From Rhodanobacter sp. (GTDB lineage: Bacteria > Pseudomonadota > Gammaproteobacteria > Xanthomonadales > Rhodanobacteraceae): a DNA stretch of 64,000 nt. The notes under the pieces are model-generated. The model was not told where the DNA came from and ran no database searches. It saw only the letters and a program-made list of their open reading frames with translations. This document shows, piece by piece, positions 1-64,000 of this stretch. Each line of letters opens with the position of its first letter. The first letter of the stretch is position 1. The DNA lies in the NCBI GenBank assembly GCA_004298045.1, contig SCRM01000016.1, positions 248,001 to 312,000 on the forward strand, written 5' to 3'. The position numbers and the translations under genes are program-made.

Positions 1-2057
1 CAGTTGTACTGTGTCTGGGTCATGCCCGAGTTGGAGAAGATGTTGCCCAGCCACACGCCCGGCGGGTTGGAGATGAACAGGCCGGCACCACCGCGCAACT
101 GCGTCATCAGCCCGGTGTCGAACGCATAGTTGAACGACATGCGCGGCTGCACCACGCGGTTGCCGTTGATCGTGGTCTGGTTGCTGCGGCCGAACACGCC
201 GGCATACTTCGCGTTGTAGAGCGGGCGATCGGTCATCAGCGGAATATCGACGCGCACGCCGTATTGCACCGACAGGTTGTTGTTGACCTGCCAGGTATCC
301 TGCAGGAATACGCCCCACTGGTTCAGGTTGTACGCCGCGGCGGTATCGGCGAGCGACAGCCCATCAGCCGGGCGGTTGTAGCGGTATTGGTAGTAAAGGC
401 CGTTGAGGAAGTTGTCCAGGCCGGTAGCAACAACCTTGTTGCTCTTGTCCCGGGTTTCCTCGAACACGTAGCTGCCGAACAGGTTCTGCAGGAACAGGTT
501 GTAATACTCGCCACGCTCGAAATCGATGCCGCCCTTGATCGTGTGGTCGCCCGCGAACAAGGTGCCAGCCCACGCGGCGTTCCAGGTTTTCACCTTGAGC
601 ACGTTGGCCTGGCTCGAATACTCGGTGCCGAACTCCACGTTCGGGCCGCCATACGCCACCGGATACACTGTCACGTCAGGCATCGACACGCCGTTGTACG
701 GGCCGCGGTGCTGATCGAAGTTGCGATAGGAGACGGTGGTGTCGGTCGAAAACATGTCCGACCAGTCGTCGTAGAAGTGCAGCGCGTAGCTCTTGTTGTC
801 GACCTTGGTGGTGTACCAGGCACTGGACAGCCGCAGATTGGTCGGACTGCCGGTGATGATCGGCTTGGTTTCCTTGGTTTCGCTGTAGGTAAAGCTGGCG
901 CGGTGGTTGTTGCTGATGTTCCAGTCGAGCTTGGCGAGATAGCGCTTGTCGAGCAGGTTGGCGTTGCCGCCGCCAACACTGCCGAGGTTGGTCATGCCGT
1001 ACTTCTGCGCGGCAATGTCGCGAATCTGGTCGACCTGGGCGCTGGTCAGCCCGATCACCGGTGCACCGGCGCCGGAATCCTCCGGGCCATACGGGCTGCC
1101 GGCAGCGATCTGGGTGCTCTTTTCCAGCGAAGCGAAGAAGAACAGCTTGTCCTTGATGATCGGCCCGCCGAGCGTGGCGCCGCCGGTCCACTGGCGCGAG
1201 AAGCCCTTGTAGCTGGCCCCCTGCAGGTTGTCGCCAATCATGTCGTCGTTCTGGAACGAGTAGTACACCGAGCCGTGGAACTGATTGGTGCCGCTCTTGG
1301 TGACGGCGTTGACGTTGGCGCCGAGGCCGCGACGGATGGCCACGTCGTAGTTGACGGTGGAAATGTTGTACTCGGCGATGGTGTCCATCGAGATCGGCGT
1401 ACCCAACGTGGGCAGGCCGTTCGCGTTCAAGCCGAACGGATCGTTCGCGCTCATCGAGTCGACGGTGATGTTGTTGTAGCGGCTGTTCTGACCCACGGCC
1501 GAGATTTCACCGCGCTCGCGGTCGGTGATGACCACCCGGGGATCCATGCGCACGATGTTCTGGATCGAGCGGTCGGGCGCCGGCACCGCATCCAGTTCGC
1601 GCTGCGAGATGTTGGTGGAGATGCCCTTGTTGTCGGCGGTGAAGGTCTGCGCCAGGGCGGTGGCGGAAACCGTGACCGCCCCGAGATCCTTCGCCTCCTT
1701 GGTCGAGGCGCCGCCCACGGTGAGGTTCACCGCGGTGTCCTGCGCCAATTGCAGGTACACGTTCTTTTGCTCAACCTGCGGCATGCCCGCCTTGGACACC
1801 GTCACGTCGAACGGGCCGCCCACGCGCAGGCCCTGCGCGGCGTAGCGGCCATCGGCGCCGGTGGTGGCAATCTTGGTGGTGCCCGACGGCTCATGCACGA
1901 TCTGTACGGTGGCGCCGGCAACTGGCTGGCCACTGGCATCGAGCACACGGCCGCTGATCGAGGACGAGGTGTCCTGGGCCAGCGCCGGCACGGCGACCGT
2001 GGCCAACAGGGTGGCAATCGCCAACGGCAGGACGCCGACGCGAATTCGATTGTTCAT
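1..2057 (-). CDS. Oar-like TonB-dependent outer-membrane receptor (3' end cut off by window)
   Basis: Outer-membrane receptor/transporter of the Oar-like TonB-dependent class; the substrate cannot be told from sequence. 685 codons are visible, and the C-terminal part of the beta-barrel lies beyond the window edge. Residues 1-27 form a signal peptide ending in PALA|Q. Residues about 30-110 form a carboxypeptidase-regulatory-like (CarboxypepD_reg) domain with SGRVLDASGQPVAGATV. A plug domain follows (SVGQ/NITVD-type region about 190-240, with AVTKSGTNQFHGSVYY), then barrel strands rich in aromatic residues. The ATG at 2057 is preceded by GAGGGAAAC, a usable ribosome binding site. Such receptors are common in Xanthomonadales. 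The usual family length is about 1000 residues, so roughly a third is missing here only because of the window edge. Confidence 0.88.
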   Translation of the reverse strand, partial: MNNRIRVGVLPLAIATLLATVAVPALAQDTSSSISGRVLDASGQPVAGATVQIVHEPSGTTKIATTGADGRYAAQGLRVGGPFDVTVSKAGMPQVEQKNVYLQLAQDTAVNLTVGGASTKEAKDLGAVTVSATALAQTFTADNKGISTNISQRELDAVPAPDRSIQNIVRMDPRVVITDRERGEISAVGQNSRYNNITVDSMSANDPFGLNANGLPTLGTPISMDTIAEYNISTVNYDVAIRRGLGANVNAVTKSGTNQFHGSVYYSFQNDDMIGDNLQGASYKGFSRQWTGGATLGGPIIKDKLFFFASLEKSTQIAAGSPYGPEDSGAGAPVIGLTSAQVDQIRDIAAQKYGMTNLGSVGGGNANLLDKRYLAKLDWNISNNHRASFTYSETKETKPIITGSPTNLRLSSAWYTTKVDNKSYALHFYDDWSDMFSTDTTVSYRNFDQHRGPYNGVSMPDVTVYPVAYGGPNVEFGTEYSSQANVLKVKTWNAAWAGTLFAGDHTIKGGIDFERGEYYNLFLQNLFGSYVFEETRDKSNKVVATGLDNFLNGLYYQYRYNRPADGLSLADTAAAYNLNQWGVFLQDTWQVNNNLSVQYGVRVDIPLMTDRPLYNAKYAGVFGRSNQTTINGNRVVQPRMSFNYAFDTGLMTQLRGGAGLFISNPPGVWLGNIFSNSGMTQTQYN

Positions 2058-2228
2058 GGGTGTTTCCCTCAAGTTCGCAACGAAATTTCTCGCGGACGAA
2101 ACCCGGTAGTCCGTCTCCCGGCATGCCGGGCCAACGAGCACGTGGTTTCCCCTGAAACGTGTGGACGGGGTACGACGGTGGCGGGACCAGCCCGCCTGCC
2201 AACCAATTGTTAAGAGGACTTTAACGAT

Positions 2229-2259
2229 ACTATATGACAGTCCCGCGACGCCTTCACAA
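2229..2259 (-). promoter_or_regulatory. Candidate promoter for the Oar-like receptor
   Basis: On the minus strand TTGTGA (2259-2254) is followed 19 bases later by TATAGT (2234-2229), in the locally AT-rich stretch upstream of the receptor. The spacing is longer than the 17 optimum, so this is only a candidate. It leaves a leader of about 170 bases before the ATG at 2057. Confidence 0.35.
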
Positions 2260-2310
2260 ATCTCTTGCGAAATCTCATGCGGAACGCAATTTCACACCGT
2301 CATCCGTCAC

Positions 2311-4023
2311 TCAATCCGCACCACCGCCGAGGTAGCGGGCACGCTTGGACGGCTTCAGCTGGGCCACGTCCAGCATCACCAGACCGTCCACACAGCCAGA
2401 AAAGCCGGGATCCTCGCCGAAATCCAGGAAATGCACGCCGGCGGGACCGACCAGCCCCACGTACTGGCGATACAGCACCGGCAGGCTCACCCCCAGCGCG
2501 TCGAGCCGGCTGTCCAGCCGTTCCAGGCCCGCGTCCGCAGCCAGATCACCGAGCACCGCGCACACGTCTGCGGTAATGCCAGCGGATACCTGGAACGGCT
2601 GCCTCGCCGTTGCCAGGCCCGGTGCGCCGAAATAGTGACGATGCGCCGCCACGATCCACTCGCGTGCCTCATGCGGCAGGCGTGCGGACAGGCTCACCGG
2701 GCCGAACAGGTAGCGCAGTTCGGCATGCCGCTGCAGGTACTGGCCGATGCCGCGCCACAACTGGTCCAACGCGCGCGAGCGCCAGTACGCCGGCGCAATG
2801 AAGCTGCGGCCCAGTTCCAGCCCCTGCGCGAGCCGCGATTCCAGCGCCGGCGAATACTGGAACAGGCTGGCGCTGTACAGGCCCGGCAGGCCATGCGCGG
2901 CAAGCAGCTGGCCACCGTGTCCCAGCCGGTAGCCGCCCACGATGCGCCAGGCCTGCGGATCCCACAGCAGCAGGTGCTGGTAATGCGTGTCGTAGGCGTC
3001 GAGGTCGCGCCGCTGCCCGGTGCCCTCGCCCACCATCCGGAAAGCCAGTTCGCGCAGGCGGCCCAGCTCGCGTTGCAGTGCGCCGTCGACCAGGCCATCG
3101 AGCAGCCAGGCCTGCTTGCCGTCGCGGAAATCGCATAGCTTCTCACCCCGCCGCAGGTCGGCGGCCACCAATTCGGCCGGCTCGGGCAGTGCCAGCGGTG
3201 CCTGACCGCCGAAGATCAGGCCGCGACGGCGCGCCACGCGGTAGACATGCCGGCGCATCAGCTTCGCGATCCGTTGCGGCGATCCGCTGCCGTGCCGCGC
3301 CAGTTCCTCGCTGTCGACCAGGGCACCGATGCTCAGGCCGATGCGCCGGCCGGACGCGACCGCCTCGCGCGGCAGCATCGCGGTCGCCAGCGGACGCGCC
3401 AGCATCGACATGCCGTAGAACGCCGCCGAATTGCGCGCGGCAATGTGCACCGGCAGCACCGGCGCACGATGGCGCAGCGCGAGACGCGCGAAGCCGTCCA
3501 ACCAGCGCCCATCACGCACGCCCACCGGCCCCAGCCGCGACACCTCGCCGGCCGGAAACAGGATCAGCGCCTCGCCGCGATCCAGTGCGCGACACACCTC
3601 GCGCAGGTGCGAGCGGGCACCACCGCCAAACACGTCCACCGGCAACAACAGGCTGCTCAGCTGCGGCACCGCCGCCAGCCAGTCGTTGCCGAGCACGCGC
3701 ACGTCGCGGCGCACCGACCCCACCAGCTGCAGCAGCGCCAGCGCGTCGGCCATGCCCAGCGGATGGTTCGCCACCACCAGCAGCGGGCCGTCCACCGGAA
3801 TGTGCTCGCGCTCACGCGGATCCAGCTGGCAGCGCAGGCCCAGCAGGTCCAGCGCGCGTTCGACAAAATCCAGCCCCGCGGTTGCGCCGAGGCGCTCCAG
3901 GACATGGTTGAAGCCGCGCTGGTCGGCCAGCCCGGCCAGCAGTTCCGCCAGCGGACGGCGCACGGACGGGCGCCGCGCCAGCCAGGGCAAGCGCTCCATC
4001 AGGTTCTGTTCGATGCTGAGCAT
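2311..4023 (-). CDS. Bifunctional acyltransferase, OlsF-like (PlsC-type domain plus GNAT-type N-acyltransferase domain)
   Basis: Protein of 570 residues with two acyltransferase halves. Residues about 70-270 form a lysophospholipid-acyltransferase-like domain with the NHPLGMAD signature (N86-H87, with Asp six residues after the His) and a later FPAGEVS motif. Residues about 300-560 resemble the hemolysin/OlsB-like N-acyltransferase fold, with YDTHYQHLLLWD and GRSFIAPAY segments. This order of domains matches OlsF, which makes ornithine lipid by N- then O-acylation. That function is inferred and the acceptor amino acid is unknown. I chose ATG 4023 over the in-frame GTG at 4035 because GGAG sits six bases before 4023. 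The gene stands alone, upstream of the receptor on the same strand. Confidence 0.75.
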   Translation of the reverse strand: MLSIEQNLMERLPWLARRPSVRRPLAELLAGLADQRGFNHVLERLGATAGLDFVERALDLLGLRCQLDPREREHIPVDGPLLVVANHPLGMADALALLQLVGSVRRDVRVLGNDWLAAVPQLSSLLLPVDVFGGGARSHLREVCRALDRGEALILFPAGEVSRLGPVGVRDGRWLDGFARLALRHRAPVLPVHIAARNSAAFYGMSMLARPLATAMLPREAVASGRRIGLSIGALVDSEELARHGSGSPQRIAKLMRRHVYRVARRRGLIFGGQAPLALPEPAELVAADLRRGEKLCDFRDGKQAWLLDGLVDGALQRELGRLRELAFRMVGEGTGQRRDLDAYDTHYQHLLLWDPQAWRIVGGYRLGHGGQLLAAHGLPGLYSASLFQYSPALESRLAQGLELGRSFIAPAYWRSRALDQLWRGIGQYLQRHAELRYLFGPVSLSARLPHEAREWIVAAHRHYFGAPGLATARQPFQVSAGITADVCAVLGDLAADAGLERLDSRLDALGVSLPVLYRQYVGLVGPAGVHFLDFGEDPGFSGCVDGLVMLDVAQLKPSKRARYLGGGAD

Positions 4024-4104
4024 GACCGTCTCCACGCCGGGTTTTCCCCATCGTGGCGGGCAATCATGACAAGGCGATTATGTCGCCGCGGGCTTTGGCG
4101 CGGC

Positions 4105-4716
4105 TCAGGCGTGCAGGTGCAGAAACGCGGCCAGGCCGCCCATGAACATTTGCACGGACATCGCGATCAGTACCATGCCCATCACCCGTTCCAGCGCGGT
4201 GAGCACGCTCTCGCCCAGCCAGCGGAACAAGTAGGTGGAGCTGAGCAGGATGATCGACGTCGCCAGCCACGCCAGCAACAACGCCGTGGCCCAATCGGTC
4301 ATGCGCCCCGGCTGCGTGTTGGTGAGCAGCAGCAACGCGGCCATCGCCGAGGGTCCGGCCACGCCGGGGATCGCCATCGGCACGATGAACGGTTCGCCGG
4401 TGGTGGTGTTGCCGAAGATGCCACTGCCATCGGACGGTGGAAACACCATGCGGATGCCGATCAGGAACAGCACGATGCCGCCGGCAACGCTGATCGACTC
4501 CTGCTTGAGCTGCAGCAGATGCAGCAGGTATTGCCCGCCCATCAGGAAACCGAGCAGCACGCCGAGCGCGATCAGCAGCTCACGCACCATCACGCGCGTG
4601 CGCCGCTTTGGCGGCACCGCTTTCAGCAGACTCAGGAACAGGGGAATGTTGCCCAGCGGATCCATGATGAGAAACAACATGATTCCCGCGGACAGCGGCG
4701 TCATTTGCGCTTCCAT
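4105..4716 (-). CDS. MarC-family integral membrane protein
   Basis: Protein of 203 residues that is almost entirely hydrophobic, with about six predicted membrane segments and the MarC/YhgN-type N-terminus [19 protein letters not shown] second conserved stretch, [19 protein letters not shown], begins near residue 112. MarC proteins were once linked to multiple antibiotic resistance, but that link was withdrawn and the transported substrate, if any, is unknown. The gene is followed on the same strand by the OlsF-like acyltransferase and preceded, 40 bases away, by the short-chain dehydrogenase, so co-transcription is possible. Length fits the family. Confidence 0.85.
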
Positions 4717-4756
4717 CAGGCGCCCTCACCGAACACGCGTTGCGGGTTGCGCAAGC

Positions 4757-5527
4757 TCATGGCACCGCCCGCAGATCGAGCAAATGCCCGCGCACCGGTG
4801 CCCCGGCGGCGCTCAGCAGCCACACGATGGCGTCCGCAGTGGCATCCGGCAGCGGCAGCAGCATGGTGTTTTCGCCGTAATACGCCGCGCGGCGCAGGGC
4901 GGTACGCATCGGTGCCGGCAACACGGCATGCACGCGCAACGGACTCTCGTCGGTTTCCTCATGCAGGATCGAAGCCAGTCGTTCGAGCGCGCCCTTGGAT
5001 GCGCCATACGCACCCCAGTGCGCACGCCCCATGCGCTCCGGATCGTCCAGCACGAACACCACGGCACTGTCCGCGGCTGCTTGCAGCAACGGCATGCACG
5101 CCTGGGTGAGCGCGAAGGGTGCGTTGACGTTGACGTGCATGACGCGCAGCCAATCGTCCGGCCGATGGAACGCCAACGGCGTCAGACCACTGAAGCTGGC
5201 CGCGCCATGCACCACGCCATCGAGTCGTCCGAAGTCATGGCGCAGGCCATCGGCAAGCGAGGCGTACTCGCGCGGCGTCGCCGACTCCATGTCGAGCGGA
5301 TGGATCACCGGCTCGGGCAAGCCCTCCGCGCGCATCGCGTCGTAGAGCTTTTCCAGCAGGCGCTTGCGCTTGCCGGTCATGACCACGGTGGCGCCGGCGC
5401 GCGCGGCCGCCCGGGCCACCGCACTGCCCAGCCCGCCATAGGCGCCGGTAACCAGCACCACGCGATCCGCCAGCGCTGCCGGGGCCGGCGCAAACCCGGC
5501 CGGCAACCGCATGATGGGGAGACTCAT
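4757..5527 (-). CDS. Short-chain dehydrogenase/reductase (YciK-like)
   Basis: Protein of 256 residues, a classical SDR with a Rossmann fold. The cofactor-binding TGAYGGLG is at residues 27-34, the NNAG-equivalent is the variant HGAAS, and the catalytic YGASK motif is near residue 173. The basic run TGKRKRL after the second strand suggests NADP(H) preference. It resembles the YciK group of unknown physiological substrate. The first 20 residues are an unusual proline/alanine-rich lead-in. Its ATG overlaps the stop codon of the glutaredoxin gene by four bases (ATGA), so the two are translated together. Confidence 0.85.
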
Positions 5528-5865
5528 GCCTGCGGCGCCACGGAAACCTCGCTGGCCATGCGCGCCAACTCGCCGGAGGCCTTGAGATCGACCACCACGT
5601 CGCAGCCGCCGACGAACTCGCCCTGGATGAAAAGCTGCGGGAACGTCGGCCAGTTGGCAAAGTGCGGCAACGCCGCGCGGATCTCCGGATCGGCCTGCAC
5701 GTTGACCGCGTGGAAAACGGCGCCCGCATCATGCAGCGCCTGCGCCGCACGGCTGGAAAACTCGCACATCGGGTACGCGGGCGTGCCCTTCATGAACAAC
5801 ACGATCGGGTGCGCGGCGAGCACCGACTTGATCCGCTCGGTTACATCCATAGGGAAAGATTTCAT
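5524..5865 (-). CDS. grxD: Monothiol glutaredoxin, Grx4/GrxD family, with CEFS active site
   Basis: Protein of 113 residues matching the Grx4 family: [14 protein letters not shown], then [18 protein letters not shown] with the glutathione-binding TFP and GGCD motifs. Family members carry a [2Fe-2S] cluster shared with glutathione and deliver Fe-S clusters or sense iron. The active site here reads C-E-F-S (bases 5755-5766) rather than the near-universal C-G-F-S. I chose the ATG at 5865, which gives the usual family length; the ATG at 5850 is an alternative with no better ribosome binding site. It is divergent from sodB, another iron/redox gene, and overlaps the downstream SDR gene. Confidence 0.9.
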
Positions 5866-5888
5866 CTTTACAATGCAGGCAGTTCGGT

Positions 5889-5917
5889 ATTGTATCAGTC
5901 GGTCTGCGGTGCCCACA
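5889..5917 (-). promoter_or_regulatory. Candidate promoter for grxD-SDR
   Basis: On the minus strand a good -10 box TACAAT (5894-5889) lies 17 bases after a weak TGTGGG -35. A start of transcription near 5882 would leave a very short leader before the ATG at 5865. The shared 94-base region also has to hold the sodB promoter in the other direction, for which I see no clear boxes. Confidence 0.4.
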
Positions 5918-5959
5918 CGCCGCGCTCCCTTTCCTCCAGCCAAACCCAAGGAGCCACTC

Positions 5960-6538
5960 ATGGCGATCGAACTTCCCCCGCTGCCCTACGACAAAAGCGC
6001 TTTGGCGCCGCACATTTCGCAGGAAACGCTGGAGTACCACTACGGCAAGCATCATCAGGGCTACGTGACCAAGCTCAACGCCGCGATCGAAGGCACCGAG
6101 TTTGCCAACGCCAAACTCGAAGACATCGTGCGCAAGGCCACTGGCGGCTTGTTCAACAACGCCGCACAAACCTGGAACCACACGTTCTACTGGAACTCGC
6201 TGAGCCCGAAGGGCGGCCACGCGCCGACCGGCAAGGTTGCCGACGCGATCACCAAGTCGTTCGGCTCGTTCGACAAGTTCAAGGACGAGTTCACCAAGTC
6301 GGCCAGCGGCAACTTCGGTTCCGGCTGGACGTGGCTGGTGCAGCGTCCGAACGGCACGCTCGCGGTGGTCAACACCTCGAATGCGGCCACGCCGATCACC
6401 GGCAGCGACAAACCGCTGCTCACCGTCGACGTGTGGGAACACGCGTATTACATCGACTACCGCAACGCGCGCCCGAAGTATCTCGAGGCGTTCTGGGCGC
6501 TGGTGAACTGGGAGTTCGCGGCCAAGAACCTCGCCTGA
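5960..6538 (+). CDS. sodB: Superoxide dismutase, iron/manganese type
   Basis: Cytoplasmic superoxide dismutase of 192 residues, the normal bacterial Fe-SOD length. Metal ligands are visible: H27 in [11 protein letters not shown], the His of [10 protein letters not shown] near residue 74, and the Asp and His of [12 protein letters not shown]. The stretch [17 protein letters not shown] is typical of the iron type. The start is fixed by AAGGAG six bases before the ATG. The gene is monocistronic, ended by a strong terminator, and divergent from grxD. It occupies the place upstream of pyrH where many gammaproteobacteria carry rpsB-tsf. Confidence 0.95.
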
Positions 6539-6559
6539 TTCCCGCTGTGGCAAAACCCG

Positions 6560-6587
6560 GGCGGAGCCATCGCGGCTCCGCCTTTTT
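6560..6587 (+). terminator. Rho-independent terminator after sodB
   Basis: Perfect nine-base stem GGCGGAGCC / GGCTCCGCC with a five-base loop, followed directly by TTTTT. It lies 21 bases after the sodB stop and separates sodB from the pyrH series. Confidence 0.88.
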
Positions 6588-6623
6588 CGTGCCCGCACGC
6601 TCCCTCGACACGCTGCGCACGGC

Positions 6624-6629
6624 TACAAT
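6624..6629 (+). promoter_or_regulatory. Candidate -10 box for pyrH
   Basis: TACAAT lies between the sodB terminator and pyrH, 34 bases before the ATG. No recognisable -35 sits 16-18 bases upstream, so this rests on the -10 match and the location only. Confidence 0.35.
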
Positions 6630-6663
6630 GCGGCAGTTTTGTGACCCACAATCCGGAGTTCTC

Positions 6664-7383
6664 ATGAGCGACCAGCCCAAGTACCGCCGCATTCTGCTCA
6701 AGCTCTCCGGTGAAGCGCTGATGGGCGAAGCCGATTACGGCATTGACCCGAAGGTGATTGGCCGCCTGGCCGACGAGATCATCGAGGTACGCCGGACCGG
6801 CGTCGAAGTGGGCGTGGTGATCGGCGGCGGCAACATCTTTCGCGGCGAAGGGTTGGCTGCGGCCGGCATGGATCGCGTCACCGGCGACCATATGGGCATG
6901 CTCGCCACGGTCATGAACGCGCTGGCCATGGCCGACGCGATCGAGAAACGCGGCGGCTATGCACGCGTGATGAGCGCAATCCAGATCCACGACGTGGCCG
7001 AGGATTACATCCGCCGTCGTGCGATCCGCCACATCGAGAAGGGCCGCATCGCGTTGTTCGCCGCCGGCACCGGCAACCCGTTTTTCACCACGGATTCGGC
7101 CGCGGCGCTGCGCGCGGTCGAAATCGGCGCCGACCTGCTGCTCAAGGCGACCAAGGTTGATGGCGTGTACACCGCCGATCCGGCCACCCATCCCGAGGCC
7201 ACGCGCTACGACCACCTCACGTATGACGAGGTGATCCACCGCAATCTGAAGGTGATGGACACCGCGGCCATTGCCCTGTGCCGCGACCACAACGTGGCGT
7301 TGCGCATCTACGACATGACGGTGCCCGGCAACCTCATGCGCATCATGCATGGCGAAGCCATCGGCACCCTCGTACACGGCTGA
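6664..7383 (+). CDS. pyrH: UMP kinase
   Basis: Cytoplasmic uridylate kinase (UMP + ATP to UDP + ADP), an amino-acid-kinase-fold enzyme that is hexameric in bacteria. It has 239 residues, as expected. Motifs: [10 protein letters not shown] near the N-terminus, [13 protein letters not shown] at about 55-67, and [15 protein letters not shown] and [14 protein letters not shown] for phosphate and uridine binding. CGGAG precedes the ATG at 6664. It heads a long plus-strand series and is followed 67 bases later by frr, the usual bacterial pairing. Confidence 0.97.
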
Positions 7384-7409
7384 TCCGGCCTCGGGGCGTG
7401 GCCCGACAC

Positions 7410-7418
7410 TGGTATACT
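7410..7418 (+). promoter_or_regulatory. Candidate extended -10 promoter for frr
   Basis: TGGTATACT matches the extended -10 pattern (TG, one base, TATACT) and lies in the 67-base gap between pyrH and frr, 33 bases before the frr ATG. No clear -35 is needed for this class. It could allow frr and downstream genes to be expressed apart from pyrH. Confidence 0.45.
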
Positions 7419-7450
7419 CGTCGGCTTGCCAGTTTGATCGGGAACCGTCC

Positions 7451-8008
7451 ATGATCCACGACATCAAGACCGATGCCCAGACGCGCATGGGCAAAAGCAT
7501 CGATGCCCTCCGCCAGGAGCTGACCCGCCTGCGCACCGGTCGCGCCAGCACCGCGCTGGTGGACAACGTCAAGGTGCCGGCCTACGGCACGGAGATGCCG
7601 CTGAACCAGGTGGCTTCGGTGGCGCTTGGCGATGCACGGTCAATCATCATCACCCCGTTCGACAAGGGGTTGGTCGCGGCGGTGGAAAAAGCCTTGATGG
7701 CTTCCGACATCGGCGTCACGCCGACCACTGCCGGCACCGTGATCCGCCTCAACATGCCGCCGCTCACCGAGGAACGTCGCCGCGAGCTGGCCAAGCATGT
7801 GGGCCATGAGGGCGAAAACGCGAAGGTCGCCATCCGCAACGTACGCCGCGACGCGATCCAGCGGGTGAAGGACCTGCTCAAGGACAAGGCCATCAGCGAG
7901 GACGACGAACGCCAGGCTGGCGACGAGATCCAAAAGCTTACCGACCGTTTCGTGAAGGATGTAGACGGGGTCGTCAAGGCCAAGGAAGACGAATTGATGT
8001 CCGTGTGA
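7451..8008 (+). CDS. frr: Ribosome recycling factor
   Basis: Protein of 185 residues, the standard length, that with EF-G splits the post-termination ribosome. Family motifs are clear: LRTGRASTALVDNV for the start of the long helices, VPAYGTEMPLNQVASV in the small domain, NMPPLTEERRRELAKHV, and VRRDAIQRVKDLLKDK near the C-terminus. The start at 7451 gives the canonical MIHDIKTDAQTRMGKS beginning; the ribosome binding site is weak (GGGAA). It follows pyrH as in most gammaproteobacteria. Confidence 0.97.
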   Translation: MIHDIKTDAQTRMGKSIDALRQELTRLRTGRASTALVDNVKVPAYGTEMPLNQVASVALGDARSIIITPFDKGLVAAVEKALMASDIGVTPTTAGTVIRLNMPPLTEERRRELAKHVGHEGENAKVAIRNVRRDAIQRVKDLLKDKAISEDDERQAGDEIQKLTDRFVKDVDGVVKAKEDELMSV

Positions 8009-8210
8009 CCGCGCTGTCACACCGCCGTGTGCAGCCGAGCCGGGCACGGCACACCGTCAGGCATCCTCCCTCGCCGCCGCGGGAGAGTCGGCAACCGGAG
8101 AGGGGTATCTTGCACATAATCCACGACAACGTCGGCGTTGTTCCGCTGCAAGGCGGGCTGGCGCGCCGCGCGCCACCGCACCAACGTTCTTCATCCCGTC
8201 GCCTCGCCGC

Positions 8211-8951
8211 ATGAACTCAAAGCCGCCCGTACCCCGCCACATCGCCATCGTGATGGACGGCAACGGCCGCTGGGCAAAGGCACGCCATCGACCCCGCAGC
8301 TTCGGCCACGACGCCGGGCGCAAGGCCGTGCGCGAAGTGGTCGAAGGCTGCCTGCGCCATGGCGTCGAGGCGCTGACGCTGTTCGCGTTTTCCAGCGAAA
8401 ACTGGCAACGTCCACAGGCCGAGGTTGGCGCGCTGATGACGCTGTTCCTGCGCGCCTTGGACAAGGAAACCGACGAGCTGCATGCACAGGGCGTGCGCCT
8501 GCGTTTCATCGGCGACCTCGATCGTTTCGAAGCGCCACTGCGCGAGCGGATGCTGGCCGCCATGCAGCGCACGGCGGGCAACCACAAACTGCAGCTCAAT
8601 ATTGCCGTGAACTACGGTGGCCGCTGGGACATTGTGCAAGCCGCGCGCCAGGCCGCACAGGCCATCGCCCGTGGTGAACTGCGTGCCGAGGATATGGACG
8701 AGGCCACGCTCGGCCGCTTCATCAGCCTCGGCGACCTGCCGCCACTCGACCTTTTCATCCGCACCGGCGGCGAGTACCGGCTCAGCAATTTTCTGTTGTG
8801 GCAGGCGGCCTATGCCGAGCTGCATTTCACCGATACGCTGTGGCCGGATTTCGACCAGACCTGCCTGCGGCGCGCCATCGACGATTTCGGCCACCGTGAA
8901 CGTCGCTACGGTCGCACCGGCGAACAGATCGCCACCGGCCATCAGGGGTAA
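8211..8951 (+). CDS. uppS: Isoprenyl transferase (undecaprenyl diphosphate synthase)
   Basis: Cis-prenyltransferase of 246 residues that extends farnesyl diphosphate with IPP to make the C55 lipid carrier for peptidoglycan and O-antigen. Signature motifs are IVMDGNGRWAK at residues 13-23 with the catalytic Asp, FAFSSENW, NIAVNYGGRWDIV and the IPP-binding RTGGEYRLSNFLLWQ. No good ribosome binding site precedes the ATG, but an earlier in-frame start is not supported. The 202 bases between frr and this gene hold no other gene that I can see. Its stop is two bases from the cdsA start, so the genes are coupled. Confidence 0.96.
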   Translation: MNSKPPVPRHIAIVMDGNGRWAKARHRPRSFGHDAGRKAVREVVEGCLRHGVEALTLFAFSSENWQRPQAEVGALMTLFLRALDKETDELHAQGVRLRFIGDLDRFEAPLRERMLAAMQRTAGNHKLQLNIAVNYGGRWDIVQAARQAAQAIARGELRAEDMDEATLGRFISLGDLPPLDLFIRTGGEYRLSNFLLWQAAYAELHFTDTLWPDFDQTCLRRAIDDFGHRERRYGRTGEQIATGHQG

Positions 8952-8953
8952 GC

Positions 8954-9769
8954 ATGCTGCTACAGCGCGTTCTCACGGCCCTGCTGCTGGCGCCGCTGGC
9001 CATTGCGATCATTTTGCTGCCGACCACGCCGTGGTTTGCCGCGATCTGCGCCGCCGTGTTCGTCGCCGCCCTGGAGGAATGGCTGCGCCTCGCCGGGGTG
9101 CGTGGCAGGTGGTCCCGCCTGGCATGGCTGGGGATTGCCGCCGCACTGTACGGCCTGCTGTGGTCCACACACACCGGCATGGTCGGCACCGCCGTGATCA
9201 CGCTCGGTATCGGCTGGTGGCTGCTGGCTTTCGCCTGGCTGCGGCACTTTGCGTTCGCAGCGGCCCCCACCACCGAGAACCGGCGGTTGAAACTTCTTGC
9301 TGGCCTGTGCGTGACGCTGCCGGCGTGGCTAGCCTTGATCGCCCTGCACGGCCACGAACCACACGGCCCCTGGTGGACGCTGCTGGCACTGATCATCGTG
9401 TGGGCCGCCGACATCGGCGCGTACTTCAGCGGACGCGCTTTTGGCAAGCGCAAGCTCGCCCCGCAGATCAGCCCCGGCAAGACCCGCGCCGGGGCCTATG
9501 GTGCGGTGGTGGCCGGCCTGCTGGTGTGCCTGGTTGGCGGCAGCCTGCTCGGCGTGCACGGCGCGGCGCTGATTGGCCTGGGCCTGCTCGGCGTCGTCAC
9601 CGTGATCGCCTCGATCATCGGCGACCTGCTTGAAAGCCTGATGAAGCGGCACGCCGGGGTGAAGGATTCCGGCAGCATCTTTCCCGGCCACGGTGGTCTG
9701 CTCGATCGGCTGGACAGCGTGTTCGCCGCACTGCCGGTGTTTGCGCTGGGGCTGAGGTGGATTCTGTAA
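8954..9769 (+). CDS. cdsA: Phosphatidate cytidylyltransferase (CDP-diglyceride synthase)
   Basis: Integral membrane enzyme of 271 residues making CDP-diacylglycerol from phosphatidate and CTP, the branch point for phospholipids. It has several hydrophobic helices from residue 1 onward and the family signature toward the C-terminus: SPGKTRAGAYGAVVAG followed by SIIGDLLESLMKRHAGVKDSG and the acidic FPGHGGLLDRLDSVF. It follows uppS by two bases. In many relatives dxr comes next, but here the next gene is rseP after 193 bases. The product feeds pssA, found at 32467-33252. Confidence 0.95.
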   Translation: MLLQRVLTALLLAPLAIAIILLPTTPWFAAICAAVFVAALEEWLRLAGVRGRWSRLAWLGIAAALYGLLWSTHTGMVGTAVITLGIGWWLLAFAWLRHFAFAAAPTTENRRLKLLAGLCVTLPAWLALIALHGHEPHGPWWTLLALIIVWAADIGAYFSGRAFGKRKLAPQISPGKTRAGAYGAVVAGLLVCLVGGSLLGVHGAALIGLGLLGVVTVIASIIGDLLESLMKRHAGVKDSGSIFPGHGGLLDRLDSVFAALPVFALGLRWIL

Positions 9770-9962
9770 GCACCGGGATTCGGGAAAGCCCGTTACCTTG
9801 TGCTGAGGGCAACGCGGTATGGCGCGCCCACTGCCGCGGGTGCGCGGAACTGGCTGGGCGGTTTGTGGTCAATAGCGCGCGTCGTGCCGCGCTGTTGCGC
9901 GCATCGTTGCGCAACCGGGCTTGCTGATATTCTGTCCCTCTTGATTCGGGCTGTGTGGCTTG

Positions 9963-11309
9963 ATGAATTCCTTCTTTGGCTCGTTGTTCTGGTTGCTGGT
10001 CACGCTCGGCGTGCTGGTGACCTTTCATGAGTTCGGCCATTTCTGGGTCGCGCGCCGATTGGGCGTGCGGGTGTTGCGCTTCTCGGTGGGGTTCGGCAAG
10101 GCGGTGTGGAAACACGTCAGCCGCGACGGGGTCGAGTACCAGATCGCGGCGATCCCGCTTGGCGGCTACGTGAAAATGCTGGACGCGCGCGAAGGCGTGG
10201 TGCCGCCGCAGCTGCGCGATCAGGAGTTCACCGTGCAGCCGGTGTGGAAGCGCATCCTGATCGTGCTGGCTGGCCCCGGTTTCAACCTGATCTTTACCGT
10301 GGCGGCGCTGTGGCTGATGTTCGTGATCGGGCGCCCGGACGTGGCGCCGATCGTGACCGCGCAGCCGCAGAGCATGGCGGCCGTGGCCGGGGTCCAGTCG
10401 GGCGACCGCATCGTGCGCATCGGCGGCCGTGAGGTCGACACCTGGAGCGATTCGCTCGACGCGCTGGCCAATGCCCTGCTCGGCCGCACCCCGCTGCCAC
10501 TCACCGTGCGCCGGCCGGATGGCATCCAGCACCAGCTGCGCCTGCCGCTGAACGAGCTGCCACCGGGCCAGACGGTCGATCGTTACCTCACCACGCTGGG
10601 CCTGACACTGGCCCCGCCCCCGGCCATCGTGGCCACCGTGCTGCCCGGGCAGCCGGCGGCCCTGGGCGGTATGCAGGGTGGCGACCGCATCCTCGCGATC
10701 AACGGCAAGCCAGTAAGCGATTTCGATGCGTTGGGCAAACTGCTGCAGACGCAGGCAGCGATCTCGCCGAAACTCACGCTGGCAATCGAACGCCATGGCA
10801 AGCCGCTGACGCTGGCGGTCACTGCCCGCCACGAGGCATTGCAAGGCCAGCCTGCGCACTGGGTGATCGGGGTTGGCGCCGCACCACTGGAAACCGCCAC
10901 CCTGCGCTACGGCGCCGCGCGCGCACTGACCGCATCGCTGCACGACACCTGGCGCAACACCGTGCAGACCTTTGCCATGGTCGGCAAAATGGTCGGCGGC
11001 GAGGCCTCCACCAAGAACCTGTCCAGCGTGATCGGCATCGCGCAGATGGCCAACGCCAGCGCACACATGGGGCTGGCTTGGTTCCTGCAGTTCCTCGCCA
11101 TGGTGTCGCTCAGCCTCGCGGTGCTGAACCTTCTCCCCATTCCGGTTTTGGACGGCGGGCACCTGCTGTATTACCTTATCGAACTCTTGAAGGGCAGCCC
11201 GTTGAGCGATCAGGCCATGGCAATCGGCCAATACATCGGACTGGTTTTGCTGTTCAGCCTGATGGGATTGGTGTTCTACAACGATATCCACCGCCTGCTG
11301 CTGTCGTGA
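9963..11309 (+). CDS. rseP: RIP metalloprotease, site-2 protease RseP
   Basis: Inner-membrane zinc protease of 448 residues that performs the second cut of anti-sigma factor RseA in the envelope stress response. The active-site HEFGH is at residues 22-26 within the first membrane helix, the conserved GGYVKM follows near residue 62, and two PDZ domains occupy about 115-200 and 215-300. The C-terminal LNLLPIPVLDGGHLLYY supplies the third zinc ligand (LDG). The ATG at 9963 is used; the TTG just before it is not needed. Its position directly upstream of bamA, which makes a key client of this stress response, is the usual one. Confidence 0.96.
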   Translation: MNSFFGSLFWLLVTLGVLVTFHEFGHFWVARRLGVRVLRFSVGFGKAVWKHVSRDGVEYQIAAIPLGGYVKMLDAREGVVPPQLRDQEFTVQPVWKRILIVLAGPGFNLIFTVAALWLMFVIGRPDVAPIVTAQPQSMAAVAGVQSGDRIVRIGGREVDTWSDSLDALANALLGRTPLPLTVRRPDGIQHQLRLPLNELPPGQTVDRYLTTLGLTLAPPPAIVATVLPGQPAALGGMQGGDRILAINGKPVSDFDALGKLLQTQAAISPKLTLAIERHGKPLTLAVTARHEALQGQPAHWVIGVGAAPLETATLRYGAARALTASLHDTWRNTVQTFAMVGKMVGGEASTKNLSSVIGIAQMANASAHMGLAWFLQFLAMVSLSLAVLNLLPIPVLDGGHLLYYLIELLKGSPLSDQAMAIGQYIGLVLLFSLMGLVFYNDIHRLLLS

Positions 11310-11492
11310 CGGCATGATCCGCATCCATCGCGTATCGATGCCTTCTCCGTTCGGGTCCGGCGCGCCAATGCGCGACGGGCTGCTGTACCCGGCGCCTGTC
11401 GGCGCCAACCGTTCCTCGCGGCGCGGAATCTTTCTGTCGCGTGTTCCGGTCAAGCCTTGGGCCTGACCGGCATTCATTTATCGGAATCGACG

Positions 11493-13919
11493 ATGAAGCG
11501 TATCGCCGCCCTCATCTTGCTTGCCTCCCTTTCTGCCAATGCCTTCGCATTCGACCCGTTCACGATCTCGGACATCCGCATCGACGGGCTGTCGCGCATC
11601 TCGGCCGGCACGGTGTTCAACTACCTGCCGGTCAACCGCGGCGACCGGATGACCGACGCCACGGCGCAACGCGCGATCCGTGCGCTGTACCAGACCAAGT
11701 TCTTCAGCGACGTGGAGCTCGAGCGCGACGGCAGCATCCTCGTCATCAAGGTGACGGAGCGGCCGTCGATCGCCAAGCTCACCATCCGCGGCAACAAGGA
11801 CATCAAGACCGAGGATCTGAAGAAGGGCCTGAAATCGATCGGCCTGGACGAAGGCGAGACCTTCGACCGCCTGGCGCTGGACAACGTGCAGCAGGAGCTG
11901 ATCCACCAGTACTACAACCGCGGCAAGTACAGCGTGTCGGTGATCCCGCACGTGGTTCGCCTGGACCGCAACCGGGTGGCGATCGACATCGAGATCCGCG
12001 AAGGCAAGGTAGCGAAGATCCAGGAGATCAATATCGTCGGGAACCACGCCTACACCGACCGACAGATCCGCGACACCTTCGAACTGGGCACGCCGAACTG
12101 GATGTCGTGGTACTCCAAGAACGACCAGTATTCGCGCGAAAAGCTCTCCGGGGATCTGGAAAAACTGCAGTCGTACTACATGGACCGCGGCTACGCCGAT
12201 TTCGGCGTCGATTCGACCCAGGTCACGATTGCGCCGAACAAGCAGTCGATGTACATCGCTGCCGACATCAAGGAAGGCGAGATCTACAAGGTCGCAGATG
12301 TCAAGCTGCTGGGTACGCTGGTACTGCCGGAAAAGACCCTGCGCCAACTGGTGTTCATCAAGCCCGGCGAGGTGTTCAACCGCGGTGCGATCGAGAACAG
12401 CACCAAGGCGATCAAGGCGATGCTGGCCAACATCGGCTATGCCTACGCCAAGGTTACGCCCTATCCCAAGCTCGACAAGGAAAAGCGCACCGTCGATCTC
12501 ACGCTGTACATCGAACCGGGCCAGCGCGTGTACGTGCGCCGGGTGATCTTCGAAGGCAACACGCTCACCGAAGACAACGTGCTGCGGCGCGAAATGCGCC
12601 AGCTCGAGGGCTCGTGGTACTCGCAGGCCATGCTCGACCGCTCGAAGATCCGTCTGCAGCAGCTTGGCTACTTCAAGAAGGTCGACATCGACAAGAAGAA
12701 GGTGCCCGGCTCGGACGACCAGGTGGATGTGACCGTCAAGGTCGAAGAGCAGTCCGCCGGCAGCCTGCAGTTCGGCATCGGCTACTCGCAATACTCGGGC
12801 ATGATCCTGTCCGCCTCGGTGTCGCAACGCAACCTGTTCGGCACCGGTGACAGCGTATCGGTGAGCGGCGAGCGCAGCAGTTATTACACCCGCTTCAACG
12901 TCAACTACTACAACCCGTATCTCACCGACAACGGCGTCGGCATCGGCTACAACGCCACCTACTCGAAGACCGACTTCGGCAACGTCAACAACAGCCAGTT
13001 CGCCAACTACTCGACCAGCCAGAAGGCGTTCTCCACCTACCTTGGCTTCCCGATCACCGATTTCCAGAGCGTGCGCGCCGGCCTCGGCCTGTCCAGCAAC
13101 AAGATCAACTCCATCCCCGGGCTTACCCCGCAGCCGCTGATCGACTACCAGAACGAGATCGGCAACATGACGGTGCACTCGCTCACCGGCACGCTGGGTT
13201 GGAATCTCGACACCCGCAACGGCTTCTGGGCGCCGACCCGCGGCGGCGTACTTTCGCTCAACTCCGAGGTTGCCCTGCCCGGTTCGACCGTGAAGTACTG
13301 GAAAATCACCGGCGAGGCCAACCATTACTGGCCGATCGGCCACGGCTTCGTGCTGTATCTCGACGGCCAGGTCGGCTACGGCGAGTCCTATGGCCAGAAC
13401 GGCATCAGCGACGCCGAGTTCAAGAAACTGAAGGATGCCTACGCGGCCAACGGCCAGACATTGACCGACATGCGCAACGACTTCCCATTCTGGCAAAACT
13501 TCTACTCCGGCGGCGTACGCGACGTGCGCGGCTTCCAGGACAACACGCTCGGTCCGCGCCTGTGCGCCGGCACCGGTGCGCCCGCATCCAACGGCATCTG
13601 CAACGGCAGCTATTACAGCTACGCGCAGCCGGTGGGCGGTGCGTTCAAAGTGCTCGGCACCGCCGAGCTCTATCTGCCGTTGCCGTTCCTGAAGGACATC
13701 AACACGGCGCGTGTGTCGTGGTTCGTCGACACCGGCAACGCCTATGCAAGCTGGCAGGATTTCAGCGCAAAGACCCTGCGCGCCTCCACCGGCATCTCCC
13801 TGCATTGGCAGTCGCCAATGGGGCCGATGATCATCAACTTCGCCGTGCCATTCCGCACGCAGAAGGACGACGGCCATTACGAAGAGCGCATCCAGTTCAC
13901 CTTCGGCTCGATGTTCTAG
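11493..13919 (+). CDS. bamA: Outer-membrane protein assembly factor BamA (Omp85)
   Basis: Essential outer-membrane insertase of 808 residues. The signal peptide is residues 1-20 (MKRIAALILLASLSANAFA|F). Five POTRA domains run over about 21-420, seen as repeated sequences such as ISDIRIDGLSRISAG, AKLTIRGNKDIKTEDLK, KIQEINIVGNHAYTD, ADVKLLGTLVLPEKT and VRRVIFEGNTLTEDNVLRR. A 16-strand barrel of the surface-antigen family follows, with the VRGF motif in VRDVRGFQDNTLGPR and a C-terminal aromatic residue (GSMF). No skp gene follows it; lpxD comes next after a terminator-like hairpin. Confidence 0.97.
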   Translation: MKRIAALILLASLSANAFAFDPFTISDIRIDGLSRISAGTVFNYLPVNRGDRMTDATAQRAIRALYQTKFFSDVELERDGSILVIKVTERPSIAKLTIRGNKDIKTEDLKKGLKSIGLDEGETFDRLALDNVQQELIHQYYNRGKYSVSVIPHVVRLDRNRVAIDIEIREGKVAKIQEINIVGNHAYTDRQIRDTFELGTPNWMSWYSKNDQYSREKLSGDLEKLQSYYMDRGYADFGVDSTQVTIAPNKQSMYIAADIKEGEIYKVADVKLLGTLVLPEKTLRQLVFIKPGEVFNRGAIENSTKAIKAMLANIGYAYAKVTPYPKLDKEKRTVDLTLYIEPGQRVYVRRVIFEGNTLTEDNVLRREMRQLEGSWYSQAMLDRSKIRLQQLGYFKKVDIDKKKVPGSDDQVDVTVKVEEQSAGSLQFGIGYSQYSGMILSASVSQRNLFGTGDSVSVSGERSSYYTRFNVNYYNPYLTDNGVGIGYNATYSKTDFGNVNNSQFANYSTSQKAFSTYLGFPITDFQSVRAGLGLSSNKINSIPGLTPQPLIDYQNEIGNMTVHSLTGTLGWNLDTRNGFWAPTRGGVLSLNSEVALPGSTVKYWKITGEANHYWPIGHGFVLYLDGQVGYGESYGQNGISDAEFKKLKDAYAANGQTLTDMRNDFPFWQNFYSGGVRDVRGFQDNTLGPRLCAGTGAPASNGICNGSYYSYAQPVGGAFKVLGTAELYLPLPFLKDINTARVSWFVDTGNAYASWQDFSAKTLRASTGISLHWQSPMGPMIINFAVPFRTQKDDGHYEERIQFTFGSMF

Positions 13920-13950
13920 GCCGAAAACGGTACGCAAGCCCCCCCCCGAG

Positions 13951-13972
13951 AAGCGCGGTTCGCCGCGCTTTT
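13951..13972 (+). terminator. Probable terminator after bamA
   Basis: Eight-base perfect stem AAGCGCGG / CCGCGCTT with a TTCG loop, ending in a short T run. It lies 31 bases after the bamA stop. A nine-C run (13939-13947) sits just before it. The T tract is short, so read-through into lpxD is likely. Confidence 0.65.
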
Positions 13973-14020
13973 CGCTGATGGCTGCCGACGTACCATGAAC
14001 TCCCCGCTGTGGAGTCACCA

Positions 14021-15052
14021 TTGAGCATGCCAACCAGCCACACCCTCGATGAGCTCGCCCGGCGTTTCGGCCTGCAACTGCGCGGCGACGGCAACCGGCG
14101 CATCACCGGCATCGCCACGCTGGCGCATGCGGACGCCACCCAGCTGGCGTTTTTGTCCAACCGCAAGTACGTTGCACAACTGGCCACGACCCGTGCCGGC
14201 GCCGTCATCCTGCACCCCAGCCATGTTGAGGCGTGCCCAGTCGATGCGTTGATCGCCGCCGACCCGTATGTGGCCTATGCCAAGATCGCCGGTGTGTTTG
14301 TGCCGCCGCCAGCTGCAACGCCTGGCATTCATCCGAGTGCGGTGGTCGAGGCTGGCGCGCACATCGGCGCGGGGGCCTGCATCGGCGCTGGCTGCGTGGT
14401 GGCCGCCAGCGCGGTGATCGGCGAACGCGCGGTGCTCGGCCCGCATTGCATCATCGGCGCGGAGTGCACCGTCGGCGCCGACGCCCACCTCGTTGCCCGG
14501 GTGACCCTGGTGACCCGCGTGACGCTCGGTCAGCGGGTGCTGGTGCACCCGGGCGCGGTGATCGGCTCCGATGGCTTCGGGCTGGCGTTCGAGGCCGACC
14601 ACTGGGTGAAGATCCCGCAGCTCGGCGGCGTGCGCATCGGCGACGATTGCGAGATCGGCGCCAACACCACCATCGACCGGGGCGCACTGGACGACACCGT
14701 ACTCGAAGAAGACGTGCGGCTGGACAACCTGGTCCAGATCGCGCACAACGTGCACGTGGGCGCGCACACTGCCATGGCCGGTTGCGCTGCGGTCGCCGGC
14801 AGCGCCGTCATCGGCCGCTATTGCCAGATCGGCGGCAATGCCGGCGTGCTCGGCCATCTCGAGGTAGCCGACCGGGTTACCATTACCGCCAAGAGTCTGG
14901 TCACGCATTCGATCCGCACCAGCGGCGAGTATTCCTCCGGCACCCCGCTGCAGGAGAACCGCGGATGGCGCAAGAGCGCGGCCCGATTCAAACACCTGGA
15001 TGATTTCGCGCGTCGCCTGGCGGCGCTGGAGAAGGACAAGCATCATGAGTGA
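14021..15052 (+). CDS. lpxD: UDP-3-O-(3-hydroxyacyl)glucosamine N-acyltransferase
   Basis: Third enzyme of lipid A synthesis, of 343 residues. The N-terminal uridine-binding region includes LAFLSNRKYVAQL. The rest is a left-handed beta-helix built from hexapeptide repeats such as HIGAGACIGAGCVV and VIGERAVLGPHCIIG, with the catalytic His region in LDNLVQIAHNVHVGAHTAMAGC. I favour the TTG at 14021 because GGAG lies six bases upstream; ATG 14027 is the alternative and GTG 14009 less likely. The last eight bases overlap fabZ, so expression is coupled. Confidence 0.94.
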   Translation: MSMPTSHTLDELARRFGLQLRGDGNRRITGIATLAHADATQLAFLSNRKYVAQLATTRAGAVILHPSHVEACPVDALIAADPYVAYAKIAGVFVPPPAATPGIHPSAVVEAGAHIGAGACIGAGCVVAASAVIGERAVLGPHCIIGAECTVGADAHLVARVTLVTRVTLGQRVLVHPGAVIGSDGFGLAFEADHWVKIPQLGGVRIGDDCEIGANTTIDRGALDDTVLEEDVRLDNLVQIAHNVHVGAHTAMAGCAAVAGSAVIGRYCQIGGNAGVLGHLEVADRVTITAKSLVTHSIRTSGEYSSGTPLQENRGWRKSAARFKHLDDFARRLAALEKDKHHE

Positions 15053-15518
15053 CGACGCCTCGACGGTGACCTTGCCGGTGCCGGTGGAAGAAATCCGCCG
15101 ACTGCTGCCGCACCGCTACCCGTTCCTGCTGGTGGATCGGGTGATCGAGTTCGTGCCCGACCAGCGCGCGGTGGCGATCAAGAATGTCACCATCAACGAG
15201 CCATTCTTCACCGGCCATTTTCCGACCCAGCCGGTGATGCCCGGGGTGCTGCTGATCGAGGCGATGGCACAGGCAGCCGGCCTGCTCACCCAGCTCAGCA
15301 ACCGCAGCAAGGGCAACCTGCAGAATCCGCTGTTCTACCTGGTGAAGGTGGACAACGCACGGTTCTCCGCACCGGTGGTACCGGGCGACCAATTGCGGCT
15401 GGAAGTGTCGATCAAGCGCGTAATGCGCGGCATGGGCCTGTTTGCCGCGCGCGCCGTGGTGGATGGCAAGGAAGTCGCGAGCTGTGAATTGATGTGCGCG
15501 GCAAGGTCGGAAAAATGA
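15045..15518 (+). CDS. fabZ: 3-hydroxyacyl-ACP dehydratase FabZ
   Basis: Hot-dog-fold dehydratase of 157 residues in the fatty-acid elongation cycle. Signature: [14 protein letters not shown], then [26 protein letters not shown], with the catalytic His in GHFP and the catalytic Glu in LLIEAMAQ. It sits between lpxD and lpxA, which use the same 3-hydroxyacyl-ACP pool, so this arrangement couples lipid A and fatty-acid synthesis. The start overlaps the lpxD end by eight bases and the stop overlaps lpxA by four (ATGA). Confidence 0.97.
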
Positions 15519-16288
15519 TCCACGCAACCGCGCTCATCGACCCCACGGCAAAGATCGGCGCGAACGTCTCGATCGGCGCCTACAGCGTGATCGGCGCCGA
15601 GGTGGAAATCGGCGACCACACCGTCATCGGTCCGCACGTGGTGGTGGATGGTCCCACGCGCATCGGCCGCGACAACCGCATCCTGCAGTTCGCCTCGCTC
15701 GGTGGCGACCCGCAGGACAAGAAATACAACGGCGAGCGCACCGAGCTGGTGATTGGCGACCGCAACCTGATCCGCGAGTTTGTCACCATCAACCGCGGCA
15801 CCGTCGGTGGCGGTGGGCAGACGCGTGTCGGCGACGACAACTGGCTCTTGGCGTACGTGCATGTGGCGCACGACTGCAAGGTCGGCAACCACGTGGTGTT
15901 TTCCAACTATTCCGCCCTCGCCGGGCACGCCGAAATCGGCGACTGGGTGATCATTTCCGGCTACGCCGGCGTGCACCAGTTCTGCAAGGTCGGTGCGCAT
16001 GCCTTCATCGCCATGGGCTGCCTGGTCGGCACCGATGTGCCGCCATTCCTGATGATGGCCAATGACCAGCACGGCCGCCCGCGCGGCATCAACAGCGAAG
16101 GCCTGAAGCGCCGTGGCTTCGACGGCTCGCGCATCAGCTCGATCAAGCGCGCCTACCGCACGCTGTACATGGCCGGCCTGCCCCTGACCGAAGCCCGCGA
16201 AAGGCTCCTCGAACAAGCCAAAGACAGTGCCGACGTGCGCGCCATGGTCGAGTTCCTCGACCACAGCGAGCGGTCGCTCGCCCGATAA
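15515..16288 (+). CDS. lpxA: Acyl-ACP--UDP-N-acetylglucosamine O-acyltransferase
   Basis: First enzyme of lipid A synthesis, of 257 residues. It is a left-handed beta-helix with hexapeptide repeats ([22 protein letters not shown]). Active-site His lies in [18 protein letters not shown], and [20 protein letters not shown] is the conserved region before the helical C-terminus. The chain-length ruler position cannot be judged reliably here. Start ATG overlaps the fabZ stop. A perfect 12-base hairpin covers the stop codon (16280-16306). Confidence 0.97.
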
Positions 16289-16306
16289 GCGCCTCGCTTA
16301 TCGGGC
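16280..16306 (+). promoter_or_regulatory. Perfect hairpin spanning the lpxA stop codon
   Basis: GCCCGATAAGCG (16280-16291) and CGCTTATCGGGC (16295-16306) form a 12-base perfect stem with a CCT loop. The lpxA TAA lies inside the left arm. There is no T run, so it is not a classic terminator. It could stabilise the upstream mRNA or lower lpxB expression. Function is inferred. Confidence 0.6.
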
Positions 16307-16338
16307 AATCAGGTACGGGCTCTGCTCCGGCTCTTCTC

Positions 16339-17586
16339 ATGAACGACACGCCTCCTCCCACCATCGTCCTCCTCGCCGGCGAGGAATCCGGCGACCAGCT
16401 CGGGGCCGATTTGCTGGAGGCGCTGCGCAAGCGCTTTCCCGCCGCACGGTTTGCCGGCATCGGTGGGCGGCGGATGCGAGCGTTGGGGTTCGAGGCGTGG
16501 CATGACGTGGCCGAGCTGTCGCTGTTCGGGCTGGCCGAGGTGGTGGCGCATTTGCCACGGCTGCTCAGACTGCGGCGCGAATTGGTGGCACGGCTGTTGC
16601 GCGAGCGGCCCGCGGTCGTCGTCGGCATCGATGCGCCGGATTTCAACCTCGGCGTCGAGCGGCGGGTAAAGCAGGCTGGCTTGCGCGCGGTGCATTACGT
16701 CAGCCCCTCGGTGTGGGCGTGGCGCGAGGGGCGGGTCGAAAAGATCGGCCGTGCCGCGGATCGCGTGCTGTGCCTGTTTCCGATGGAGCCGCCGATCTAT
16801 GCCCGGCACCACATCGACGCGCGTTTCACCGGCCACCCGCTGGCCGACCGTTTTCCCCTGGTGTCCGATCGCGCCGCAGCGCGCGAAACGCTGCAGCTGC
16901 CACCCGATGCGCCGGTGCTGGCAGTGTTGCCCGGCAGCCGCGGCAGCGAGCTGGCACGGCTTGGCGAACCGTTTTTCGACGCCGCACGCCGCGTAGCCGC
17001 CGCCCTGCCCGGCCTGCGCATCGTGGTGCCGGCAGCCAACCCGACGTTGCTGGAGCATTTGCGCACGCGGTTTGCCGACGGCTGGCCCGCGGGTGCGGCG
17101 CCCGACTGGCTGGACGGCCGTGCGCATCTGGCGATGCAGGCCGCCGACGTGGTGCTGCTTGCGTCCGGCACGGCCACACTCGAAGCGATGCTGGCAAAGC
17201 GCCCGATGGTGGTCGGTTACCGCGTCTCACCACTCAGCTATCACATCGCCAGGCTGCTGCGCCTGTTGCGAACGGACGTCTATTCGCTACCAAACGTGCT
17301 GGCCCGCGCCTGCGGCATGGGCGAGCAGGCGGTACTGGTGCCGGAACTGATGCAACGGGACTGTACCGGCACCAAGCTCGCCGGAGCATTGCTGGCACTG
17401 TTCAACGACAGCGAACGTCGTGGCGCCATCGTGGGCGCCTTCGAGCAGCTGCACCAAGCCCTGCGGGCGAATCTGGCCGGCAGCGCAGCGGAAGCGGCGG
17501 CGGAAGCGATCGGCGAGCTGGTGGAGCAGCCGTCCGCCCGCTCACCTCTGGGGGGGAGCGCCGAAGTGAGGCGGGGCTTGCCATAA
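16339..17586 (+). CDS. lpxB: Lipid-A-disaccharide synthase
   Basis: Membrane-associated GT19 glycosyltransferase of 415 residues joining 2,3-diacylglucosamine-1-phosphate to UDP-diacylglucosamine. Motifs: VLLAGEESGDQLGADLL at the N-terminus, VVVGIDAPDFNLGVERR, HYVSPSVWAWREGRVEKI, and the nucleotide-binding ASGTATLEAMLAKRPMVVGYR near residues 280-300. It is somewhat longer than the E. coli enzyme (382), with a C-terminal tail (about 395-415) of low complexity that looks non-essential. It lies 50 bases after lpxA, beyond the hairpin on the lpxA stop. Confidence 0.96.
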   Translation: MNDTPPPTIVLLAGEESGDQLGADLLEALRKRFPAARFAGIGGRRMRALGFEAWHDVAELSLFGLAEVVAHLPRLLRLRRELVARLLRERPAVVVGIDAPDFNLGVERRVKQAGLRAVHYVSPSVWAWREGRVEKIGRAADRVLCLFPMEPPIYARHHIDARFTGHPLADRFPLVSDRAAARETLQLPPDAPVLAVLPGSRGSELARLGEPFFDAARRVAAALPGLRIVVPAANPTLLEHLRTRFADGWPAGAAPDWLDGRAHLAMQAADVVLLASGTATLEAMLAKRPMVVGYRVSPLSYHIARLLRLLRTDVYSLPNVLARACGMGEQAVLVPELMQRDCTGTKLAGALLALFNDSERRGAIVGAFEQLHQALRANLAGSAAEAAAEAIGELVEQPSARSPLGGSAEVRRGLP

Positions 17587-17625
17587 GCGGGCTGTGCACG
17601 TCTGCACTCACACGTTGTGGTTCTC

Positions 17626-18246
17626 ATGAACGAATTGACTCCAGCAAATCCGGGTTTGATTGAAGCAGGGGTCGACGAAGCCGGACGTGGGCCGCTTGCC
17701 GGGCCGGTCGTGGTGGCCGCGGTGATCCTCGATCCCGCGCGGCCGATAGACGGCCTGGACGATTCCAAGAAACTCAGCGAGAAACGCCGCGAAGCCTTGT
17801 TTCCGCTGATCCGCGCACGCGCGCTGGCGCATTGCGTGGTTGCCGTCGAGGCGGACGAAATCGACCGTCTCAACATCTTTCAGGCAACGATGACCGGCAT
17901 GAGCCGCGCGCTGCGCGGGTTGTCGGTGGCACCGACGATGGCACTGGTCGACGGCAACCGGCTGCCGAAGGATCTGCCCTGCGCCGGCCGTGCGATCGTC
18001 GGCGGCGACGCACTGGAACCCGCCATCAGCGCGGCGTCGATCCTGGCCAAGGTCACCCGCGATCACCTGCTGGTGGCGATGGATGCGCGGTTTCCGGGTT
18101 ATGGCTTCGCCATCCACAAGGGTTACCCGACGCCGGCGCACCTGGCCGCGCTCAAGCGTCTCGGCCCGTGCCCGCAACACCGTCGCAGTTTTGCGCCGGT
18201 GCGCGTGCTGCTCGACCAAGGCGAGTTGTTTCCGCTGCGCCGCTGA
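17626..18246 (+). CDS. rnhB: Ribonuclease HII
   Basis: Enzyme of 206 residues that removes misincorporated ribonucleotides from DNA and RNA from RNA-DNA hybrids. Motifs: [20 protein letters not shown] with the first catalytic Asp and Glu, [13 protein letters not shown], the LVDGNR Asp, and [14 protein letters not shown] with the final acidic residue, then [25 protein letters not shown] use ATG 17626 rather than GTG 17617. It follows lpxB by 39 bases, the conserved lpxB-rnhB-dnaE order. Confidence 0.96.
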
Positions 18247-18394
18247 CCGACGTTCGCACGAAAAAATCACGCGCCAATAAGTATTCGTACGCGCAAAATT
18301 GCCATGGGATCAACGCCTGCACGGAAGCACCGGCCATGCCGGTTGCGTTGCATCGGCACGACCGTCCGGGCCCACGAACCGGAGGACTCGCACC

Positions 18395-18589
18395 ATGCTG
18401 CGTCCAAGCCGCCGCAAACCGCTCGTGCTGGGGCCAAACGAAAGCCTCACGCCGTCACCGGAAACCGTTCGCGCCGCCGATGCCGCTGCCGAACCCGAGC
18501 ATCTCGATTACGACCGCAGGCCAATCGTGGTGCATGGGCTCGACCACTACGTGCAGTCGATCGACAACCCGCGCTTCGGCGTGCGCTGA
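18395..18589 (+). CDS. Small uncharacterised protein (64 aa)
   Basis: Short reading frame starting MLRPSRRKPLVLGPNES and ending NPRFGVR, preceded by GGAGGA eight bases before the ATG, one of the best ribosome binding sites in the window. It is basic at the N-terminus and acidic in the middle (AADAAAEPEHLDYD), has no cysteine and no membrane segment, and its codon third positions are GC-rich like its neighbours. It lies in the 458-base gap between rnhB and dnaE on the same strand. I do not recognise a family. Confidence 0.6.
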   Translation: MLRPSRRKPLVLGPNESLTPSPETVRAADAAAEPEHLDYDRRPIVVHGLDHYVQSIDNPRFGVR

Positions 18590-18650
18590 ACCCGACCGCG
18601 GTCTGCCGCACGGCCAATCGCCCGCAATTCCGTCCACCCGGCTGTCAAGC

Positions 18651-18679
18651 TTGTGGGCGCAGGGGATGGCGGCTAGCCT
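18651..18679 (+). promoter_or_regulatory. Candidate promoter for dnaE
   Basis: TTGTGG and TAGCCT are separated by exactly 17 bases, 25 bases before the dnaE ATG. The match is moderate at the -10. Confidence 0.4.
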
Positions 18680-18704
18680 TCCAAGACTCACCCGGTGAGT
18701 CCGC

Positions 18705-21700
18705 ATGCCTGCACGCTTCGTTCATCTCCACCTGCACAGCGAGTTTTCGCTGGTCGACTCGACGATCCGCATCAAGTCGCTGATTGCCACCTGTGCAAAG
18801 GCCGGCATGCCGGCGGTGGCGCTGACCGACGAGTCGAACATGTTCGCCACGATCAAGCTGTACGAGGCAGGCATGAGCGCGGGCATCAAGCCGATCGGCG
18901 GCACCGATCTGTGGGTGGCCGCGCCGGACGACCCGCGGCCGTGGCGGCTGACCTTGCTGTGCATGCAACACGATGGCTACATGAACCTCATGCGCCTGGT
19001 ATCGCGCGTGTGGCAGGACGGCCAGCAAGGCGGGCGGGCGCTGGCCGACAGCGGCTGGCTTACGCCCAAGGCCACCGATGGTCTCATTGCCTTGCTCGGG
19101 CGCGAAAGCGAAGTGGCGCGCAGCGCACTGGTGCAAGGCCATGCCGCCGCGCTGGCGAGGTTGCGCCCGCTCGCACAACGCTTTCCCGACCGGCTGTACC
19201 TGGAACTCACGCGCTGCGGGCGCGAGAACGAAGAGGCGTGGAACCAGGCGGCGCTGGCGCTGGCCGCCGAGCTCGACCTGCCGGTAGTGGCCTCGAACGA
19301 CGTGCGCTTCCTCACCCGCGCCGACTTCGAGGCGCACGAGGCGCGCGTGTGCATCCACCAGGGCCGCGTGCTGGCCGACCCCAAGCGTCCCCACGACTAC
19401 AGCCCCGAGCAATACCTGAAAACCCCGGAGGAAATGGCGGAGCTGTTCGCCGACCTGCCCGAGGCGCTGGAAAACACCGTCGAGCTCGCCAAGCGCTGCA
19501 ATCTCGAGCTCAAGTTCGGCACCTATTACCTGCCCGATTTCCCGGTGCCGGATGGCTACAACCTCGACACCCACATCTGCGAGCTGGCGCGCAAGGGCCT
19601 CGCCGAGCGCCTGGCGGTGAACCCACTGGCGGAAGGTCACACGCTGGAGGATTACCACGATCGGCTCGAGCGCGAGCTGGGGGTGATCGTCAAGATGGGG
19701 TTTCCCGGCTACTTCCTGATCGTGGCCGACTTCATCAACTGGAGCAAACAGCACGGCATCCCGGTGGGGCCCGGGCGCGGCTCCGGCGCCGGCTCGCTGG
19801 TAGCGTGGTCACTGCGCATCACCGAGCTTGACCCACTGCAGTTCGACCTGCTGTTCGAGCGGTTCCTGAACCCCGAGCGCGTGTCGATGCCCGACTTCGA
19901 CGTCGACTTCTGCATGGATCGGCGCGACGAGGTGATCGACTACGTGGCGCGCAAGTACGGCCGCGACCACGTCAGCCAGATCATCACCTACGGCTCGATG
20001 GCCGCCAAGGCGGTGCTGCGCGACTCCGGCCGCGTGCTCGGCATGGGCTACGGCGCGGTGGACAAGATCGCCAAGCTGATCCCGATGCGGCCGCTCGACC
20101 TCACGCTGTCGGACGCGCTCGGCCGCACGGAAAAGTCCAAGAAGGAGCCGGAGCGCGTCGTCAAGGAGTTCTGCGAGCTCTACGAGCAGGACCAGGACGA
20201 GGCGCGGCCGCTGATCGACCTCGCGCTCAAGCTGGAAAACCTCACGCGCAACACCGGCAAGCACGCCGGCGGCGTGGTGATCGGACCCAAGCCGCTGACC
20301 GAGTTCGCGCCGATGTACTGCGACCCCGACGGCGGCGGCATGGTCACCCAGTACGACAAGCACGACGTGGAGGAGGTCGGACTGGTCAAGTTCGACTTTC
20401 TCGGCCTGCGCACGCTGACCATCATCGACTGGGCGATGAAGGCGATCAACGCGCGCCGCGCGCAAACTGGCGATGCGCCGCTCGACATCATGCGCATCCC
20501 GCTCGACGACGAGGATTGCTACAGGCTCTTGCGCAAGGCCGAAACCGTCGCTGTGTTCCAGCTCGAGTCCACCGGCATGCAGCGCATGCTGAAGGACGCC
20601 AGGCCCGACCGTTTCCACGACATCGTGGCGCTGGTGGCGCTGTACCGCCCCGGCCCGATGGACCTCATCCCCGACTACATCGCACGCAAGCACGGCAAGG
20701 AGGAGGTGGAGTACCCCGACCCGCGCGTCGAACCGATCCTGAAAGAGACCTACGGCATCATGGTCTACCAGGAGCAGGTGATGCAGATGGCGCAGATCGT
20801 CGGCGGCTACACGCTCGGTGGCGCCGACCTGTTGCGCCGCGCGATGGGCAAGAAAAAAGTCGAGGAGATGGTCAAGCACCGCGCGATCTTCCGCGAGGGT
20901 GCGGCCAAGGGCGGGCTGTCGGCGGAAAAAGCCGACGCCATCTTCGACCTGATGGAGAAATTCGCCGGCTACGGCTTCAACAAGTCGCACGCCGCGGCCT
21001 ACGCGCTGGTCACCTACCAGACGGTGTGGCTCAAGGCGCACTACCCGGCCGAATTCCTCGCCGCGACGATCTCTTCGGACATGGACAACACCGACAAGGT
21101 CGTCACCTTCATTCATGAGGCGCAGCGCCTCGGCGTGGCGGTGCTGCCGCCGGATGTCAACGCCTCGAACTTCATGTTCGTCGCCACCGAACCGAAGGAG
21201 ATCCGCTACGGCCTCGGCGCGGTCAAGGGCGTGGGCCAAGGCGCGTGTGAAGCCATCGCGGCGGAGCGCGAGCATGCCGGCGCCTACACCAACCTCGCCG
21301 ATTTCTGCCGGCGGGTGGACTCCAGCAAGCTCAACCGGCGCGTGCTCGAAGCCTTGATCTACGCCGGTGCGCTCGACGCCCTGGCGCCGAACCGCGCCAG
21401 CCTGATGTTGCAATTGCCCGATGCGATCAAGGCCGCCGACCAATACCTGCACGACCAGCAATCCGGCCAGAACGACATGTTCGGCGCCGCCACCGGCAAC
21501 GCCACACCGGTGCTGCAGATCGAGTTGCCCACTGCGCCCGAGTGGCCGCTCGAACAAAAACTGCAGGGCGAGCGCGACACCCTCGGCCATTACCTTTCCG
21601 GCCACCCCACCGACCCCTGGCGCGAGGAACTGGCCCAGCTCGCCACCTGCCCGCTCGGCGAGATCGCCGACCGCTACCAGCCGCCCAAGCCGCGCAAGAG

Positions 21701-22250
21701 CGACACCGACGACGGCAACCGTTTCCGCCGCGGCCCGGATACGCCGTGGGTCGCCGCCGGCATGGTGGTGGCGGTGCGCAAGCGCGGCGACAGCGATGCC
21801 TTCGTGCGCCTCGAAGACGGCACCGGCGTGATCGAGGTGAGCTTCTTCGGCGAGCTCTACCAGCAGGCCGCGCCACTCCTGGTGCGCGACGAAATCCTGA
21901 TCGTCGAGGGTGGCTTGCGCATCGACGAGTTTTCCGGTGGCGGTTTCCAGCTGCGCGCCCGCAACGCCACCACCCTTGCCGACGCCTGCCGCCGCCACGC
22001 GCGGTTGCTGCAGGTAAAGCTCAACGGCATCGGCCAGGATTTCCCGGCGCGCTTGCGGGCCACCCTCGCCGGCTTCCGCGGTGGGCCGACCAGCGTCAGC
22101 CTGCACGGCTACCACAACGCACAGGCACAAGCCGACCTGGAACTCGGCGAGGAGTGGCGCGTGCAGCCGATCCCCGACCTGCTGCGCGCCGTGCGCGCGT
22201 TGCCGGGGGTGACGGCGGCGAGGTTACGGTTGGTGCGCGGGGAGCGGTAA
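18705..22250 (+). CDS. dnaE: DNA polymerase III subunit alpha
   Basis: Replicative polymerase of 1181 residues, close to the standard DnaE1 length. The N-terminal PHP domain begins FVHLHLHSEFSLVDS (residues about 5-240). The C-family polymerase core has the catalytic pair D399 and D401 in MPDFDVDFC, plus GPGRGSGAGSLVAWSL and KKEPERVVKEFCELYEQD. The tandem HhH region and the OB fold (MVVAVRKRGDSDAFVRLEDG) follow from about 990. The PHP metal-site residues look only partly conserved, as in other proteobacterial DnaE that leave proofreading to DnaQ. It precedes accA as in E. coli. Confidence 0.97.
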   Translation: MPARFVHLHLHSEFSLVDSTIRIKSLIATCAKAGMPAVALTDESNMFATIKLYEAGMSAGIKPIGGTDLWVAAPDDPRPWRLTLLCMQHDGYMNLMRLVSRVWQDGQQGGRALADSGWLTPKATDGLIALLGRESEVARSALVQGHAAALARLRPLAQRFPDRLYLELTRCGRENEEAWNQAALALAAELDLPVVASNDVRFLTRADFEAHEARVCIHQGRVLADPKRPHDYSPEQYLKTPEEMAELFADLPEALENTVELAKRCNLELKFGTYYLPDFPVPDGYNLDTHICELARKGLAERLAVNPLAEGHTLEDYHDRLERELGVIVKMGFPGYFLIVADFINWSKQHGIPVGPGRGSGAGSLVAWSLRITELDPLQFDLLFERFLNPERVSMPDFDVDFCMDRRDEVIDYVARKYGRDHVSQIITYGSMAAKAVLRDSGRVLGMGYGAVDKIAKLIPMRPLDLTLSDALGRTEKSKKEPERVVKEFCELYEQDQDEARPLIDLALKLENLTRNTGKHAGGVVIGPKPLTEFAPMYCDPDGGGMVTQYDKHDVEEVGLVKFDFLGLRTLTIIDWAMKAINARRAQTGDAPLDIMRIPLDDEDCYRLLRKAETVAVFQLESTGMQRMLKDARPDRFHDIVALVALYRPGPMDLIPDYIARKHGKEEVEYPDPRVEPILKETYGIMVYQEQVMQMAQIVGGYTLGGADLLRRAMGKKKVEEMVKHRAIFREGAAKGGLSAEKADAIFDLMEKFAGYGFNKSHAAAYALVTYQTVWLKAHYPAEFLAATISSDMDNTDKVVTFIHEAQRLGVAVLPPDVNASNFMFVATEPKEIRYGLGAVKGVGQGACEAIAAEREHAGAYTNLADFCRRVDSSKLNRRVLEALIYAGALDALAPNRASLMLQLPDAIKAADQYLHDQQSGQNDMFGAATGNATPVLQIELPTAPEWPLEQKLQGERDTLGHYLSGHPTDPWREELAQLATCPLGEIADRYQPPKPRKSDTDDGNRFRRGPDTPWVAAGMVVAVRKRGDSDAFVRLEDGTGVIEVSFFGELYQQAAPLLVRDEILIVEGGLRIDEFSGGGFQLRARNATTLADACRRHARLLQVKLNGIGQDFPARLRATLAGFRGGPTSVSLHGYHNAQAQADLELGEEWRVQPIPDLLRAVRALPGVTAARLRLVRGER

Positions 22251-22331
22251 CGCCGCGGCACATGGATGTGCCGCCCGTCCCTGAGGCGCGCAGCCATACG
22301 CTCCCGTTCCCGCCCGCGCATGCACGGCCGC

Positions 22332-22337
22332 TATACT
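22332..22337 (+). promoter_or_regulatory. Candidate -10 box for accA
   Basis: TATACT lies in the 117-base gap between dnaE and accA, 30 bases before the ATG, without a clear -35. Confidence 0.35.
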
Positions 22338-22367
22338 GCGGAGCTTCCGCAGCAACAAGTACGGCGA

Positions 22368-23324
22368 ATGAACCCCAACTTCCTCGATTTCGAACAACCT
22401 ATCGCTGAACTCGAAGCGAAAATCGAGGAGCTGCGCCACGCCAGCAACGATCAGGCGTTCAACATCGACGAGGAAGTGGGCCGCCTGCGCGAAAAGCTCA
22501 AGCTCAAGACCAACGACATCTTCAAGAACCTGTCGTCGTGGCAGGTCACTCAGCTTTCGCGCCACCCGGCGCGGCCGTACACGCTGGATTACATCCAGGT
22601 CATCTGCGAGGAATTCCACGAGTTGGCCGGCGACCGCATGTACGCCGACGACGCCGCCATCGTCGGCGGGCTGGGTCGCATCAATGGTCGCAGCGTGGTC
22701 ATCATTGGTCACCAGAAAGGGCGCAACACCAAGGACAAAGTGCACCGCAACTTCGGCATGCCGCGCCCGGAGGGCTACCGCAAGGCGCTGCGCCTGATGC
22801 AGCTGGCCGAACGCTTCGGCCTGCCGGTGCTGACCTTCATCGACACCCCCGGCGCCTACCCCGGCGTCGGCGCCGAAGAGCGCGGCCAGAGCGAGGCCAT
22901 CGCGCGCAACCTCTTGGAAATGGCCACGCTGAAAACCCCGATCGTGTGCACCGTGATCGGCGAAGGCGGCTCCGGCGGTGCGCTGGCGATTGGCGTCGGC
23001 GACCGGGTGAACATGCTGCAGTACTCCACCTACTCGGTCATTTCGCCCGAAGGCTGCGCCTCGATCCTGTGGAAAAGCGCCGACAAGGCCCGCGACGCGG
23101 CCGAAGCGCTGGGCATGACCGCGCCGCGCCTGCACGAGCTGGGCCTGGTCGACAAAGTCATTCGCGAACCGCTCGGCGGTGCCCACCGCAACCCGCACTC
23201 CGTCGCCATCCGCCTGAAGGCCGTGCTGCTGAATGAACTGGACGAGCTCCAGGCACTGTCCATCGACGACCTGCAGGAACGCCGCTACCACCGCCTGCGC
23301 AGCTACGGCGCATATCAGGAATAG
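22368..23324 (+). CDS. accA: Acetyl-CoA carboxylase carboxyltransferase subunit alpha
   Basis: Subunit of 318 residues that, with AccD, moves the carboxyl group from carboxybiotin to acetyl-CoA, the first committed step of fatty-acid synthesis. It starts [20 protein letters not shown]. It carries the crotonase-like core with [37 protein letters not shown] and [18 protein letters not shown], which form the oxyanion and CoA sites. E. coli AccA has 319 residues. The ribosome binding site is weak. Confidence 0.97.
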
Positions 23325-23363
23325 GCGCGCTACCATCGCGGCATCTCCGCGCCGGAAGCCGCC

Positions 23364-24110
23364 ATGCACGACAAACTTGCGGTATTGATCGACGCCGACA
23401 ACGCGCGCGCCGCGATCATTGAGGGCCTGCTGGCCGAAATCGCCAAGTTCGGCGTGGCCCACGTCAAGCGCATCTACGGCGACTGGACCAAGCCCGAGCT
23501 GGGCAGCTGGAAAGAAGTGCTGCTGCGCCATTCGATCCAGCCGATCCAGCAGTTCCGCTACACCGTCGGCAAGAACGCCACCGACTCGGCGATGATCATC
23601 GACGCGATGGACCTGCTCTACACCGGGCGCTTCGACGGTTTCTGCATCGTGTCCAGCGACAGCGATTTCACCCGCCTCGCCTCGCGCCTGCGCGAATCCG
23701 GGCTCACCGTGTACGGCTTCGGCGAGCGCAAGACGCCGGCGCCGTTCGTCGCCGCCTGCGACCGTTTCCTCTACACCGATGTACTCGGCAAACCCGACAC
23801 CGGCGAGGACAAGCCGGCCGAACCAACGCCACGCAAGAACGCACAGGAGCTACGTCAGGACACACGCTTGGTGAACCTGCTGCGGCATGCCATCGACGAT
23901 GCCGAGGACGAGGAAGGCTGGGCCGGGCTGGGTGCCGTCGGCAGCATGGTCAGCAAGCGCGCCCCGGATTTCGATTCGCGCAACTGGGGCTACGCCAGGC
24001 TCAGCGGCCTGATCAAGGCCATCGGTCTGTTCCAGACCGAGGAACGTGTGGTCGGCAACGGCAAGCACCTGTACGTGCGCCACAAGAAGAAAACTGCCGC
24101 CCGTGAGTGA
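23364..24110 (+). CDS. NYN-domain RNase-like protein with C-terminal LOTUS/OST-HTH domain
   Basis: Protein of 248 residues. Residues 1-145 are a NYN (PIN-like) domain with the conserved acidic positions in LAVLIDADNARAA, TDSAMIIDAMDLLYTG and IVSSDSDFTRLASRLRESG. Residues about 165-240 resemble a LOTUS/OST-HTH RNA-binding domain (LVNLLRHAIDDAEDEEGWAGLGAVGSMVSKR, then LSGLIKAIGLFQ). NYN proteins are metal-dependent RNases or predicted RNases, and LOTUS domains bind RNA, so an RNA-processing role is likely but the target is unknown. The stop codon overlaps the tilS start by eight bases, linking it to a tRNA-modification enzyme. Confidence 0.88.
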   Translation: MHDKLAVLIDADNARAAIIEGLLAEIAKFGVAHVKRIYGDWTKPELGSWKEVLLRHSIQPIQQFRYTVGKNATDSAMIIDAMDLLYTGRFDGFCIVSSDSDFTRLASRLRESGLTVYGFGERKTPAPFVAACDRFLYTDVLGKPDTGEDKPAEPTPRKNAQELRQDTRLVNLLRHAIDDAEDEEGWAGLGAVGSMVSKRAPDFDSRNWGYARLSGLIKAIGLFQTEERVVGNGKHLYVRHKKKTAARE

Positions 24111-25413
24111 TCCGCAAGCGCTCGTCGACCTGCTGCACGACGCGCTCGCCGCACGCCCCCGCGGCACATTGTGCGTCGCCTTCAGCGGCGGCCCGGATTC
24201 CACCGCGTTGCTGCACGCACTGGCACAGCTGCCGCAAGCACGTGCGCGTGGATTGCACGCGTTGCATGTGGATCATGGATTGAACCCGCACAGTGCGACC
24301 TGGGCCGAACATTGCACGCAGTTCTGCACCGGCCTGGCGCTCGCCTGCACCGTGGTGAAGGTGGACGCACGACCACGCCACGGCGAGGGCATCGAAGCTG
24401 CGGCACGCAGCGCACGCTACGCCGCCTTTGCCGCCCGGCTGCTCCCGGGCGAAACGCTGCTGCTCGCCCACCACCGCGACGACCAGGTCGAAACCGTGCT
24501 GCTCAAGCTGCTGCGCGGCGCCGGGCCGGAGGGCCTGGGCGGCATGCGCGAAACGCGCGCGCTCGGCGCCGGTACCCTGTGGCGACCACTGCTGCACGCC
24601 ATCGACCGCGCACAGTTGCGGGCCTACGTGACGGCGCTGCAGCTGCCCTGCATCGACGACCCCGCCAACGCCGACCCGCGGTTTGCGCGCAACCGCCTGC
24701 GCCACGAGATCCTGCCGCGCTTGGTGGCCAGCTGGCCCGGCGCCACCGACGCGATCATGCACAGTGCCGGCTTGTGCCGTGCCGCTGCCGACGCCCTGCG
24801 CACGGAGTGGCTCGCCGCCTTCGCCCAGTTGCACGATGCCGCCACCGGCAGCCTCGACGCCGCCGGCTGGCTGGCGCTCGCGCCGGCCCTGCGTGAGCCG
24901 CTGCTCGACCACTGGCTGCATCAGCGTGGCTTGCAGGCGCCCACCACGGCACAGCGCGGTGAAATCGTGCGCCAATGCGCGGCACGCGTAGGCCAGGTGC
25001 CGTGTGTCCGTTGGGCCGGCACCGAGCTGCATGTCTGGCAAGGCCGACTGTGGGCGCACCACCTCGCACCGGCGGTTGACCCGCACTGGCACGCCGCGTG
25101 GCACGGCGAAACGCTGGCGTTGCCGGATGGTGGCACGCTGGCGCTCGCCCCCGCCACGGCCCGCCTGCCGGCGTCGCTCAGCGTGCGCCTGCGCCGCGGG
25201 GGCGAGCACATCAAGCCCGCCGGCGATGCACACACGCGTGAACTGCGCGACCTGTTCCAGCAAGCCGGCATGCCGCCGTGGCAGCGCCGCACCTGTCCCT
25301 TGATCGAGGCAGATGGCGAGCTGGTCGGCGTCGCGGACCGCTGGCTCAGCGCGCGGGGCGTATCCATCTTCGATACGGCGGGCGGCGTGCCGTGCTGGAT
25401 GCCGCCGGATTGA
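24103..25413 (+). CDS. tilS: tRNA(Ile)-lysidine synthetase
   Basis: Enzyme of 436 residues that converts C34 of the CAU-anticodon tRNA-Ile to lysidine using lysine and ATP, changing its codon reading from AUG to AUA. The ATP-PPase loop SGGPDSTALLHAL is near residue 22, HHRDDQVETVLLKLLRGAG is conserved, and CIDDPANADPRFARNRLRHEILP follows. The C-terminal TilS domain has LRRGGEHIKPAG and LFQQAGMPPWQRRTCPLI. The start is a GTG embedded in GTGAGTGA with the stop of the NYN gene. Confidence 0.95.
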   Translation: MSDPQALVDLLHDALAARPRGTLCVAFSGGPDSTALLHALAQLPQARARGLHALHVDHGLNPHSATWAEHCTQFCTGLALACTVVKVDARPRHGEGIEAAARSARYAAFAARLLPGETLLLAHHRDDQVETVLLKLLRGAGPEGLGGMRETRALGAGTLWRPLLHAIDRAQLRAYVTALQLPCIDDPANADPRFARNRLRHEILPRLVASWPGATDAIMHSAGLCRAAADALRTEWLAAFAQLHDAATGSLDAAGWLALAPALREPLLDHWLHQRGLQAPTTAQRGEIVRQCAARVGQVPCVRWAGTELHVWQGRLWAHHLAPAVDPHWHAAWHGETLALPDGGTLALAPATARLPASLSVRLRRGGEHIKPAGDAHTRELRDLFQQAGMPPWQRRTCPLIEADGELVGVADRWLSARGVSIFDTAGGVPCWMPPD

Positions 25414-25436
25414 ACGTTGAATCGGCCCGCCCGAGC

Positions 25437-25466
25437 CTGACCAGGGTGCAGGGGTGGTCGTAGAAT
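25437..25466 (+). promoter_or_regulatory. Candidate promoter for the secreted 150-residue protein
   Basis: CTGACC (25437-25442) and TAGAAT (25461-25466), 18 bases apart, lie in the 87-base gap upstream of the gene. Confidence 0.35.
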
Positions 25467-25500
25467 CGACTGACATCGGGCCCGCTTCCGGAGTCAATCC

Positions 25501-25953
25501 ATGAAACGTATCCTGGTTTCCACGTTGCTGGCGTTGCTTGCCGGACTGGCTGCGGCCTTGCCGGTGGAGGCGCAGCAGGGGCCGCCGCCGTGGGCACCGG
25601 CCCACGGCTGGCGTGCCAAACACGCCTACGTGTACTACCCGAACAGCGAGGTGTATTACGCACCGGATACCCGCACCTGGTTCTGGCCCGACGGCGACAC
25701 CTGGGCCAGTGGTGTCGTGTTGCCGCTGGCACTGCAGGTGTACGTGCGCGCCGGCGGCGTGCAACTCGAACTCGGCAGCGCGCAGCCCTGGGTAGAACAC
25801 CGCTATGTGGTCGAGCACTACGGCGGTCACCGCGTCGACTGGCGTGGCCGCGGTGATGAAGGCGCCAACGATCAGGGCTACGATCGCCCGGACAAGCACG
25901 CAGACAAGGATGCCTACAAGGAGGAGCGCAAACGCACCAAGCACGGCTGGTGA
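25501..25953 (+). CDS. Secreted protein of unknown function with tyrosine-rich repeats
   Basis: Protein of 150 residues with a signal peptide (MKRILVSTLLALLAGLAAALPVEA|QQ, residues 1-24). The mature part has AYVYYPNSEVYYAPDTRTWFW and PDGDTWASGVVLP, two aromatic hairpin-like units (residues about 41-75), a middle region ending HRYVVEHYGGHRVDW, and a highly charged Lys/Asp/Glu tail. The YYP-x-VYY pattern is seen in small periplasmic proteins of unknown role in proteobacteria. GGAG lies eight bases before the ATG. It lies between tilS and xseB and has its own candidate promoter and a weak terminator. Confidence 0.75.
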   Translation: MKRILVSTLLALLAGLAAALPVEAQQGPPPWAPAHGWRAKHAYVYYPNSEVYYAPDTRTWFWPDGDTWASGVVLPLALQVYVRAGGVQLELGSAQPWVEHRYVVEHYGGHRVDWRGRGDEGANDQGYDRPDKHADKDAYKEERKRTKHGW

Positions 25954-25969
25954 CCGCTCGCAGCGGTTT
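25953..25969 (+). terminator. Weak hairpin terminator candidate
   Basis: Six-base stem ACCGCT / AGCGGT with a CGC loop, then TT, immediately after the stop of the secreted protein gene. Short stem and T run, so weak support. Confidence 0.35.
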
Positions 25970-26014
25970 CCTCCGGATTGATTCCGTGCATGCGCTGCGC
26001 TAGCGTTGCCGGCC

Positions 26015-26314
26015 ATGGCCAAAACCGCTTCCCCTGCTGTCAAAACCCCACCGGCCGCCGATTTCGAACACTCGCTGGACGAGCTCGAACAATTGGTCGC
26101 CAAGATGGAGGCCGGTGAGCTGAGCCTTGACGAATCGCTCGCCTCGTTTGAGCGCGGTGTTGGCCTGTACCGCACCTGCCAGCAAGCGCTGGAAAAAGCC
26201 GAGTTGCGCGTGCGCCTGTTGCTCGATCCCGAAGCACCGGAAGCGGCCAAGCCGTTTGGCCCGTCCGAGCCGGACGCCGGCAAGCCGGTGGCGGATGACG
26301 ACCTGCCATTCTGA
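26015..26314 (+). CDS. xseB: Exodeoxyribonuclease VII small subunit
   Basis: Small helical subunit of 99 residues that binds XseA in the single-strand exonuclease VII. The signature is [19 protein letters not shown] followed by [20 protein letters not shown]. The C-terminal 25 residues are a proline/acidic tail. ATG 26015 is chosen over the TTG at 26006. The ispA GTG lies 14 bases downstream, the common xseB-ispA arrangement. Confidence 0.92.
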
Positions 26315-26328
26315 TCGCCGTCGCCGCC

Positions 26329-27225
26329 GTGAGTACCAACCCGCCCCACAGCGCCGCATTCGAGGCGTCGATTCAGCGCGCTGAACGCGCGCTCGACCTT
26401 TGTCTGCCAGCCACCGACGCGCCGCCGGTCGAGTTGCGCCGTGCGATGCGGTATGCCGTGCTGGGTGGTGGCAAACGCCTGCGGCCGCTATTGGTCTATG
26501 CCACCGCGCATGCGCTCGACCATGATTCTCCGGCACTTGATGCCGCCGCCTGCGCCGTGGAGCTCATCCACGCCTACTCGCTGGTACACGACGACCTGCC
26601 AGCCATGGACGACGACGCGCTGCGCCGTGGCCGCCCCACCTGCCACGTCGCCTTTGGCGAGGCCATGGCCGTGCTTGCCGGCGACGCGCTGCAGGCGCTG
26701 GCATTCGAACTGTTGGCCAACCCTGCCACGATGCCGGACCCCGCCACCGGCATGCGCATGCTGCACACGCTGGGCTGCGCCTGCGGTGCCGAAGGCATGG
26801 CCGGCGGGCAAGCGCTCGACCTCGCCGCCGTCGGCCACGAGCTCTCGCTGCCCGCACTCGAACACATGCACGCCTGCAAGACCGGAGCCCTGATCCGCGC
26901 GGCGGTACGTCTCGGCGCGCTGGCGGCCGGCGCCGACGCGGGGACACTGGCGCGGCTCGACCGCTACGCCAGCGCCGTTGGCCTCGCCTTCCAGGTGCGC
27001 GACGACATTCTCGACGTCGAAGGCGCCTCCACCGAACTGGGCAAGACCGCCGGCAAGGACGCAGCCGCGCACAAACCCACCTTCCCCTCGATCCTTGGCA
27101 TGCCGGCCTCGCGGGCGCGGCTGGCCGAACTCGTCGCCAGCGCCCACGAGGCCATTGCACCGCTCGGTGCACGTGCCGCGCTGCTGGCCGAACTCGCCGA
27201 CTACGCGGTAAAACGCACGCACTGA
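26329..27225 (+). CDS. ispA: Polyprenyl synthetase, farnesyl diphosphate synthase
   Basis: Enzyme of 298 residues that condenses IPP with DMAPP and GPP to farnesyl diphosphate. The first Asp-rich motif is DDLPAMDDDALRRG (about residues 87-100), the second is VRDDILDVEG (about 224-233), and GGGKRLRPLLVYA near residue 46 binds IPP. The start is GTG. The product feeds uppS. No dxs follows: the next gene is on the opposite strand. Confidence 0.95.
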   Translation: MSTNPPHSAAFEASIQRAERALDLCLPATDAPPVELRRAMRYAVLGGGKRLRPLLVYATAHALDHDSPALDAAACAVELIHAYSLVHDDLPAMDDDALRRGRPTCHVAFGEAMAVLAGDALQALAFELLANPATMPDPATGMRMLHTLGCACGAEGMAGGQALDLAAVGHELSLPALEHMHACKTGALIRAAVRLGALAAGADAGTLARLDRYASAVGLAFQVRDDILDVEGASTELGKTAGKDAAAHKPTFPSILGMPASRARLAELVASAHEAIAPLGARAALLAELADYAVKRTH

Positions 27226-27241
27226 GTGGCCAGCGGGTGGC

Positions 27242-27607
27242 TCAATCCACCAGGCTGAGCGTGAACGGGTAGCGGTAGCTGCCGTCGGCGCTGACCTTGA
27301 CCGCGGCGATGATGCAGATGATCAGGTTGGCCAACCACAGCAGCCAACCCAGAACCACGCCGATCACGATGAAGGTGAGCACCCAGCACACCACATAGCC
27401 GATCAGCACGGTGAGCTGAAAATTCAGCGCGGTCTTGGCCTCGCGCACGAGATAGGTCTTGTCGGCGCGGTCCTTGTGCACCAGCCACACGATCAGCGGC
27501 ACCAGGATGGAAAACAGGAAACCCGACAAATGGGTCAAGGTCGCAATGTTGCGATCATCGCGACTGCTTGCGGTCGAGCTTGGCATCTGATCCGGCGGCG
27601 TACTCAT
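27242..27607 (-). CDS. DUF4870-family small membrane protein
   Basis: Protein of 121 residues. A polar N-terminus (MSTPPDQMPSSTASSRDDRN) leads to LTHLSGFLFSILVPLIVWLVHKD, then FQLTVLIGYVVCWVLTFIVIGVVLGWLLWL and a final hydrophobic stretch: about three membrane helices. This matches DUF4870 (Tic20-like) proteins of unknown function. GAGGAG lies eight bases before the ATG at 27607. Convergent with ispA, with only 16 bases between. Confidence 0.82.
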   Translation of the reverse strand: MSTPPDQMPSSTASSRDDRNIATLTHLSGFLFSILVPLIVWLVHKDRADKTYLVREAKTALNFQLTVLIGYVVCWVLTFIVIGVVLGWLLWLANLIICIIAAVKVSADGSYRYPFTLSLVD

Positions 27608-27663
27608 TGGCGCTACTCCTCGGGTGGACGTACAAGAGCTTGCGCGCAAGCATGCGCCGGCAT

Positions 27664-29031
27664 TCAGTCTCCCGCCACTGTCATGCGCGGCATCAGGATG
27701 GAGCCACACAGGAGGTGGGAACGCGGGTCGACATCCGCACCCACCGCACCGATGCCGGCAAACATGTCGCGCAGGTTCGCGGCGATGGTGACACCTTCAA
27801 CCGGATAGGCGATGGCGCCGCCCTCGACCCAGAACCCGGCCGCACCGCGCGAATAGTCGCCGGTGATGAGGCTCACGCCCTGCCCCATCACCTCGGTCAC
27901 CAACAGACCAGTGCCAAGGCGGCGCAGCATGCCGGCAAAATCGCTGGCCTCGCCGTCGGCCGCACCCGGCATCACCACCAGGTTGTGGATGCCGCCGGCA
28001 TTCGCGGTGGATGCCAGGCCGAGCTTGCGGGCGGAATAGCTGCCCAGTACGTAGCGCGCCAGCACGCCGCGTTCCACCAGGGGGCGATCCACCGTGGCCA
28101 CGCCTTCCGCATCGAAATTTGCCGAACCGTGGCCGCGCGGCAGGTGTGGGCGCTCGACCAGATCAAGCCAGACCGGCATCACCGGTTTGCCCGCGTGATC
28201 GACGAGAAAACTCGCATGCCGATACAGGGAGCCGCCACTGACCGCGCCAACGAGATGGCCGATCAGCCCGCGCGCCACCTCCGGCGCAAACAGCACCGCA
28301 CATTCGCGGGTCGTGAGCCCGCGGGCGCCAAGCCGCGCCAAGGTGCGCTCGGCAGCCTTGGCGCCCAGCGCGTGCGCGCTCATGAAGCCGGCGGCGTCGC
28401 GTGCGCTGTCGTACCAATAGTCGCGCTGCATGCGGTCATCGGCGCCGGCAATCAACGACAGCGAAATCGAATGTTCGGTGCCGCGCTCGCGACCGACAAA
28501 ACCGTGCGAGTTCGCATACACGGAAAGACTCTCACCGGCCTGCACGCTGGCGCCGTCGGAGTTGCTGATACCCGGCTGCGCGCGCCCGGCAGCCTCGATC
28601 TCCTGACCCAGCGCCACGGCGCCTTCGGTGTCGATGTCCCACGGGTGCCACAAATCAAGGTCGGGAAACGCCTGCGCCATGCGTTCGGCATCGGCCAGCC
28701 CGGCGCACGGATCTTCCTCGGTGAAGCTCGCGATCGCGCACGCCTGGTCGATCGTCGCCTGCAGCGAAGCCGGATTCAGGTCGGCGGTGCTGGCCGAACC
28801 TTTGCGATGGCCGAAATAGACGGTCAACCCGAAGCCGCGATCGCGCGTGTGCTCGACGGTTTCCACCTCGCCCATGCGCACGTTCACATTGAGCCCGGTG
28901 TCGATGCTGGCGGCCACCTCGGCGGCGCTGGCGCCAGCCGCGTGCGCGCGGCGAATCACCTCCACGGCCAGGTTCGCGAGCCGGTCGAGCTCCGCTCCGC
29001 TTTGGTCAACGTTTTCGACAAGCTCGGTCAC
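27664..29031 (-). CDS. pmbA: Metalloprotease-associated protein PmbA/TldE
   Basis: Cytoplasmic protein of 455 residues, TldE/PmbA half of the TldD-TldE peptide-cleaving heterodimer involved in microcin maturation and CcdA degradation. Family features are VEHTRDRGFGLTVYFGHRKGSAST near the N-terminus and GLLVTEVMGQGVSLITGDYSRGAAGFWVEGG near the C-terminus. The zinc HExxxH motif belongs to TldD, so its absence here is expected. GTG 29031 has GGGAG seven bases upstream, which favours it over the TTG at 29052. It is divergent from yjgA, as in E. coli. Confidence 0.93.
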   Translation of the reverse strand: MTELVENVDQSGAELDRLANLAVEVIRRAHAAGASAAEVAASIDTGLNVNVRMGEVETVEHTRDRGFGLTVYFGHRKGSASTADLNPASLQATIDQACAIASFTEEDPCAGLADAERMAQAFPDLDLWHPWDIDTEGAVALGQEIEAAGRAQPGISNSDGASVQAGESLSVYANSHGFVGRERGTEHSISLSLIAGADDRMQRDYWYDSARDAAGFMSAHALGAKAAERTLARLGARGLTTRECAVLFAPEVARGLIGHLVGAVSGGSLYRHASFLVDHAGKPVMPVWLDLVERPHLPRGHGSANFDAEGVATVDRPLVERGVLARYVLGSYSARKLGLASTANAGGIHNLVVMPGAADGEASDFAGMLRRLGTGLLVTEVMGQGVSLITGDYSRGAAGFWVEGGAIAYPVEGVTIAANLRDMFAGIGAVGADVDPRSHLLCGSILMPRMTVAGD

Positions 29032-29090
29032 GCAAACGCTCCCGCTGGGCAAACCGGTAAAATGCGCGCACGCATCGCGTATCGCATCGG

Positions 29091-29678
29091 GTGCGCAAGG
29101 CTACCACCCGCCGCACACCTCCTGCCGCCACCGGACACGCCGTGACCCGCAACTACACTGACGATCCCGACCACGACTATGGCCCCACGCGCAGCCAGCA
29201 ACGACGCGACGCGCTTGCCGTGCTGGAACTGGCCGGCCAACTGGTCGAACTGGCACCGACCAACCTGGCGCGGCTCGAACTGCCCGACGATGTGCGCGAC
29301 GAGATCGCCAATGTGCGCCGCATCACCTCGCACGGCGCACGCAAGCGTCAGCTCGCCTACCTCGCCAAGCTGATGCGCAACCACGAGGGCGACGCATTTG
29401 CCGCCGTGCGCGCTGCACTGGGTGAAAACCGTGATCGCCAACGCCAGGAAGCCGCGGCGCTGCACCGGCTCGAAGCGCTGCGCGCGCAGCTTTTGGGCAC
29501 CGAAGGCGATGCCGCACTCACCGCACTGATTGCCGACCACCCCGCACTCGATCGCCAGCACCTGCGCGCGCTGGTGCGTCAATCCCGCGTGGAGCAGGCC
29601 ACGCCGAACAAACCGCCGCGTGCCACCCGCGAGTTGTTCCAGGTGCTCAAAACGCTGGACACTGATACCGCCGATTGA
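29091..29678 (+). CDS. yjgA: DUF615 protein, 50S ribosome assembly factor DarP/YjgA
   Basis: Protein of 195 residues. The family pattern is GPTRSQQRRDALAVLELAGQL, then LELPDDVRDEIANVRRITSHGARKRQLAYLAKLMR, which is the highly conserved core, and a C-terminal LRALVRQSRVEQ. E. coli YjgA/DarP binds late 50S precursors. The GTG at 29091 has no clear ribosome binding site; GTG at 29142 is an alternative giving 178 residues. Divergent from pmbA, convergent with mutT. Confidence 0.9.
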   Translation: MRKATTRRTPPAATGHAVTRNYTDDPDHDYGPTRSQQRRDALAVLELAGQLVELAPTNLARLELPDDVRDEIANVRRITSHGARKRQLAYLAKLMRNHEGDAFAAVRAALGENRDRQRQEAAALHRLEALRAQLLGTEGDAALTALIADHPALDRQHLRALVRQSRVEQATPNKPPRATRELFQVLKTLDTDTAD

Positions 29679-29691
29679 AACGCCTGTACGG

Positions 29692-30087
29692 CTAAGCAGT
29701 GCACACCGCGCGCAGGATGGCCCGGTCCGCCGGCGCCAGTATCTGCGGATCGACCTGCGCCGGCAGGTACCACGCAATCCGCTGCCCCTCACGTGGTGTC
29801 GGCACATGCTGCCAGCGGGTCACCCGCCACGCATCCAGCAGCAATTCGCGCCCGGCGTAATGCCACGGCACGCGCACCAGCGGCGCCGCATCGACCACGG
29901 TCACCCCAAGCTCCTCGTCCAGCTCGCGGGTGAGTGTCGCCAGCGGCGTTTCGCCCGGCTCGCGCTTGCCGCCGGGAAACTCCCACATGCCGGCAAGCTG
30001 CTTGCCGGCCGGGCGCTCGGCCAGCAATACGCGGCCGCTGGCATCGCACAGTGCACCCGCCAGCACGTACAGCACGCCCGCCGCCAT
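29692..30087 (-). CDS. mutT: Nudix hydrolase, MutT-like 8-oxo-dGTP diphosphatase
   Basis: Protein of 131 residues with a complete Nudix box GGKREPGETPLATLTRELDEELGV (residues about 37-60). It starts AAGVLYVLAGALCDASGRVLLAERP, matching MutT, which hydrolyses 8-oxo-dGTP and guards against mutation. I chose ATG 30087 because it gives the normal length. It lies four bases after the folA stop, in a nucleotide-linked gene group (thyA, folA, mutT). Substrate cannot be proven by sequence alone. Confidence 0.88.
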   Translation of the reverse strand: MAAGVLYVLAGALCDASGRVLLAERPAGKQLAGMWEFPGGKREPGETPLATLTRELDEELGVTVVDAAPLVRVPWHYAGRELLLDAWRVTRWQHVPTPREGQRIAWYLPAQVDPQILAPADRAILRAVCTA

Positions 30088-30091
30088 CGCT

Positions 30092-30580
30092 TCAGCTCGC
30101 GCGCACGTATTCGACCATGTCGAAATCGAACGCGTGCTTTGCGTCCTTCGGGTGATGCACACGCGACACCTCGGTCCACTCGCTGAAATGCACGCCGGGA
30201 AAGAACACGTCGGCGCCTTCGACCGTGGTATTGACGTAGGTGAGATACATACGGCTGGCCAAGGGCAAGGTGGCGCGAAACACCTTGCCGCCGCCGATCA
30301 CGACGAGCCCGGTATGCCCGCAATGCTCGCGCGCCTCGTCGATCGAGCGCACCGTGACCTGGCCGGGGAACGGCGCCTCGTGGCGATGCGACAGCACGAG
30401 ATTCTCGCGCTCCGGCAGCGCGCGTCCGATCGACATCGCCGTGTTGTAGCCCATCAGCACGTAACGCCCGACGGTAAGCTGCTTGAAGCGGCGCAAATCA
30501 TCCGGCAAGTGCCACGGCAACTTGCCCTCGCGCCCAATCGCGAAGTTCTGGTCCAGTGCGGCTATCAGCGAAATGGCCAT
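30092..30580 (-). CDS. folA: Dihydrofolate reductase
   Basis: Enzyme of 162 residues that reduces dihydrofolate with NADPH. It has MAISLIAALDQNFAIG, LPWHLPDDLRRFK with the catalytic Asp, VLMGYNTAMSIGRALP, and LVVIGGGKVFRATLP for the cofactor. AGGA lies six bases before ATG 30580. It follows thyA by 102 bases, and the two enzymes act in one cycle because ThyA produces the dihydrofolate that this one reduces. Confidence 0.96.
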   Translation of the reverse strand: MAISLIAALDQNFAIGREGKLPWHLPDDLRRFKQLTVGRYVLMGYNTAMSIGRALPERENLVLSHRHEAPFPGQVTVRSIDEAREHCGHTGLVVIGGGKVFRATLPLASRMYLTYVNTTVEGADVFFPGVHFSEWTEVSRVHHPKDAKHAFDFDMVEYVRAS

Positions 30581-30682
30581 GTGCAATCCTTCAAGCTTGT
30601 TGTCGACCCGCACGGGCAACGCGTCAGGCGCGCCCGCCATGTGAAGTCTGCAGCGGCAAATGTACTGCCGGCGTCGACGCCG

Positions 30683-31477
30683 CTACACCGCCACCGGTGC
30701 CTTGATCGCGGGCCACGGGTCGTAGCCCTCGATCGTGACGTCCTCGTAGCGAAAATCCTCCAGCGCGCGCACACCCGGGTTCAGCACCAACCTGGGCAGC
30801 GGGCGCGGTTCGCGGCCAAGCTGCAGGCGAGCCTGCTCGAAATGGTTGACGTACAGGTGGGCGTCGCCAAGCGTGTGCACGAAATCGCCGACGCCAAGGC
30901 CGCACACCTGCGCCACCATGTGGGTCAACAGCGCATAGCTCGCGATGTTGAACGGCACACCGAGAAAAATGTCGCCGCTGCGCTGGTAGAGCTGACAACT
31001 GAGCTTGTCGCCGACCACGTAGAACTGGAACAGCGTATGGCACGGCATCAGTGCCATTTGCGGCAGCTCGCCGACGTTCCAGGCGCTCACGATCAGGCGG
31101 CGCGAATCGGGGTTGCGGCGGATTTCATCCACCACGGCGCGGATCTGATCCACCGTGCCGCCATCGGCCGTGCGCCACGCCCGCCACTGCTTGCCGTAGA
31201 TCGGGCCCAGATCGCCCTGCCCGTCGGCCCACTCGTCCCAGATGCGCACGCCGTGTTCCCGGAGATAGGCGATGTTGGTGTCGCCATGCAGGAACCAGAT
31301 CAGCTCGTGGATGATCGACTTCAGGTGCAGTTTCTTGGTGGTGACCAGCGGAAAACCCGCATTCAGGTCAAACCGCATCTGCCAGCCGAACACGCTGCGC
31401 GTGCCGGTACCGGTGCGGTCGGATTTGGGGGTGCCGTGTTCGAGCACATGGCGAAGCAGGTCGAGGTACGCACGCAT
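30683..31477 (-). CDS. thyA: Thymidylate synthase
   Basis: Enzyme of 264 residues, the same length as in E. coli, that methylates dUMP to dTMP with methylene-tetrahydrofolate. The catalytic Cys is in [12 protein letters not shown], followed by [20 protein letters not shown]. Other signature pieces are [19 protein letters not shown] and the C-terminal IKAPVAV. It lies in a minus-strand group with folA and mutT. Confidence 0.98.
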
Positions 31478-31516
31478 GCCACCAAGGATACCGGCAGCCG
31501 GGGGCCACCGCGATGG

Positions 31517-31996
31517 TCAGCCTTGCCGGGGCGCCATGGCGTCGAACGCCATCACGATTGCATCCTCGCGGCCGTCGCGCGCCGGGTAGTAGTGCGGGCG
31601 ACGGCCAATCTCGCGAAAACCGACCGAGTCGTACAACGCTTTCGCATGCGGGTTGGAAGGCCGCACTTCGAGAAAGACGCGCTCGGCCCCGCTCCAACGC
31701 GCCACGTCGAGCAGGCGTCCGAGCAAGTGGCGGCCAAGGCCGTTGCCGCGCCACCCCGGGGCAATGCAGATGTTGAGCACGTGTGCCTCACCGGCCCCCA
31801 CCGAAAGGATGCCGTAACCGGCGATGAGGTCGTCGACGCACAGCACCCAGCATGGATGCCCGACGCGCAGGCAATCGGCAAAAATGCCGCGCGTCCACGG
31901 GAATTCGTAGGAAGCCTGCTCGATGGCGATCACCTCATCGAGGTCATCGGCGTGCATCAGGCGCACGTGGCTGACCGGGCGCGCCACGGCGACCAT
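31517..31996 (-). CDS. rimI: Ribosomal protein S18 alanine N-acetyltransferase
   Basis: GNAT acetyltransferase of 159 residues. It has the acetyl-CoA loop IAPGWRGNGLGRHLLGRLLDVA and the RimI-like FLEVRPSNPHAKALYDSVGFREIGRRPHYYPA near the C-terminus. RimI acetylates the N-terminal alanine of S18. It starts three bases after the stop of the HolD-like gene, the same gene pair as in E. coli (holD-rimI), which supports both calls. Confidence 0.93.
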   Translation of the reverse strand: MVAVARPVSHVRLMHADDLDEVIAIEQASYEFPWTRGIFADCLRVGHPCWVLCVDDLIAGYGILSVGAGEAHVLNICIAPGWRGNGLGRHLLGRLLDVARWSGAERVFLEVRPSNPHAKALYDSVGFREIGRRPHYYPARDGREDAIVMAFDAMAPRQG

Positions 31997-31999
31997 CGG

Positions 32000-32470
32000 T
32001 CAGCCCGCCGCCGTCAATGCGCGGCGCAACGTACGCAGCGCCATCCACAACCGGCGCTTGGCGGCGCCATCGTGCAGCAGCCGGTCCAGTGGATCGACCA
32101 GCACGATCTGCGCCGCCGCGGTGACCTGCGCCGGCAGACTCCGCCCGAGCACATGCGCCTGCGCGTCGCCGCAGGCGAGATAAGCTGCCGCCTGCGGCAT
32201 AGCCACCTCGTTTGCGTCCTCGGGTACGCGAATGCGCGCCGCGCGTGCCAGCGCCGGGCCGGCAGCGATCAACGCACGGCCCAGCAGATCCAGTTCACGC
32301 GTGCCAACGCGCGCCGGCAGCAGCACCACGCAGCGGGCGACCTCGTTGGCAACCCCGACCGCCGCGTCCGCAGCCATGGGCACGGTGGCTGCGGCCGGCT
32401 GGCGCAATCGCCACGGCACGATATCCAACGCGTGCAATACGGCACCGCGATGGTCGGCAGCGGAGGTCAT
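32000..32470 (-). CDS. holD: HolD-like DNA polymerase III psi subunit
   Basis: Protein of 156 residues that is weakly conserved. The N-terminus MTSAADHRGAVLHALDI leads to VPWRLRQP, which lines up with the start of E. coli psi (the GITQWSLRRP region), and the C-terminus PLDRLLHDGAAKRRLWMALRTL matches the ADxxARAALWQQ end. Psi links the clamp loader to chi and single-strand-binding protein. The alanine-rich middle is unlike E. coli. The call rests on these ends, on size, and on adjacency to rimI. The ATG overlaps the pssA stop by four bases. Confidence 0.65.
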   Translation of the reverse strand: MTSAADHRGAVLHALDIVPWRLRQPAAATVPMAADAAVGVANEVARCVVLLPARVGTRELDLLGRALIAAGPALARAARIRVPEDANEVAMPQAAAYLACGDAQAHVLGRSLPAQVTAAAQIVLVDPLDRLLHDGAAKRRLWMALRTLRRALTAAG

Positions 32471-33252
32471 GCGTCTCCCCCGTGCCGTGCGCGTCGGCGA
32501 TGTGCCGCACGCCCCCACAGCGTCAGCACCGGGCCCGACAAGAGGTACACCACGAAACCGGCAAGGAGCACGCGCGGAGGATCGAGATACAACAGCACCA
32601 AAAGCAGCAGCGCCGCCACGATCCACCTGAACGGCACCCGCTGGCCGTTGCCGAGCGGCAGCGACTTGAAGCTGAAATAACGAAACCGGCTGACCATCAG
32701 GAGCCCGGTGACCACCGCGATCCACGGCGTGATGAAGCACAGTTCCGCGCCGCTCACCTGGAAGCGTTCCATGCTCCACACGAAGGACATGCACACCGCG
32801 GCCGCAGCCGGGCTCGCCAGCCCCTGGAAATAACGCTTGTCGACCACGCCGACCTGGGTGTTGAAGCGCGCCAGGCGCAAGGCGGCGCACGCGGCATAAA
32901 TGAATGCGGCGGCCCAGCCGAGCTTGCCCCACAACGGGCCGAACTCGCGCAGCGTCGCCAGCGACCACGTGTACATCACCAGCGCAGGCGCCAGACCAAA
33001 GCTGACCAGATCGGACAACGAATCGTATTGCACGCCGAATTCGCTCTGGGTGCCAGTCAGGCGCGCAATGCGTCCGTCCATGCCGTCCAGCAGCGCGGCA
33101 ATGAACACCGCGATGGCCGCATCCTCGAACCGCCCACCGATGCTGGCGAGAATCGCATAGAACCCGGCGAACATCGCCCCGGTGGTGAACAGGTTCGGCA
33201 AAAGATAAATGCCGCGATGCCGCGGCGGTGGTATCGGCGCAGACCCGCTCAT
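32467..33252 (-). CDS. pssA: CDP-diacylglycerol--serine O-phosphatidyltransferase
   Basis: Integral membrane enzyme of 261 residues making phosphatidylserine, of the CDP-alcohol phosphotransferase (type II, Bacillus-like) class rather than the E. coli PLD-type PssA. The catalytic motif is DGMDGRIARLTGTQSEFGVQ followed by YDSLSD (about residues 55-80), matching D-x2-DG-x2-AR-x8-G-x3-D-x3-D. About eight hydrophobic helices follow. I chose ATG 33252 over 33276 because it has the better purine-rich lead. It uses the product of cdsA and is the first gene of a pssA-holD-rimI run. Confidence 0.92.
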   Translation of the reverse strand: MSGSAPIPPPRHRGIYLLPNLFTTGAMFAGFYAILASIGGRFEDAAIAVFIAALLDGMDGRIARLTGTQSEFGVQYDSLSDLVSFGLAPALVMYTWSLATLREFGPLWGKLGWAAAFIYAACAALRLARFNTQVGVVDKRYFQGLASPAAAAVCMSFVWSMERFQVSGAELCFITPWIAVVTGLLMVSRFRYFSFKSLPLGNGQRVPFRWIVAALLLLVLLYLDPPRVLLAGFVVYLLSGPVLTLWGRAAHRRRARHGGDA

Positions 33253-33559
33253 GACCCGTTCCGTGACGAAATGCACGCAGTTTAGGGCCTGATCGCCATT
33301 ACCGCATGCCCGCGCTTGAGTCTTGCACGCGCGAGCGCTTAACTAGGCGCCGGTTTCGTTCTGTCAGGAGCGCGGACGACAGAAACCAGGCGGGCAAGGC
33401 AAAGCCGTGTTGAGGCTGCCGGCGTGATGGTTCACAGATCCATGGCGGTCCCATGGGCCAGGAATCAGCGCAAAAGGCGGCTCGAACAGCGTAACCGCCG
33501 TCGCCGGGTTTTCTGTCGACCACGCTCGCAGGCCATCCTGTTCCCGTCCGGAGAGTTTC
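33253..33559 (+). other. Intergenic region between pssA and the DUF4124 gene
   Basis: 307 bases between divergent genes. I see no gene, tRNA or strong promoter. A loose inverted repeat joins GACGACAGAAACC (near 33375) with GGGTTTTCTGTCG (near 33510). A TAAACT box (minus strand, 33284-33279) could serve pssA. Confidence 0.4.
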
Positions 33560-33988
33560 ATGCGCCGCTCGCTGATCGTCGTGGCACTGCTGGCCATCAC
33601 CCCCATGGCCGGCGCACAGCAAATCTACAAATGGACCGATGCGCACGGCACGGTGCACTACTCGCAATCCGCCCCGGCCCAAGGCAACTACCAGCAGGTG
33701 AAGCTGGCGTCCGGGGTTGAGACACCGGCCGCACCGGCCGTCAAGCCCGTCGCCAACGACGGCGAGAACCGGGCACCACCGGCCCCCACCGCGGCGCAAA
33801 TGGCCGACACTCCGAACAACCGCGCCAAACTGTGTGCCACGCTCAAATCCAACATTGCCACCCTGCAGGGCAACGGGCCCGTGGTGATGCAGCAGGGCGC
33901 CAAGCCGGCGCTGCTGGATGCCACGCAACGCCAGCAGCAGATCGCCCACGCCACCGCGCAGTACCAGCAGTTCTGCAACACCAAGTAG
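33560..33988 (+). CDS. Exported DUF4124-domain protein
   Basis: Protein of 142 residues with a signal peptide ([21 protein letters not shown], residues 1-19) and, directly after it, the DUF4124 motif [18 protein letters not shown] (residues about 22-40). A proline/alanine-rich linker and a Gln-rich helical C-terminus follow, with two cysteines (LCATLKSN and QQFCNTK) that could pair. The function of DUF4124 proteins is not established. GGAGAG lies five bases before the ATG. It is upstream of proS, 76 bases away. Confidence 0.85.
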
Positions 33989-34028
33989 ACGACCGCCGCA
34001 TCGCGGGTTGCGCAGCGCAGCACGTCGC

Positions 34029-34034
34029 TATAAT
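34029..34034 (+). promoter_or_regulatory. Consensus -10 box for proS
   Basis: Perfect TATAAT, 30 bases before the proS ATG. The best -35 (TTGCGC, 34008-34013) is only 15 bases away, so spacing is short. The base after the box begins the leader hairpin. Confidence 0.5.
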
Positions 34035-34054
34035 CCGGGTTTCTTCAACCCGGA
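34034..34054 (+). promoter_or_regulatory. Leader hairpin over the proS ribosome binding site
   Basis: TCCGGGTT (34034-34041) and AACCCGGA (34047-34054) pair perfectly with a TCTTC loop. The right arm takes in GGA of the GGAAG ribosome binding site (34052-34056) used for the ATG at 34065. A role in translation control is inferred. The left arm also overlaps the end of the -10 box, so it may only partly be in the transcript. Confidence 0.4.
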
Positions 34055-34064
34055 AGTCCGTCGC

Positions 34065-35762
34065 ATGCGCCTGAGTCAATGCCATCTCGCGACCGTCAAG
34101 GAAGTCCCCGCCGACGCCGAGATCGCCAGCCACCAATTGATGCTGCGCACCGGCATGATCCGCAAGCTTGCCGCCGGGCTTTACACCTGGGGGCCGCTCG
34201 GGCTGCGTGTGCTGCGCAAGGTCGAGGCCGTGGTGCGCGAGGAAATGAACCGCGCCGGCGCGATCGAGATCCTGATGCCGACGATCCAGCCGCGCGAGCT
34301 GTGGGAGGAAACCGGGCGCTGGCAAAAGTTTGGCGGCCAGCTGCTGAAGATCAAGGATCGCAAAGAGCAGGAGTTCTGCTACGCGCCGACGGCGGAAGAA
34401 GTCATTACCGACTACGCCCGCAACGAGCTGTCCAGCTACAAGCAGCTGCCCGTCAACTTCTACCAGATCCAGACCAAGTTTCGGGATGAAATCCGCCCAC
34501 GCTTCGGCGTCATGCGCGCGCGCGAATTCATCATGAAGGATGCGTATTCCTTCCACCTGGATCAGGATTCGCTGGCCGCCACCTATCGCACGATGTATGA
34601 CGCCTACACGCGCATCTTCACCCGCCTGGGGCTCAAGTTTCGTGCGGTGCAAGCGGACACCGGTGCCATTGGCGGCAATGCCAGCCACGAGTTCCAGGTA
34701 CTGGCCGATTCGGGCGAGGACGCCATCGCATTTTCGGATGGCTCCGATTACGCCGCCAATGTCGAAAAGGCAGAAGCGCTGGCCCCCGCAAAAACCCGGC
34801 CAGCGGCAACCGCGCCCCTGCAACAGGTGGACACGCCGGACCAGAAGACCATTGAGGCGGTGAGCGCATTCCTTGGCGTCGCACCGGCACAATGCATCAA
34901 GACGCTGCTGGTGCGCGGCAAGGATGGCCTGGTGGCACTGTGCCTGCGCGGTGACCACGCATTGAACGAAGTGAAAGCCACGAAGCTCGCGGAATTGCCG
35001 GACGAACTGGTATTTGCCGACGAGGCCGAGATCGTCGCCGCCATTGGCGCCCACCCCGGCTCGCTCGGTCCGGTCGGCTTGCCGGCGGCGATTCCGGTCA
35101 TCGTCGACCGCAGCGCGGCGGCACTGGCCGACTTCGTGTGCGGCGGCAACCGGGATCATGCCCATTACACCGGCGCCAATTGGCAGCGCGACGCGCGCGT
35201 TACCCGTGTGGAGGATATTCGCCAGGTGGTTGCCGGTGACCCCTCGCCCGACGGCAAAGGGGTGTTGCACCTGGCACGCGGCATTGAAGTCGGGCACGTG
35301 TTCCAGCTTGGCAAGAAATACGCCGAAGCCATGGGCGCCACCGTACTCAACGCGGAGGGCAAAGCGCAGGTGATGCTGATGGGCTGCTACGGCATTGGCG
35401 TCACCCGCATCGTCGCCGCCGCCATCGAGCAATGCCACGATGAAGCCGGCGTTGTCTGGCCGGAAACCATGGCACCATGGCGCGTTGTCATTTGCGTCAT
35501 CAATCCCAAGCACAAGCCGGAAATCGATGCGGCGGCCCAATCGCTGTATGACGAACTCGTGCAAAACGGCATTGAAGTGGCGCTGGATGATCGCGGCCTG
35601 CGACCGGGCTCCATGTTTGCCGACATGGAGCTCATCGGCATTCCGCATCGCGTGGTTATCAGCGAGCGCGGGCTGGCTGCCGGCACCTTTGAATATCGTG
35701 CCCGCACACAAAGCGAAAGCGAGTCGCTCGACCACGCGGCACTGCTTGCCCGATTGGTCTGA
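34065..35762 (+). CDS. proS: Prolyl-tRNA synthetase, bacterial type with editing insertion
   Basis: Class II aminoacyl-tRNA synthetase of 565 residues. Catalytic motifs: motif 1 in [27 protein letters not shown], motif 2 in [27 protein letters not shown], motif 3 in [19 protein letters not shown]. The long INS editing domain (about residues 225-385, with [25 protein letters not shown] and [12 protein letters not shown]) clears mischarged Ala-tRNA-Pro. The anticodon-binding domain closes the protein. Length and order are normal for the bacterial form. Confidence 0.97.
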
Positions 35763-36026
35763 AAGGCCGACGATCGGACTGATTTCCCGATAGGGCGGTA
35801 TTCAGCCTGCGGCAAGGATCTCGCAAAAAGCCTTGCGAGGATGAATCCTGATCCACAGACTCGGCCGGCTGGTGAATATGCCGTCAATACCGCCGCCATT
35901 CATCTGCACGGCAAAAAACACTTTGCATGTCAAGCCCATTTGGGCAAGAATGCATTCCGCACCGGAATGTCACGCGCCGTGCATCTGTCCGGGCTACCGC
36001 CAATCAACACGATTACCGGAGTTTTC
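35763..36026 (+). promoter_or_regulatory. Region between proS and hns with several hairpins
   Basis: Holds CTCGCAA / TTGCGAG (35821-35840, loop AAAGCC). A second overlapping pairing is possible, GCAAGG (35813-35818) with CCTTGC (35832-35837), which excludes the first. A third is CATTCCG / CGGAATG (35953-35969). A candidate promoter, TTGCAT (35923-35928) and AAGAAT (35946-35951) 17 bases apart, lies before hns. No gene is convincing here. Confidence 0.45.
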
Positions 36027-36344
36027 ATGGCTATCGATCTCAAGGGTCTCAATCAGAACCAGCTCAACGAGCTGATCAACAAGGCGCAGTCGCGTCAGGA
36101 AGAACTGCGCAAGGAAAAGGTCGTCAAGGTTCGCGAGAAGGTTCATCAACTGCTCAAGTCCGAAGGCCTGAACTTCGACGACGTGTTCGGTGTCGGCCGC
36201 GCCAAGCGCAAGGGCGGCGTGGTGCCGCCGAAGTATCGCAATCCGGCCGATGCCAGCCAAACCTGGTCTGGCCGCGGCAAGCGTCCGCGCTGGTTCAACG
36301 AGGCGTTGAAGGCCGGCAAGAAGGAAAAGGATCTGCTGATCTGA
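36027..36344 (+). CDS. H-NS family nucleoid protein (xanthomonad type)
   Basis: DNA-binding silencer of 105 residues. The N-terminal half is an oligomerising coiled coil (LNQNQLNELINKAQSRQEELRKEKVVKVREK). The C-terminal half is the H-NS DNA-binding domain with RKGGVVPPKYRNPADASQTW and SGRGKRPRWFNEALKAGK; the SGRGKRP stretch corresponds to the QGR-type AT-hook-like loop. H-NS proteins silence AT-rich, often foreign genes. GGAG lies six bases before ATG 36027. A strong terminator follows. A long leader suggests regulated expression. Confidence 0.93.
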   Translation: MAIDLKGLNQNQLNELINKAQSRQEELRKEKVVKVREKVHQLLKSEGLNFDDVFGVGRAKRKGGVVPPKYRNPADASQTWSGRGKRPRWFNEALKAGKKEKDLLI

Positions 36345-36367
36345 CTGCCGCCACACCTGCAAACCTG

Positions 36368-36394
36368 AAAACGCCGGCCCAGTGCCGGCGTTTT
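36368..36394. terminator. Bidirectional terminator between hns and thrE-like gene
   Basis: Perfect 11-base stem AAAACGCCGGC / GCCGGCGTTTT with loop CCAGT. The T run on each strand makes it suitable for both the plus-strand hns and the minus-strand transporter gene that ends at 36407. Confidence 0.9.
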
Positions 36395-36406
36395 CGTCTC
36401 CGCCAT

Positions 36407-37684
36407 TTACAGTGAGCGCCGCGGCGATACCAGCAACTCGCCAAACAAGAGCCCGCCGACCAGCGACACCAGCAAAGTCAAAAGCAGCATCGCCGTGTCC
36501 ATTCCCAGGACAGTGTCGCGCTCAAGCAGAAACGACACGCTGCGAAAACCGACGCTGCCAGGCACCAGCAACAAAATGCCGGGCTCGCGCACCACGGCCC
36601 CCGGCCGCTGCGCAAGACGCGCATACAGGTTGGCCAGCGCGCTGACCATGAGACCACCGAGAAACACGCCAAACGGTGCACTCGGCAACGGCCCCGAAAG
36701 CTCTCCTCCCCAGCGCGTCACGAGATAACCCGCAATGACGGCCACCGTCACCGCTGGCCAATCCCGCCAGGCAGCGCGAAACAGCATGGCAAAGGCGACC
36801 GCTGCCACCAGCAGCGAGGGCCAGTCGGTCCACGCCGGCAAGGGTTTCAGTGCGAAATCACGCGCGTGAATGCCCAATGCCGCACAGACGCTGCTCGCCG
36901 CCAACGCACCAAACACCAGTTTCAGCATGGTCGATGTCGCACCACCCAACCGGGCCATGCCGGAAACCAGATGCCCGCTGGAGACCTCGCGCACCGCCGT
37001 GGTGAGCGAGAACCCGGGCACCAGGATGATGAGCGCCGCAAGCACCACCGATTTGATCGCCAACGGCACCACGAAGGCGCTGACGACGATGGCAACGCTG
37101 GTGGCGACGATGGCACTGATGACGTCGCTCGCCGCCGCCAGCCGCGGCCGGGTGGCCGCGGCGAGCGTGATCACGCCGATCAACAGGCCGATGGCGCCTG
37201 CCACCACCAAATCCGCCCACGAGCTGTGCAAAAACAGCGCTGCGATGCTGGCCGCCGACAATCCGTAGCTTGCGACCGTACTGACCTTGGCCCTGAAGGT
37301 ATCGGGCGCACCCAGCGCGCGCAGCAGGCGAAAACCTTCGCGCAAGCCGAGCTTGCCGTCGATCACGCGGTCGGCTATCTCGTCGGCGGCGCACAACCGC
37401 GCCAGATTGATGTCGCCTTGCGACAGGCGCATCACCTGCGTGGTTTGCGCGAGGCCTTCACCGCCTTTGCCAAGGTCGGAGAACGAAATGATGAGCGCGG
37501 TGGGACTCGACCATACGTCAGCCTGCACGCCGAGGCGCCGGGCCGCCAGCGTCATGGCCATTTCCAGCCGCGGCGCGGTGGTGCCGTATTGCTGCAAACG
37601 CCGCGCGAGTTCCAGCAAAAAGGCGATGCGCGTACCCAATGCCGCCGTGGCGGCAGCCGGCGCATCGGCGGCCAACGTGCTCAT
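36407..37684 (-). CDS. Threonine/serine exporter family protein (ThrE-like, YjjP-YjjB fusion)
   Basis: Membrane protein of 425 residues. The N-terminal part (about 1-250) is a ThrE-type domain with a cytosolic lead (LELARRLQQYGTTAPRLEMAMTLAARRLG) and helices; the C-terminal part (about 270-425) is a second membrane domain with GILLLVPGSVGFRSVSFLLE, as in YjjB. About ten membrane helices. Export of threonine or serine is inferred from the family; E. coli YjjPB exports succinate. The ATG overlaps the nfeD stop (ATGA), so it is the last gene of a qmcA-nfeD-thrE run. Confidence 0.85.
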   Translation of the reverse strand: MSTLAADAPAAATAALGTRIAFLLELARRLQQYGTTAPRLEMAMTLAARRLGVQADVWSSPTALIISFSDLGKGGEGLAQTTQVMRLSQGDINLARLCAADEIADRVIDGKLGLREGFRLLRALGAPDTFRAKVSTVASYGLSAASIAALFLHSSWADLVVAGAIGLLIGVITLAAATRPRLAAASDVISAIVATSVAIVVSAFVVPLAIKSVVLAALIILVPGFSLTTAVREVSSGHLVSGMARLGGATSTMLKLVFGALAASSVCAALGIHARDFALKPLPAWTDWPSLLVAAVAFAMLFRAAWRDWPAVTVAVIAGYLVTRWGGELSGPLPSAPFGVFLGGLMVSALANLYARLAQRPGAVVREPGILLLVPGSVGFRSVSFLLERDTVLGMDTAMLLLTLLVSLVGGLLFGELLVSPRRSL

Positions 37685-38130
37685 CTGGCGGCGCGAACCT
37701 TGAGCGTGGTGCCTTCCACCGCAACCACCTCGACCGTGGCACCCACCGGAAGATCGGGCCCGCTTACCAGCCACTGGCCGTCACCCACGCGCACCTTTCC
37801 GCGACCATGGGCAATCGCTTCGATCAACTCGTAGCGCTGACCAATCATTTGCTCGCCGCGCCGATTGAGCCGCTCGTCACCGGGAACCCGCCGCTCGATG
37901 CGCGGCCGCAGCCAATGGGCGTAGGCATAGCAACTGGCGACCGCCAGCAGGGCAAACACGATCGCCTGGGCCAGGATGCCCAGGCTTGGCACCAACCACA
38001 GCAACACGCCCATCACGGCGGCCGCGATGCCGATCCACAACAGAAAATACCCAGGCAGCACGATCTCGCCCACGATCAGCAGCAGGGCAAGGATCCACCA
38101 CAGGTAATGCGTTGCGATTTGTCCAAGCAT
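37681..38130 (-). CDS. NfeD-like membrane protein
   Basis: Protein of 149 residues with four hydrophobic segments in the first half (LWWILALLLIVGEIVLPGYFLLWIG and two later pairs) and a C-terminal OB-fold domain (GQRYELIEAIAHGRGKVRVGDGQWLVSG). NfeD proteins pair with SPFH-domain proteins in bacterial membrane microdomains, and the SPFH gene is directly upstream. The function is likely scaffolding or quality control of membrane proteins. Confidence 0.88.
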   Translation of the reverse strand: MLGQIATHYLWWILALLLIVGEIVLPGYFLLWIGIAAAVMGVLLWLVPSLGILAQAIVFALLAVASCYAYAHWLRPRIERRVPGDERLNRRGEQMIGQRYELIEAIAHGRGKVRVGDGQWLVSGPDLPVGATVEVVAVEGTTLKVRAAR

Positions 38131-38148
38131 GGACTCACTCCATTAAAT

Positions 38149-38179
38149 CGGCTCACGGCGCCAAGGGCACGGTGAGCCG
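38149..38179 (-). other. Inter-cistronic hairpin between qmcA and nfeD
   Basis: CGGCTCAC (38149-38156) pairs with GTGAGCCG (38172-38179) across a 15-base loop in the 70-base gap between the qmcA-like and nfeD-like genes. No T run is present, so it may adjust relative mRNA levels. Confidence 0.45.
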
Positions 38180-38200
38180 GAATACCGGATCGGATGACGC

Positions 38201-39157
38201 TTACGGCAGCGGCGGCACCGGGCGGGCAGCCATCGTCTTTGGCGCAGCCTGCTGGCCCAGCGCTTCTTTCGCCAGCTCGGCGATGCCGGCCATGGCGCCG
38301 ATGACGCCAGTGGCCTCGATCGGCAACAACAGCATTTTCTGATTGGGTGAAGCCGCCATCGCCTTCAGTGCGTCAATGTAATTGTTGGCGACAAAGTAAT
38401 TGATCGCGTTGACGTCGCCGCCGGCAATCGCCTGCGACACCATGCTGGTGGCCTTGGCCTCGGCCAGCGCGGTGCGCTCACGCGCTTCGGCCGCGCGGAA
38501 TGCGGCCTCTTTCTCGCCTTCGGCGGCGAGAATCACCGATTGCTTCTCCCCCTCGGCCTTGAGGATGGCCGCCTGGCGGAAGCCTTCGGCGTCGAGGATG
38601 TTCGCGCGCTTCTCGCGCTCGGCCTTCATCTGCCGTGCCATCGCGTCGACCAGGTCGCGCGGCGGCGCGATGTCCTTGATCTCGATGCGGTTGACCTTGA
38701 CCCCCCACGGATGCGTGGCTTCGTCCACCACGCGCAGCAGCTTGGCGTTGATCGCGTCGCGCTGGCTGAGCGATTCGTCCAGGTCCATCGAGCCAAGCAC
38801 GGTACGGATGTTGGTCATGACCAGGGCCAGCACGGCCTGTTCGAGATTGGCCACCTCGTAGGCCGCCTTTGCCGCATCCAGCACCTGATAAAACACCACG
38901 CCGTCCACGCGTACCACGGCGTTGTCCTTGGTGATGACATCCTGCGAAGGCACGTCGAGCACCAGCTCCATCATGTTCATCTTGCGGCCGACGCCCTGAT
39001 ACACCGGTATCAGCAAATGCAGGCCGGGCGAAAGCGTGCTGGTGTACTTGCCGAAGGTTTCCACCGTCCATTCGTAGCCCTGCGGCACGATCCGCACCAT
39101 TTTCAGGATCACCACGACGACGAGCACCACGATGATGAGTGCGAGTAGCTGTCCCAT
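38201..39157 (-). CDS. SPFH/Band-7 domain membrane protein (QmcA-like)
   Basis: Protein of 318 residues with one N-terminal membrane anchor ([21 protein letters not shown]) and a Band-7/SPFH domain (about 22-200) containing [30 protein letters not shown] long coiled coil follows ([34 protein letters not shown]). These proteins oligomerise into membrane cages or rafts and regulate membrane proteases such as FtsH. GGAG lies eight bases before ATG 39157. It is first in a run with NfeD and the exporter. Confidence 0.92.
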
Positions 39158-39315
39158 GTTTCCGCTCCATTCCCCAATGAATGACCGCAGTATAGGCGAG
39201 CACCTTACCCGCGCGGAGTGCCCGCGCGCGTTGGCCCGCGCGACCGGCGCTCCCTCATCCGGTCGCAAAGCAGCGGCAATCACGGGGCGCGCGGACGCCC
39301 GTCATCCATCCGTCG

Positions 39316-40674
39316 TTACGCCACGCCGAGGCCTTCGATGCCGCCGATGGCGGTGCCGTCGAAGCCGGCCAGTTCGGCAAACACGCGCCCGCGCTCGGCG
39401 TAGTTCTTGAACTCGTCGAAGCTTGGCGCGCCGGGCGAAAGCAGCACGACACCGCCGGCGGGCGTGACCGTGCGCGCCATCGCCACCGCGTCGGCAAAGT
39501 CCTCCGCCTCGCCGAGCGGTACGGTAGCTTTCGCCGTGCGCAGCGCCTGCGCAATGCGCGGCCCATTCGCGCCCTGCGCAACGATGCGCAGGTGCGCATG
39601 ATCCTTGAATGCGGCGACGAAATCGCTCCAATCGAGCCCGCGGTCGAAACCGCCGACAATCACGGTCACCTCGCGTCCGGCCAGGCTGTCGATCGCCGCG
39701 TGGGTGGCCTTGGGCGTGGTGCTGATCGAATCGTTGACCCAATCCAGCCCGTCACGCGTACCGAGCCCCTGCAGGCGGTGCGGCAGCGGGTGGAAACTGG
39801 CCAGTGCCGGTGCCGCCGCACGGGCGTCGAAACCGAGCAGTTCCAGCGCCGTCAGCGCGGCGCACGCATTGAGCGCGTTGTGCACGCCGGGCGCCGGCAG
39901 GTCGGCGAGCTTGAACACCCGCTCCGCGCCGCAGCGGATCGCGTCGCCTGCGACGTGCCACCCTTCGGCCACGCCAAACAACTTGCGCTGCACGTGGTCC
40001 GCGGTGTGCGCCAGGAGATTCTGCTGCAAACCGTTGACCAGCAGCGTGCGCGACACGTCGGCCAGTTTCAGCTTGTCGGCCACGTAACGCTCGGCGCTGC
40101 CGTGCCAGTCAAGATGCTCCTCATACAGGCTGGTGACGACCCCCAGCTCGACCGGGCCGGCGTCACCTGTCTGGAAACTCGACAGCTCGATCACCCACAG
40201 GTCGGCAGTCTGGTCGTCCAGTTCCAGCAGCGGCATGCCGATGTTGCCGGCCAGCGCGGTACGCACGCCAAGGCTGCGCGCAAGGTGCGCCAGCATCGAG
40301 GTCGTGGTGCTCTTGCCCTTGGTACCGGTGACGGCCACCACGCGCGCATCCGGGTGATCGCCAAACCACAGCGCGGTGCCGGAGGTGAACACCGTGCCCT
40401 GCGCCTGCGCGGTAACGATGGCCGGCTTGTAGATCGACACTCCGGGCGACTTCACCACCACGTCGTAGGCGGAAAGCGCGACGGCTTCGGGTTCGTGCGC
40501 GTAGACCTTGAGCGTCGCGTCAAACGCCTGTGCCGCAGCGGCTTCGCTTTCGCGGCAGTACACCGCCAGCGCAAATCCGGGCAATTGCACGCGAATCGCG
40601 TGGATTGCCGCGCGCGCTTCGCGGCCAAATCCCCACACCGCAACGCGCCGGCCGGCAAGCTCGGCAATGCGCAT
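39316..40674 (-). CDS. murD2: UDP-N-acetylmuramoyl-L-alanine--L-glutamate ligase (MurD2)
   Basis: Mur-ligase of 452 residues: Rossmann-like N-terminal domain (MRIAELAGRRVAVWGFGREARA), central ATPase domain with VAVTGTKGKSTTTSMLAHLARS, ELSSFQTGD and YEEHLDWHGS, and the C-terminal domain with DSISTTPKATHAAIDSL and LLSPGAPSFDEFKNYAERG. It resembles MurD, but the adjacent murL marks it as MurD2, which attaches L-glutamate rather than D-glutamate to UDP-MurNAc-L-Ala. This pathway is known from Xanthomonas oryzae. Its ATG shares a base with the murL stop (TGATG). Confidence 0.88.
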   Translation of the reverse strand: MRIAELAGRRVAVWGFGREARAAIHAIRVQLPGFALAVYCRESEAAAAQAFDATLKVYAHEPEAVALSAYDVVVKSPGVSIYKPAIVTAQAQGTVFTSGTALWFGDHPDARVVAVTGTKGKSTTTSMLAHLARSLGVRTALAGNIGMPLLELDDQTADLWVIELSSFQTGDAGPVELGVVTSLYEEHLDWHGSAERYVADKLKLADVSRTLLVNGLQQNLLAHTADHVQRKLFGVAEGWHVAGDAIRCGAERVFKLADLPAPGVHNALNACAALTALELLGFDARAAAPALASFHPLPHRLQGLGTRDGLDWVNDSISTTPKATHAAIDSLAGREVTVIVGGFDRGLDWSDFVAAFKDHAHLRIVAQGANGPRIAQALRTAKATVPLGEAEDFADAVAMARTVTPAGGVVLLSPGAPSFDEFKNYAERGRVFAELAGFDGTAIGGIEGLGVA

Positions 40675-42029
40675 CAACCAATGGCCTTCAGCGCACCCTG
40701 AAACCGTGCGGGCACATGATGCTCGGCGGCTGGCTCAAGCCACGGTTCGAGCGCGAGCTGAGCCACGCCGAGCTGCGGCAGGATGGTTTCGCGGAAGCGC
40801 GCGACCAGCGCATCCTCGCTCCACTCCGGCCGTTGGCTCAGCGCATACATCGCAGCGCGTGCCTCGGCGCCCTCGCCCACGCATTCGAACGGCTTGTGCT
40901 CGTGGTACTCCAGCAATGCATCGAACCCGTCGGCCAAGGTCTCATCGTCCAGCAGGTTGCGGCCAAAGATCGACAACAAGCGCGGCTTGGGCAGGAACGG
41001 CGCCAGGGCCAGAAACACGAAGTGGCATTTTGGGCATTGCCCGCACCAGCGGTCGGCAGGTTTGGGGCCGATCAACTTGAAGTTGCGGTTGCAGCTGGAG
41101 AACACGTCGAAGTACGGCGTGAGGCGCGCAAACGCACGGGTGATCGCCAGCTCCGAGAACGGTCGCAGCAGCGAGAAATAATCGAGGTCGGCCGCCACAT
41201 GCGCGTGCAGCCAGGCGCCAAAGCGCTGCTCATAGGCACTGCCCTTGCTCCACTGGTGGTTGACCTGCTGGCCATCGTATTCAAGCGTGGCCGCCGAGGC
41301 CGAACGCTCGTTGGCGAACGCGATCGAGTCGTAGCCGTAAAGAATGGCGGCCACGGCAAGGATCGCCGAGTTCACCGCGGTCACCGGAATGTGGCCATTC
41401 CACGCGCCAAGACGGTTCAGCTCGAACAGCTCCGGCGCCAGCTCGCGCCCGATGTTGAGCGTGGGCAAGCCGGTCGCCGCGGCACACGTGGCAATGAGGT
41501 CGGAGTGGCCGACCCATGCCGCGGTGGCTTCGCCGCCGATGGCCTTGATCGCTTCCACCGCCACCAGCGAGTCCTTGCCCCCGCCAATCGGAACGAGAGT
41601 GCGCGCAGGGAGGTCGAGCGCGGGGGCTCGCGCCCCCTCACTCCGGGTGGACGAGGAAGCCGCGCGCGGGAACTGGATGCGGCCGCGCAGATCGAGATGG
41701 TTGCGGTACGCAAACTCGGCCAAGCCGTGCAGGTACAGCGCATCGAGCAAATCCGCCGTGTCGGCATCGAGTGCGCCATCAAGCAGCTCGATCTTCGGCG
41801 GCACGCCAGCCTTGTAGTAGCTGACGCCGGCAACCAGGTGCAGCAGCTTCAGCGCCGCATCGAACGCGGCTCGACGCTCCGGCGACAACGATGGCGCATC
41901 CGGAAAGCGGATGCGCTCGATGAGCGGCGCACCATCGTCAAACGCATATGCCAGCTCGGCCACGCCATCGGCGTAACGCGCATGGAGGAAGCGGAACGTC
42001 TGGGTCAGTCGCGGTTGGGTAGTGGTCAC
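40674..42029 (-). CDS. murL: UDP-N-acetylmuramoyl-L-alanyl-L-glutamate epimerase
   Basis: Protein of 451 residues. It has a PP-loop-like ATP site LVPIGGGKDSLVAVEAIKAIGG near residues 147-168. A Cys-rich region CNRNFK...CGQCPKCHFVFLALAPF (about 310-340) is also typical. MurL uses ATP to epimerise the L-Glu residue of UDP-MurNAc-L-Ala-L-Glu to D-Glu, replacing the free-D-glutamate route through glutamate racemase (MurI). The start is GTG, overlapping the stop of the DUF559 gene. Its partner MurD2 follows at once. Confidence 0.88.
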   Translation of the reverse strand: MTTTQPRLTQTFRFLHARYADGVAELAYAFDDGAPLIERIRFPDAPSLSPERRAAFDAALKLLHLVAGVSYYKAGVPPKIELLDGALDADTADLLDALYLHGLAEFAYRNHLDLRGRIQFPRAASSSTRSEGARAPALDLPARTLVPIGGGKDSLVAVEAIKAIGGEATAAWVGHSDLIATCAAATGLPTLNIGRELAPELFELNRLGAWNGHIPVTAVNSAILAVAAILYGYDSIAFANERSASAATLEYDGQQVNHQWSKGSAYEQRFGAWLHAHVAADLDYFSLLRPFSELAITRAFARLTPYFDVFSSCNRNFKLIGPKPADRWCGQCPKCHFVFLALAPFLPKPRLLSIFGRNLLDDETLADGFDALLEYHEHKPFECVGEGAEARAAMYALSQRPEWSEDALVARFRETILPQLGVAQLALEPWLEPAAEHHVPARFQGALKAIG

Positions 42030-42427
42030 AGGTCGATCTCCGCGGAATGTTCCCTCTCCCCTCCGGGGAGAGGGCTGGGGTGAGGGGCCGGGCTGGCCAC
42101 AGCCCCCAGCACCACCTCAAGCACGCCTTCAATAGTCGTCAATACGTCATTGTCCCAGAAACGCAGCACGCGGTAGCCAAAGGATTGCAGCTTGTGCGTG
42201 CGCGCGTCGTCGTAAACCTGTTGTACTTCATGCTGACTGCCGTCCAGCTCCACGACCGAGCCGGCATCCGGGCAGGCAAAGTCGACGATGTAGCAACCGA
42301 GCTGGTGTTGCCGGCGAAATTTCCAGCCTTGCAACTGGCGATTGCGCAACTGGCGCCAGAGCTTTTGTTCGGCGTCGGTCGAACCGGATCGCAAGCCCCA
42401 CGCCCGGTCGACATGCATGCGCTTCAT
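42026..42427 (-). CDS. DUF559 endonuclease-fold protein
   Basis: Protein of 133 residues with the DUF559 pattern: RSGSTDAEQKLWRQLRNRQL, KFRRQHQLGCYIVDFACPDAG, VVELDGSQHE and YRVLRFWDNDVL, the last three matching the Vsr/restriction-endonuclease-like metal site (D...E-x-D). Role unknown; such genes often stand alone or next to repeats. About the last 25 residues (APHPSPLPGGEREHSAEI) are read through a dispersed palindromic repeat, so the C-terminus is probably a recent extension. AAGG lies eight bases before ATG 42427. It overlaps the murL start. Confidence 0.8.
   Translation of the reverse strand: MKRMHVDRAWGLRSGSTDAEQKLWRQLRNRQLQGWKFRRQHQLGCYIVDFACPDAGSVVELDGSQHEVQQVYDDARTHKLQSFGYRVLRFWDNDVLTTIEGVLEVVLGAVASPAPHPSPLPGGEREHSAEIDL
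42051..42089. repeat. REP-like palindromic repeat
   Basis: CCCTCTCCCC (42052-42061) and GGGGAGAGGG (42065-42074) form a ten-base perfect stem with a TCC loop, followed by CTGGGGTGAGGGG. This sequence class (translated as PHPSPLPGGER or LTPALSPEGRG) recurs in many proteobacterial genomes. It lies in the 3' end of the DUF559 gene, next to murL. Confidence 0.7.
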
Positions 42428-42499
42428 GGACACGCCCTTCTTGCACCTTCGCGAGCACGCCGCACGGGCATCGCCCCTGCGGGCGAGCAAGCGAAAACG

Positions 42500-45130
42500 T
42501 CAATCCTCCAGCACCACCTCTTCCGTCTCCCCGCGCAGGTTGTAGGGCGAGGACATGACCTTGCCGTAGGCGCCGGCCTGGGCGATCAGCACCACGTCGC
42601 CCTCCTGCGGCTCGGGCAGGCGGCGGTCGCTGCCGAGGATGTCGCCCGATTCGCAGATCGGGCCGACGACCTGGAACAGGCCGGTGCCGGGCTGGTCCAG
42701 CCGGGTGAGGTTGACGATTTCGTGCCAGGCGTCGTACAGCGCGGGGCGGATCAGGCTGTTCATGCCGGTGTCCACGCCGAGGTAGCGCCAGGCGCCCTTG
42801 CCCTTGGTCTGGGTGACGTGGGTGATCAGCACGCCGGCATCGGCCACCAGGAACCGCCCCGGCTCCATCCACAACTGGTAATGCGGGTAGGCCGCCTTGG
42901 CCTGGCGCAGCACGGCGTCCAGCTCGGCCATGTCGAGCGGGGTCTCGCCGGGGTGCGAGGGCACGCCGAGCCCGCCGCCGATGTCGAGAAACGCGATGCT
43001 GCCGATGCGGTCGGCGATGCTCGCGAGCTGGCTGTGCACCTCGCCCCAGTGGCGTGCGCCGAGGATGCCGGAGCCCAAGTGCGCGTGCAGGCCGCGCACG
43101 GTGACACCATGCGCATCGGCCAGGCGCAGGAACTCATCGAGCTGATCCAGCGGCAGGCCGAACTTTGAGCCCGCGCCACCGGTGCGCACCTTTTCGTGAT
43201 GGCCGAGGCCACGGCCGAGATCCAGCCGCAGGGAAATCTCGCGACCGCGGAACAGCTCGCCCCAGTGCTCCATCGGGTGCAGCGCGTCGAGCGTCACCGT
43301 GGCGCGCGTCGCCAGGCCGCGCTCGAAATCCCCGCGCGAGGCAAAGTTCGGCGTGAACAGCAGCGGCACCGATTCGGGCACCACTTTCGCCACCGCATCC
43401 AGCTCGCCGGGCGATACGCACTCGAAGGCGAAGCCCTCCTCCACCAGCGCGCGCAGGATGGCCGGGTGGGTGTTGGCCTTGACCGCGTAATGCCAGCGGT
43501 CGACCGCGGACATGGCCTTCAGCGCACGCGCCTGATGACGCACCGTGGGCAGGTGGTAGACGTAGCGCGGCGTGCCTTGCGCGGCAAGCTTGAGCAGCCG
43601 TGCGCGCTCGGCGACGTGGCGCCACCACACGGTGGCACTGACCGGTTCGCCGGCACCGTAGAGTGCCTGCCAGCTCGGGCCGAACAGCGCGTTGTCGTCG
43701 GCGCGCAGGGCCCCTGCGGAAATCAGGAGCTCATGCAGGTGCGGCACCAGCGTGTCGACCACGTCCTCGTCGACGACGAAGGTGAGGTTCAAGTTGTTCG
43801 ACGACTGCGAGATGAGGTGCACGCGCAACTGGTCGAACTCGGCCAGCACGGTGGACAGCGTGTGCAGCATCGAACGCATGCCGCGCCCGACCAGGGTCAC
43901 CGCCGCGCACGGCGCGATCACCTTCACCCGGCAGACCTTGGCCAGGTCCGAGGCGAGCGCCGCGACCGCGTCCGAATCGAGCAGGTTCTCGGTCGGGTCG
44001 AGCGATACCGTGATGTTGGTTTCGGCCGAACTAATGAGGTCCACCGACAGCCCGTGCTTCTTGAACTGGGCGAACACGTCGGCAAGAAAACCGACCTGCT
44101 GCCACATGCCGACCGATTCCATCGACACCAGGGTGATGCCCTTGCGCGCGCTGATCGCCTTGACGCTGCGCGCATGCTCGCGCACCTGCGGGCCGATCAC
44201 CGTGCCCTCGAGCTCGGGGTGGTTGGTGTCCTTGATGAGCAGCGGCACGCGCGGTTCGCGCAGCGGCGACAGGCAGCGCGGATGCAGCACCTTGGCGCCG
44301 GTGGAGGCGATCTCCTGCGCCTCCTCGTAGTCGAGTTTCTGCAGCAGGCGTGCGGTGGGCACCTGACGCGGATTGGCGGTGAACATGCCGGCCACGTCGG
44401 TCCAGGTTTCCACCCGCAGGGCACGCAGCATCGCGCCGAAATACGCCGCCGAGGTATCCGAACCACCACGGCCCAGCAGCACCGTGCGGCCCTCCGCATC
44501 ACGCGCGATGAAACCCTGGGTGATGAACAACTCGCCCTGCCCGGCCAGCCGTGCAGCCAATACTGGATCGGGCTTCGCGTCCACCATCGCCGACAGCACG
44601 CGCGTGCGCTCGTTCTGGTTGGGCAGCGCAAAGGCGGCGAGGCATTCACGCGCGTCCACCCACCGCGTCGGCAGCCCGGCATGGGTGAGGAACGCCGCGC
44701 CGAGTGCGCTGGACATCAGCTCGCCGTGCGCCTGCACCGCCGCCGACCATGCCAGCTCGCCCGACTGCGCCGGGCCTGCGGCTGCAAGCTTTGCCAGGTC
44801 GGCCAGCCGCGCACCGAGGGTTTCCGGCATGTCCAGTTGCATGTCGGCCAAGAGTGTCTGGTGGCGTTGCGCGATCGCGCCGGCCGCCGCCTTGCGTTTG
44901 CCCTCGTCGCCCTCGGCACTGAGCTGTTTCAGCGCATCGGTAATGCCGGACAGCGCGGAAACCACCACCAGCACGCGCGCCCCTTCGGCACGGCGGCTGG
45001 CAGCCAGTTTCAGGATGTTCTGCCAACGCGGCAGGGTGGCGACACTGGTGCCGCCGAACTTCATCACGATCCAGGGGGCGTCCGCGGCAAGCGGCGCGGG
45101 GGCGTTCAAGGTCACGGTCGATCGGGCCAT
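42500..45130 (-). CDS. lysAC: Bifunctional aspartate kinase / diaminopimelate decarboxylase
   Basis: Fusion protein of 876 residues. Residues about 20-470 are aspartokinase (WIVMKFGGTSVATLPRW; TEN-type ACT domains near 320-460), the first step of the Asp family. Residues about 490-870 are diaminopimelate decarboxylase, the last step to lysine, with the PLP lysine K551 in YAVKANTHP, the HAHLGSGI and GPICESGDILG motifs, and the substrate-binding C-terminus GAYGKVMSSPYN. This fusion is known in Xanthomonadales. No lysine riboswitch was recognised upstream. The ATG at 45130 lacks a good ribosome binding site, and the TTG at 45172 is an alternative. It lies 72 bases upstream of the DUF559-murL-murD2 run. 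Confidence 0.95.
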   Translation of the reverse strand: MARSTVTLNAPAPLAADAPWIVMKFGGTSVATLPRWQNILKLAASRRAEGARVLVVVSALSGITDALKQLSAEGDEGKRKAAAGAIAQRHQTLLADMQLDMPETLGARLADLAKLAAAGPAQSGELAWSAAVQAHGELMSSALGAAFLTHAGLPTRWVDARECLAAFALPNQNERTRVLSAMVDAKPDPVLAARLAGQGELFITQGFIARDAEGRTVLLGRGGSDTSAAYFGAMLRALRVETWTDVAGMFTANPRQVPTARLLQKLDYEEAQEIASTGAKVLHPRCLSPLREPRVPLLIKDTNHPELEGTVIGPQVREHARSVKAISARKGITLVSMESVGMWQQVGFLADVFAQFKKHGLSVDLISSAETNITVSLDPTENLLDSDAVAALASDLAKVCRVKVIAPCAAVTLVGRGMRSMLHTLSTVLAEFDQLRVHLISQSSNNLNLTFVVDEDVVDTLVPHLHELLISAGALRADDNALFGPSWQALYGAGEPVSATVWWRHVAERARLLKLAAQGTPRYVYHLPTVRHQARALKAMSAVDRWHYAVKANTHPAILRALVEEGFAFECVSPGELDAVAKVVPESVPLLFTPNFASRGDFERGLATRATVTLDALHPMEHWGELFRGREISLRLDLGRGLGHHEKVRTGGAGSKFGLPLDQLDEFLRLADAHGVTVRGLHAHLGSGILGARHWGEVHSQLASIADRIGSIAFLDIGGGLGVPSHPGETPLDMAELDAVLRQAKAAYPHYQLWMEPGRFLVADAGVLITHVTQTKGKGAWRYLGVDTGMNSLIRPALYDAWHEIVNLTRLDQPGTGLFQVVGPICESGDILGSDRRLPEPQEGDVVLIAQAGAYGKVMSSPYNLRGETEEVVLED

Positions 45131-45782
45131 GGTTGCGGGGAAAAGATTCCCGCGAGTGTTGCGCTGCGGCAAAACAATTGCAAGATGGGCAACGCGCTTG
45201 ATTTATGGACGTTTAGGCGTCTGTTGCAGACGAACGCGGGCCACCGACGCACAGCCTTGCCGGCATGGCATGCATCATCCGGCGGCCCATTCCGGGTCGC
45301 GTGGGCCGCCCTATGCCATCGTGCGCGTCGGCCGGGGCACCCAGCCTGCGCCCCTGCGCACTTCCACGCACAAGACACCACTTTGTCTGCAACGATCAAC
45401 GTCCTGCCCGACGGACACACGCCTGCCCGGCAACGCATCGCCAGTCACCAGCGGGAGGCCGACGGCGTGCGGCGCAGCGAAAGGGGCAAGCACTCGTCCC
45501 CCCCCCCACCCGAGCACCGACGTGACCACCCTGCGCAAGCTGTCGACCAACCTTGCTGGTCACCACCCTGACGACCCCGCGCTCACTGCCAGCCCGGAAT
45601 CGGGCTGCGTCGGCGTGGCCAAGCCACTTGCTCCCCGGTAGCCGCCGAGCTCGCGTCATGGGCACTTCAAGGGCAGCCCACCTGCGGGCAATCGTTCCTT
45701 TTGCGCGCCATTCAGCGCCGCGCATCCCCACCTTGGGCGCGGCGATGCCACAATGCGCGCGATCAATTCGAGGAGATTCCGC
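45131..45782 (+). other. 652-base intergenic region between lysAC and the molybdenum-hydroxylase operon
   Basis: Short open frames exist on both strands but none has convincing codon use and a ribosome binding site. It contains a small hairpin CGTCTG / CAGACG near 45217-45231 and a nine-C run (45498-45506). It must hold the promoters for both divergent units, but I find no confident -35/-10 pair. It may contain gene remnants. Confidence 0.45.
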
Positions 45783-46319
45783 ATGGCGAGCGCCCAGGCC
45801 CACGGCGTGCCCACGACACCCGAAGGCAGCATCACGCCCGCCACCGCGCGCGCCGGTATCGACCTCATGGTAAACGGCGAAGCCTTCCGCCACACCGGCG
45901 ATCCGCAACAGCCGTTGCTGTGGTATCTGCGCGACACCCTGCGCCTGACCGGCACCAAATACGGTGGCGCGCACGGCGAGAACGGGGCCGACCTGGTGCT
46001 GGTGAACGACCGTCTCGTCCCGGCCATCACCGTGCCGATGGCCAAGCTTGCGCACAAGCACGTCACCACCGTCGAAGGACTGGCCAGCAGGGATGGCTCG
46101 CTGCACCCCCTGCAGCAGGCCTTTATCGACGAGGACGCGATTGGTTGCGGCTACTGCACACCCGGCTGGCTGATGGCCGGCGTCGATCTCTTGCGCCACA
46201 AGCCCAACCCGGGTGACACCGACATCGACCAGCTCACCAACACCTGCCGCTGCGGCTGCCAGACGCGGGTGCGCGCCGCGATCAAGCGCGCGGCCGCAAG
46301 CATGGCCGCGCACGCATGA
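45783..46319 (+). CDS. (2Fe-2S)-binding subunit of a molybdenum-hydroxylase family enzyme, N-terminal cluster cysteines lost
   Basis: Protein of 178 residues shaped like the small subunit of isoquinoline 1-oxidoreductase/xanthine dehydrogenase-type enzymes. The ferredoxin-like domain (36-100) reads LTGTKYGGAHGENGAD where the family has cysteines: positions 62, 67, 70 and 82 are G, N, D and I at the exact Cys spacing. The second, helical [2Fe-2S] domain is intact, with C122 and C125 in CGYC and C155 and C157 in CRCGC. GAGGAG lies eight bases before the ATG. The stop overlaps the large-subunit start by four bases (ATGA), so the two form one complex. Confidence 0.88.
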   Translation: MASAQAHGVPTTPEGSITPATARAGIDLMVNGEAFRHTGDPQQPLLWYLRDTLRLTGTKYGGAHGENGADLVLVNDRLVPAITVPMAKLAHKHVTTVEGLASRDGSLHPLQQAFIDEDAIGCGYCTPGWLMAGVDLLRHKPNPGDTDIDQLTNTCRCGCQTRVRAAIKRAAASMAAHA

Positions 46320-48583
46320 GTCACCCAACCGCAAACGGTATCCAGCTTTCACGCCGGCGTTTTCTGCAGATCATCGCCGGCACCGCCGGTGCGCTGGTGG
46401 TGGGGGTGCGCATGGCGGACGCCGGTGAACCACCGTTGCCGCCGCAATGGCTGGGCGACCATTTTCACGAGCTGGGCGCCTACGTGCGCATCGACCAGGA
46501 AGGCAATGTGCTGGTCGGCGCGCGTGACCCGGAGACCGGCACCGGCGTCGCTACCGCCCTGCCGATGATTGTTGCCGACGAGCTGGACGCCGACTGGAAC
46601 CGCGTCAGCGTGGTGCAGCTCGGCCTCGGCGTCGGCGCTGGCGACAACGGCAAGCCGCAGTGGACGTATGGTCGTCAGCGCGGCGGCACCGGCGACTCGA
46701 TCCCCGCCGCATGGGGCGATCTGCGTCAGGCCGGCGCCCTCGCCCGCTGGCTGCTCACCCAGGCTGCCGCGCGCCGGCTCGGCGTTGCCGCCGACCGCCT
46801 GCGCTGCGAAGCCGGTACGGTGATCGCCCCCGACGGTCGTCGCGTCACCTACGGCAGCCTGGCTGACGACGCCAGCAAGCTCGACCTGCCGCAGCAGGCG
46901 CCGCCGGTCAAAACCCCCGACCGTTACACCTTGATCGGAAAACCGGTGGGCGATGTCGATGCGCATGCCATCGTCACCGGGCAGGCCAAATACACCATCG
47001 ACCACTATGAGGCGGACGAGCTGGTCGCCGTGCTGCTGCACTGCCCGTGGCCCGACGGCTCACTCGCCCGCATCGACACTGCGCCGGCGCTGGCCGTCAA
47101 GGGCGTGGTCAAGGTCATGCAGCTGCGCCCCGAGCCCGGTCAGGCGCCGGGGCAAACTGTCGGCGCGCCGGCCATCGCGGTGCTGGCGGAAAACACCTGG
47201 GCAGCACTGGAAGGCCGCGCCAAGCTCGCCTGCGACTGGAACCCCGGCAAGGCCACGGCCGCCGACAGCACTGCGTTTGAGCAGCAGGCCAACGCGCTGC
47301 TCGGTGGCGACGCCGCACCCACCACGCGCGTGCGCGACGACGGCGACGTGGTCAAGGCCGGCAAACGCGCCGCGCGTCGGCTTGAAGCCACGTACTACCA
47401 GCCCTGGCTGGCGCACGCCTGCCCGGAAACCATGAACTGCCTGGCCGTGATCGAACAGGATCACGCGCGGCTGGTAGTGCCCACGCAAGCCCCGCAAGCC
47501 GCCTATGCGGTGGTGCAACGCTTGACCGGATTGCCGCCGGACAAGATCGAGATCCGCGTGCCGCGCGTCGGCGGCGGCTACGGGCGCCGGTTGGATCACG
47601 ACTACGTCGCCGAGGCGGTGCTGCTGGCCAAGGCGGCGGGCAAGCCGATCCGCTTGCTGTGGACGCGCGACGAGGACCTCACCCACGACTATTACCGCTC
47701 CGCCTGCGTGCACAAGCTCGGCGCCACACTGGATCGCAAGCGGCGCATCGTCGGCTGGACCCAGCGCATGGCCAGCGCTTCCGCACTCGACGGGCGCGGC
47801 GTACCCGCCGACCACCTGTGGACCAGCGAAGTCGCCGCCAATCAGTTGCCGGCCGGCCTCGTGCCCAACTGCCGCAGCGACTGGTATGCCTTGCAGTCCG
47901 CGCTGCCGCGCGGTCCGTATCGCGCCATGCCGCACCTCGCCAACGCATTTGCAGTGGAAAGTTTCCTGGACGAAATCGCGCACGCATCGCGCGAAGATCC
48001 GCTGGTCACCCGCATGCGCCTGCTGGGTGCGCCCCGCAACGTGCCGCTGGGCAACGGCGCCACGCTTGACGTCGGCCGCCTGCGCAATGTGCTGCAACAA
48101 GTGGCCGACCGCATCGGCTGGAAAGACTGGCTGCGCAGCGTGAACGGACTGGGCATCGCCTGCTGGCACATGGATGGCGCGTATGTGGCGCACGCGCTGG
48201 AAGTCTCGCGCCAGGGCGAAGTGCTCACCATCGAGCGTGCCGTATGCGCGGTCGACGTTGGCCGCGTGGTGAATCCGCTCGGCCTGCAGGGTCAGGTGGC
48301 CGGCGCCACACTCGATGCATTGTCCACCGCCATGAACCTTGCCATCACCTGCAAGGACGGCAAGGTCCAGCAGCGCCACTGGAAGGATTACCCGCTCGCC
48401 AACATGGCGCAGCTGCCAAACGCGGTGGAGGTGATCGTTGCCGGCGCCGATCGCCCGCCGACCGGCGCGAGCTTTCTCGCCATGCCCACGGCGGCCCCCG
48501 CGCTCGCCAACGCCATCTTCCGGGTCAGCGCGGTGCGCGTGCGCCGGCTGCCGTTGATGAAGGAGTTTTTGCGGCTGTTCTGA
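46316..48583 (+). CDS. Molybdopterin-binding subunit, isoquinoline 1-oxidoreductase beta/xanthine dehydrogenase-like, catalytic Glu replaced
   Basis: Protein of 755 residues with a twin-arginine signal (SRRRFLQIIAGTAGALVVG at residues 12-30), so exported folded with cofactor. It shows the two aldehyde-oxidase/IorB-type molybdopterin domains: VGGGYGRRLDHDYVAEAV, LPRGPYRAMPHLANAFAVESF and the C-terminal APALANAIFRVSAVRVRRLPL. In the family this C-terminal stretch is preceded by G-x-G-E with the catalytic Glu; here it reads GASFLAMP, with Phe at residue 720. The electron-acceptor cytochrome that often completes such operons is absent nearby. Confidence 0.88.
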   Translation: MSHPTANGIQLSRRRFLQIIAGTAGALVVGVRMADAGEPPLPPQWLGDHFHELGAYVRIDQEGNVLVGARDPETGTGVATALPMIVADELDADWNRVSVVQLGLGVGAGDNGKPQWTYGRQRGGTGDSIPAAWGDLRQAGALARWLLTQAAARRLGVAADRLRCEAGTVIAPDGRRVTYGSLADDASKLDLPQQAPPVKTPDRYTLIGKPVGDVDAHAIVTGQAKYTIDHYEADELVAVLLHCPWPDGSLARIDTAPALAVKGVVKVMQLRPEPGQAPGQTVGAPAIAVLAENTWAALEGRAKLACDWNPGKATAADSTAFEQQANALLGGDAAPTTRVRDDGDVVKAGKRAARRLEATYYQPWLAHACPETMNCLAVIEQDHARLVVPTQAPQAAYAVVQRLTGLPPDKIEIRVPRVGGGYGRRLDHDYVAEAVLLAKAAGKPIRLLWTRDEDLTHDYYRSACVHKLGATLDRKRRIVGWTQRMASASALDGRGVPADHLWTSEVAANQLPAGLVPNCRSDWYALQSALPRGPYRAMPHLANAFAVESFLDEIAHASREDPLVTRMRLLGAPRNVPLGNGATLDVGRLRNVLQQVADRIGWKDWLRSVNGLGIACWHMDGAYVAHALEVSRQGEVLTIERAVCAVDVGRVVNPLGLQGQVAGATLDALSTAMNLAITCKDGKVQQRHWKDYPLANMAQLPNAVEVIVAGADRPPTGASFLAMPTAAPALANAIFRVSAVRVRRLPLMKEFLRLF

Positions 48584-48635
48584 ACGGCACCAACCGACAA
48601 CGCTCTTCGCGAAGTTACTGTCCGCCAGGCGCCGA

Positions 48636-50264
48636 TCACGCCGCATCCGGGGCCGGCACCTCCAGCACCACTTCGCCGTTGCCGTCGGCATCGACGCTCT
48701 CCAGCCGTACCGGGAAACCCCACAACCGCGCGACGTGCTTGAGCACTTCGCGCGTGTCGTCGGCCAGCGGATGGTTGCGATAACGCACATGGCGCAGGGT
48801 CAGGCAGCGGTCACTGCGACGGTTGACGTTCCACACCTGGATGTTCGGCTCGCGCACACCCACGTCATACTGGCGCGAAAGCATCTGGCGCAGTTCGAGA
48901 TAACCCTCTTCGTCGTGGATCGCGCCCACCGTGAGCGTTGGCTCGTTTTCGTCGTCGTGGATCGCGAACAAACGCAGGTCGCGCATCAGCTTCGGGCTCA
49001 GATACTGGTCGATGAAACTCTCGTCCTTGAAGTTGCGCATCGCGTAATCCAGCGCGGGCAACCACGGCGAGCCGGCAAGGTCCGGAAGCCAGCGCTTGTC
49101 CTCGGCCGTCGGCGCCTCGCACACGCGGCGGATATCGCGGTACATCGAAAATCCCAGCGTGTAAGGATTGATGCCGTTGTACGCCGGGTGGTCAATCGGT
49201 GGCTGATACACCACGTTGGTATGCGAGGAAAGCCATTCGAGCATCACCCCGTCGGTCAGATAGCCCTCGTCATACAGCGCATTCATCAACGTGTAATGCC
49301 AGAACGTGGCCCAGCCCTCGTTCATCACCTGGGTTTGGCGCTGCGGGTAGAAGTACTGTGCAATCTTGCGCACGATGCGCACCACTTCCCGTTGCCAGGA
49401 TTCCAGCAGCGGCGCGTTCTTCTCGATGAAATACAGCACGTTTTCCTGCGGCTCGCGCGGAAAGCGCTCGTCTTCCGCCGGCGCCCCTTCCTTGTCCGAC
49501 CGCGTCGGCAAGGTGCGCCACAGGTCGTTCACCTGCTGCTGCGCATACCGCCGCCGCTCTTCGCGCTCGGCCAGTTCGCGCGCCAGCGAACGCTTGGCCG
49601 GGCGGCGATAGCGGTCCACTCCCACGGTGGCCAGCGCGTGGCAAGAATCAAGCAGTTGCTCGACCGCATCGTAGCCGTGGCGCTCCTCGCAACGCGCCAC
49701 GTAATCGCGCGCATAGACCAGGTAATCAATGATCGACGACGCGTCGGTCCACATGCGAAACAGATAATTGCCCTTGAAGAAACTGTTGTGCCCATACGCC
49801 GCATGGGCAATCACCAGCGCCTGCATCGCGGTGGTGTTTTCCTCCATCAGGTAACTGATGCACGGGTTGGAGTTGATGCATATCTCGTATGCCAGCCCCA
49901 TGTGCCCGCGCCGGTAATTGCGTTCGGTGGCGAGAAACGCCTTGCCGAAACTCCAGTGGCGGTAATTCACCGGCATGCCGACGCTGGAGTAGGCATCCAT
50001 CATCTGCTCGGAACTGATGATTTCGAGCTGGTTCGGGTAGGTGTCCAAGCCAAACCGGCGCGCTGTCTCGGCAATGACCTTGTGGTAACGCTCGATCAGG
50101 TCGAACGTCCAATCGCTGGGGTCGGGCAGCGGCTGAGCTGGGCGCTCACCGGCCGGCAACGGCTCGCGCGGCACCTCCTGGCGGCGCCGTTCGCCCATGC
50201 GTGCCACCACACGCGGGTCTTCTCCCACCCGCCGTTCGATGGCGGGGTACAGGATGGGGTTCAT
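48636..50264 (-). CDS. SpoVR family protein (YcgB-like)
   Basis: Protein of 542 residues starting MNPILYPAIERR. It has the SpoVR signature LIERYHKVIAETARRFGLDTYPNQLEIISSEQMMDAYSSVG and NYRHWSFGKAF, with SNPCISYLMEENTTAMQALVIAHAAYGHNSFFKGN further on and NEGWATFWHYTLMNALY. Named for a Bacillus spore-cortex gene, but in proteobacteria it belongs to the RpoS-type stress operon with prkA and yeaH; the molecular role is unknown. The ATG overlaps the yeaH stop. Confidence 0.94.
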   Translation of the reverse strand: MNPILYPAIERRVGEDPRVVARMGERRRQEVPREPLPAGERPAQPLPDPSDWTFDLIERYHKVIAETARRFGLDTYPNQLEIISSEQMMDAYSSVGMPVNYRHWSFGKAFLATERNYRRGHMGLAYEICINSNPCISYLMEENTTAMQALVIAHAAYGHNSFFKGNYLFRMWTDASSIIDYLVYARDYVARCEERHGYDAVEQLLDSCHALATVGVDRYRRPAKRSLARELAEREERRRYAQQQVNDLWRTLPTRSDKEGAPAEDERFPREPQENVLYFIEKNAPLLESWQREVVRIVRKIAQYFYPQRQTQVMNEGWATFWHYTLMNALYDEGYLTDGVMLEWLSSHTNVVYQPPIDHPAYNGINPYTLGFSMYRDIRRVCEAPTAEDKRWLPDLAGSPWLPALDYAMRNFKDESFIDQYLSPKLMRDLRLFAIHDDENEPTLTVGAIHDEEGYLELRQMLSRQYDVGVREPNIQVWNVNRRSDRCLTLRHVRYRNHPLADDTREVLKHVARLWGFPVRLESVDADGNGEVVLEVPAPDAA

Positions 50265-51529
50265 GTCTCCACCCCCTCTTTGCGGAACAGCTCGCGAAAC
50301 ACCGGGTAGATCTCGTTCGGGGCACCCACCTTGCGCATCGCGAAATTGTCGAACTGCGCCTGCAGCGCGGTGTACGCCTGCCACAGGTTTTGCTCCTCTT
50401 CGGCCACCTGCACGTAGGCGAAGTAACGCAACTGCGGCAGGATCGTCTCCGCCAGCAGCCGGCTGCAGTCGTCGCTGTCACCGGGGAAGTTGTCGCCGTC
50501 GCTGGCCTGTGCCACGTAGAGGTTCCACTCACCCGCCGGGTAGCGCGCTGCGATGATTCGCGCCAGCAATTCCAGCGCGCTGCTGACCACGGTGCCGCCG
50601 CTTTCGGTGGCATGGAAAAATGTGTTCTCGTCGACCTCGCTCGCCTGCGTGTGGTGGCGGATGAAGATGATGTCGATCTTTTCGTAATGCCGGGTCAGGA
50701 ACAGGTACAAGAGGATGAAAAAGCGCTTGGCGAGCTCCTTGCGCGCCTCATCCATCGACCCGGAAACGTCCATGACGCAGAACATGGCTGCGCGCGTGAT
50801 CGGTACCGGCACCCGCGTGTGCGCGCGAAACCGCAGGTCGATCGGGTCGATGTACGGCATATGCTGCAGGCGCTCGCGCAGCACCTTGATCTGCTGCCGC
50901 AGCGCGTGCGCCGCATCGCCATCGTCTTCACCCTTGGCCACCAGCGCGGCTAGCGCCGCCTCCATCTCCGCCAGCTCGCGGCCGGGCCGCTTTGCCAGCG
51001 CAATGCGCCGCCCCAGCGCCTGGCGCATCGTGCGCACCACGGCGAGATTGTGCGGTGTCCCATCGGTGCTGAACCCCGCGCGGCGCGTCTTCCACTGCCG
51101 ATGGTCGCCGACGTGGGTGCGCATCAGGCGCGGCAATTCCAAGTCGTCAAAGAAGAGCTCCATGAACTCCTCTTTGCTCAGCGTAAAGGTGAAGTCGTCC
51201 TCGCCTTCGCCCTGGTTGCTGGCTTGCGACCCGCGGCCACCGGCGCCGCCCTGCGGGCGTTCGATGGTGTCGCCGCGCACGTAATCCTTGTTGCCGGTGT
51301 ATACCGTGTCGCGCACGCCGCCGCGTCCGTGGTGAAACGTCGGCTCGCTGATGTCCTTGCGCGGGATGCTGACCGACTCGGATTGCTCGATGTCGCGGAT
51401 GCCACGACTGGACACTGCCCGACGCGCGGCTTCCGCGATCTGCGCCTTGTAGCGACGCATGAAGCGCTCACGGTTGCCGACCGACTTGTTGCGACCCGAA
51501 AGCCTGCGATCAATGATCTGTACAGCCAT
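50261..51529 (-). CDS. DUF444 protein, YeaH/YhbH family
   Basis: Protein of 422 residues. The N-terminus is basic and disordered (MAVQIIDRRLSGRNKSVGNRERFMRRY). The C-terminal half is VWA-like, with the MIDAS-type VMDVSGSMDEARKELAK and a later SGGTVVSSALEL. In Bacillus and E. coli it works with the PrkA kinase. The Gly-rich stretch GGAGGRGSQ (about 95-103) is a flexible linker. It is the middle gene of prkA-yeaH-spoVR. Confidence 0.94.
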   Translation of the reverse strand: MAVQIIDRRLSGRNKSVGNRERFMRRYKAQIAEAARRAVSSRGIRDIEQSESVSIPRKDISEPTFHHGRGGVRDTVYTGNKDYVRGDTIERPQGGAGGRGSQASNQGEGEDDFTFTLSKEEFMELFFDDLELPRLMRTHVGDHRQWKTRRAGFSTDGTPHNLAVVRTMRQALGRRIALAKRPGRELAEMEAALAALVAKGEDDGDAAHALRQQIKVLRERLQHMPYIDPIDLRFRAHTRVPVPITRAAMFCVMDVSGSMDEARKELAKRFFILLYLFLTRHYEKIDIIFIRHHTQASEVDENTFFHATESGGTVVSSALELLARIIAARYPAGEWNLYVAQASDGDNFPGDSDDCSRLLAETILPQLRYFAYVQVAEEEQNLWQAYTALQAQFDNFAMRKVGAPNEIYPVFRELFRKEGVET

Positions 51530-51558
51530 TCCCTACCTCCCTTGGCACGGTGAATGGC

Positions 51559-53481
51559 TCAACTGCTCTTGCGTACGCGCAAATACCATTCGCACAACAG
51601 ACGCACCTGCTTGGGCGTGTAGCCCTTGGCCACCATGCGCGAGACGAAATCCTCGTGCTTGCGCGCGTCCTCGGCGCTGGCCTTGGCGTTGAAGCTGATG
51701 ACGGGCAGCAGCTCCTCGGTATTCGAGAACATCTTCTTCTCGATCACTACGCGCATCTTTTCGTAGCTGGTCCAGCTCGGGTTGCGACCTTGGTTGTTCG
51801 CGCGTGCACGCAGCACGAAGTTGACGATCTCGTTGCGGAAATCTTTGGGGTTGGCGATGCCGGCCGGCTTTTCGATCTTCTCCAGCTCGGCGTTCAGTGC
51901 CACCCGGTCGAACACCTCGCCGGTGTCGGTGTCGCGGTATTCGTTGTCCTGGATCCAGTAATCGGCATAAGTGACGTAGCGGTCGAAGATGTTCTGCCCG
52001 TACTCGCTATAGCTTTCCAGATACGCCGTCTGGATTTCCTTGCCAATGAACTCGGCATAGCGCGGCGAGAGGTACTCCTTGATGAAACCGATGTACTTGG
52101 TTTCCAGCTCGGCGGGGAACTGCTCGCGCTGCACCTGTTGTTCGAGCACGTACATGAGGTGTACCGGGTTGGCCGCCACCTCGGCGCTGTCGAAATTGAA
52201 CACGCGCGAGAGGATCTTGAACGCAAATCGCGTGGAGATGCCGGTCATGCCCTCGTCGACGCCGGCGTAGTCGCGGTACTCCTGATAGCTCTTTGCGCGC
52301 GGGTCGGTGTCCTTGAGATTCTTGCCGTCGTACACCTGCATCTTGCTGAACAGGCTGGAGTTCTCCGGCTCCTTGAGGCGCGTGAGCACGGCAAAGCGCG
52401 CCATCATCTTGAGCGTGCCGGGCGCGCATACCGCATCGCCGAGCGACGATTCGCGGATCAGCTTCTCATAGATCTTGACCTCTTCGGACACCCGCAGGCA
52501 GTACGGCACCTTGACGATATAGATACGGTCGAGAAACGCCTCGTTGTTGCGGTTGTTGCGGAACGCCGTCCATTCGCTTTCGTTGGAGTGCGCCAGCACG
52601 ATGCCGTCGAACGGAATCGCGCCGAAACCCTCGGTGCCTTTGTAATTGCCTTCCTGCGTGGCGGTCAGCAACGGATGCAGCACCTTGATCGGCGCCTTGA
52701 ACATCTCGACGAATTCCAGCAGGCCCTGGTTGGCCAGGCACAAACCGCCGGAATAGCCGTAGGCGTCGGTGTCGTCCTGCGCAAAGTTTTCCAGCTTGCG
52801 GATGTCGACCTTGCCGACTAGGCTCGAAATATCCTGATTGTTCTCGTCGCCGGGCTCGGTCTTGGCGATGGCGATCTGCTTCAGGATGCTCGGGTAGCGC
52901 TTCACCACGCGGAACTTGCGGATGTCGCCGCCGAACTCCTCCAGCCGCTTCACCGCCCATGGCGACAGCACGCGATGCAGATGCCGGCGCGGGATGCCGT
53001 ACTGCTCTTCCAGCACCGGGCCATCCTCGACCGGGTCGAACAGGCCCAGCGGCGACTCGTTCACCGGCGAGCCTTTCAGCGCGTAGAACGGCACCTTTTG
53101 CATAAGGTACTTCAGGCGGTCGGCAATCGAGCTCTTGCCGCCGCCGACCGGGCCGAGCAGATACAGGATCTGCTTGCGCTCCTCCAGGCCCTGCGCCGCA
53201 TGGCGGAAAAACGCGACCACCTGCTCGATCGCCTCCTCCATGCCGTAGAACTCGGAAAACGCGGGATAACGGCGGATGACCTTGTTGGCGAAGATGCGCG
53301 ACAACCGCGGATCGTTGCGGGTGTCCATCATCTCCGGTTCGCCGATCGCCGTGAGCATGCGCTCGGATGCCGTGGCGTAGGCCATCGGATCGGTCTTGCA
53401 CAAGGCGAGATAGTCGTCGATCGACATCTCCTCCTCGCGGCCTTGGGCGTAACGCGCGGTGAAGCGGCTGATCGCATCCAT
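51559..53481 (-). CDS. prkA: PrkA-type serine protein kinase / AAA+ ATPase (YeaG)
   Basis: Protein of 640 residues, about the size of E. coli YeaG (644). The AAA+ domain has the Walker A LGPVGGGKSSIADRLK (about 107-122) and later IVLAHSNESEWTAF; the C-terminal PrkA domain resembles a kinase fold (about 480-640). It has been described as a Ser/Thr kinase and, in Bacillus, as a Lon-like protease. Its expression in enterics is under RpoS and nitrogen control. GGAGG lies a few bases before ATG 53481. First gene of a three-gene operon. Confidence 0.95.
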   Translation of the reverse strand: MDAISRFTARYAQGREEEMSIDDYLALCKTDPMAYATASERMLTAIGEPEMMDTRNDPRLSRIFANKVIRRYPAFSEFYGMEEAIEQVVAFFRHAAQGLEERKQILYLLGPVGGGKSSIADRLKYLMQKVPFYALKGSPVNESPLGLFDPVEDGPVLEEQYGIPRRHLHRVLSPWAVKRLEEFGGDIRKFRVVKRYPSILKQIAIAKTEPGDENNQDISSLVGKVDIRKLENFAQDDTDAYGYSGGLCLANQGLLEFVEMFKAPIKVLHPLLTATQEGNYKGTEGFGAIPFDGIVLAHSNESEWTAFRNNRNNEAFLDRIYIVKVPYCLRVSEEVKIYEKLIRESSLGDAVCAPGTLKMMARFAVLTRLKEPENSSLFSKMQVYDGKNLKDTDPRAKSYQEYRDYAGVDEGMTGISTRFAFKILSRVFNFDSAEVAANPVHLMYVLEQQVQREQFPAELETKYIGFIKEYLSPRYAEFIGKEIQTAYLESYSEYGQNIFDRYVTYADYWIQDNEYRDTDTGEVFDRVALNAELEKIEKPAGIANPKDFRNEIVNFVLRARANNQGRNPSWTSYEKMRVVIEKKMFSNTEELLPVISFNAKASAEDARKHEDFVSRMVAKGYTPKQVRLLCEWYLRVRKSS

Positions 53482-53716
53482 ACTTCCCTCCCGATGCAGC
53501 GCCTCGCGGGCAAGGGACTCGGGCGACGCTGCGCAACAGCTGAAAGACGGCACCGATGATCTGATGCCAACCGTGGACGGTACGTGAGACCTGTCCGCGG
53601 TGCGAAACGTTCCTTGCGGTTGCGGCGCAGGTCGGTGCGGGTGAGAAACGTCGACGTCGCCGCACGGGCGCCGCTGCCAGAGACATTCGGTGGCACGCAC
53701 CGCAGATGTCGATTTT

Positions 53717-55516
53717 TTAGTGGAACTGATCGCTTGCGGGAGCCCATGAACTCGATGCATTCGCGGGGTGCACCGGTTTCATCGTCGACGGCGTGTCCGG
53801 CGGTGGGCAGCCGGGTGGCAGCGGACCGCCGCTGACGCGCGCCGCAGCGCACAGCGCGGCATTGCCGAGTTCCACCGGCGCACCTGGCTTGGCTGCGCTG
53901 GCCGATGGCGCGGGCGTTGCAGTGCGCGGCACCGCACCGCCTTCGGGTGATGGCTGATTCAAGCGGTCGTAGAGTCTTTGCGGTTGCGGCGGAGGCGGCG
54001 GATCGGGGTTCTTGCAACCGAGCAGTGCCACCGGTACCAACGGCATCACGCTGCATTCGATGCGAATGCCACGTGGCAGGTGAAAGGTGTGCTTGATCGT
54101 GGTCTTTTCGGCGGCACGTCGCAACGCGGTATCCACCGAACTTTCGCCTTCCGGCGTCCAGTACGGGTCGAACTGCGTGGGCTTGTAGCCAATGCCCTTG
54201 ATCTTGTGCTCCATGATCGTGGCATCGCCGGTCGGCTTGAGCTGCACGTAATCGGGCACGCCGCTGGCCAATGCGGATTTGCTGCCCGATGGTGAGCCCG
54301 GCCCGGCACCGCTCGGTACGCTGCCACCAGCGGGACGCTGGCCAGCAGCGACGCTTTGCGCAGTGCCTTGCGCAACGCCGGGCACCGCGTCGTTGCGGCC
54401 CTGCGCGTTGGCGTTGGGCGCACTGCTGACGTCGCTGGCACTGCCGGCGGCGGTGGGCGACCCGGCGGCCGGCTCGGCACGACTCACCGCAGCCACCGGC
54501 GCCACTGCCTGCTCCACGTGGCCGAGTCCGGCGTCGTGCGCCAGCTTGACCGTGGCTTGCACCGGGGCGGCGATGGCTGGCGCCGTTGGCGTCACGGTGG
54601 GGATCGCCGCCGGTGGCACCTCGATCGGCGCATCGAGTTTCGGCGCCTGCGGCTTGGCGAGCGGTTGCGGTGCCGGCATCGAGGGTTTGTTGAGCGCAGT
54701 GGCGTCGAGGTTCACGGTGGGCGCCTTGGGCGCAGCGACCGGTACCGCCTGCAAGGTTGCCTCCGGCGCCGCCGGCGGCAATGCGACCGCCATGGCCGGC
54801 GCCAGCATGGGCCGCGGTGCGGGCGGTGCAATGCGATCCAGTGCCGGGGTGGGTATCGCCATCTTCGGCGCGGAAGGCGTCGGCACATCAGGCAGCGCCA
54901 GCGACGGCGGCGGTGGAATCGGCTGGTTGCCCTCGGCCTGTGGCGCACGCAACGGCTTGGGCTGGAATTTGGGTGGCACCGGCGGCTGCACGGTTGGTAC
55001 TGGCAGCGCAATCGGGGGCGTCTGCGCGCTGACCTGCACCGGCGAAAGATCCGCCGCCACCTGAGGCAGGCTTGGCGTCGGCTTGGGTGCGGCAGCGGTC
55101 TTGGCCGGCGCCAGCGGAGCCCTTGCCGGCAACGCGCGCGCCGCCGCACTGGTAGCTCCTGGTGCGGCGGCGCTGCCGCGGTGCACCGGGCCAATCTTGC
55201 GCGGCACCTCACCCTTGGGCGGCGTCACGTCGGGCACTGCAACAAACCGCACCTGCATCTTGGCCGGCGGCACCGCTTGCGCCGGCGGCGGCTCATAGGC
55301 CGGACCGAGCACGAACGCAAACAGGAACACCAGTTGCGCCAGCAAGCTGCCGACCCAGGCAATTACCCGCTGCCACGCCATCGGCGGGCGCGGACGCCGC
55401 CACGCCTGATAGCCGAGCATGCGCGGAGCCGCGGCCAGCGGCGAGTTCAACAACACTTGCGCCGGGCGCATGTCCGGGCGAGATGCGCCAGCGGGATCGG
55501 GAGACAGCGACGACAT
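53717..55516 (-). CDS. Proline/alanine-rich membrane-anchored repetitive protein
   Basis: Protein of 599 residues. A cytoplasmic lead of about 48 residues with MAWQRV is followed by one membrane segment (VIAWVGSLLAQLVFLFAFVLG, about 51-71). Then some 330 residues of Pro/Ala/Lys-rich low-complexity sequence (PPVPPKFQPKP and similar) resemble a TonB-like periplasmic spacer. A conserved-looking domain lies at about 425-500 (YVQLKPTGDATIMEHKIKGIGY and RAAEKTTIKHTFHLPRGIRIECS). It matches proteins called transmembrane repetitive protein in xanthomonads. Role unknown. Confidence 0.75.
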   Translation of the reverse strand: MSSLSPDPAGASRPDMRPAQVLLNSPLAAAPRMLGYQAWRRPRPPMAWQRVIAWVGSLLAQLVFLFAFVLGPAYEPPPAQAVPPAKMQVRFVAVPDVTPPKGEVPRKIGPVHRGSAAAPGATSAAARALPARAPLAPAKTAAAPKPTPSLPQVAADLSPVQVSAQTPPIALPVPTVQPPVPPKFQPKPLRAPQAEGNQPIPPPPSLALPDVPTPSAPKMAIPTPALDRIAPPAPRPMLAPAMAVALPPAAPEATLQAVPVAAPKAPTVNLDATALNKPSMPAPQPLAKPQAPKLDAPIEVPPAAIPTVTPTAPAIAAPVQATVKLAHDAGLGHVEQAVAPVAAVSRAEPAAGSPTAAGSASDVSSAPNANAQGRNDAVPGVAQGTAQSVAAGQRPAGGSVPSGAGPGSPSGSKSALASGVPDYVQLKPTGDATIMEHKIKGIGYKPTQFDPYWTPEGESSVDTALRRAAEKTTIKHTFHLPRGIRIECSVMPLVPVALLGCKNPDPPPPPQPQRLYDRLNQPSPEGGAVPRTATPAPSASAAKPGAPVELGNAALCAAARVSGGPLPPGCPPPDTPSTMKPVHPANASSSWAPASDQFH

Positions 55517-55624
55517 GGCGCGAGTGTAATGGCGTCATGCCCAACGGCGACTTGCGGGCCGATCGCCCAAGATGCGATGGCGTCAAGGGCTCATGCATGA
55601 CACGCCACGCGCCGGCGACCGCGC

Positions 55625-56122
55625 TCAACGCCCGGGTTTGAGCATGCTGCCGATGCAGTTCGGCGCGCCGCACCGGCACTGCCAAAGTTTTCGCAGGCGC
55701 GCAGTGTGCGGCACGTCGAGCGTGATGCCATAGTCGTAAGTGAGTTCTTCGCCCACCTTGATCGCACGCAACGCCTCGATCATCACCTTGTCGCGGCGCG
55801 GGTCGTGGCTGGCACTTTCGACCACCACCGCGCGGCAATTGGGCGCGCAGCTGTGGTTGATCCAGCGCGCCGTATTGCCGCCACGGTTCGCGTCCACGAG
55901 GTAGGTGTCGTTCAAGGTGAACAGGAAGGTGTGACCGCTTTCGCCGCCGTCGCCGTACGCCTCGTCAGCTTCGGCGTGGGTCATCAGCCGGCCCTTGTAC
56001 TGGACGATTTCCTCGCCCTTGCGCAGCGACGCACAGGCGAAGACGCCGGTGCCGTGGATGGGCGAGCGATGGGCAACAAAGCGGCGGGGCATGGCGTGCG
56101 GGCGCGGGAAAGGTTGCACCAT
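55625..56122 (-). CDS. SET-domain protein-lysine methyltransferase with post-SET zinc motif
   Basis: Protein of 165 residues that is essentially a bare SET domain: PIHGTGVFACASLRKGEEIVQYKGRLM, WINHSCAPNCRA (the NHSC S-adenosylmethionine-binding motif), VGEELTYDYG, and a post-SET zinc site CRCGAPNC. It should methylate a protein lysine using S-adenosylmethionine; the substrate is unknown. Eukaryotic-style SET domains occur in several bacterial groups, possibly by ancient transfer. I chose ATG 56122, which has GGAG about eight bases upstream. Divergent from the lipoprotein gene. Confidence 0.9.
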   Translation of the reverse strand: MVQPFPRPHAMPRRFVAHRSPIHGTGVFACASLRKGEEIVQYKGRLMTHAEADEAYGDGGESGHTFLFTLNDTYLVDANRGGNTARWINHSCAPNCRAVVVESASHDPRRDKVMIEALRAIKVGEELTYDYGITLDVPHTARLRKLWQCRCGAPNCIGSMLKPGR

Positions 56123-56213
56123 GATGCCTGCTCCGCCGGCGGCGCGGAACGCATCGGCATTGACGAGGTGCCCACGCGCGGCCAATATTCAAACAATCGT
56201 TTGAGGTGAGTCC

Positions 56214-56696
56214 ATGCCCCGCTTGCTTCGCTATCTCGCGCTCGTGCTTCTCGCATCGGTACTGGTTGCCTGCGGCAAACCGCGCAAGAGCGTGTTTCCG
56301 CCGACCCTCAGCGTGCAGCAACTGGTGGTCGCGCCCAACGGCATGTGGCACCTCACGTTGCGCATCCAGAACAACAGTTATGCCGGCATGGATTTCACTG
56401 CGCTCGACGGCCAGTTGCAGGTGGCGGAGCTGGTCCCGCTGCGACTGCATGCAACGTTCCAGCGCGACATTCCGGCATTTGCCAGCGACGTGGTGCCGCT
56501 CGACGTGCTGCCCACGCCCCCCATGGTCAAGGCGCTGGCAGCAGTTGCCGCCAAAGGCAGCGCCGGCGCGCTCGGTTACCGCATCGACGGCAGCACCACC
56601 GCCAAGCCGGAGCAGCAAACGAAGCCCCGCGAATTTCCCTTCAGCGGCCACGACTGGCTGTCACCCGTACCGGGTGTCGCCAACACGTTCCGCTGA
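56214..56696 (+). CDS. Lipoprotein with LEA type 2-like domain
   Basis: Protein of 160 residues with a lipoprotein signal: LALVLLASVLVAC, giving Cys20 as the acylated residue. The mature part (SVQQLVVAPNGMWHLTLRIQNNS, then FTALDGQLQVAEL) resembles LEA type 2/immunoglobulin-like beta-sandwich domains that bind small ligands or peptides. The domain assignment is from pattern only. GAGGTGAG lies just before the ATG. 26 bases separate it from the acyl-CoA dehydrogenase, so co-transcription is possible. Confidence 0.75.
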   Translation: MPRLLRYLALVLLASVLVACGKPRKSVFPPTLSVQQLVVAPNGMWHLTLRIQNNSYAGMDFTALDGQLQVAELVPLRLHATFQRDIPAFASDVVPLDVLPTPPMVKALAAVAAKGSAGALGYRIDGSTTAKPEQQTKPREFPFSGHDWLSPVPGVANTFR

Positions 56697-56722
56697 CCCA
56701 AGCCCGTCCAGGAGACACGCTC

Positions 56723-58498
56723 ATGACCCTTTACCACGCACCCACCGACGACCAGCGCTTCGCCCTGTTCGACCTGCTCGGCGCCGAAGCCACGCTGACC
56801 CAGTTGCAGGGCGGCGGCGAACACACCCGCGACCTGCTCGACGCGGTGCTCGAGGAAGCCGGCAAACTTGCCGAGCAAGTGCTGGCGCCGACCAATGAAG
56901 CGGGCGACGCCGAGGGTTGCCATTTCGACAAGGACAGCCGCAGCGTCACCACGCCCAAGGGCTTCAAGCAGGCGTTCAAGGCGTTCGTGGACGGCGGCTG
57001 GCCGGGCCTCACCGCGAAGGAGCAATTCGGCGGACAGGCGTTGCCGGGCGTCATGGGCATTGCCACGACTGAATTGTTCCAGGCCGGCAACCTCGGCTGG
57101 AGCCTGTACCCGCTGCTGTCCGAAGGCGCCTGCCACGCGCTGGAGCTGCACGGCACGCCGGCACAGCAGGAAACCTACATGAAGCCGATCGTCGCCGGCC
57201 GCTGGACCGGCACGATGTGCCTGACCGAGCCGCAGGCCGGCTCCGATCTCGGCCTGCTGAAAACCCGCGCCGAGCCGAACGCCGACGGCAGCTACGCGAT
57301 TACCGGCACCAAGATTTTCATCAGCGCCGGTGACCACGACCTGGCCGAGAACATCGTGCACCTGGTGCTGGCGCGCCTGCCTGACGCCCCGGCCGGCAGC
57401 CGCGGCATTTCGATGTTCATCGTGCCCAAGTTCATGGTGGGCGCCGACGGCGCGCTCGGCACCCGCAACAACGCCTACCCCGGTGCGATCGAGCACAAGA
57501 TGGGCATCCACGGCTCGGCGACCTGCGTGATGAACTTCGACGGTGCCACCGGGTATCTGATCGGCAAGCCGCACAAGGGCCTCGCCGCGATGTTCACCAT
57601 GATGAACGCGGCGCGCCTGTCGGTGGGCGTGCAAGGCCTCGCGCTGGCCGAACGCGCATGGCAGAACAGCCTGAACTACGCGCGCGAACGGCTGCAGGGG
57701 CGCTCCCTTTCCGGCGCCAAACTGCCGGAAAAGGTCGCCGACAATCTCCTCGTGCAGCCGGACGTGCGGCGCATGCTGCTGACCCAGCGCGCGTTCGTCG
57801 AGGGCTCGCGCGCGCTGCTCTACTACACCGCACTGCAGACCGACATCGAGGCGCGCGGCAGCGACGAGGCTGCCCGGCAAAAGGCCAGTGAACTGGTGGC
57901 GTTCCTGATCCCGATCGCCAAGGGTTTTGTCACCGAGATCGCACAGGAAGCCACCAAGGAAGCGCTGCAGATCTACGGTGGCCACGGCTACATCGCCGAG
58001 AACGGCATGGAGCAGTTCGTGCGCGACGCCCGCATCATCACCCTGTACGAGGGCACCACCGGCATCCAGGCGGCCGACCTGCTGGGCCGGAAGATCCTGC
58101 AATTGCAGGGCGTGGGCTTCAAGCATTTTGCCGGCGAGATCGGCGCGTTCTGCAAGGCGCATGCCGGCGACGCCAAGCTTGCCGCGTTCATCGCGCCGCT
58201 CGGCGCCGCGGTCAAGCAGTGGGGCGAACTCACGCTCGCACTCGCCGGCCGCGTGCAGGCCAACCCGGAGGAGCTCGGCGCCGCCGCAGTGGATTACCTG
58301 TGGTACTCGGGCTACGTGACGCTGGCCTATTTCTGGGCGCGCAGCGTGGCAGCAGCCGAAGCCGGCAACCATCCGGCCGCGTTCAAGCAGGCCAAGCGCG
58401 ACACCGCCACGTTCTACTTCGCGCGCCTCCTGCCGCGCACGCTGGCACACAAGGTGGCGATCGAGGCCGGCGTGGCAAGCATCCCCGACATCGCCTGA
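56723..58498 (+). CDS. Acyl-CoA dehydrogenase with C-terminal extension
   Basis: FAD-dependent enzyme of 591 residues for the first step of fatty-acid beta-oxidation or a related acyl-CoA. FAD/substrate motifs: GTMCLTEPQAGSDLG (about 163-177), AITGTKIFISAGDH, and the catalytic Glu in RIITLYEGTTGIQAADLLGR (about 440-460). The last 120 residues are the helical C-terminal domain seen in the DmdC/FadE-like 600-residue branch. AGGAG lies eight bases before the ATG. Substrate chain length is not readable. Confidence 0.93.
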   Translation: MTLYHAPTDDQRFALFDLLGAEATLTQLQGGGEHTRDLLDAVLEEAGKLAEQVLAPTNEAGDAEGCHFDKDSRSVTTPKGFKQAFKAFVDGGWPGLTAKEQFGGQALPGVMGIATTELFQAGNLGWSLYPLLSEGACHALELHGTPAQQETYMKPIVAGRWTGTMCLTEPQAGSDLGLLKTRAEPNADGSYAITGTKIFISAGDHDLAENIVHLVLARLPDAPAGSRGISMFIVPKFMVGADGALGTRNNAYPGAIEHKMGIHGSATCVMNFDGATGYLIGKPHKGLAAMFTMMNAARLSVGVQGLALAERAWQNSLNYARERLQGRSLSGAKLPEKVADNLLVQPDVRRMLLTQRAFVEGSRALLYYTALQTDIEARGSDEAARQKASELVAFLIPIAKGFVTEIAQEATKEALQIYGGHGYIAENGMEQFVRDARIITLYEGTTGIQAADLLGRKILQLQGVGFKHFAGEIGAFCKAHAGDAKLAAFIAPLGAAVKQWGELTLALAGRVQANPEELGAAAVDYLWYSGYVTLAYFWARSVAAAEAGNHPAAFKQAKRDTATFYFARLLPRTLAHKVAIEAGVASIPDIA

Positions 58499-58515
58499 TC
58501 GTTCTCACCGCAGTT

Positions 58516-58564
58516 GGGCTGAAGCCCGACCCACAAAAGCTCTCCGTGGGTCGGGCTTCAGCCC
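58516..58564. repeat. Long palindromic repeat between convergent genes
   Basis: GGGCTGAAGCCCGACCCAC (58516-58534) and GTGGGTCGGGCTTCAGCCC (58546-58564) are perfect 19-base inverted arms around an 11-base loop, with smaller GGGCT/AGCCC hairpins inside each arm. It looks like a REP/BIME-type element common in xanthomonads and sits 17 bases after the acyl-CoA dehydrogenase stop. It may also end transcription from both sides. Confidence 0.75.
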
Positions 58565-58617
58565 GACAACGGTCTCGCCCATCGGCGGCAACCCATCGCG
58601 TTGCCGCACTCCAGGCA

Positions 58618-60519
58618 CTACGGCGTCGGCATAACCGCAGTTTCCACGCGTTCGAGATGACCGCGCATGATGCGGCGCAACTCCAGGATCGCCGCCGGCG
58701 TCTCCTGCACGCTGTGCCACGAGGGGATCACCACTTCGGACGCCGCCCCCGGCAGGTGCGCGCTGAGGTAGGGCACCACGCCGTCGCTGGTGGTATCCAG
58801 CGCGCCGCGCGGCTTGTACAGGCCGATGATCGAGTGGTAGCGCACGGCAGGTGAAATCGGCAGGTTTTCGGTGGCGACGATGAACGGATCCTTGTCGCTC
58901 AAATTGCCGACGCTGTTGGAGATGTGCAGCGGCGCGCTGTTGCCGTCGTTGTCCTTGAGCAGGTCGGACAGGTTCGTCATGTCCTTGAGCACGCCCAGCG
59001 GCAGGCGGATCAGCTCCGCCAGCCAACGCACGAGCCGGTGCCGCGCCACCGGCGTGCCGCGATGTGGCGCGGCAAGGAACACCGCCTCGTCCACCTGCAG
59101 CATCGGCGAAAACTGCAGATACGGCGCCAGCGCACGATGCAACCGGTTGCGCCGCGCCACCGACAGATCCCGCTCGCTGGGCACCAGGCTCCACAGCGCA
59201 TTGCCGCTGGAGGAAACCAGCAGCCGCGCAATGACGCCGCCCATGCTGTGGCCCACCAGCATGATGTGGTGGCTCGCCGGCGCGGTGCCGGCCGGATCGA
59301 AATGCCTGAGCGTGGCGTCGAGCGCCTTGCGGATCTGCGCCAGGTTCACCGGGATCGGCGCATTGGTCGGGTAGTAGACCTGCCACACCTGATAGTGCCG
59401 GCGCAGGATCTCGTCGCCGAGTACCTCGTTGGCCACGTTGACCCAGGCCTCCGGGCTGCTCGCCAACCCGTGCAACATCACCACCGTGAGCCGTGTGGGG
59501 TCGTACGGCTGCATCAGCAACACGCGCGGCTGGTCGATCCCGCCGCGGCCGAGCAGCGATCGGATGGATTGGGCGGCAAAGCCCGAGCGCGCCAGCCACA
59601 GACCATAGGGCGCGGTGAAATTTGCCCCCAGCGGCACACTCTGCTGATCGATCGTGACGTTGGCATCGCGATACGGGTCGCGTACCAGAAGCTGCACGTC
59701 GTGCGTCGCCAGCACCGCTTCCAGCGTGGCTCCGGGAAACGTCAGCACGCCGGTCATCGCCACATATTGCGGCTCGCGCCACGGCGGCACCGTCTGCGCG
59801 GCGTCGAGCGGCGGCGCCACGGCAACGAAGTCGGAACCGAAACCGTCGCGCCGATAGACGTTTTGCAGACCCTTGAAACGAAGCGTGGACGCGGGCAGCA
59901 GCTCGACCGGCGCCGCGCGCATGCGCATGTCGGTATTCGGCCGCTCCACGTTCCAGCCGGCCAGGCTCGCCGTCTGCCAGCCTTGGCCGAGCGACGGCAA
60001 GACCTGGAACCAGCGGCCGACGATGCGCTCCACGGCGTAGTCGTAGAACGCGATCACTTTCGCTTGGCGCTGGTCGAACACGCGCTCGGCCGGCGTGCGC
60101 ACGGTGAAAAAGAGATACGCATACGCGTAGCGCGCGCTTTGCAGATACGCGTCGAGCGTGGCGTCGCTTATCACCGCGCCGCGGTCGCCCTGCAATGCGC
60201 GCCCGAGCCAAACCTCGGACAGCGCCGACAATCGGCGCTCCTCATCGATGCCGGCCGCATGCGCCAGCATGCCGGTGCAGGTGTCGAACGACTGCTCGCA
60301 ACGCTTCGCGGTCAACGCCAGCACGTTCAGCGTCTGCACCGTGTTGTCGCTGAGCTGACGCGCGCCAAGCATGTCGGTGCGCCGCTCGCTCACCACGTCG
60401 CCGGGCTTGATCCGGCTCACGCCCACCATCGCGCACGCGTTCAGGCAAACCAGCGCCACCGCCAGCAGGCCTCGTGCCGCCCAGCCCGCCACGCCATGTC
60501 CCTGCCGTTCTTCGTGCAT
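58618..60519 (-). CDS. Lipoprotein alpha/beta hydrolase (lipase/esterase-like)
   Basis: Protein of 633 residues. The signal ends in LLAVALVCLNAC, a lipobox with Cys29 as anchor. The N-terminal 300 residues have no recognised domain. The C-terminal half is an alpha/beta hydrolase: LTVVMLHGLASSPEAWVNVANEVL, the nucleophile elbow IMLVGHSMGGVIARLLV, a TTSDGVVPYLSAHL Asp and a PSWHSVQETP His complete the triad. Likely an outer-membrane lipase or phospholipase. GGGAG sits five bases before ATG 60519. Confidence 0.88.
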   Translation of the reverse strand: MHEERQGHGVAGWAARGLLAVALVCLNACAMVGVSRIKPGDVVSERRTDMLGARQLSDNTVQTLNVLALTAKRCEQSFDTCTGMLAHAAGIDEERRLSALSEVWLGRALQGDRGAVISDATLDAYLQSARYAYAYLFFTVRTPAERVFDQRQAKVIAFYDYAVERIVGRWFQVLPSLGQGWQTASLAGWNVERPNTDMRMRAAPVELLPASTLRFKGLQNVYRRDGFGSDFVAVAPPLDAAQTVPPWREPQYVAMTGVLTFPGATLEAVLATHDVQLLVRDPYRDANVTIDQQSVPLGANFTAPYGLWLARSGFAAQSIRSLLGRGGIDQPRVLLMQPYDPTRLTVVMLHGLASSPEAWVNVANEVLGDEILRRHYQVWQVYYPTNAPIPVNLAQIRKALDATLRHFDPAGTAPASHHIMLVGHSMGGVIARLLVSSSGNALWSLVPSERDLSVARRNRLHRALAPYLQFSPMLQVDEAVFLAAPHRGTPVARHRLVRWLAELIRLPLGVLKDMTNLSDLLKDNDGNSAPLHISNSVGNLSDKDPFIVATENLPISPAVRYHSIIGLYKPRGALDTTSDGVVPYLSAHLPGAASEVVIPSWHSVQETPAAILELRRIMRGHLERVETAVMPTP

Positions 60520-60623
60520 TCCCACTCCCGTTGACCGCCTCGCCCGGCGATTTTAGCCACGGCACCGGTTGTCTTTGTCGGCACGACGCGGCACGCTGGC
60601 CACATGCCCGGCAGGTGGCCAAC

Positions 60624-61625
60624 ATGCTGAAAGCCGTGCGCACCGCACTGCGCATCGCGACGCTGACGGTCGCCGCGCTGGTCGCGCTGCTCTCCGGCGC
60701 CTGGGGCGCGCTGGCATTGTGGTACCAATTGCCCGGCGGCTCCGTCGTGCGCGCGCTGGGGACCGCGGCCTGGGTGGTGCTGGTGCTCGCACTCTTCGCG
60801 CTCGTCATCACGCGCCGCAGCGCATGGCCGCTGGTCGGCTACGTGGCGTGCTACGGACTGCTGCTGGCATGGTGGGCAACGATCGTGCCGAGCGGGCAGC
60901 ACGCGTGGGCCGACGACGTGGCGCACCTGGCCACCGGCGAGGTACACGGCAACCTGGTCACCGTGCACGCCGTGCGCGACTTCACGTGGCGCAGCGACAG
61001 CGACTACGACATCCGCTGGGAAACCCGGCAATACAATCTCGACCAGCTGGTCGGCGCCGATGCCATCCTCTCGCACTGGGGCAGCGCGGCGATCGCGCAC
61101 GCGATGCTGTCGTTCGCGTTTGCCGACGGCCAGCACCTGGTGTTTTCGGTGGAGATCCGCAAGCGCCGCGGGCAGAGCTACTCCGCCATCGGCGGCTTCT
61201 TCAAGGATTTCGAGACCATCCTGGTCGCCGCCACCGAGCGCGACGTGGTGCGCGTGCGCACCAACGTGCGCGGTGAGGAGGATTACCTCTACCCGCTGGC
61301 GATCAGCCGCCCCGCCCTGCGCGCCCTGTTTCTCTCCTACGTGCACGCGGCCGACGCGCTCGCCCGGCATCCCACGTTCTACAACACCATCACCTCCAAC
61401 TGCACCACGATGGTATACCGCATGGCACGCCAGCTCGATCCGGGCCTGCCGTGGGACGTCCGCCTGCTGCTGACCGGTTACCTTCCCGGTTATCTCTACC
61501 AGATCGGCGCGCTCGACCATCGGCTGACGCTGGCGCAATGGACGGCACGTGCACCGATCACCGCGCGCGCCCGCGCGACACCGCCTGACGCGGATTTCTC
61601 GCGCGCGATCCGCACCCCACCCTGA
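60624..61625 (+). CDS. DUF4105 (Lnb N-terminal periplasmic domain) membrane protein
   Basis: Protein of 333 residues with about three hydrophobic segments in the first 95 residues (LRIATLTVAALVALLSGAWGALALW and two more). The DUF4105 domain follows: DFTWRSDSDYDIRWETRQYNLDQLVGADAILSHWGS, HLVFSVEIRKRRGQSYSAIGGF, and FYNTITSNCTTMVYR with a likely catalytic Cys and upstream His (SHWG). The domain is thiol-protease-like but its substrate is unknown. A start at ATG 60624 with CAGGTGG upstream is preferred. Divergent from the hydrolase gene. Confidence 0.85.
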   Translation: MLKAVRTALRIATLTVAALVALLSGAWGALALWYQLPGGSVVRALGTAAWVVLVLALFALVITRRSAWPLVGYVACYGLLLAWWATIVPSGQHAWADDVAHLATGEVHGNLVTVHAVRDFTWRSDSDYDIRWETRQYNLDQLVGADAILSHWGSAAIAHAMLSFAFADGQHLVFSVEIRKRRGQSYSAIGGFFKDFETILVAATERDVVRVRTNVRGEEDYLYPLAISRPALRALFLSYVHAADALARHPTFYNTITSNCTTMVYRMARQLDPGLPWDVRLLLTGYLPGYLYQIGALDHRLTLAQWTARAPITARARATPPDADFSRAIRTPP

Positions 61626-61733
61626 CTGGCCCGACGGACTTTTCGCACCAAGCTTGCCAACTCAAGGCCGCCCTTACCACATTGCGCGCCGATCCCCAGT
61701 GCTCGCACGGTTGCGCTTGGCCAAATCCCGGCC

Positions 61734-64000
61734 CTACAGCACTGGCACCTGTTCCTTGAGTAGCGTATTGAACTCGTCAGGCGGCAACGGCTTGGCAACC
61801 AGGTAGCCCTGGAACGCGTCGCAACCGTGCTGCATCAGGAATCGCTGTTGCGCTTCGGTTTCGACGCCCTCGGCAATCACCTCCAGTCCGAGTCCGCGCC
61901 CCATGCCGATGATGGTCTGCGCCACCATTGCGTCGTTGGCATCTGCCGGCAAACGCAGCACGAACGACTTGTCGATCTTGAGCTGGTCGATCGGCAGCCG
62001 CGAAAGGTACGCCAGCGACGAATAGCCGGTGCCGAAATCGTCGAGCGAGATGCGGATGCCGTGCGAGCGCAACTGCGCGAGCTTCATCGCCGCATCGGCA
62101 AGGTCGCCGAGGATGGCCGACTCGGTGATCTCCAGCTTGAGCCGCGCCGGGTCGGCGCCGGATGCCTTCAGCGCGTCACGCACGCTGGCCACAAAGCCGG
62201 GCTGCGCAAACTGGTGTGCGCTGACATTGGCGGCCAACGACAACATGTTGGTAGCCGGTTCCACCGACCACGCCACCAGCTGCTCGCACGCACGCTGCAG
62301 CACCCACGCGCCGAGCGGCACAATCAGGCCGTTGTCTTCTGCCACCGGAATGAACACATCCGGCAGCACCTGGCTGCCGTCGTGGCGCGTCCAGCGCAAC
62401 AGCGCCTCAGCGCTGACGATGTGACCCTCGCGATCGGCCTGCGGCTGCAAGTACAGCTCCAGCTCATCGTCGACGATCGCCGCGCGCAACTCCTGCACGA
62501 GCTCCTCGCGCTGCGCGAGGTCAGCCAGCATGTCAGGGTCGAAACGCCGCACCTGATCGCGCCCAGCCGCCTTGGCGGCGTACATCGCCAGCTCTGCCTC
62601 GCGCAACACGGTTTCGGCAACGTCTTGCCGCGGTACCAACTCGGTCCAGCCGATGCTGGCCGTGACTGTCGCACCGCGTCCGGGCACCAACGCAAATGGC
62701 TCACGCAATTGCTGGCGAAGGCGCTCGGCATAGTCGACGGCTAGGTCCTTGCGCGCCACCGGCCCCACGTCGCGACCAGGTACGACCATGGTGAACGTGC
62801 CGCCGCCAAAACGGCCAACCATGCAATCGCCATCGGCAAGCACGCGCAAGCGGCGTGCAACCAGCGCCAGCAGGCGGTCGCCCGCGGCGTGGCCACGCAG
62901 GTCATTGATCCGCTTGAAGTGGTCGAGGTCCGCGATCAGCAGCACACCGCCGGTGCCAGCCTCTCCCAGCATGTGCTGCAAGTAGCCAAGCAGGTACTGG
63001 CGATTGGGCAGCTCAGTCAGCGAATCGAAATAGGTCATGCGATCGACGCTGGCATGTGCCTCGCGCTCGCTGGTCAGATCGACCATGGTATACACGTAAT
63101 GGATGAGCTTGCCGGCAGCATCGTGCACGGCGGAAATCGCGGTGCGTACTACGCGTGGCTGACCCTGCTTGACGCGCACCCATTGCTCGCCTTGCCAAAA
63201 GCCGTAGTGGGCAAGCTGCGAACGACGGGCGCTGTCGTCGCCGTGCATGCCCATCGCGCTGGAAGGCATGCCCAGCACTTCGGCCGGAGCAAAACCGGTC
63301 AACCGGGTGAATGCCTGATTGACGCGCTGAATCAGCCCCTGCGCGTCGCTCACCAGCAACGCCTCCTGGGTCTCGAACGCCACTGCTGCCAGTCGCAACT
63401 CGGCCTCGGCGCGTTTGCGCCCGCTGATGTCCTGCGCATACACAATGACAAACTCGGGCTCACCGCTGGCATCGCGCGATGTGGTGCAATCGAGCAACAC
63501 CGGGAACCGGCGCCCATCGCGAGTAATCTGCTCGGTTTCGACCATCATGTGCTGATGGGCGTCGATCATTTTCCGCATGCGCTTGCGCTCTTCGACCAGG
63601 TCAGCGGGATAGAGCGCGTGTACCGACATATTGACCATTTCCTCACTGGTGTAACCGCGCTCCCGCGCAAAACAGGGATTGGCGGCAACAATGCAACGCG
63701 TGCGGGCATCGAAGATCGCAAGGCCAAACCCACCGTGTTCGAACGCGGTGGCCCACAGCCTCAGCTTTACCTCGGTTTCGCGGCGCGCCGTTACATCACG
63801 CGCCGCGCTGAGCACACCGCGGACGGCGCCGTCCGCCTCCAGCAGCGGCGCCGTGATGACCTCGTATTCGCGCGTGCCGCCATCGGCCAGGGGAAACGGG
63901 CATATCGCGCTGCGTTGAACCCCCGAGCGCAGCACCTCGGCATCCATGGTGTGTACGTCAGCCGCGGCGGCATCGCCAAACAGCTGGCTGTCGGTGCGCC
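61734..64000 (-). CDS. PAS-GGDEF-EAL signalling protein (5' end cut off by window)
   Basis: Open to the window edge, at least 754 residues. Order: end of a PAS domain, two PAS domains (FEHGGFGLAIFDARTRCIV... and FETQEALLVSDAQG...), a GGDEF domain and an EAL domain. The GGDEF signature is GRFGGGTFTM, so cyclase activity is unlikely. The EAL domain is complete: SAEALLRW, LEITES, ISLDDFGTGYSSL, LKIDKSFV and IAEGVETEAQ, so it should hydrolyse c-di-GMP. The ATG at 63947 is not the start; the frame stays open upstream. Confidence 0.92.
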   Translation of the reverse strand, partial: RTDSQLFGDAAAADVHTMDAEVLRSGVQRSAICPFPLADGGTREYEVITAPLLEADGAVRGVLSAARDVTARRETEVKLRLWATAFEHGGFGLAIFDARTRCIVAANPCFARERGYTSEEMVNMSVHALYPADLVEERKRMRKMIDAHQHMMVETEQITRDGRRFPVLLDCTTSRDASGEPEFVIVYAQDISGRKRAEAELRLAAVAFETQEALLVSDAQGLIQRVNQAFTRLTGFAPAEVLGMPSSAMGMHGDDSARRSQLAHYGFWQGEQWVRVKQGQPRVVRTAISAVHDAAGKLIHYVYTMVDLTSEREAHASVDRMTYFDSLTELPNRQYLLGYLQHMLGEAGTGGVLLIADLDHFKRINDLRGHAAGDRLLALVARRLRVLADGDCMVGRFGGGTFTMVVPGRDVGPVARKDLAVDYAERLRQQLREPFALVPGRGATVTASIGWTELVPRQDVAETVLREAELAMYAAKAAGRDQVRRFDPDMLADLAQREELVQELRAAIVDDELELYLQPQADREGHIVSAEALLRWTRHDGSQVLPDVFIPVAEDNGLIVPLGAWVLQRACEQLVAWSVEPATNMLSLAANVSAHQFAQPGFVASVRDALKASGADPARLKLEITESAILGDLADAAMKLAQLRSHGIRISLDDFGTGYSSLAYLSRLPIDQLKIDKSFVLRLPADANDAMVAQTIIGMGRGLGLEVIAEGVETEAQQRFLMQHGCDAFQGYLVAKPLPPDEFNTLLKEQVPVL

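Follow-up and report, generated by a model that had tools for sequence, protein, structure and literature searches.

What function can a protein pair have that retains the fold of an XO-family hydroxylase and lacks both the catalytic glutamate and one of the two [2Fe-2S] clusters? This question is raised by two overlapping genes in a stretch of 64,000 nucleotides from Rhodanobacter sp., which is called the window in the following. From comparisons with related sequences, we consider it quite probable that the operon encodes a Tat-exported, molybdenum-free pseudoenzyme heterodimer with one iron-sulfur cluster.

The large subunit and its lost catalytic glutamate

The large subunit (46316..48583, plus strand, 755 residues) is assigned by profile and phmmer matches to the XO-family molybdopterin-binding fold (IorB/AldH-like), and the MoCoBD fold is confirmed by PF02738 (3.4e-29, 102.1 bits) and PF20256 (3.3e-18, 66.6 bits). 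A competent XO-family hydroxylase carries the catalytic Glu of the GxGE motif, and this residue is missing here. The codons at 48464..48478 (plus strand) read GASFL, residues 717-721, and F720 (codon 48473-48475) is placed in the column of the catalytic Glu because the phmmer alignment with 8gy3_C, an aldehyde dehydrogenase large subunit (E 8e-56), sets PTGASFLAMPTAAPALANAIF beneath PTGLGEPGVTVVAPAIGNAIF. The motif alignment is anchored by the APALANAI stretch (residues 727-734, 48494..48517, plus strand). The first-pass annotation had proposed just this, i.e. a GASF segment with Phe720 replacing the catalytic Glu, a retained APALANAI stretch and an ATGA overlap of the two subunit genes, which is located at 46316-46319, and all of it holds at the level of the codons. 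A catalytic Glu elsewhere in the large subunit was considered and rejected, as none of the 19 positions that are newly fixed in the GASF clade is Asp or Glu. These 19 fixed swaps, which distinguish 17 Glu-keeping from 50 GASF-clade sequences, include Q76T, S126G, F422Y, H617W, G719S and E720F.

Near the N-terminus, the large subunit has the twin-arginine signal S12-R-R-R-F-L-Q18 (46349..46369, plus strand), in which R13 and R14 are invariant in 52 sequences. The twin-arginine motif is the signal for Tat export, and its conservation marks the protein as a Tat substrate.

The small subunit and its two [2Fe-2S] sites

The small subunit (45753..46319, plus strand, 188 residues) combines a degenerate plant-ferredoxin-like (Fer2) domain, for which the profile search of this protein gave no Fer2 match, with an intact Fer2_2 [2Fe-2S] domain. 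At the positions of the former ligands of the first cluster (45966..46028, plus strand) we find G72 (45966-45968), N77 (45981-45983), D80 (45990-45992) and I92 (46026-46028), and the second key-site loss that had been noted for this operon is thus a real one. The ligands C132, C135, C165 and C167 of the other cluster (46146..46253, plus strand) are retained, so that four of the eight ligand cysteines of a two-cluster XO-family hydroxylase are absent. This pattern is not a peculiarity of one protein: the lost-cluster positions hold four Cys in Glu-keeping relatives and no Cys in 31 of 31 GASF-clade members from genomes without molybdenum cofactor (Moco) genes, and all four cysteines of the second cluster are present in these 31 as well as in 19 of 19 members from Moco-positive genomes, i.e. 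in 50/50 aligned sequences. Two other loci of one lineage, L036 (genome G018) and L179 (G420), exhibit another kind of degeneration, with broken Fer2_2 ligands (PTGYAQP or PTGYVQP, and CRDG); in L036, the Glu motif is PAAD and the ferredoxin Cys are still present.

Between the same 17 Glu-keeping and 50 GASF-clade sequences, eight small-subunit swaps are fixed, including C80D, Q131G, Q136T and Q139W. Because positions in both the large and the small subunit are fixed to new residues, the comparison suggests that the site may have been rebuilt rather than left to free decay. For what purpose might it have been rebuilt? A molybdenum enzyme with altered chemistry is one conceivable outcome, in which Moco would still be bound and F720 would reshape the site for a non-hydroxylating reaction. 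The preserved fold would suit such an enzyme, as would Q391, G419-G421 and Q660, which are kept in the large subunit of 11 aligned GASF members, but Q76 (the Gln of GQG in the large subunit) and small-subunit Q131 (the Gln before the first Fer2_2 Cys), both of which we take to be pterin contacts in XO-family enzymes, are replaced.

Spread in the family and order of the losses

The pair had been singled out as the window's candidate for an undescribed system, and in this sense it turned out not to be peculiar to the window. With all motif types included, a match at E <= 1e-130, which in some genomes may be a close paralog instead of the ortholog, is present in 222 of the 233 genomes of the Rhodanobacteraceae, the window's family. 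Across the order, 71 of 398 genomes matched a degenerate DNA pattern designed for GASF; two of the matches, outside the family (G094, G188), are spurious, with a stop or a Cys in place of the Ser. Named relatives, among the 80 listed of 93 that matched the pattern, belong mostly to Rhodanobacter, Dyella, Frateuria and Fulvimonas. The first-pass annotation had recommended a search for other members with non-Glu residues, and this search was productive: in a tally of 201 loci, with overlapping loci counted separately, 130 rows read GASF, two GASL (one gene twice) and one AASF, and further motifs were found. Since none of the 130 GASF rows has a Cys in the Fer2 stretch and the small subunit is present for 129 of them, a sequencing error, chance or a private mutation can be excluded, and the trait is clade-wide. 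In the alignment of the GASF clade, 18 of 19 members from MoaE-positive genomes (window included) and 31 of 31 from Moco-lacking genomes have the GASF motif, the latter figure describing uniformity inside the clade from which these rows were picked rather than the Moco-less genomes at large.

The relatives show in which order the sites may have been lost. Ferredoxin Cys are retained in the 17 GAGE rows of the 201-locus tally, and they are also retained in the groups with GASV, GASI, GAST, GATG, GAFA/GAFD, GAED and others, in which the Glu is changed. Loss of both the Glu and the ferredoxin Cys is confined to the GASF clade, in which the GASL and AASF rows are included. We therefore infer a stepwise path that would lead from Glu with four ferredoxin Cys via GASV/GASI with four Cys to GASF with none. 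Scored by residue, a tree of 83 rows requires at least five changes of the Glu; the trees used here come from rapid searches and contain 23 weak forks. The comparison of motifs and ligands omitted L048/L049 as repeats and also the large subunit of L025/L050, which is split; its 17 Glu-keeping rows comprise 15 GAGE and two GGGE, and three rows of a mixed group of 28 keep the Glu (one GGDE, two DAYE) and seven have Asp at this position. Apart from this, a contig labelled Candidatus Eremiobacteraeota (L106, a MAG) contains a 70% identical GASF copy and is probably misbinned, and the large-subunit matches in G391 (L178; residues 301-754) and G420 (L179; residues 8-524) are partial, due to truncation or a contig problem.

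Persistence of the pair without molybdenum cofactor genes

Moco synthesis is patchy across the family. MoaE (PF02391) is missing in 60 of 233 genomes and present in 173. MoaA (PF06463) and MoeA (PF03453) were searched in 42 of the 60 MoaE-less genomes, the other 18 being mostly less complete, and found to be absent in 41 and 39 of these 42, respectively; the exceptions are G436 with both genes, and G411 and G416 with MoeA only. Positive controls returned MoaA and MoeA in 7/7. All three genes are missing in 39 genomes, which therefore should make no molybdopterin, and every one of these 39 has kept the large subunit, with the motif GASF in 32, GAED in three, GASI/GAST in two and LAMH/DPAW in two. 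Completeness is 99% or higher in the 32 triple-negative GASF genomes, seven of which are single contigs. Both proteins could be aligned for 31 of the 32, all with GASF and all four cysteines of the kept cluster; in the 32nd (G212), GASF is known from the DNA pattern match only.

Because orthologs persist without MoaE, MoaA and MoeA, neither Moco carriage nor molybdenum chemistry can be the shared function of the clade. Two of the three readings that the first-pass annotation had offered, a cofactor carrier and an enzyme with a different, molybdenum-based chemistry, fail on this ground. The exclusion covers the shared function of the clade; it does not directly rule on Moco binding in the window's species, as the window's own genome, which is not among the 39, contains two copies each of MoaA, MoaE and MoeA. 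A protein for the carriage, storage or sensing of Moco, for which the fold relationship is the sole argument, is contradicted as the clade's shared function by genomes that keep the pair where no Moco pathway was found, and we regard it as scarcely credible. The altered molybdenum enzyme introduced above would be compatible with the presence of MoaE in the 173 genomes, the window's own included, but it would have to do without Moco in the 32 triple-negative GASF genomes.

The maturation factors point in the same direction. As a rule, XO-family enzymes depend on chaperones of the XdhC family (XdhC/PaoD) for their maturation (PMC2997495). Unlike the E. coli PaoABC system with XdhC/PaoD, 19 of 28 genomes lack XdhC (PF02625), and these are the 19 with only one MoCoBD_1 protein, whereas XdhC occurs in exactly those nine that have two or more MoCoBD_1 matches and so hold another XO-family protein (Fisher p 1.4e-7 for the 28 genomes, with relatedness not corrected). 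The window's genome (95.91% complete, 22 contigs) belongs to those in which the degenerate protein stands alone; there was no match to PF02625, and its Moco genes presumably serve another enzyme. Together with the 32 orthologs and the replaced glutamines, the missing XdhC makes an altered molybdenum chemistry improbable.

Is the loss of the Glu linked to the loss of Moco? Among 73 family rows on one tree, all 20 Glu-keeping rows come from MoaE-positive genomes, and the 53 non-Glu rows (seven of them with Asp) are from 31 MoaE-positive and 22 MoaE-negative genomes. This association is confounded by descent, and an independent-pairs test was not significant (five pairs, median p 1). Moco presence changes its state at least 17 times on the gene tree, and the pair is therefore retained in the presence and in the absence of Moco alike.

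Selection and gene integrity

A pair without its active site could also be a decaying remnant, i.e. a pseudogene that is about to be lost. Sister groups do have many different non-Glu motifs, ligands of the second cluster are also missing in L036 and L179, and there are two damaged copies: a large subunit split over two frames in one genome (G010:C1:1132739-1134999; L025, L050), which is either a frameshift or an assembly error, and a partial second copy of the C-terminal part of the large subunit in another (G014:C26:438-779; 62% identical, one in-frame TGA), which lies near an intact gene. Against this stand the match in 222 of 233 genomes, with no internal stops among the full-length matches listed in that search, and a motif that is fixed at F (rarely L) throughout the GASF clade. 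The window's pair itself has neither a disrupted frame nor signs of neutral evolution. Pairwise Nei-Gojobori estimates (dS-filtered, mean dN over mean dS) gave dN/dS 0.33 for the 31 Moco-minus (371 pairs) and 0.385 for the 19 Moco-plus GASF-clade sequences, window included (142 pairs), and higher values of 0.48 for the 17 Glu-keeping (84 pairs) and 0.57 for the mixed 28 (82 pairs), all of which are rough upper values that do not lend themselves to a close comparison of the groups, because the high GC3 (0.85-0.95 in three genes checked) understates dS. Runs filtered by amino-acid identity, which the dS-filtered runs supersede, had resulted in lower ratios (0.127 for the GASF large subunit, 0.241 for Moco-minus, 0.249 for Moco-plus), as this filter biases the ratio downward. 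The pair is under purifying selection, and decay of the genes is very improbable.

The constraint is unevenly distributed within the small subunit. In Moco-minus members, the domain of the kept cluster has a dN/dS of 0.23 vs 0.43 in the domain of the lost cluster and is thus the more constrained of the two.

Gene neighbourhood and the LAT-type exchanger

If the pair is maintained by selection, its neighbours may indicate for what. In the window, the divergent neighbour is lysAC (42500..45172, minus strand, from the profile search), a bifunctional aspartate kinase / diaminopimelate decarboxylase gene that adjoins the pair in 24 of 67 listed loci with flanks of varying length; it is a frequent neighbour and not part of the system. 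Genes for SpoVR, DUF444 and PrkA, which we take to be a cluster of the yeaGH-ycgB type, follow directly downstream in the window (48636-53760, minus strand), and none of the three was matched near the pair in the same 67 loci. Riboswitches and other RNA families were looked for in six loci and at the window's positions 40000-55000, and no match reached the gathering level.

A more specific lead is provided by a permease. A LAT-type gene is found just upstream on the same strand in 65/74 GASF, 8/8 GASV, 2/2 GAED and 4/6 GAGE loci, a tally restricted to loci with at least 1.6 kb upstream and made without L054-L073 and L196-L201, most of which had been retrieved because of these very genes. The gap between the ends of the LAT and pair matches is mostly 28-303 bp, and 630 and 742 bp in two GAED loci. 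The best models for the permease are TIGR00911 (L-type amino acid transporter, below the curated cut-off) and BasC (6f2g), and the gene at L075:2063-3382 may serve as an example of such a BasC-like amino-acid exchanger. In L084, there is an apparent deletion remnant of the upstream LAT gene.

It is therefore tempting to see in the pair a partner that assists a LAT-type amino-acid exchanger or binds its substrate, in loose analogy to 4F2hc/rBAT of the animal LATs, ancillary chains that look like dead enzymes. This analogy would draw on the conserved linkage and on the kind of permease, but the link is one of gene adjacency, it is older than the loss of the Glu, and the LAT gene is missing at the pair's locus in the window and in eight other genomes of the same genus, which all keep the pair and each have a 56-57% identical LAT paralog elsewhere. 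No clear relaxation of the pair is seen where the upstream LAT gene is lost: in three dS bins, dN/dS at LAT-less vs LAT-bearing loci was 0.28 vs 0.38 (20 and 22 pairs), 0.19 vs 0.34 (6 and 204 pairs) and 0.28 vs 0.20 (2 and 4 pairs). As an explanation of the pair, a partnership with the exchanger is thus possible and on the whole rather unlikely.

A proposed molybdenum-free binding heterodimer

How might the molybdenum-free pseudoenzyme heterodimer that we favour function? Its ancestor would have been a periplasmic XO-family hydroxylase, and the descendant would work without the molybdenum cofactor. The two subunits may fold around a pocket that is empty or refilled, would carry one [2Fe-2S] cluster and would be exported in the folded state. 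Instead of hydroxylating a substrate, the pair could then act by binding, be it in ligand capture, in sensing or in an accessory role. The periplasm would be the favoured site of such a role, and the LAT exchanger may be the best lead to that role. Of the three original readings, the remaining one agrees best with all this, namely a redox-inactive complex for binding or sensing; its attribute "redox-inactive" may be too strong, because 50/50 GASF-clade members retain all four Cys of the second cluster. More specifically, such a periplasmic [2Fe-2S] heterodimer might be the ancillary or ligand-capture subunit of the LAT exchanger and thereby a bacterial counterpart of the animal LAT heavy chains with an unrelated fold, as the fold of rBAT/CD98hc differs from the XO-family fold. 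This analogy is speculative, and we consider it distinctly unlikely.

Comparison with known systems

Close known systems include the IorB-like XO-family enzymes and the membrane-bound aldehyde dehydrogenase of Gluconobacter oxydans (8gy3); the latter has GLGEPG at the Glu motif, whereas the window's pair has GASFLA and has lost one cluster site. With E. coli PaoABC, the pair has the periplasmic XO-family architecture in common (PMC2997495). That an XO-family complex can assemble without Mo-pyranopterin is indicated by the entry for a CO dehydrogenase from which the Mo-pyranopterin moiety is missing (1ffu), but this is one enzyme preparation, whereas with the GASF proteins it is an entire clade in which the site was lost. 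For Salmonella, a 2025 preprint on molybdenum-independent sulfate assimilation likewise speaks of MopB-family (DMSO-reductase) enzymes that work without molybdenum (PMC12636705); they belong to another family and are, by the title of the preprint, a catalytic [4Fe-4S] enzyme, whereas no catalysis is known for the window's pair. In the heteromeric amino-acid transporters, rBAT/CD98hc are ancillary proteins paired with LATs (PMC6472337), whereas the window's clade displays a linkage at the level of the genes.

A further parallel is given by the "orphan molybdoproteins". Peng et al. 2018 described an incomplete Mo trait in several hundred organisms, most of which have orphan DMSOR- or XO-family proteins and no complete Moco pathway; no sequence feature distinguished these orphans, a Mo-independent form was thought possible, and tests of their use of Mo or W were called for (PMC6147048). 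The main text of that paper, supplements aside, names none of Rhodanobacter, Dyella or Xanthomonad (PMC6147048), and the literature searched, again without supplements, contained no account of the GASF clade. Automatic annotation would probably call these proteins molybdopterin oxidoreductases and thus wrongly count their hosts as molybdenum users. As the clade includes closely related genomes of which some have Moco genes and others do not, and as many of the named relatives are isolates, the orphan-molybdoprotein question becomes directly testable. In the 32 triple-negative genomes, though not in the window's own, the GASF proteins resemble the orphan molybdoproteins in being XO-family homologs without a complete Moco pathway in the host (PMC6147048), and what they add is a clade with clear sequence-level features, an inferred order of losses and living intermediates that range from GAGE via GASV/GASI to GASF.
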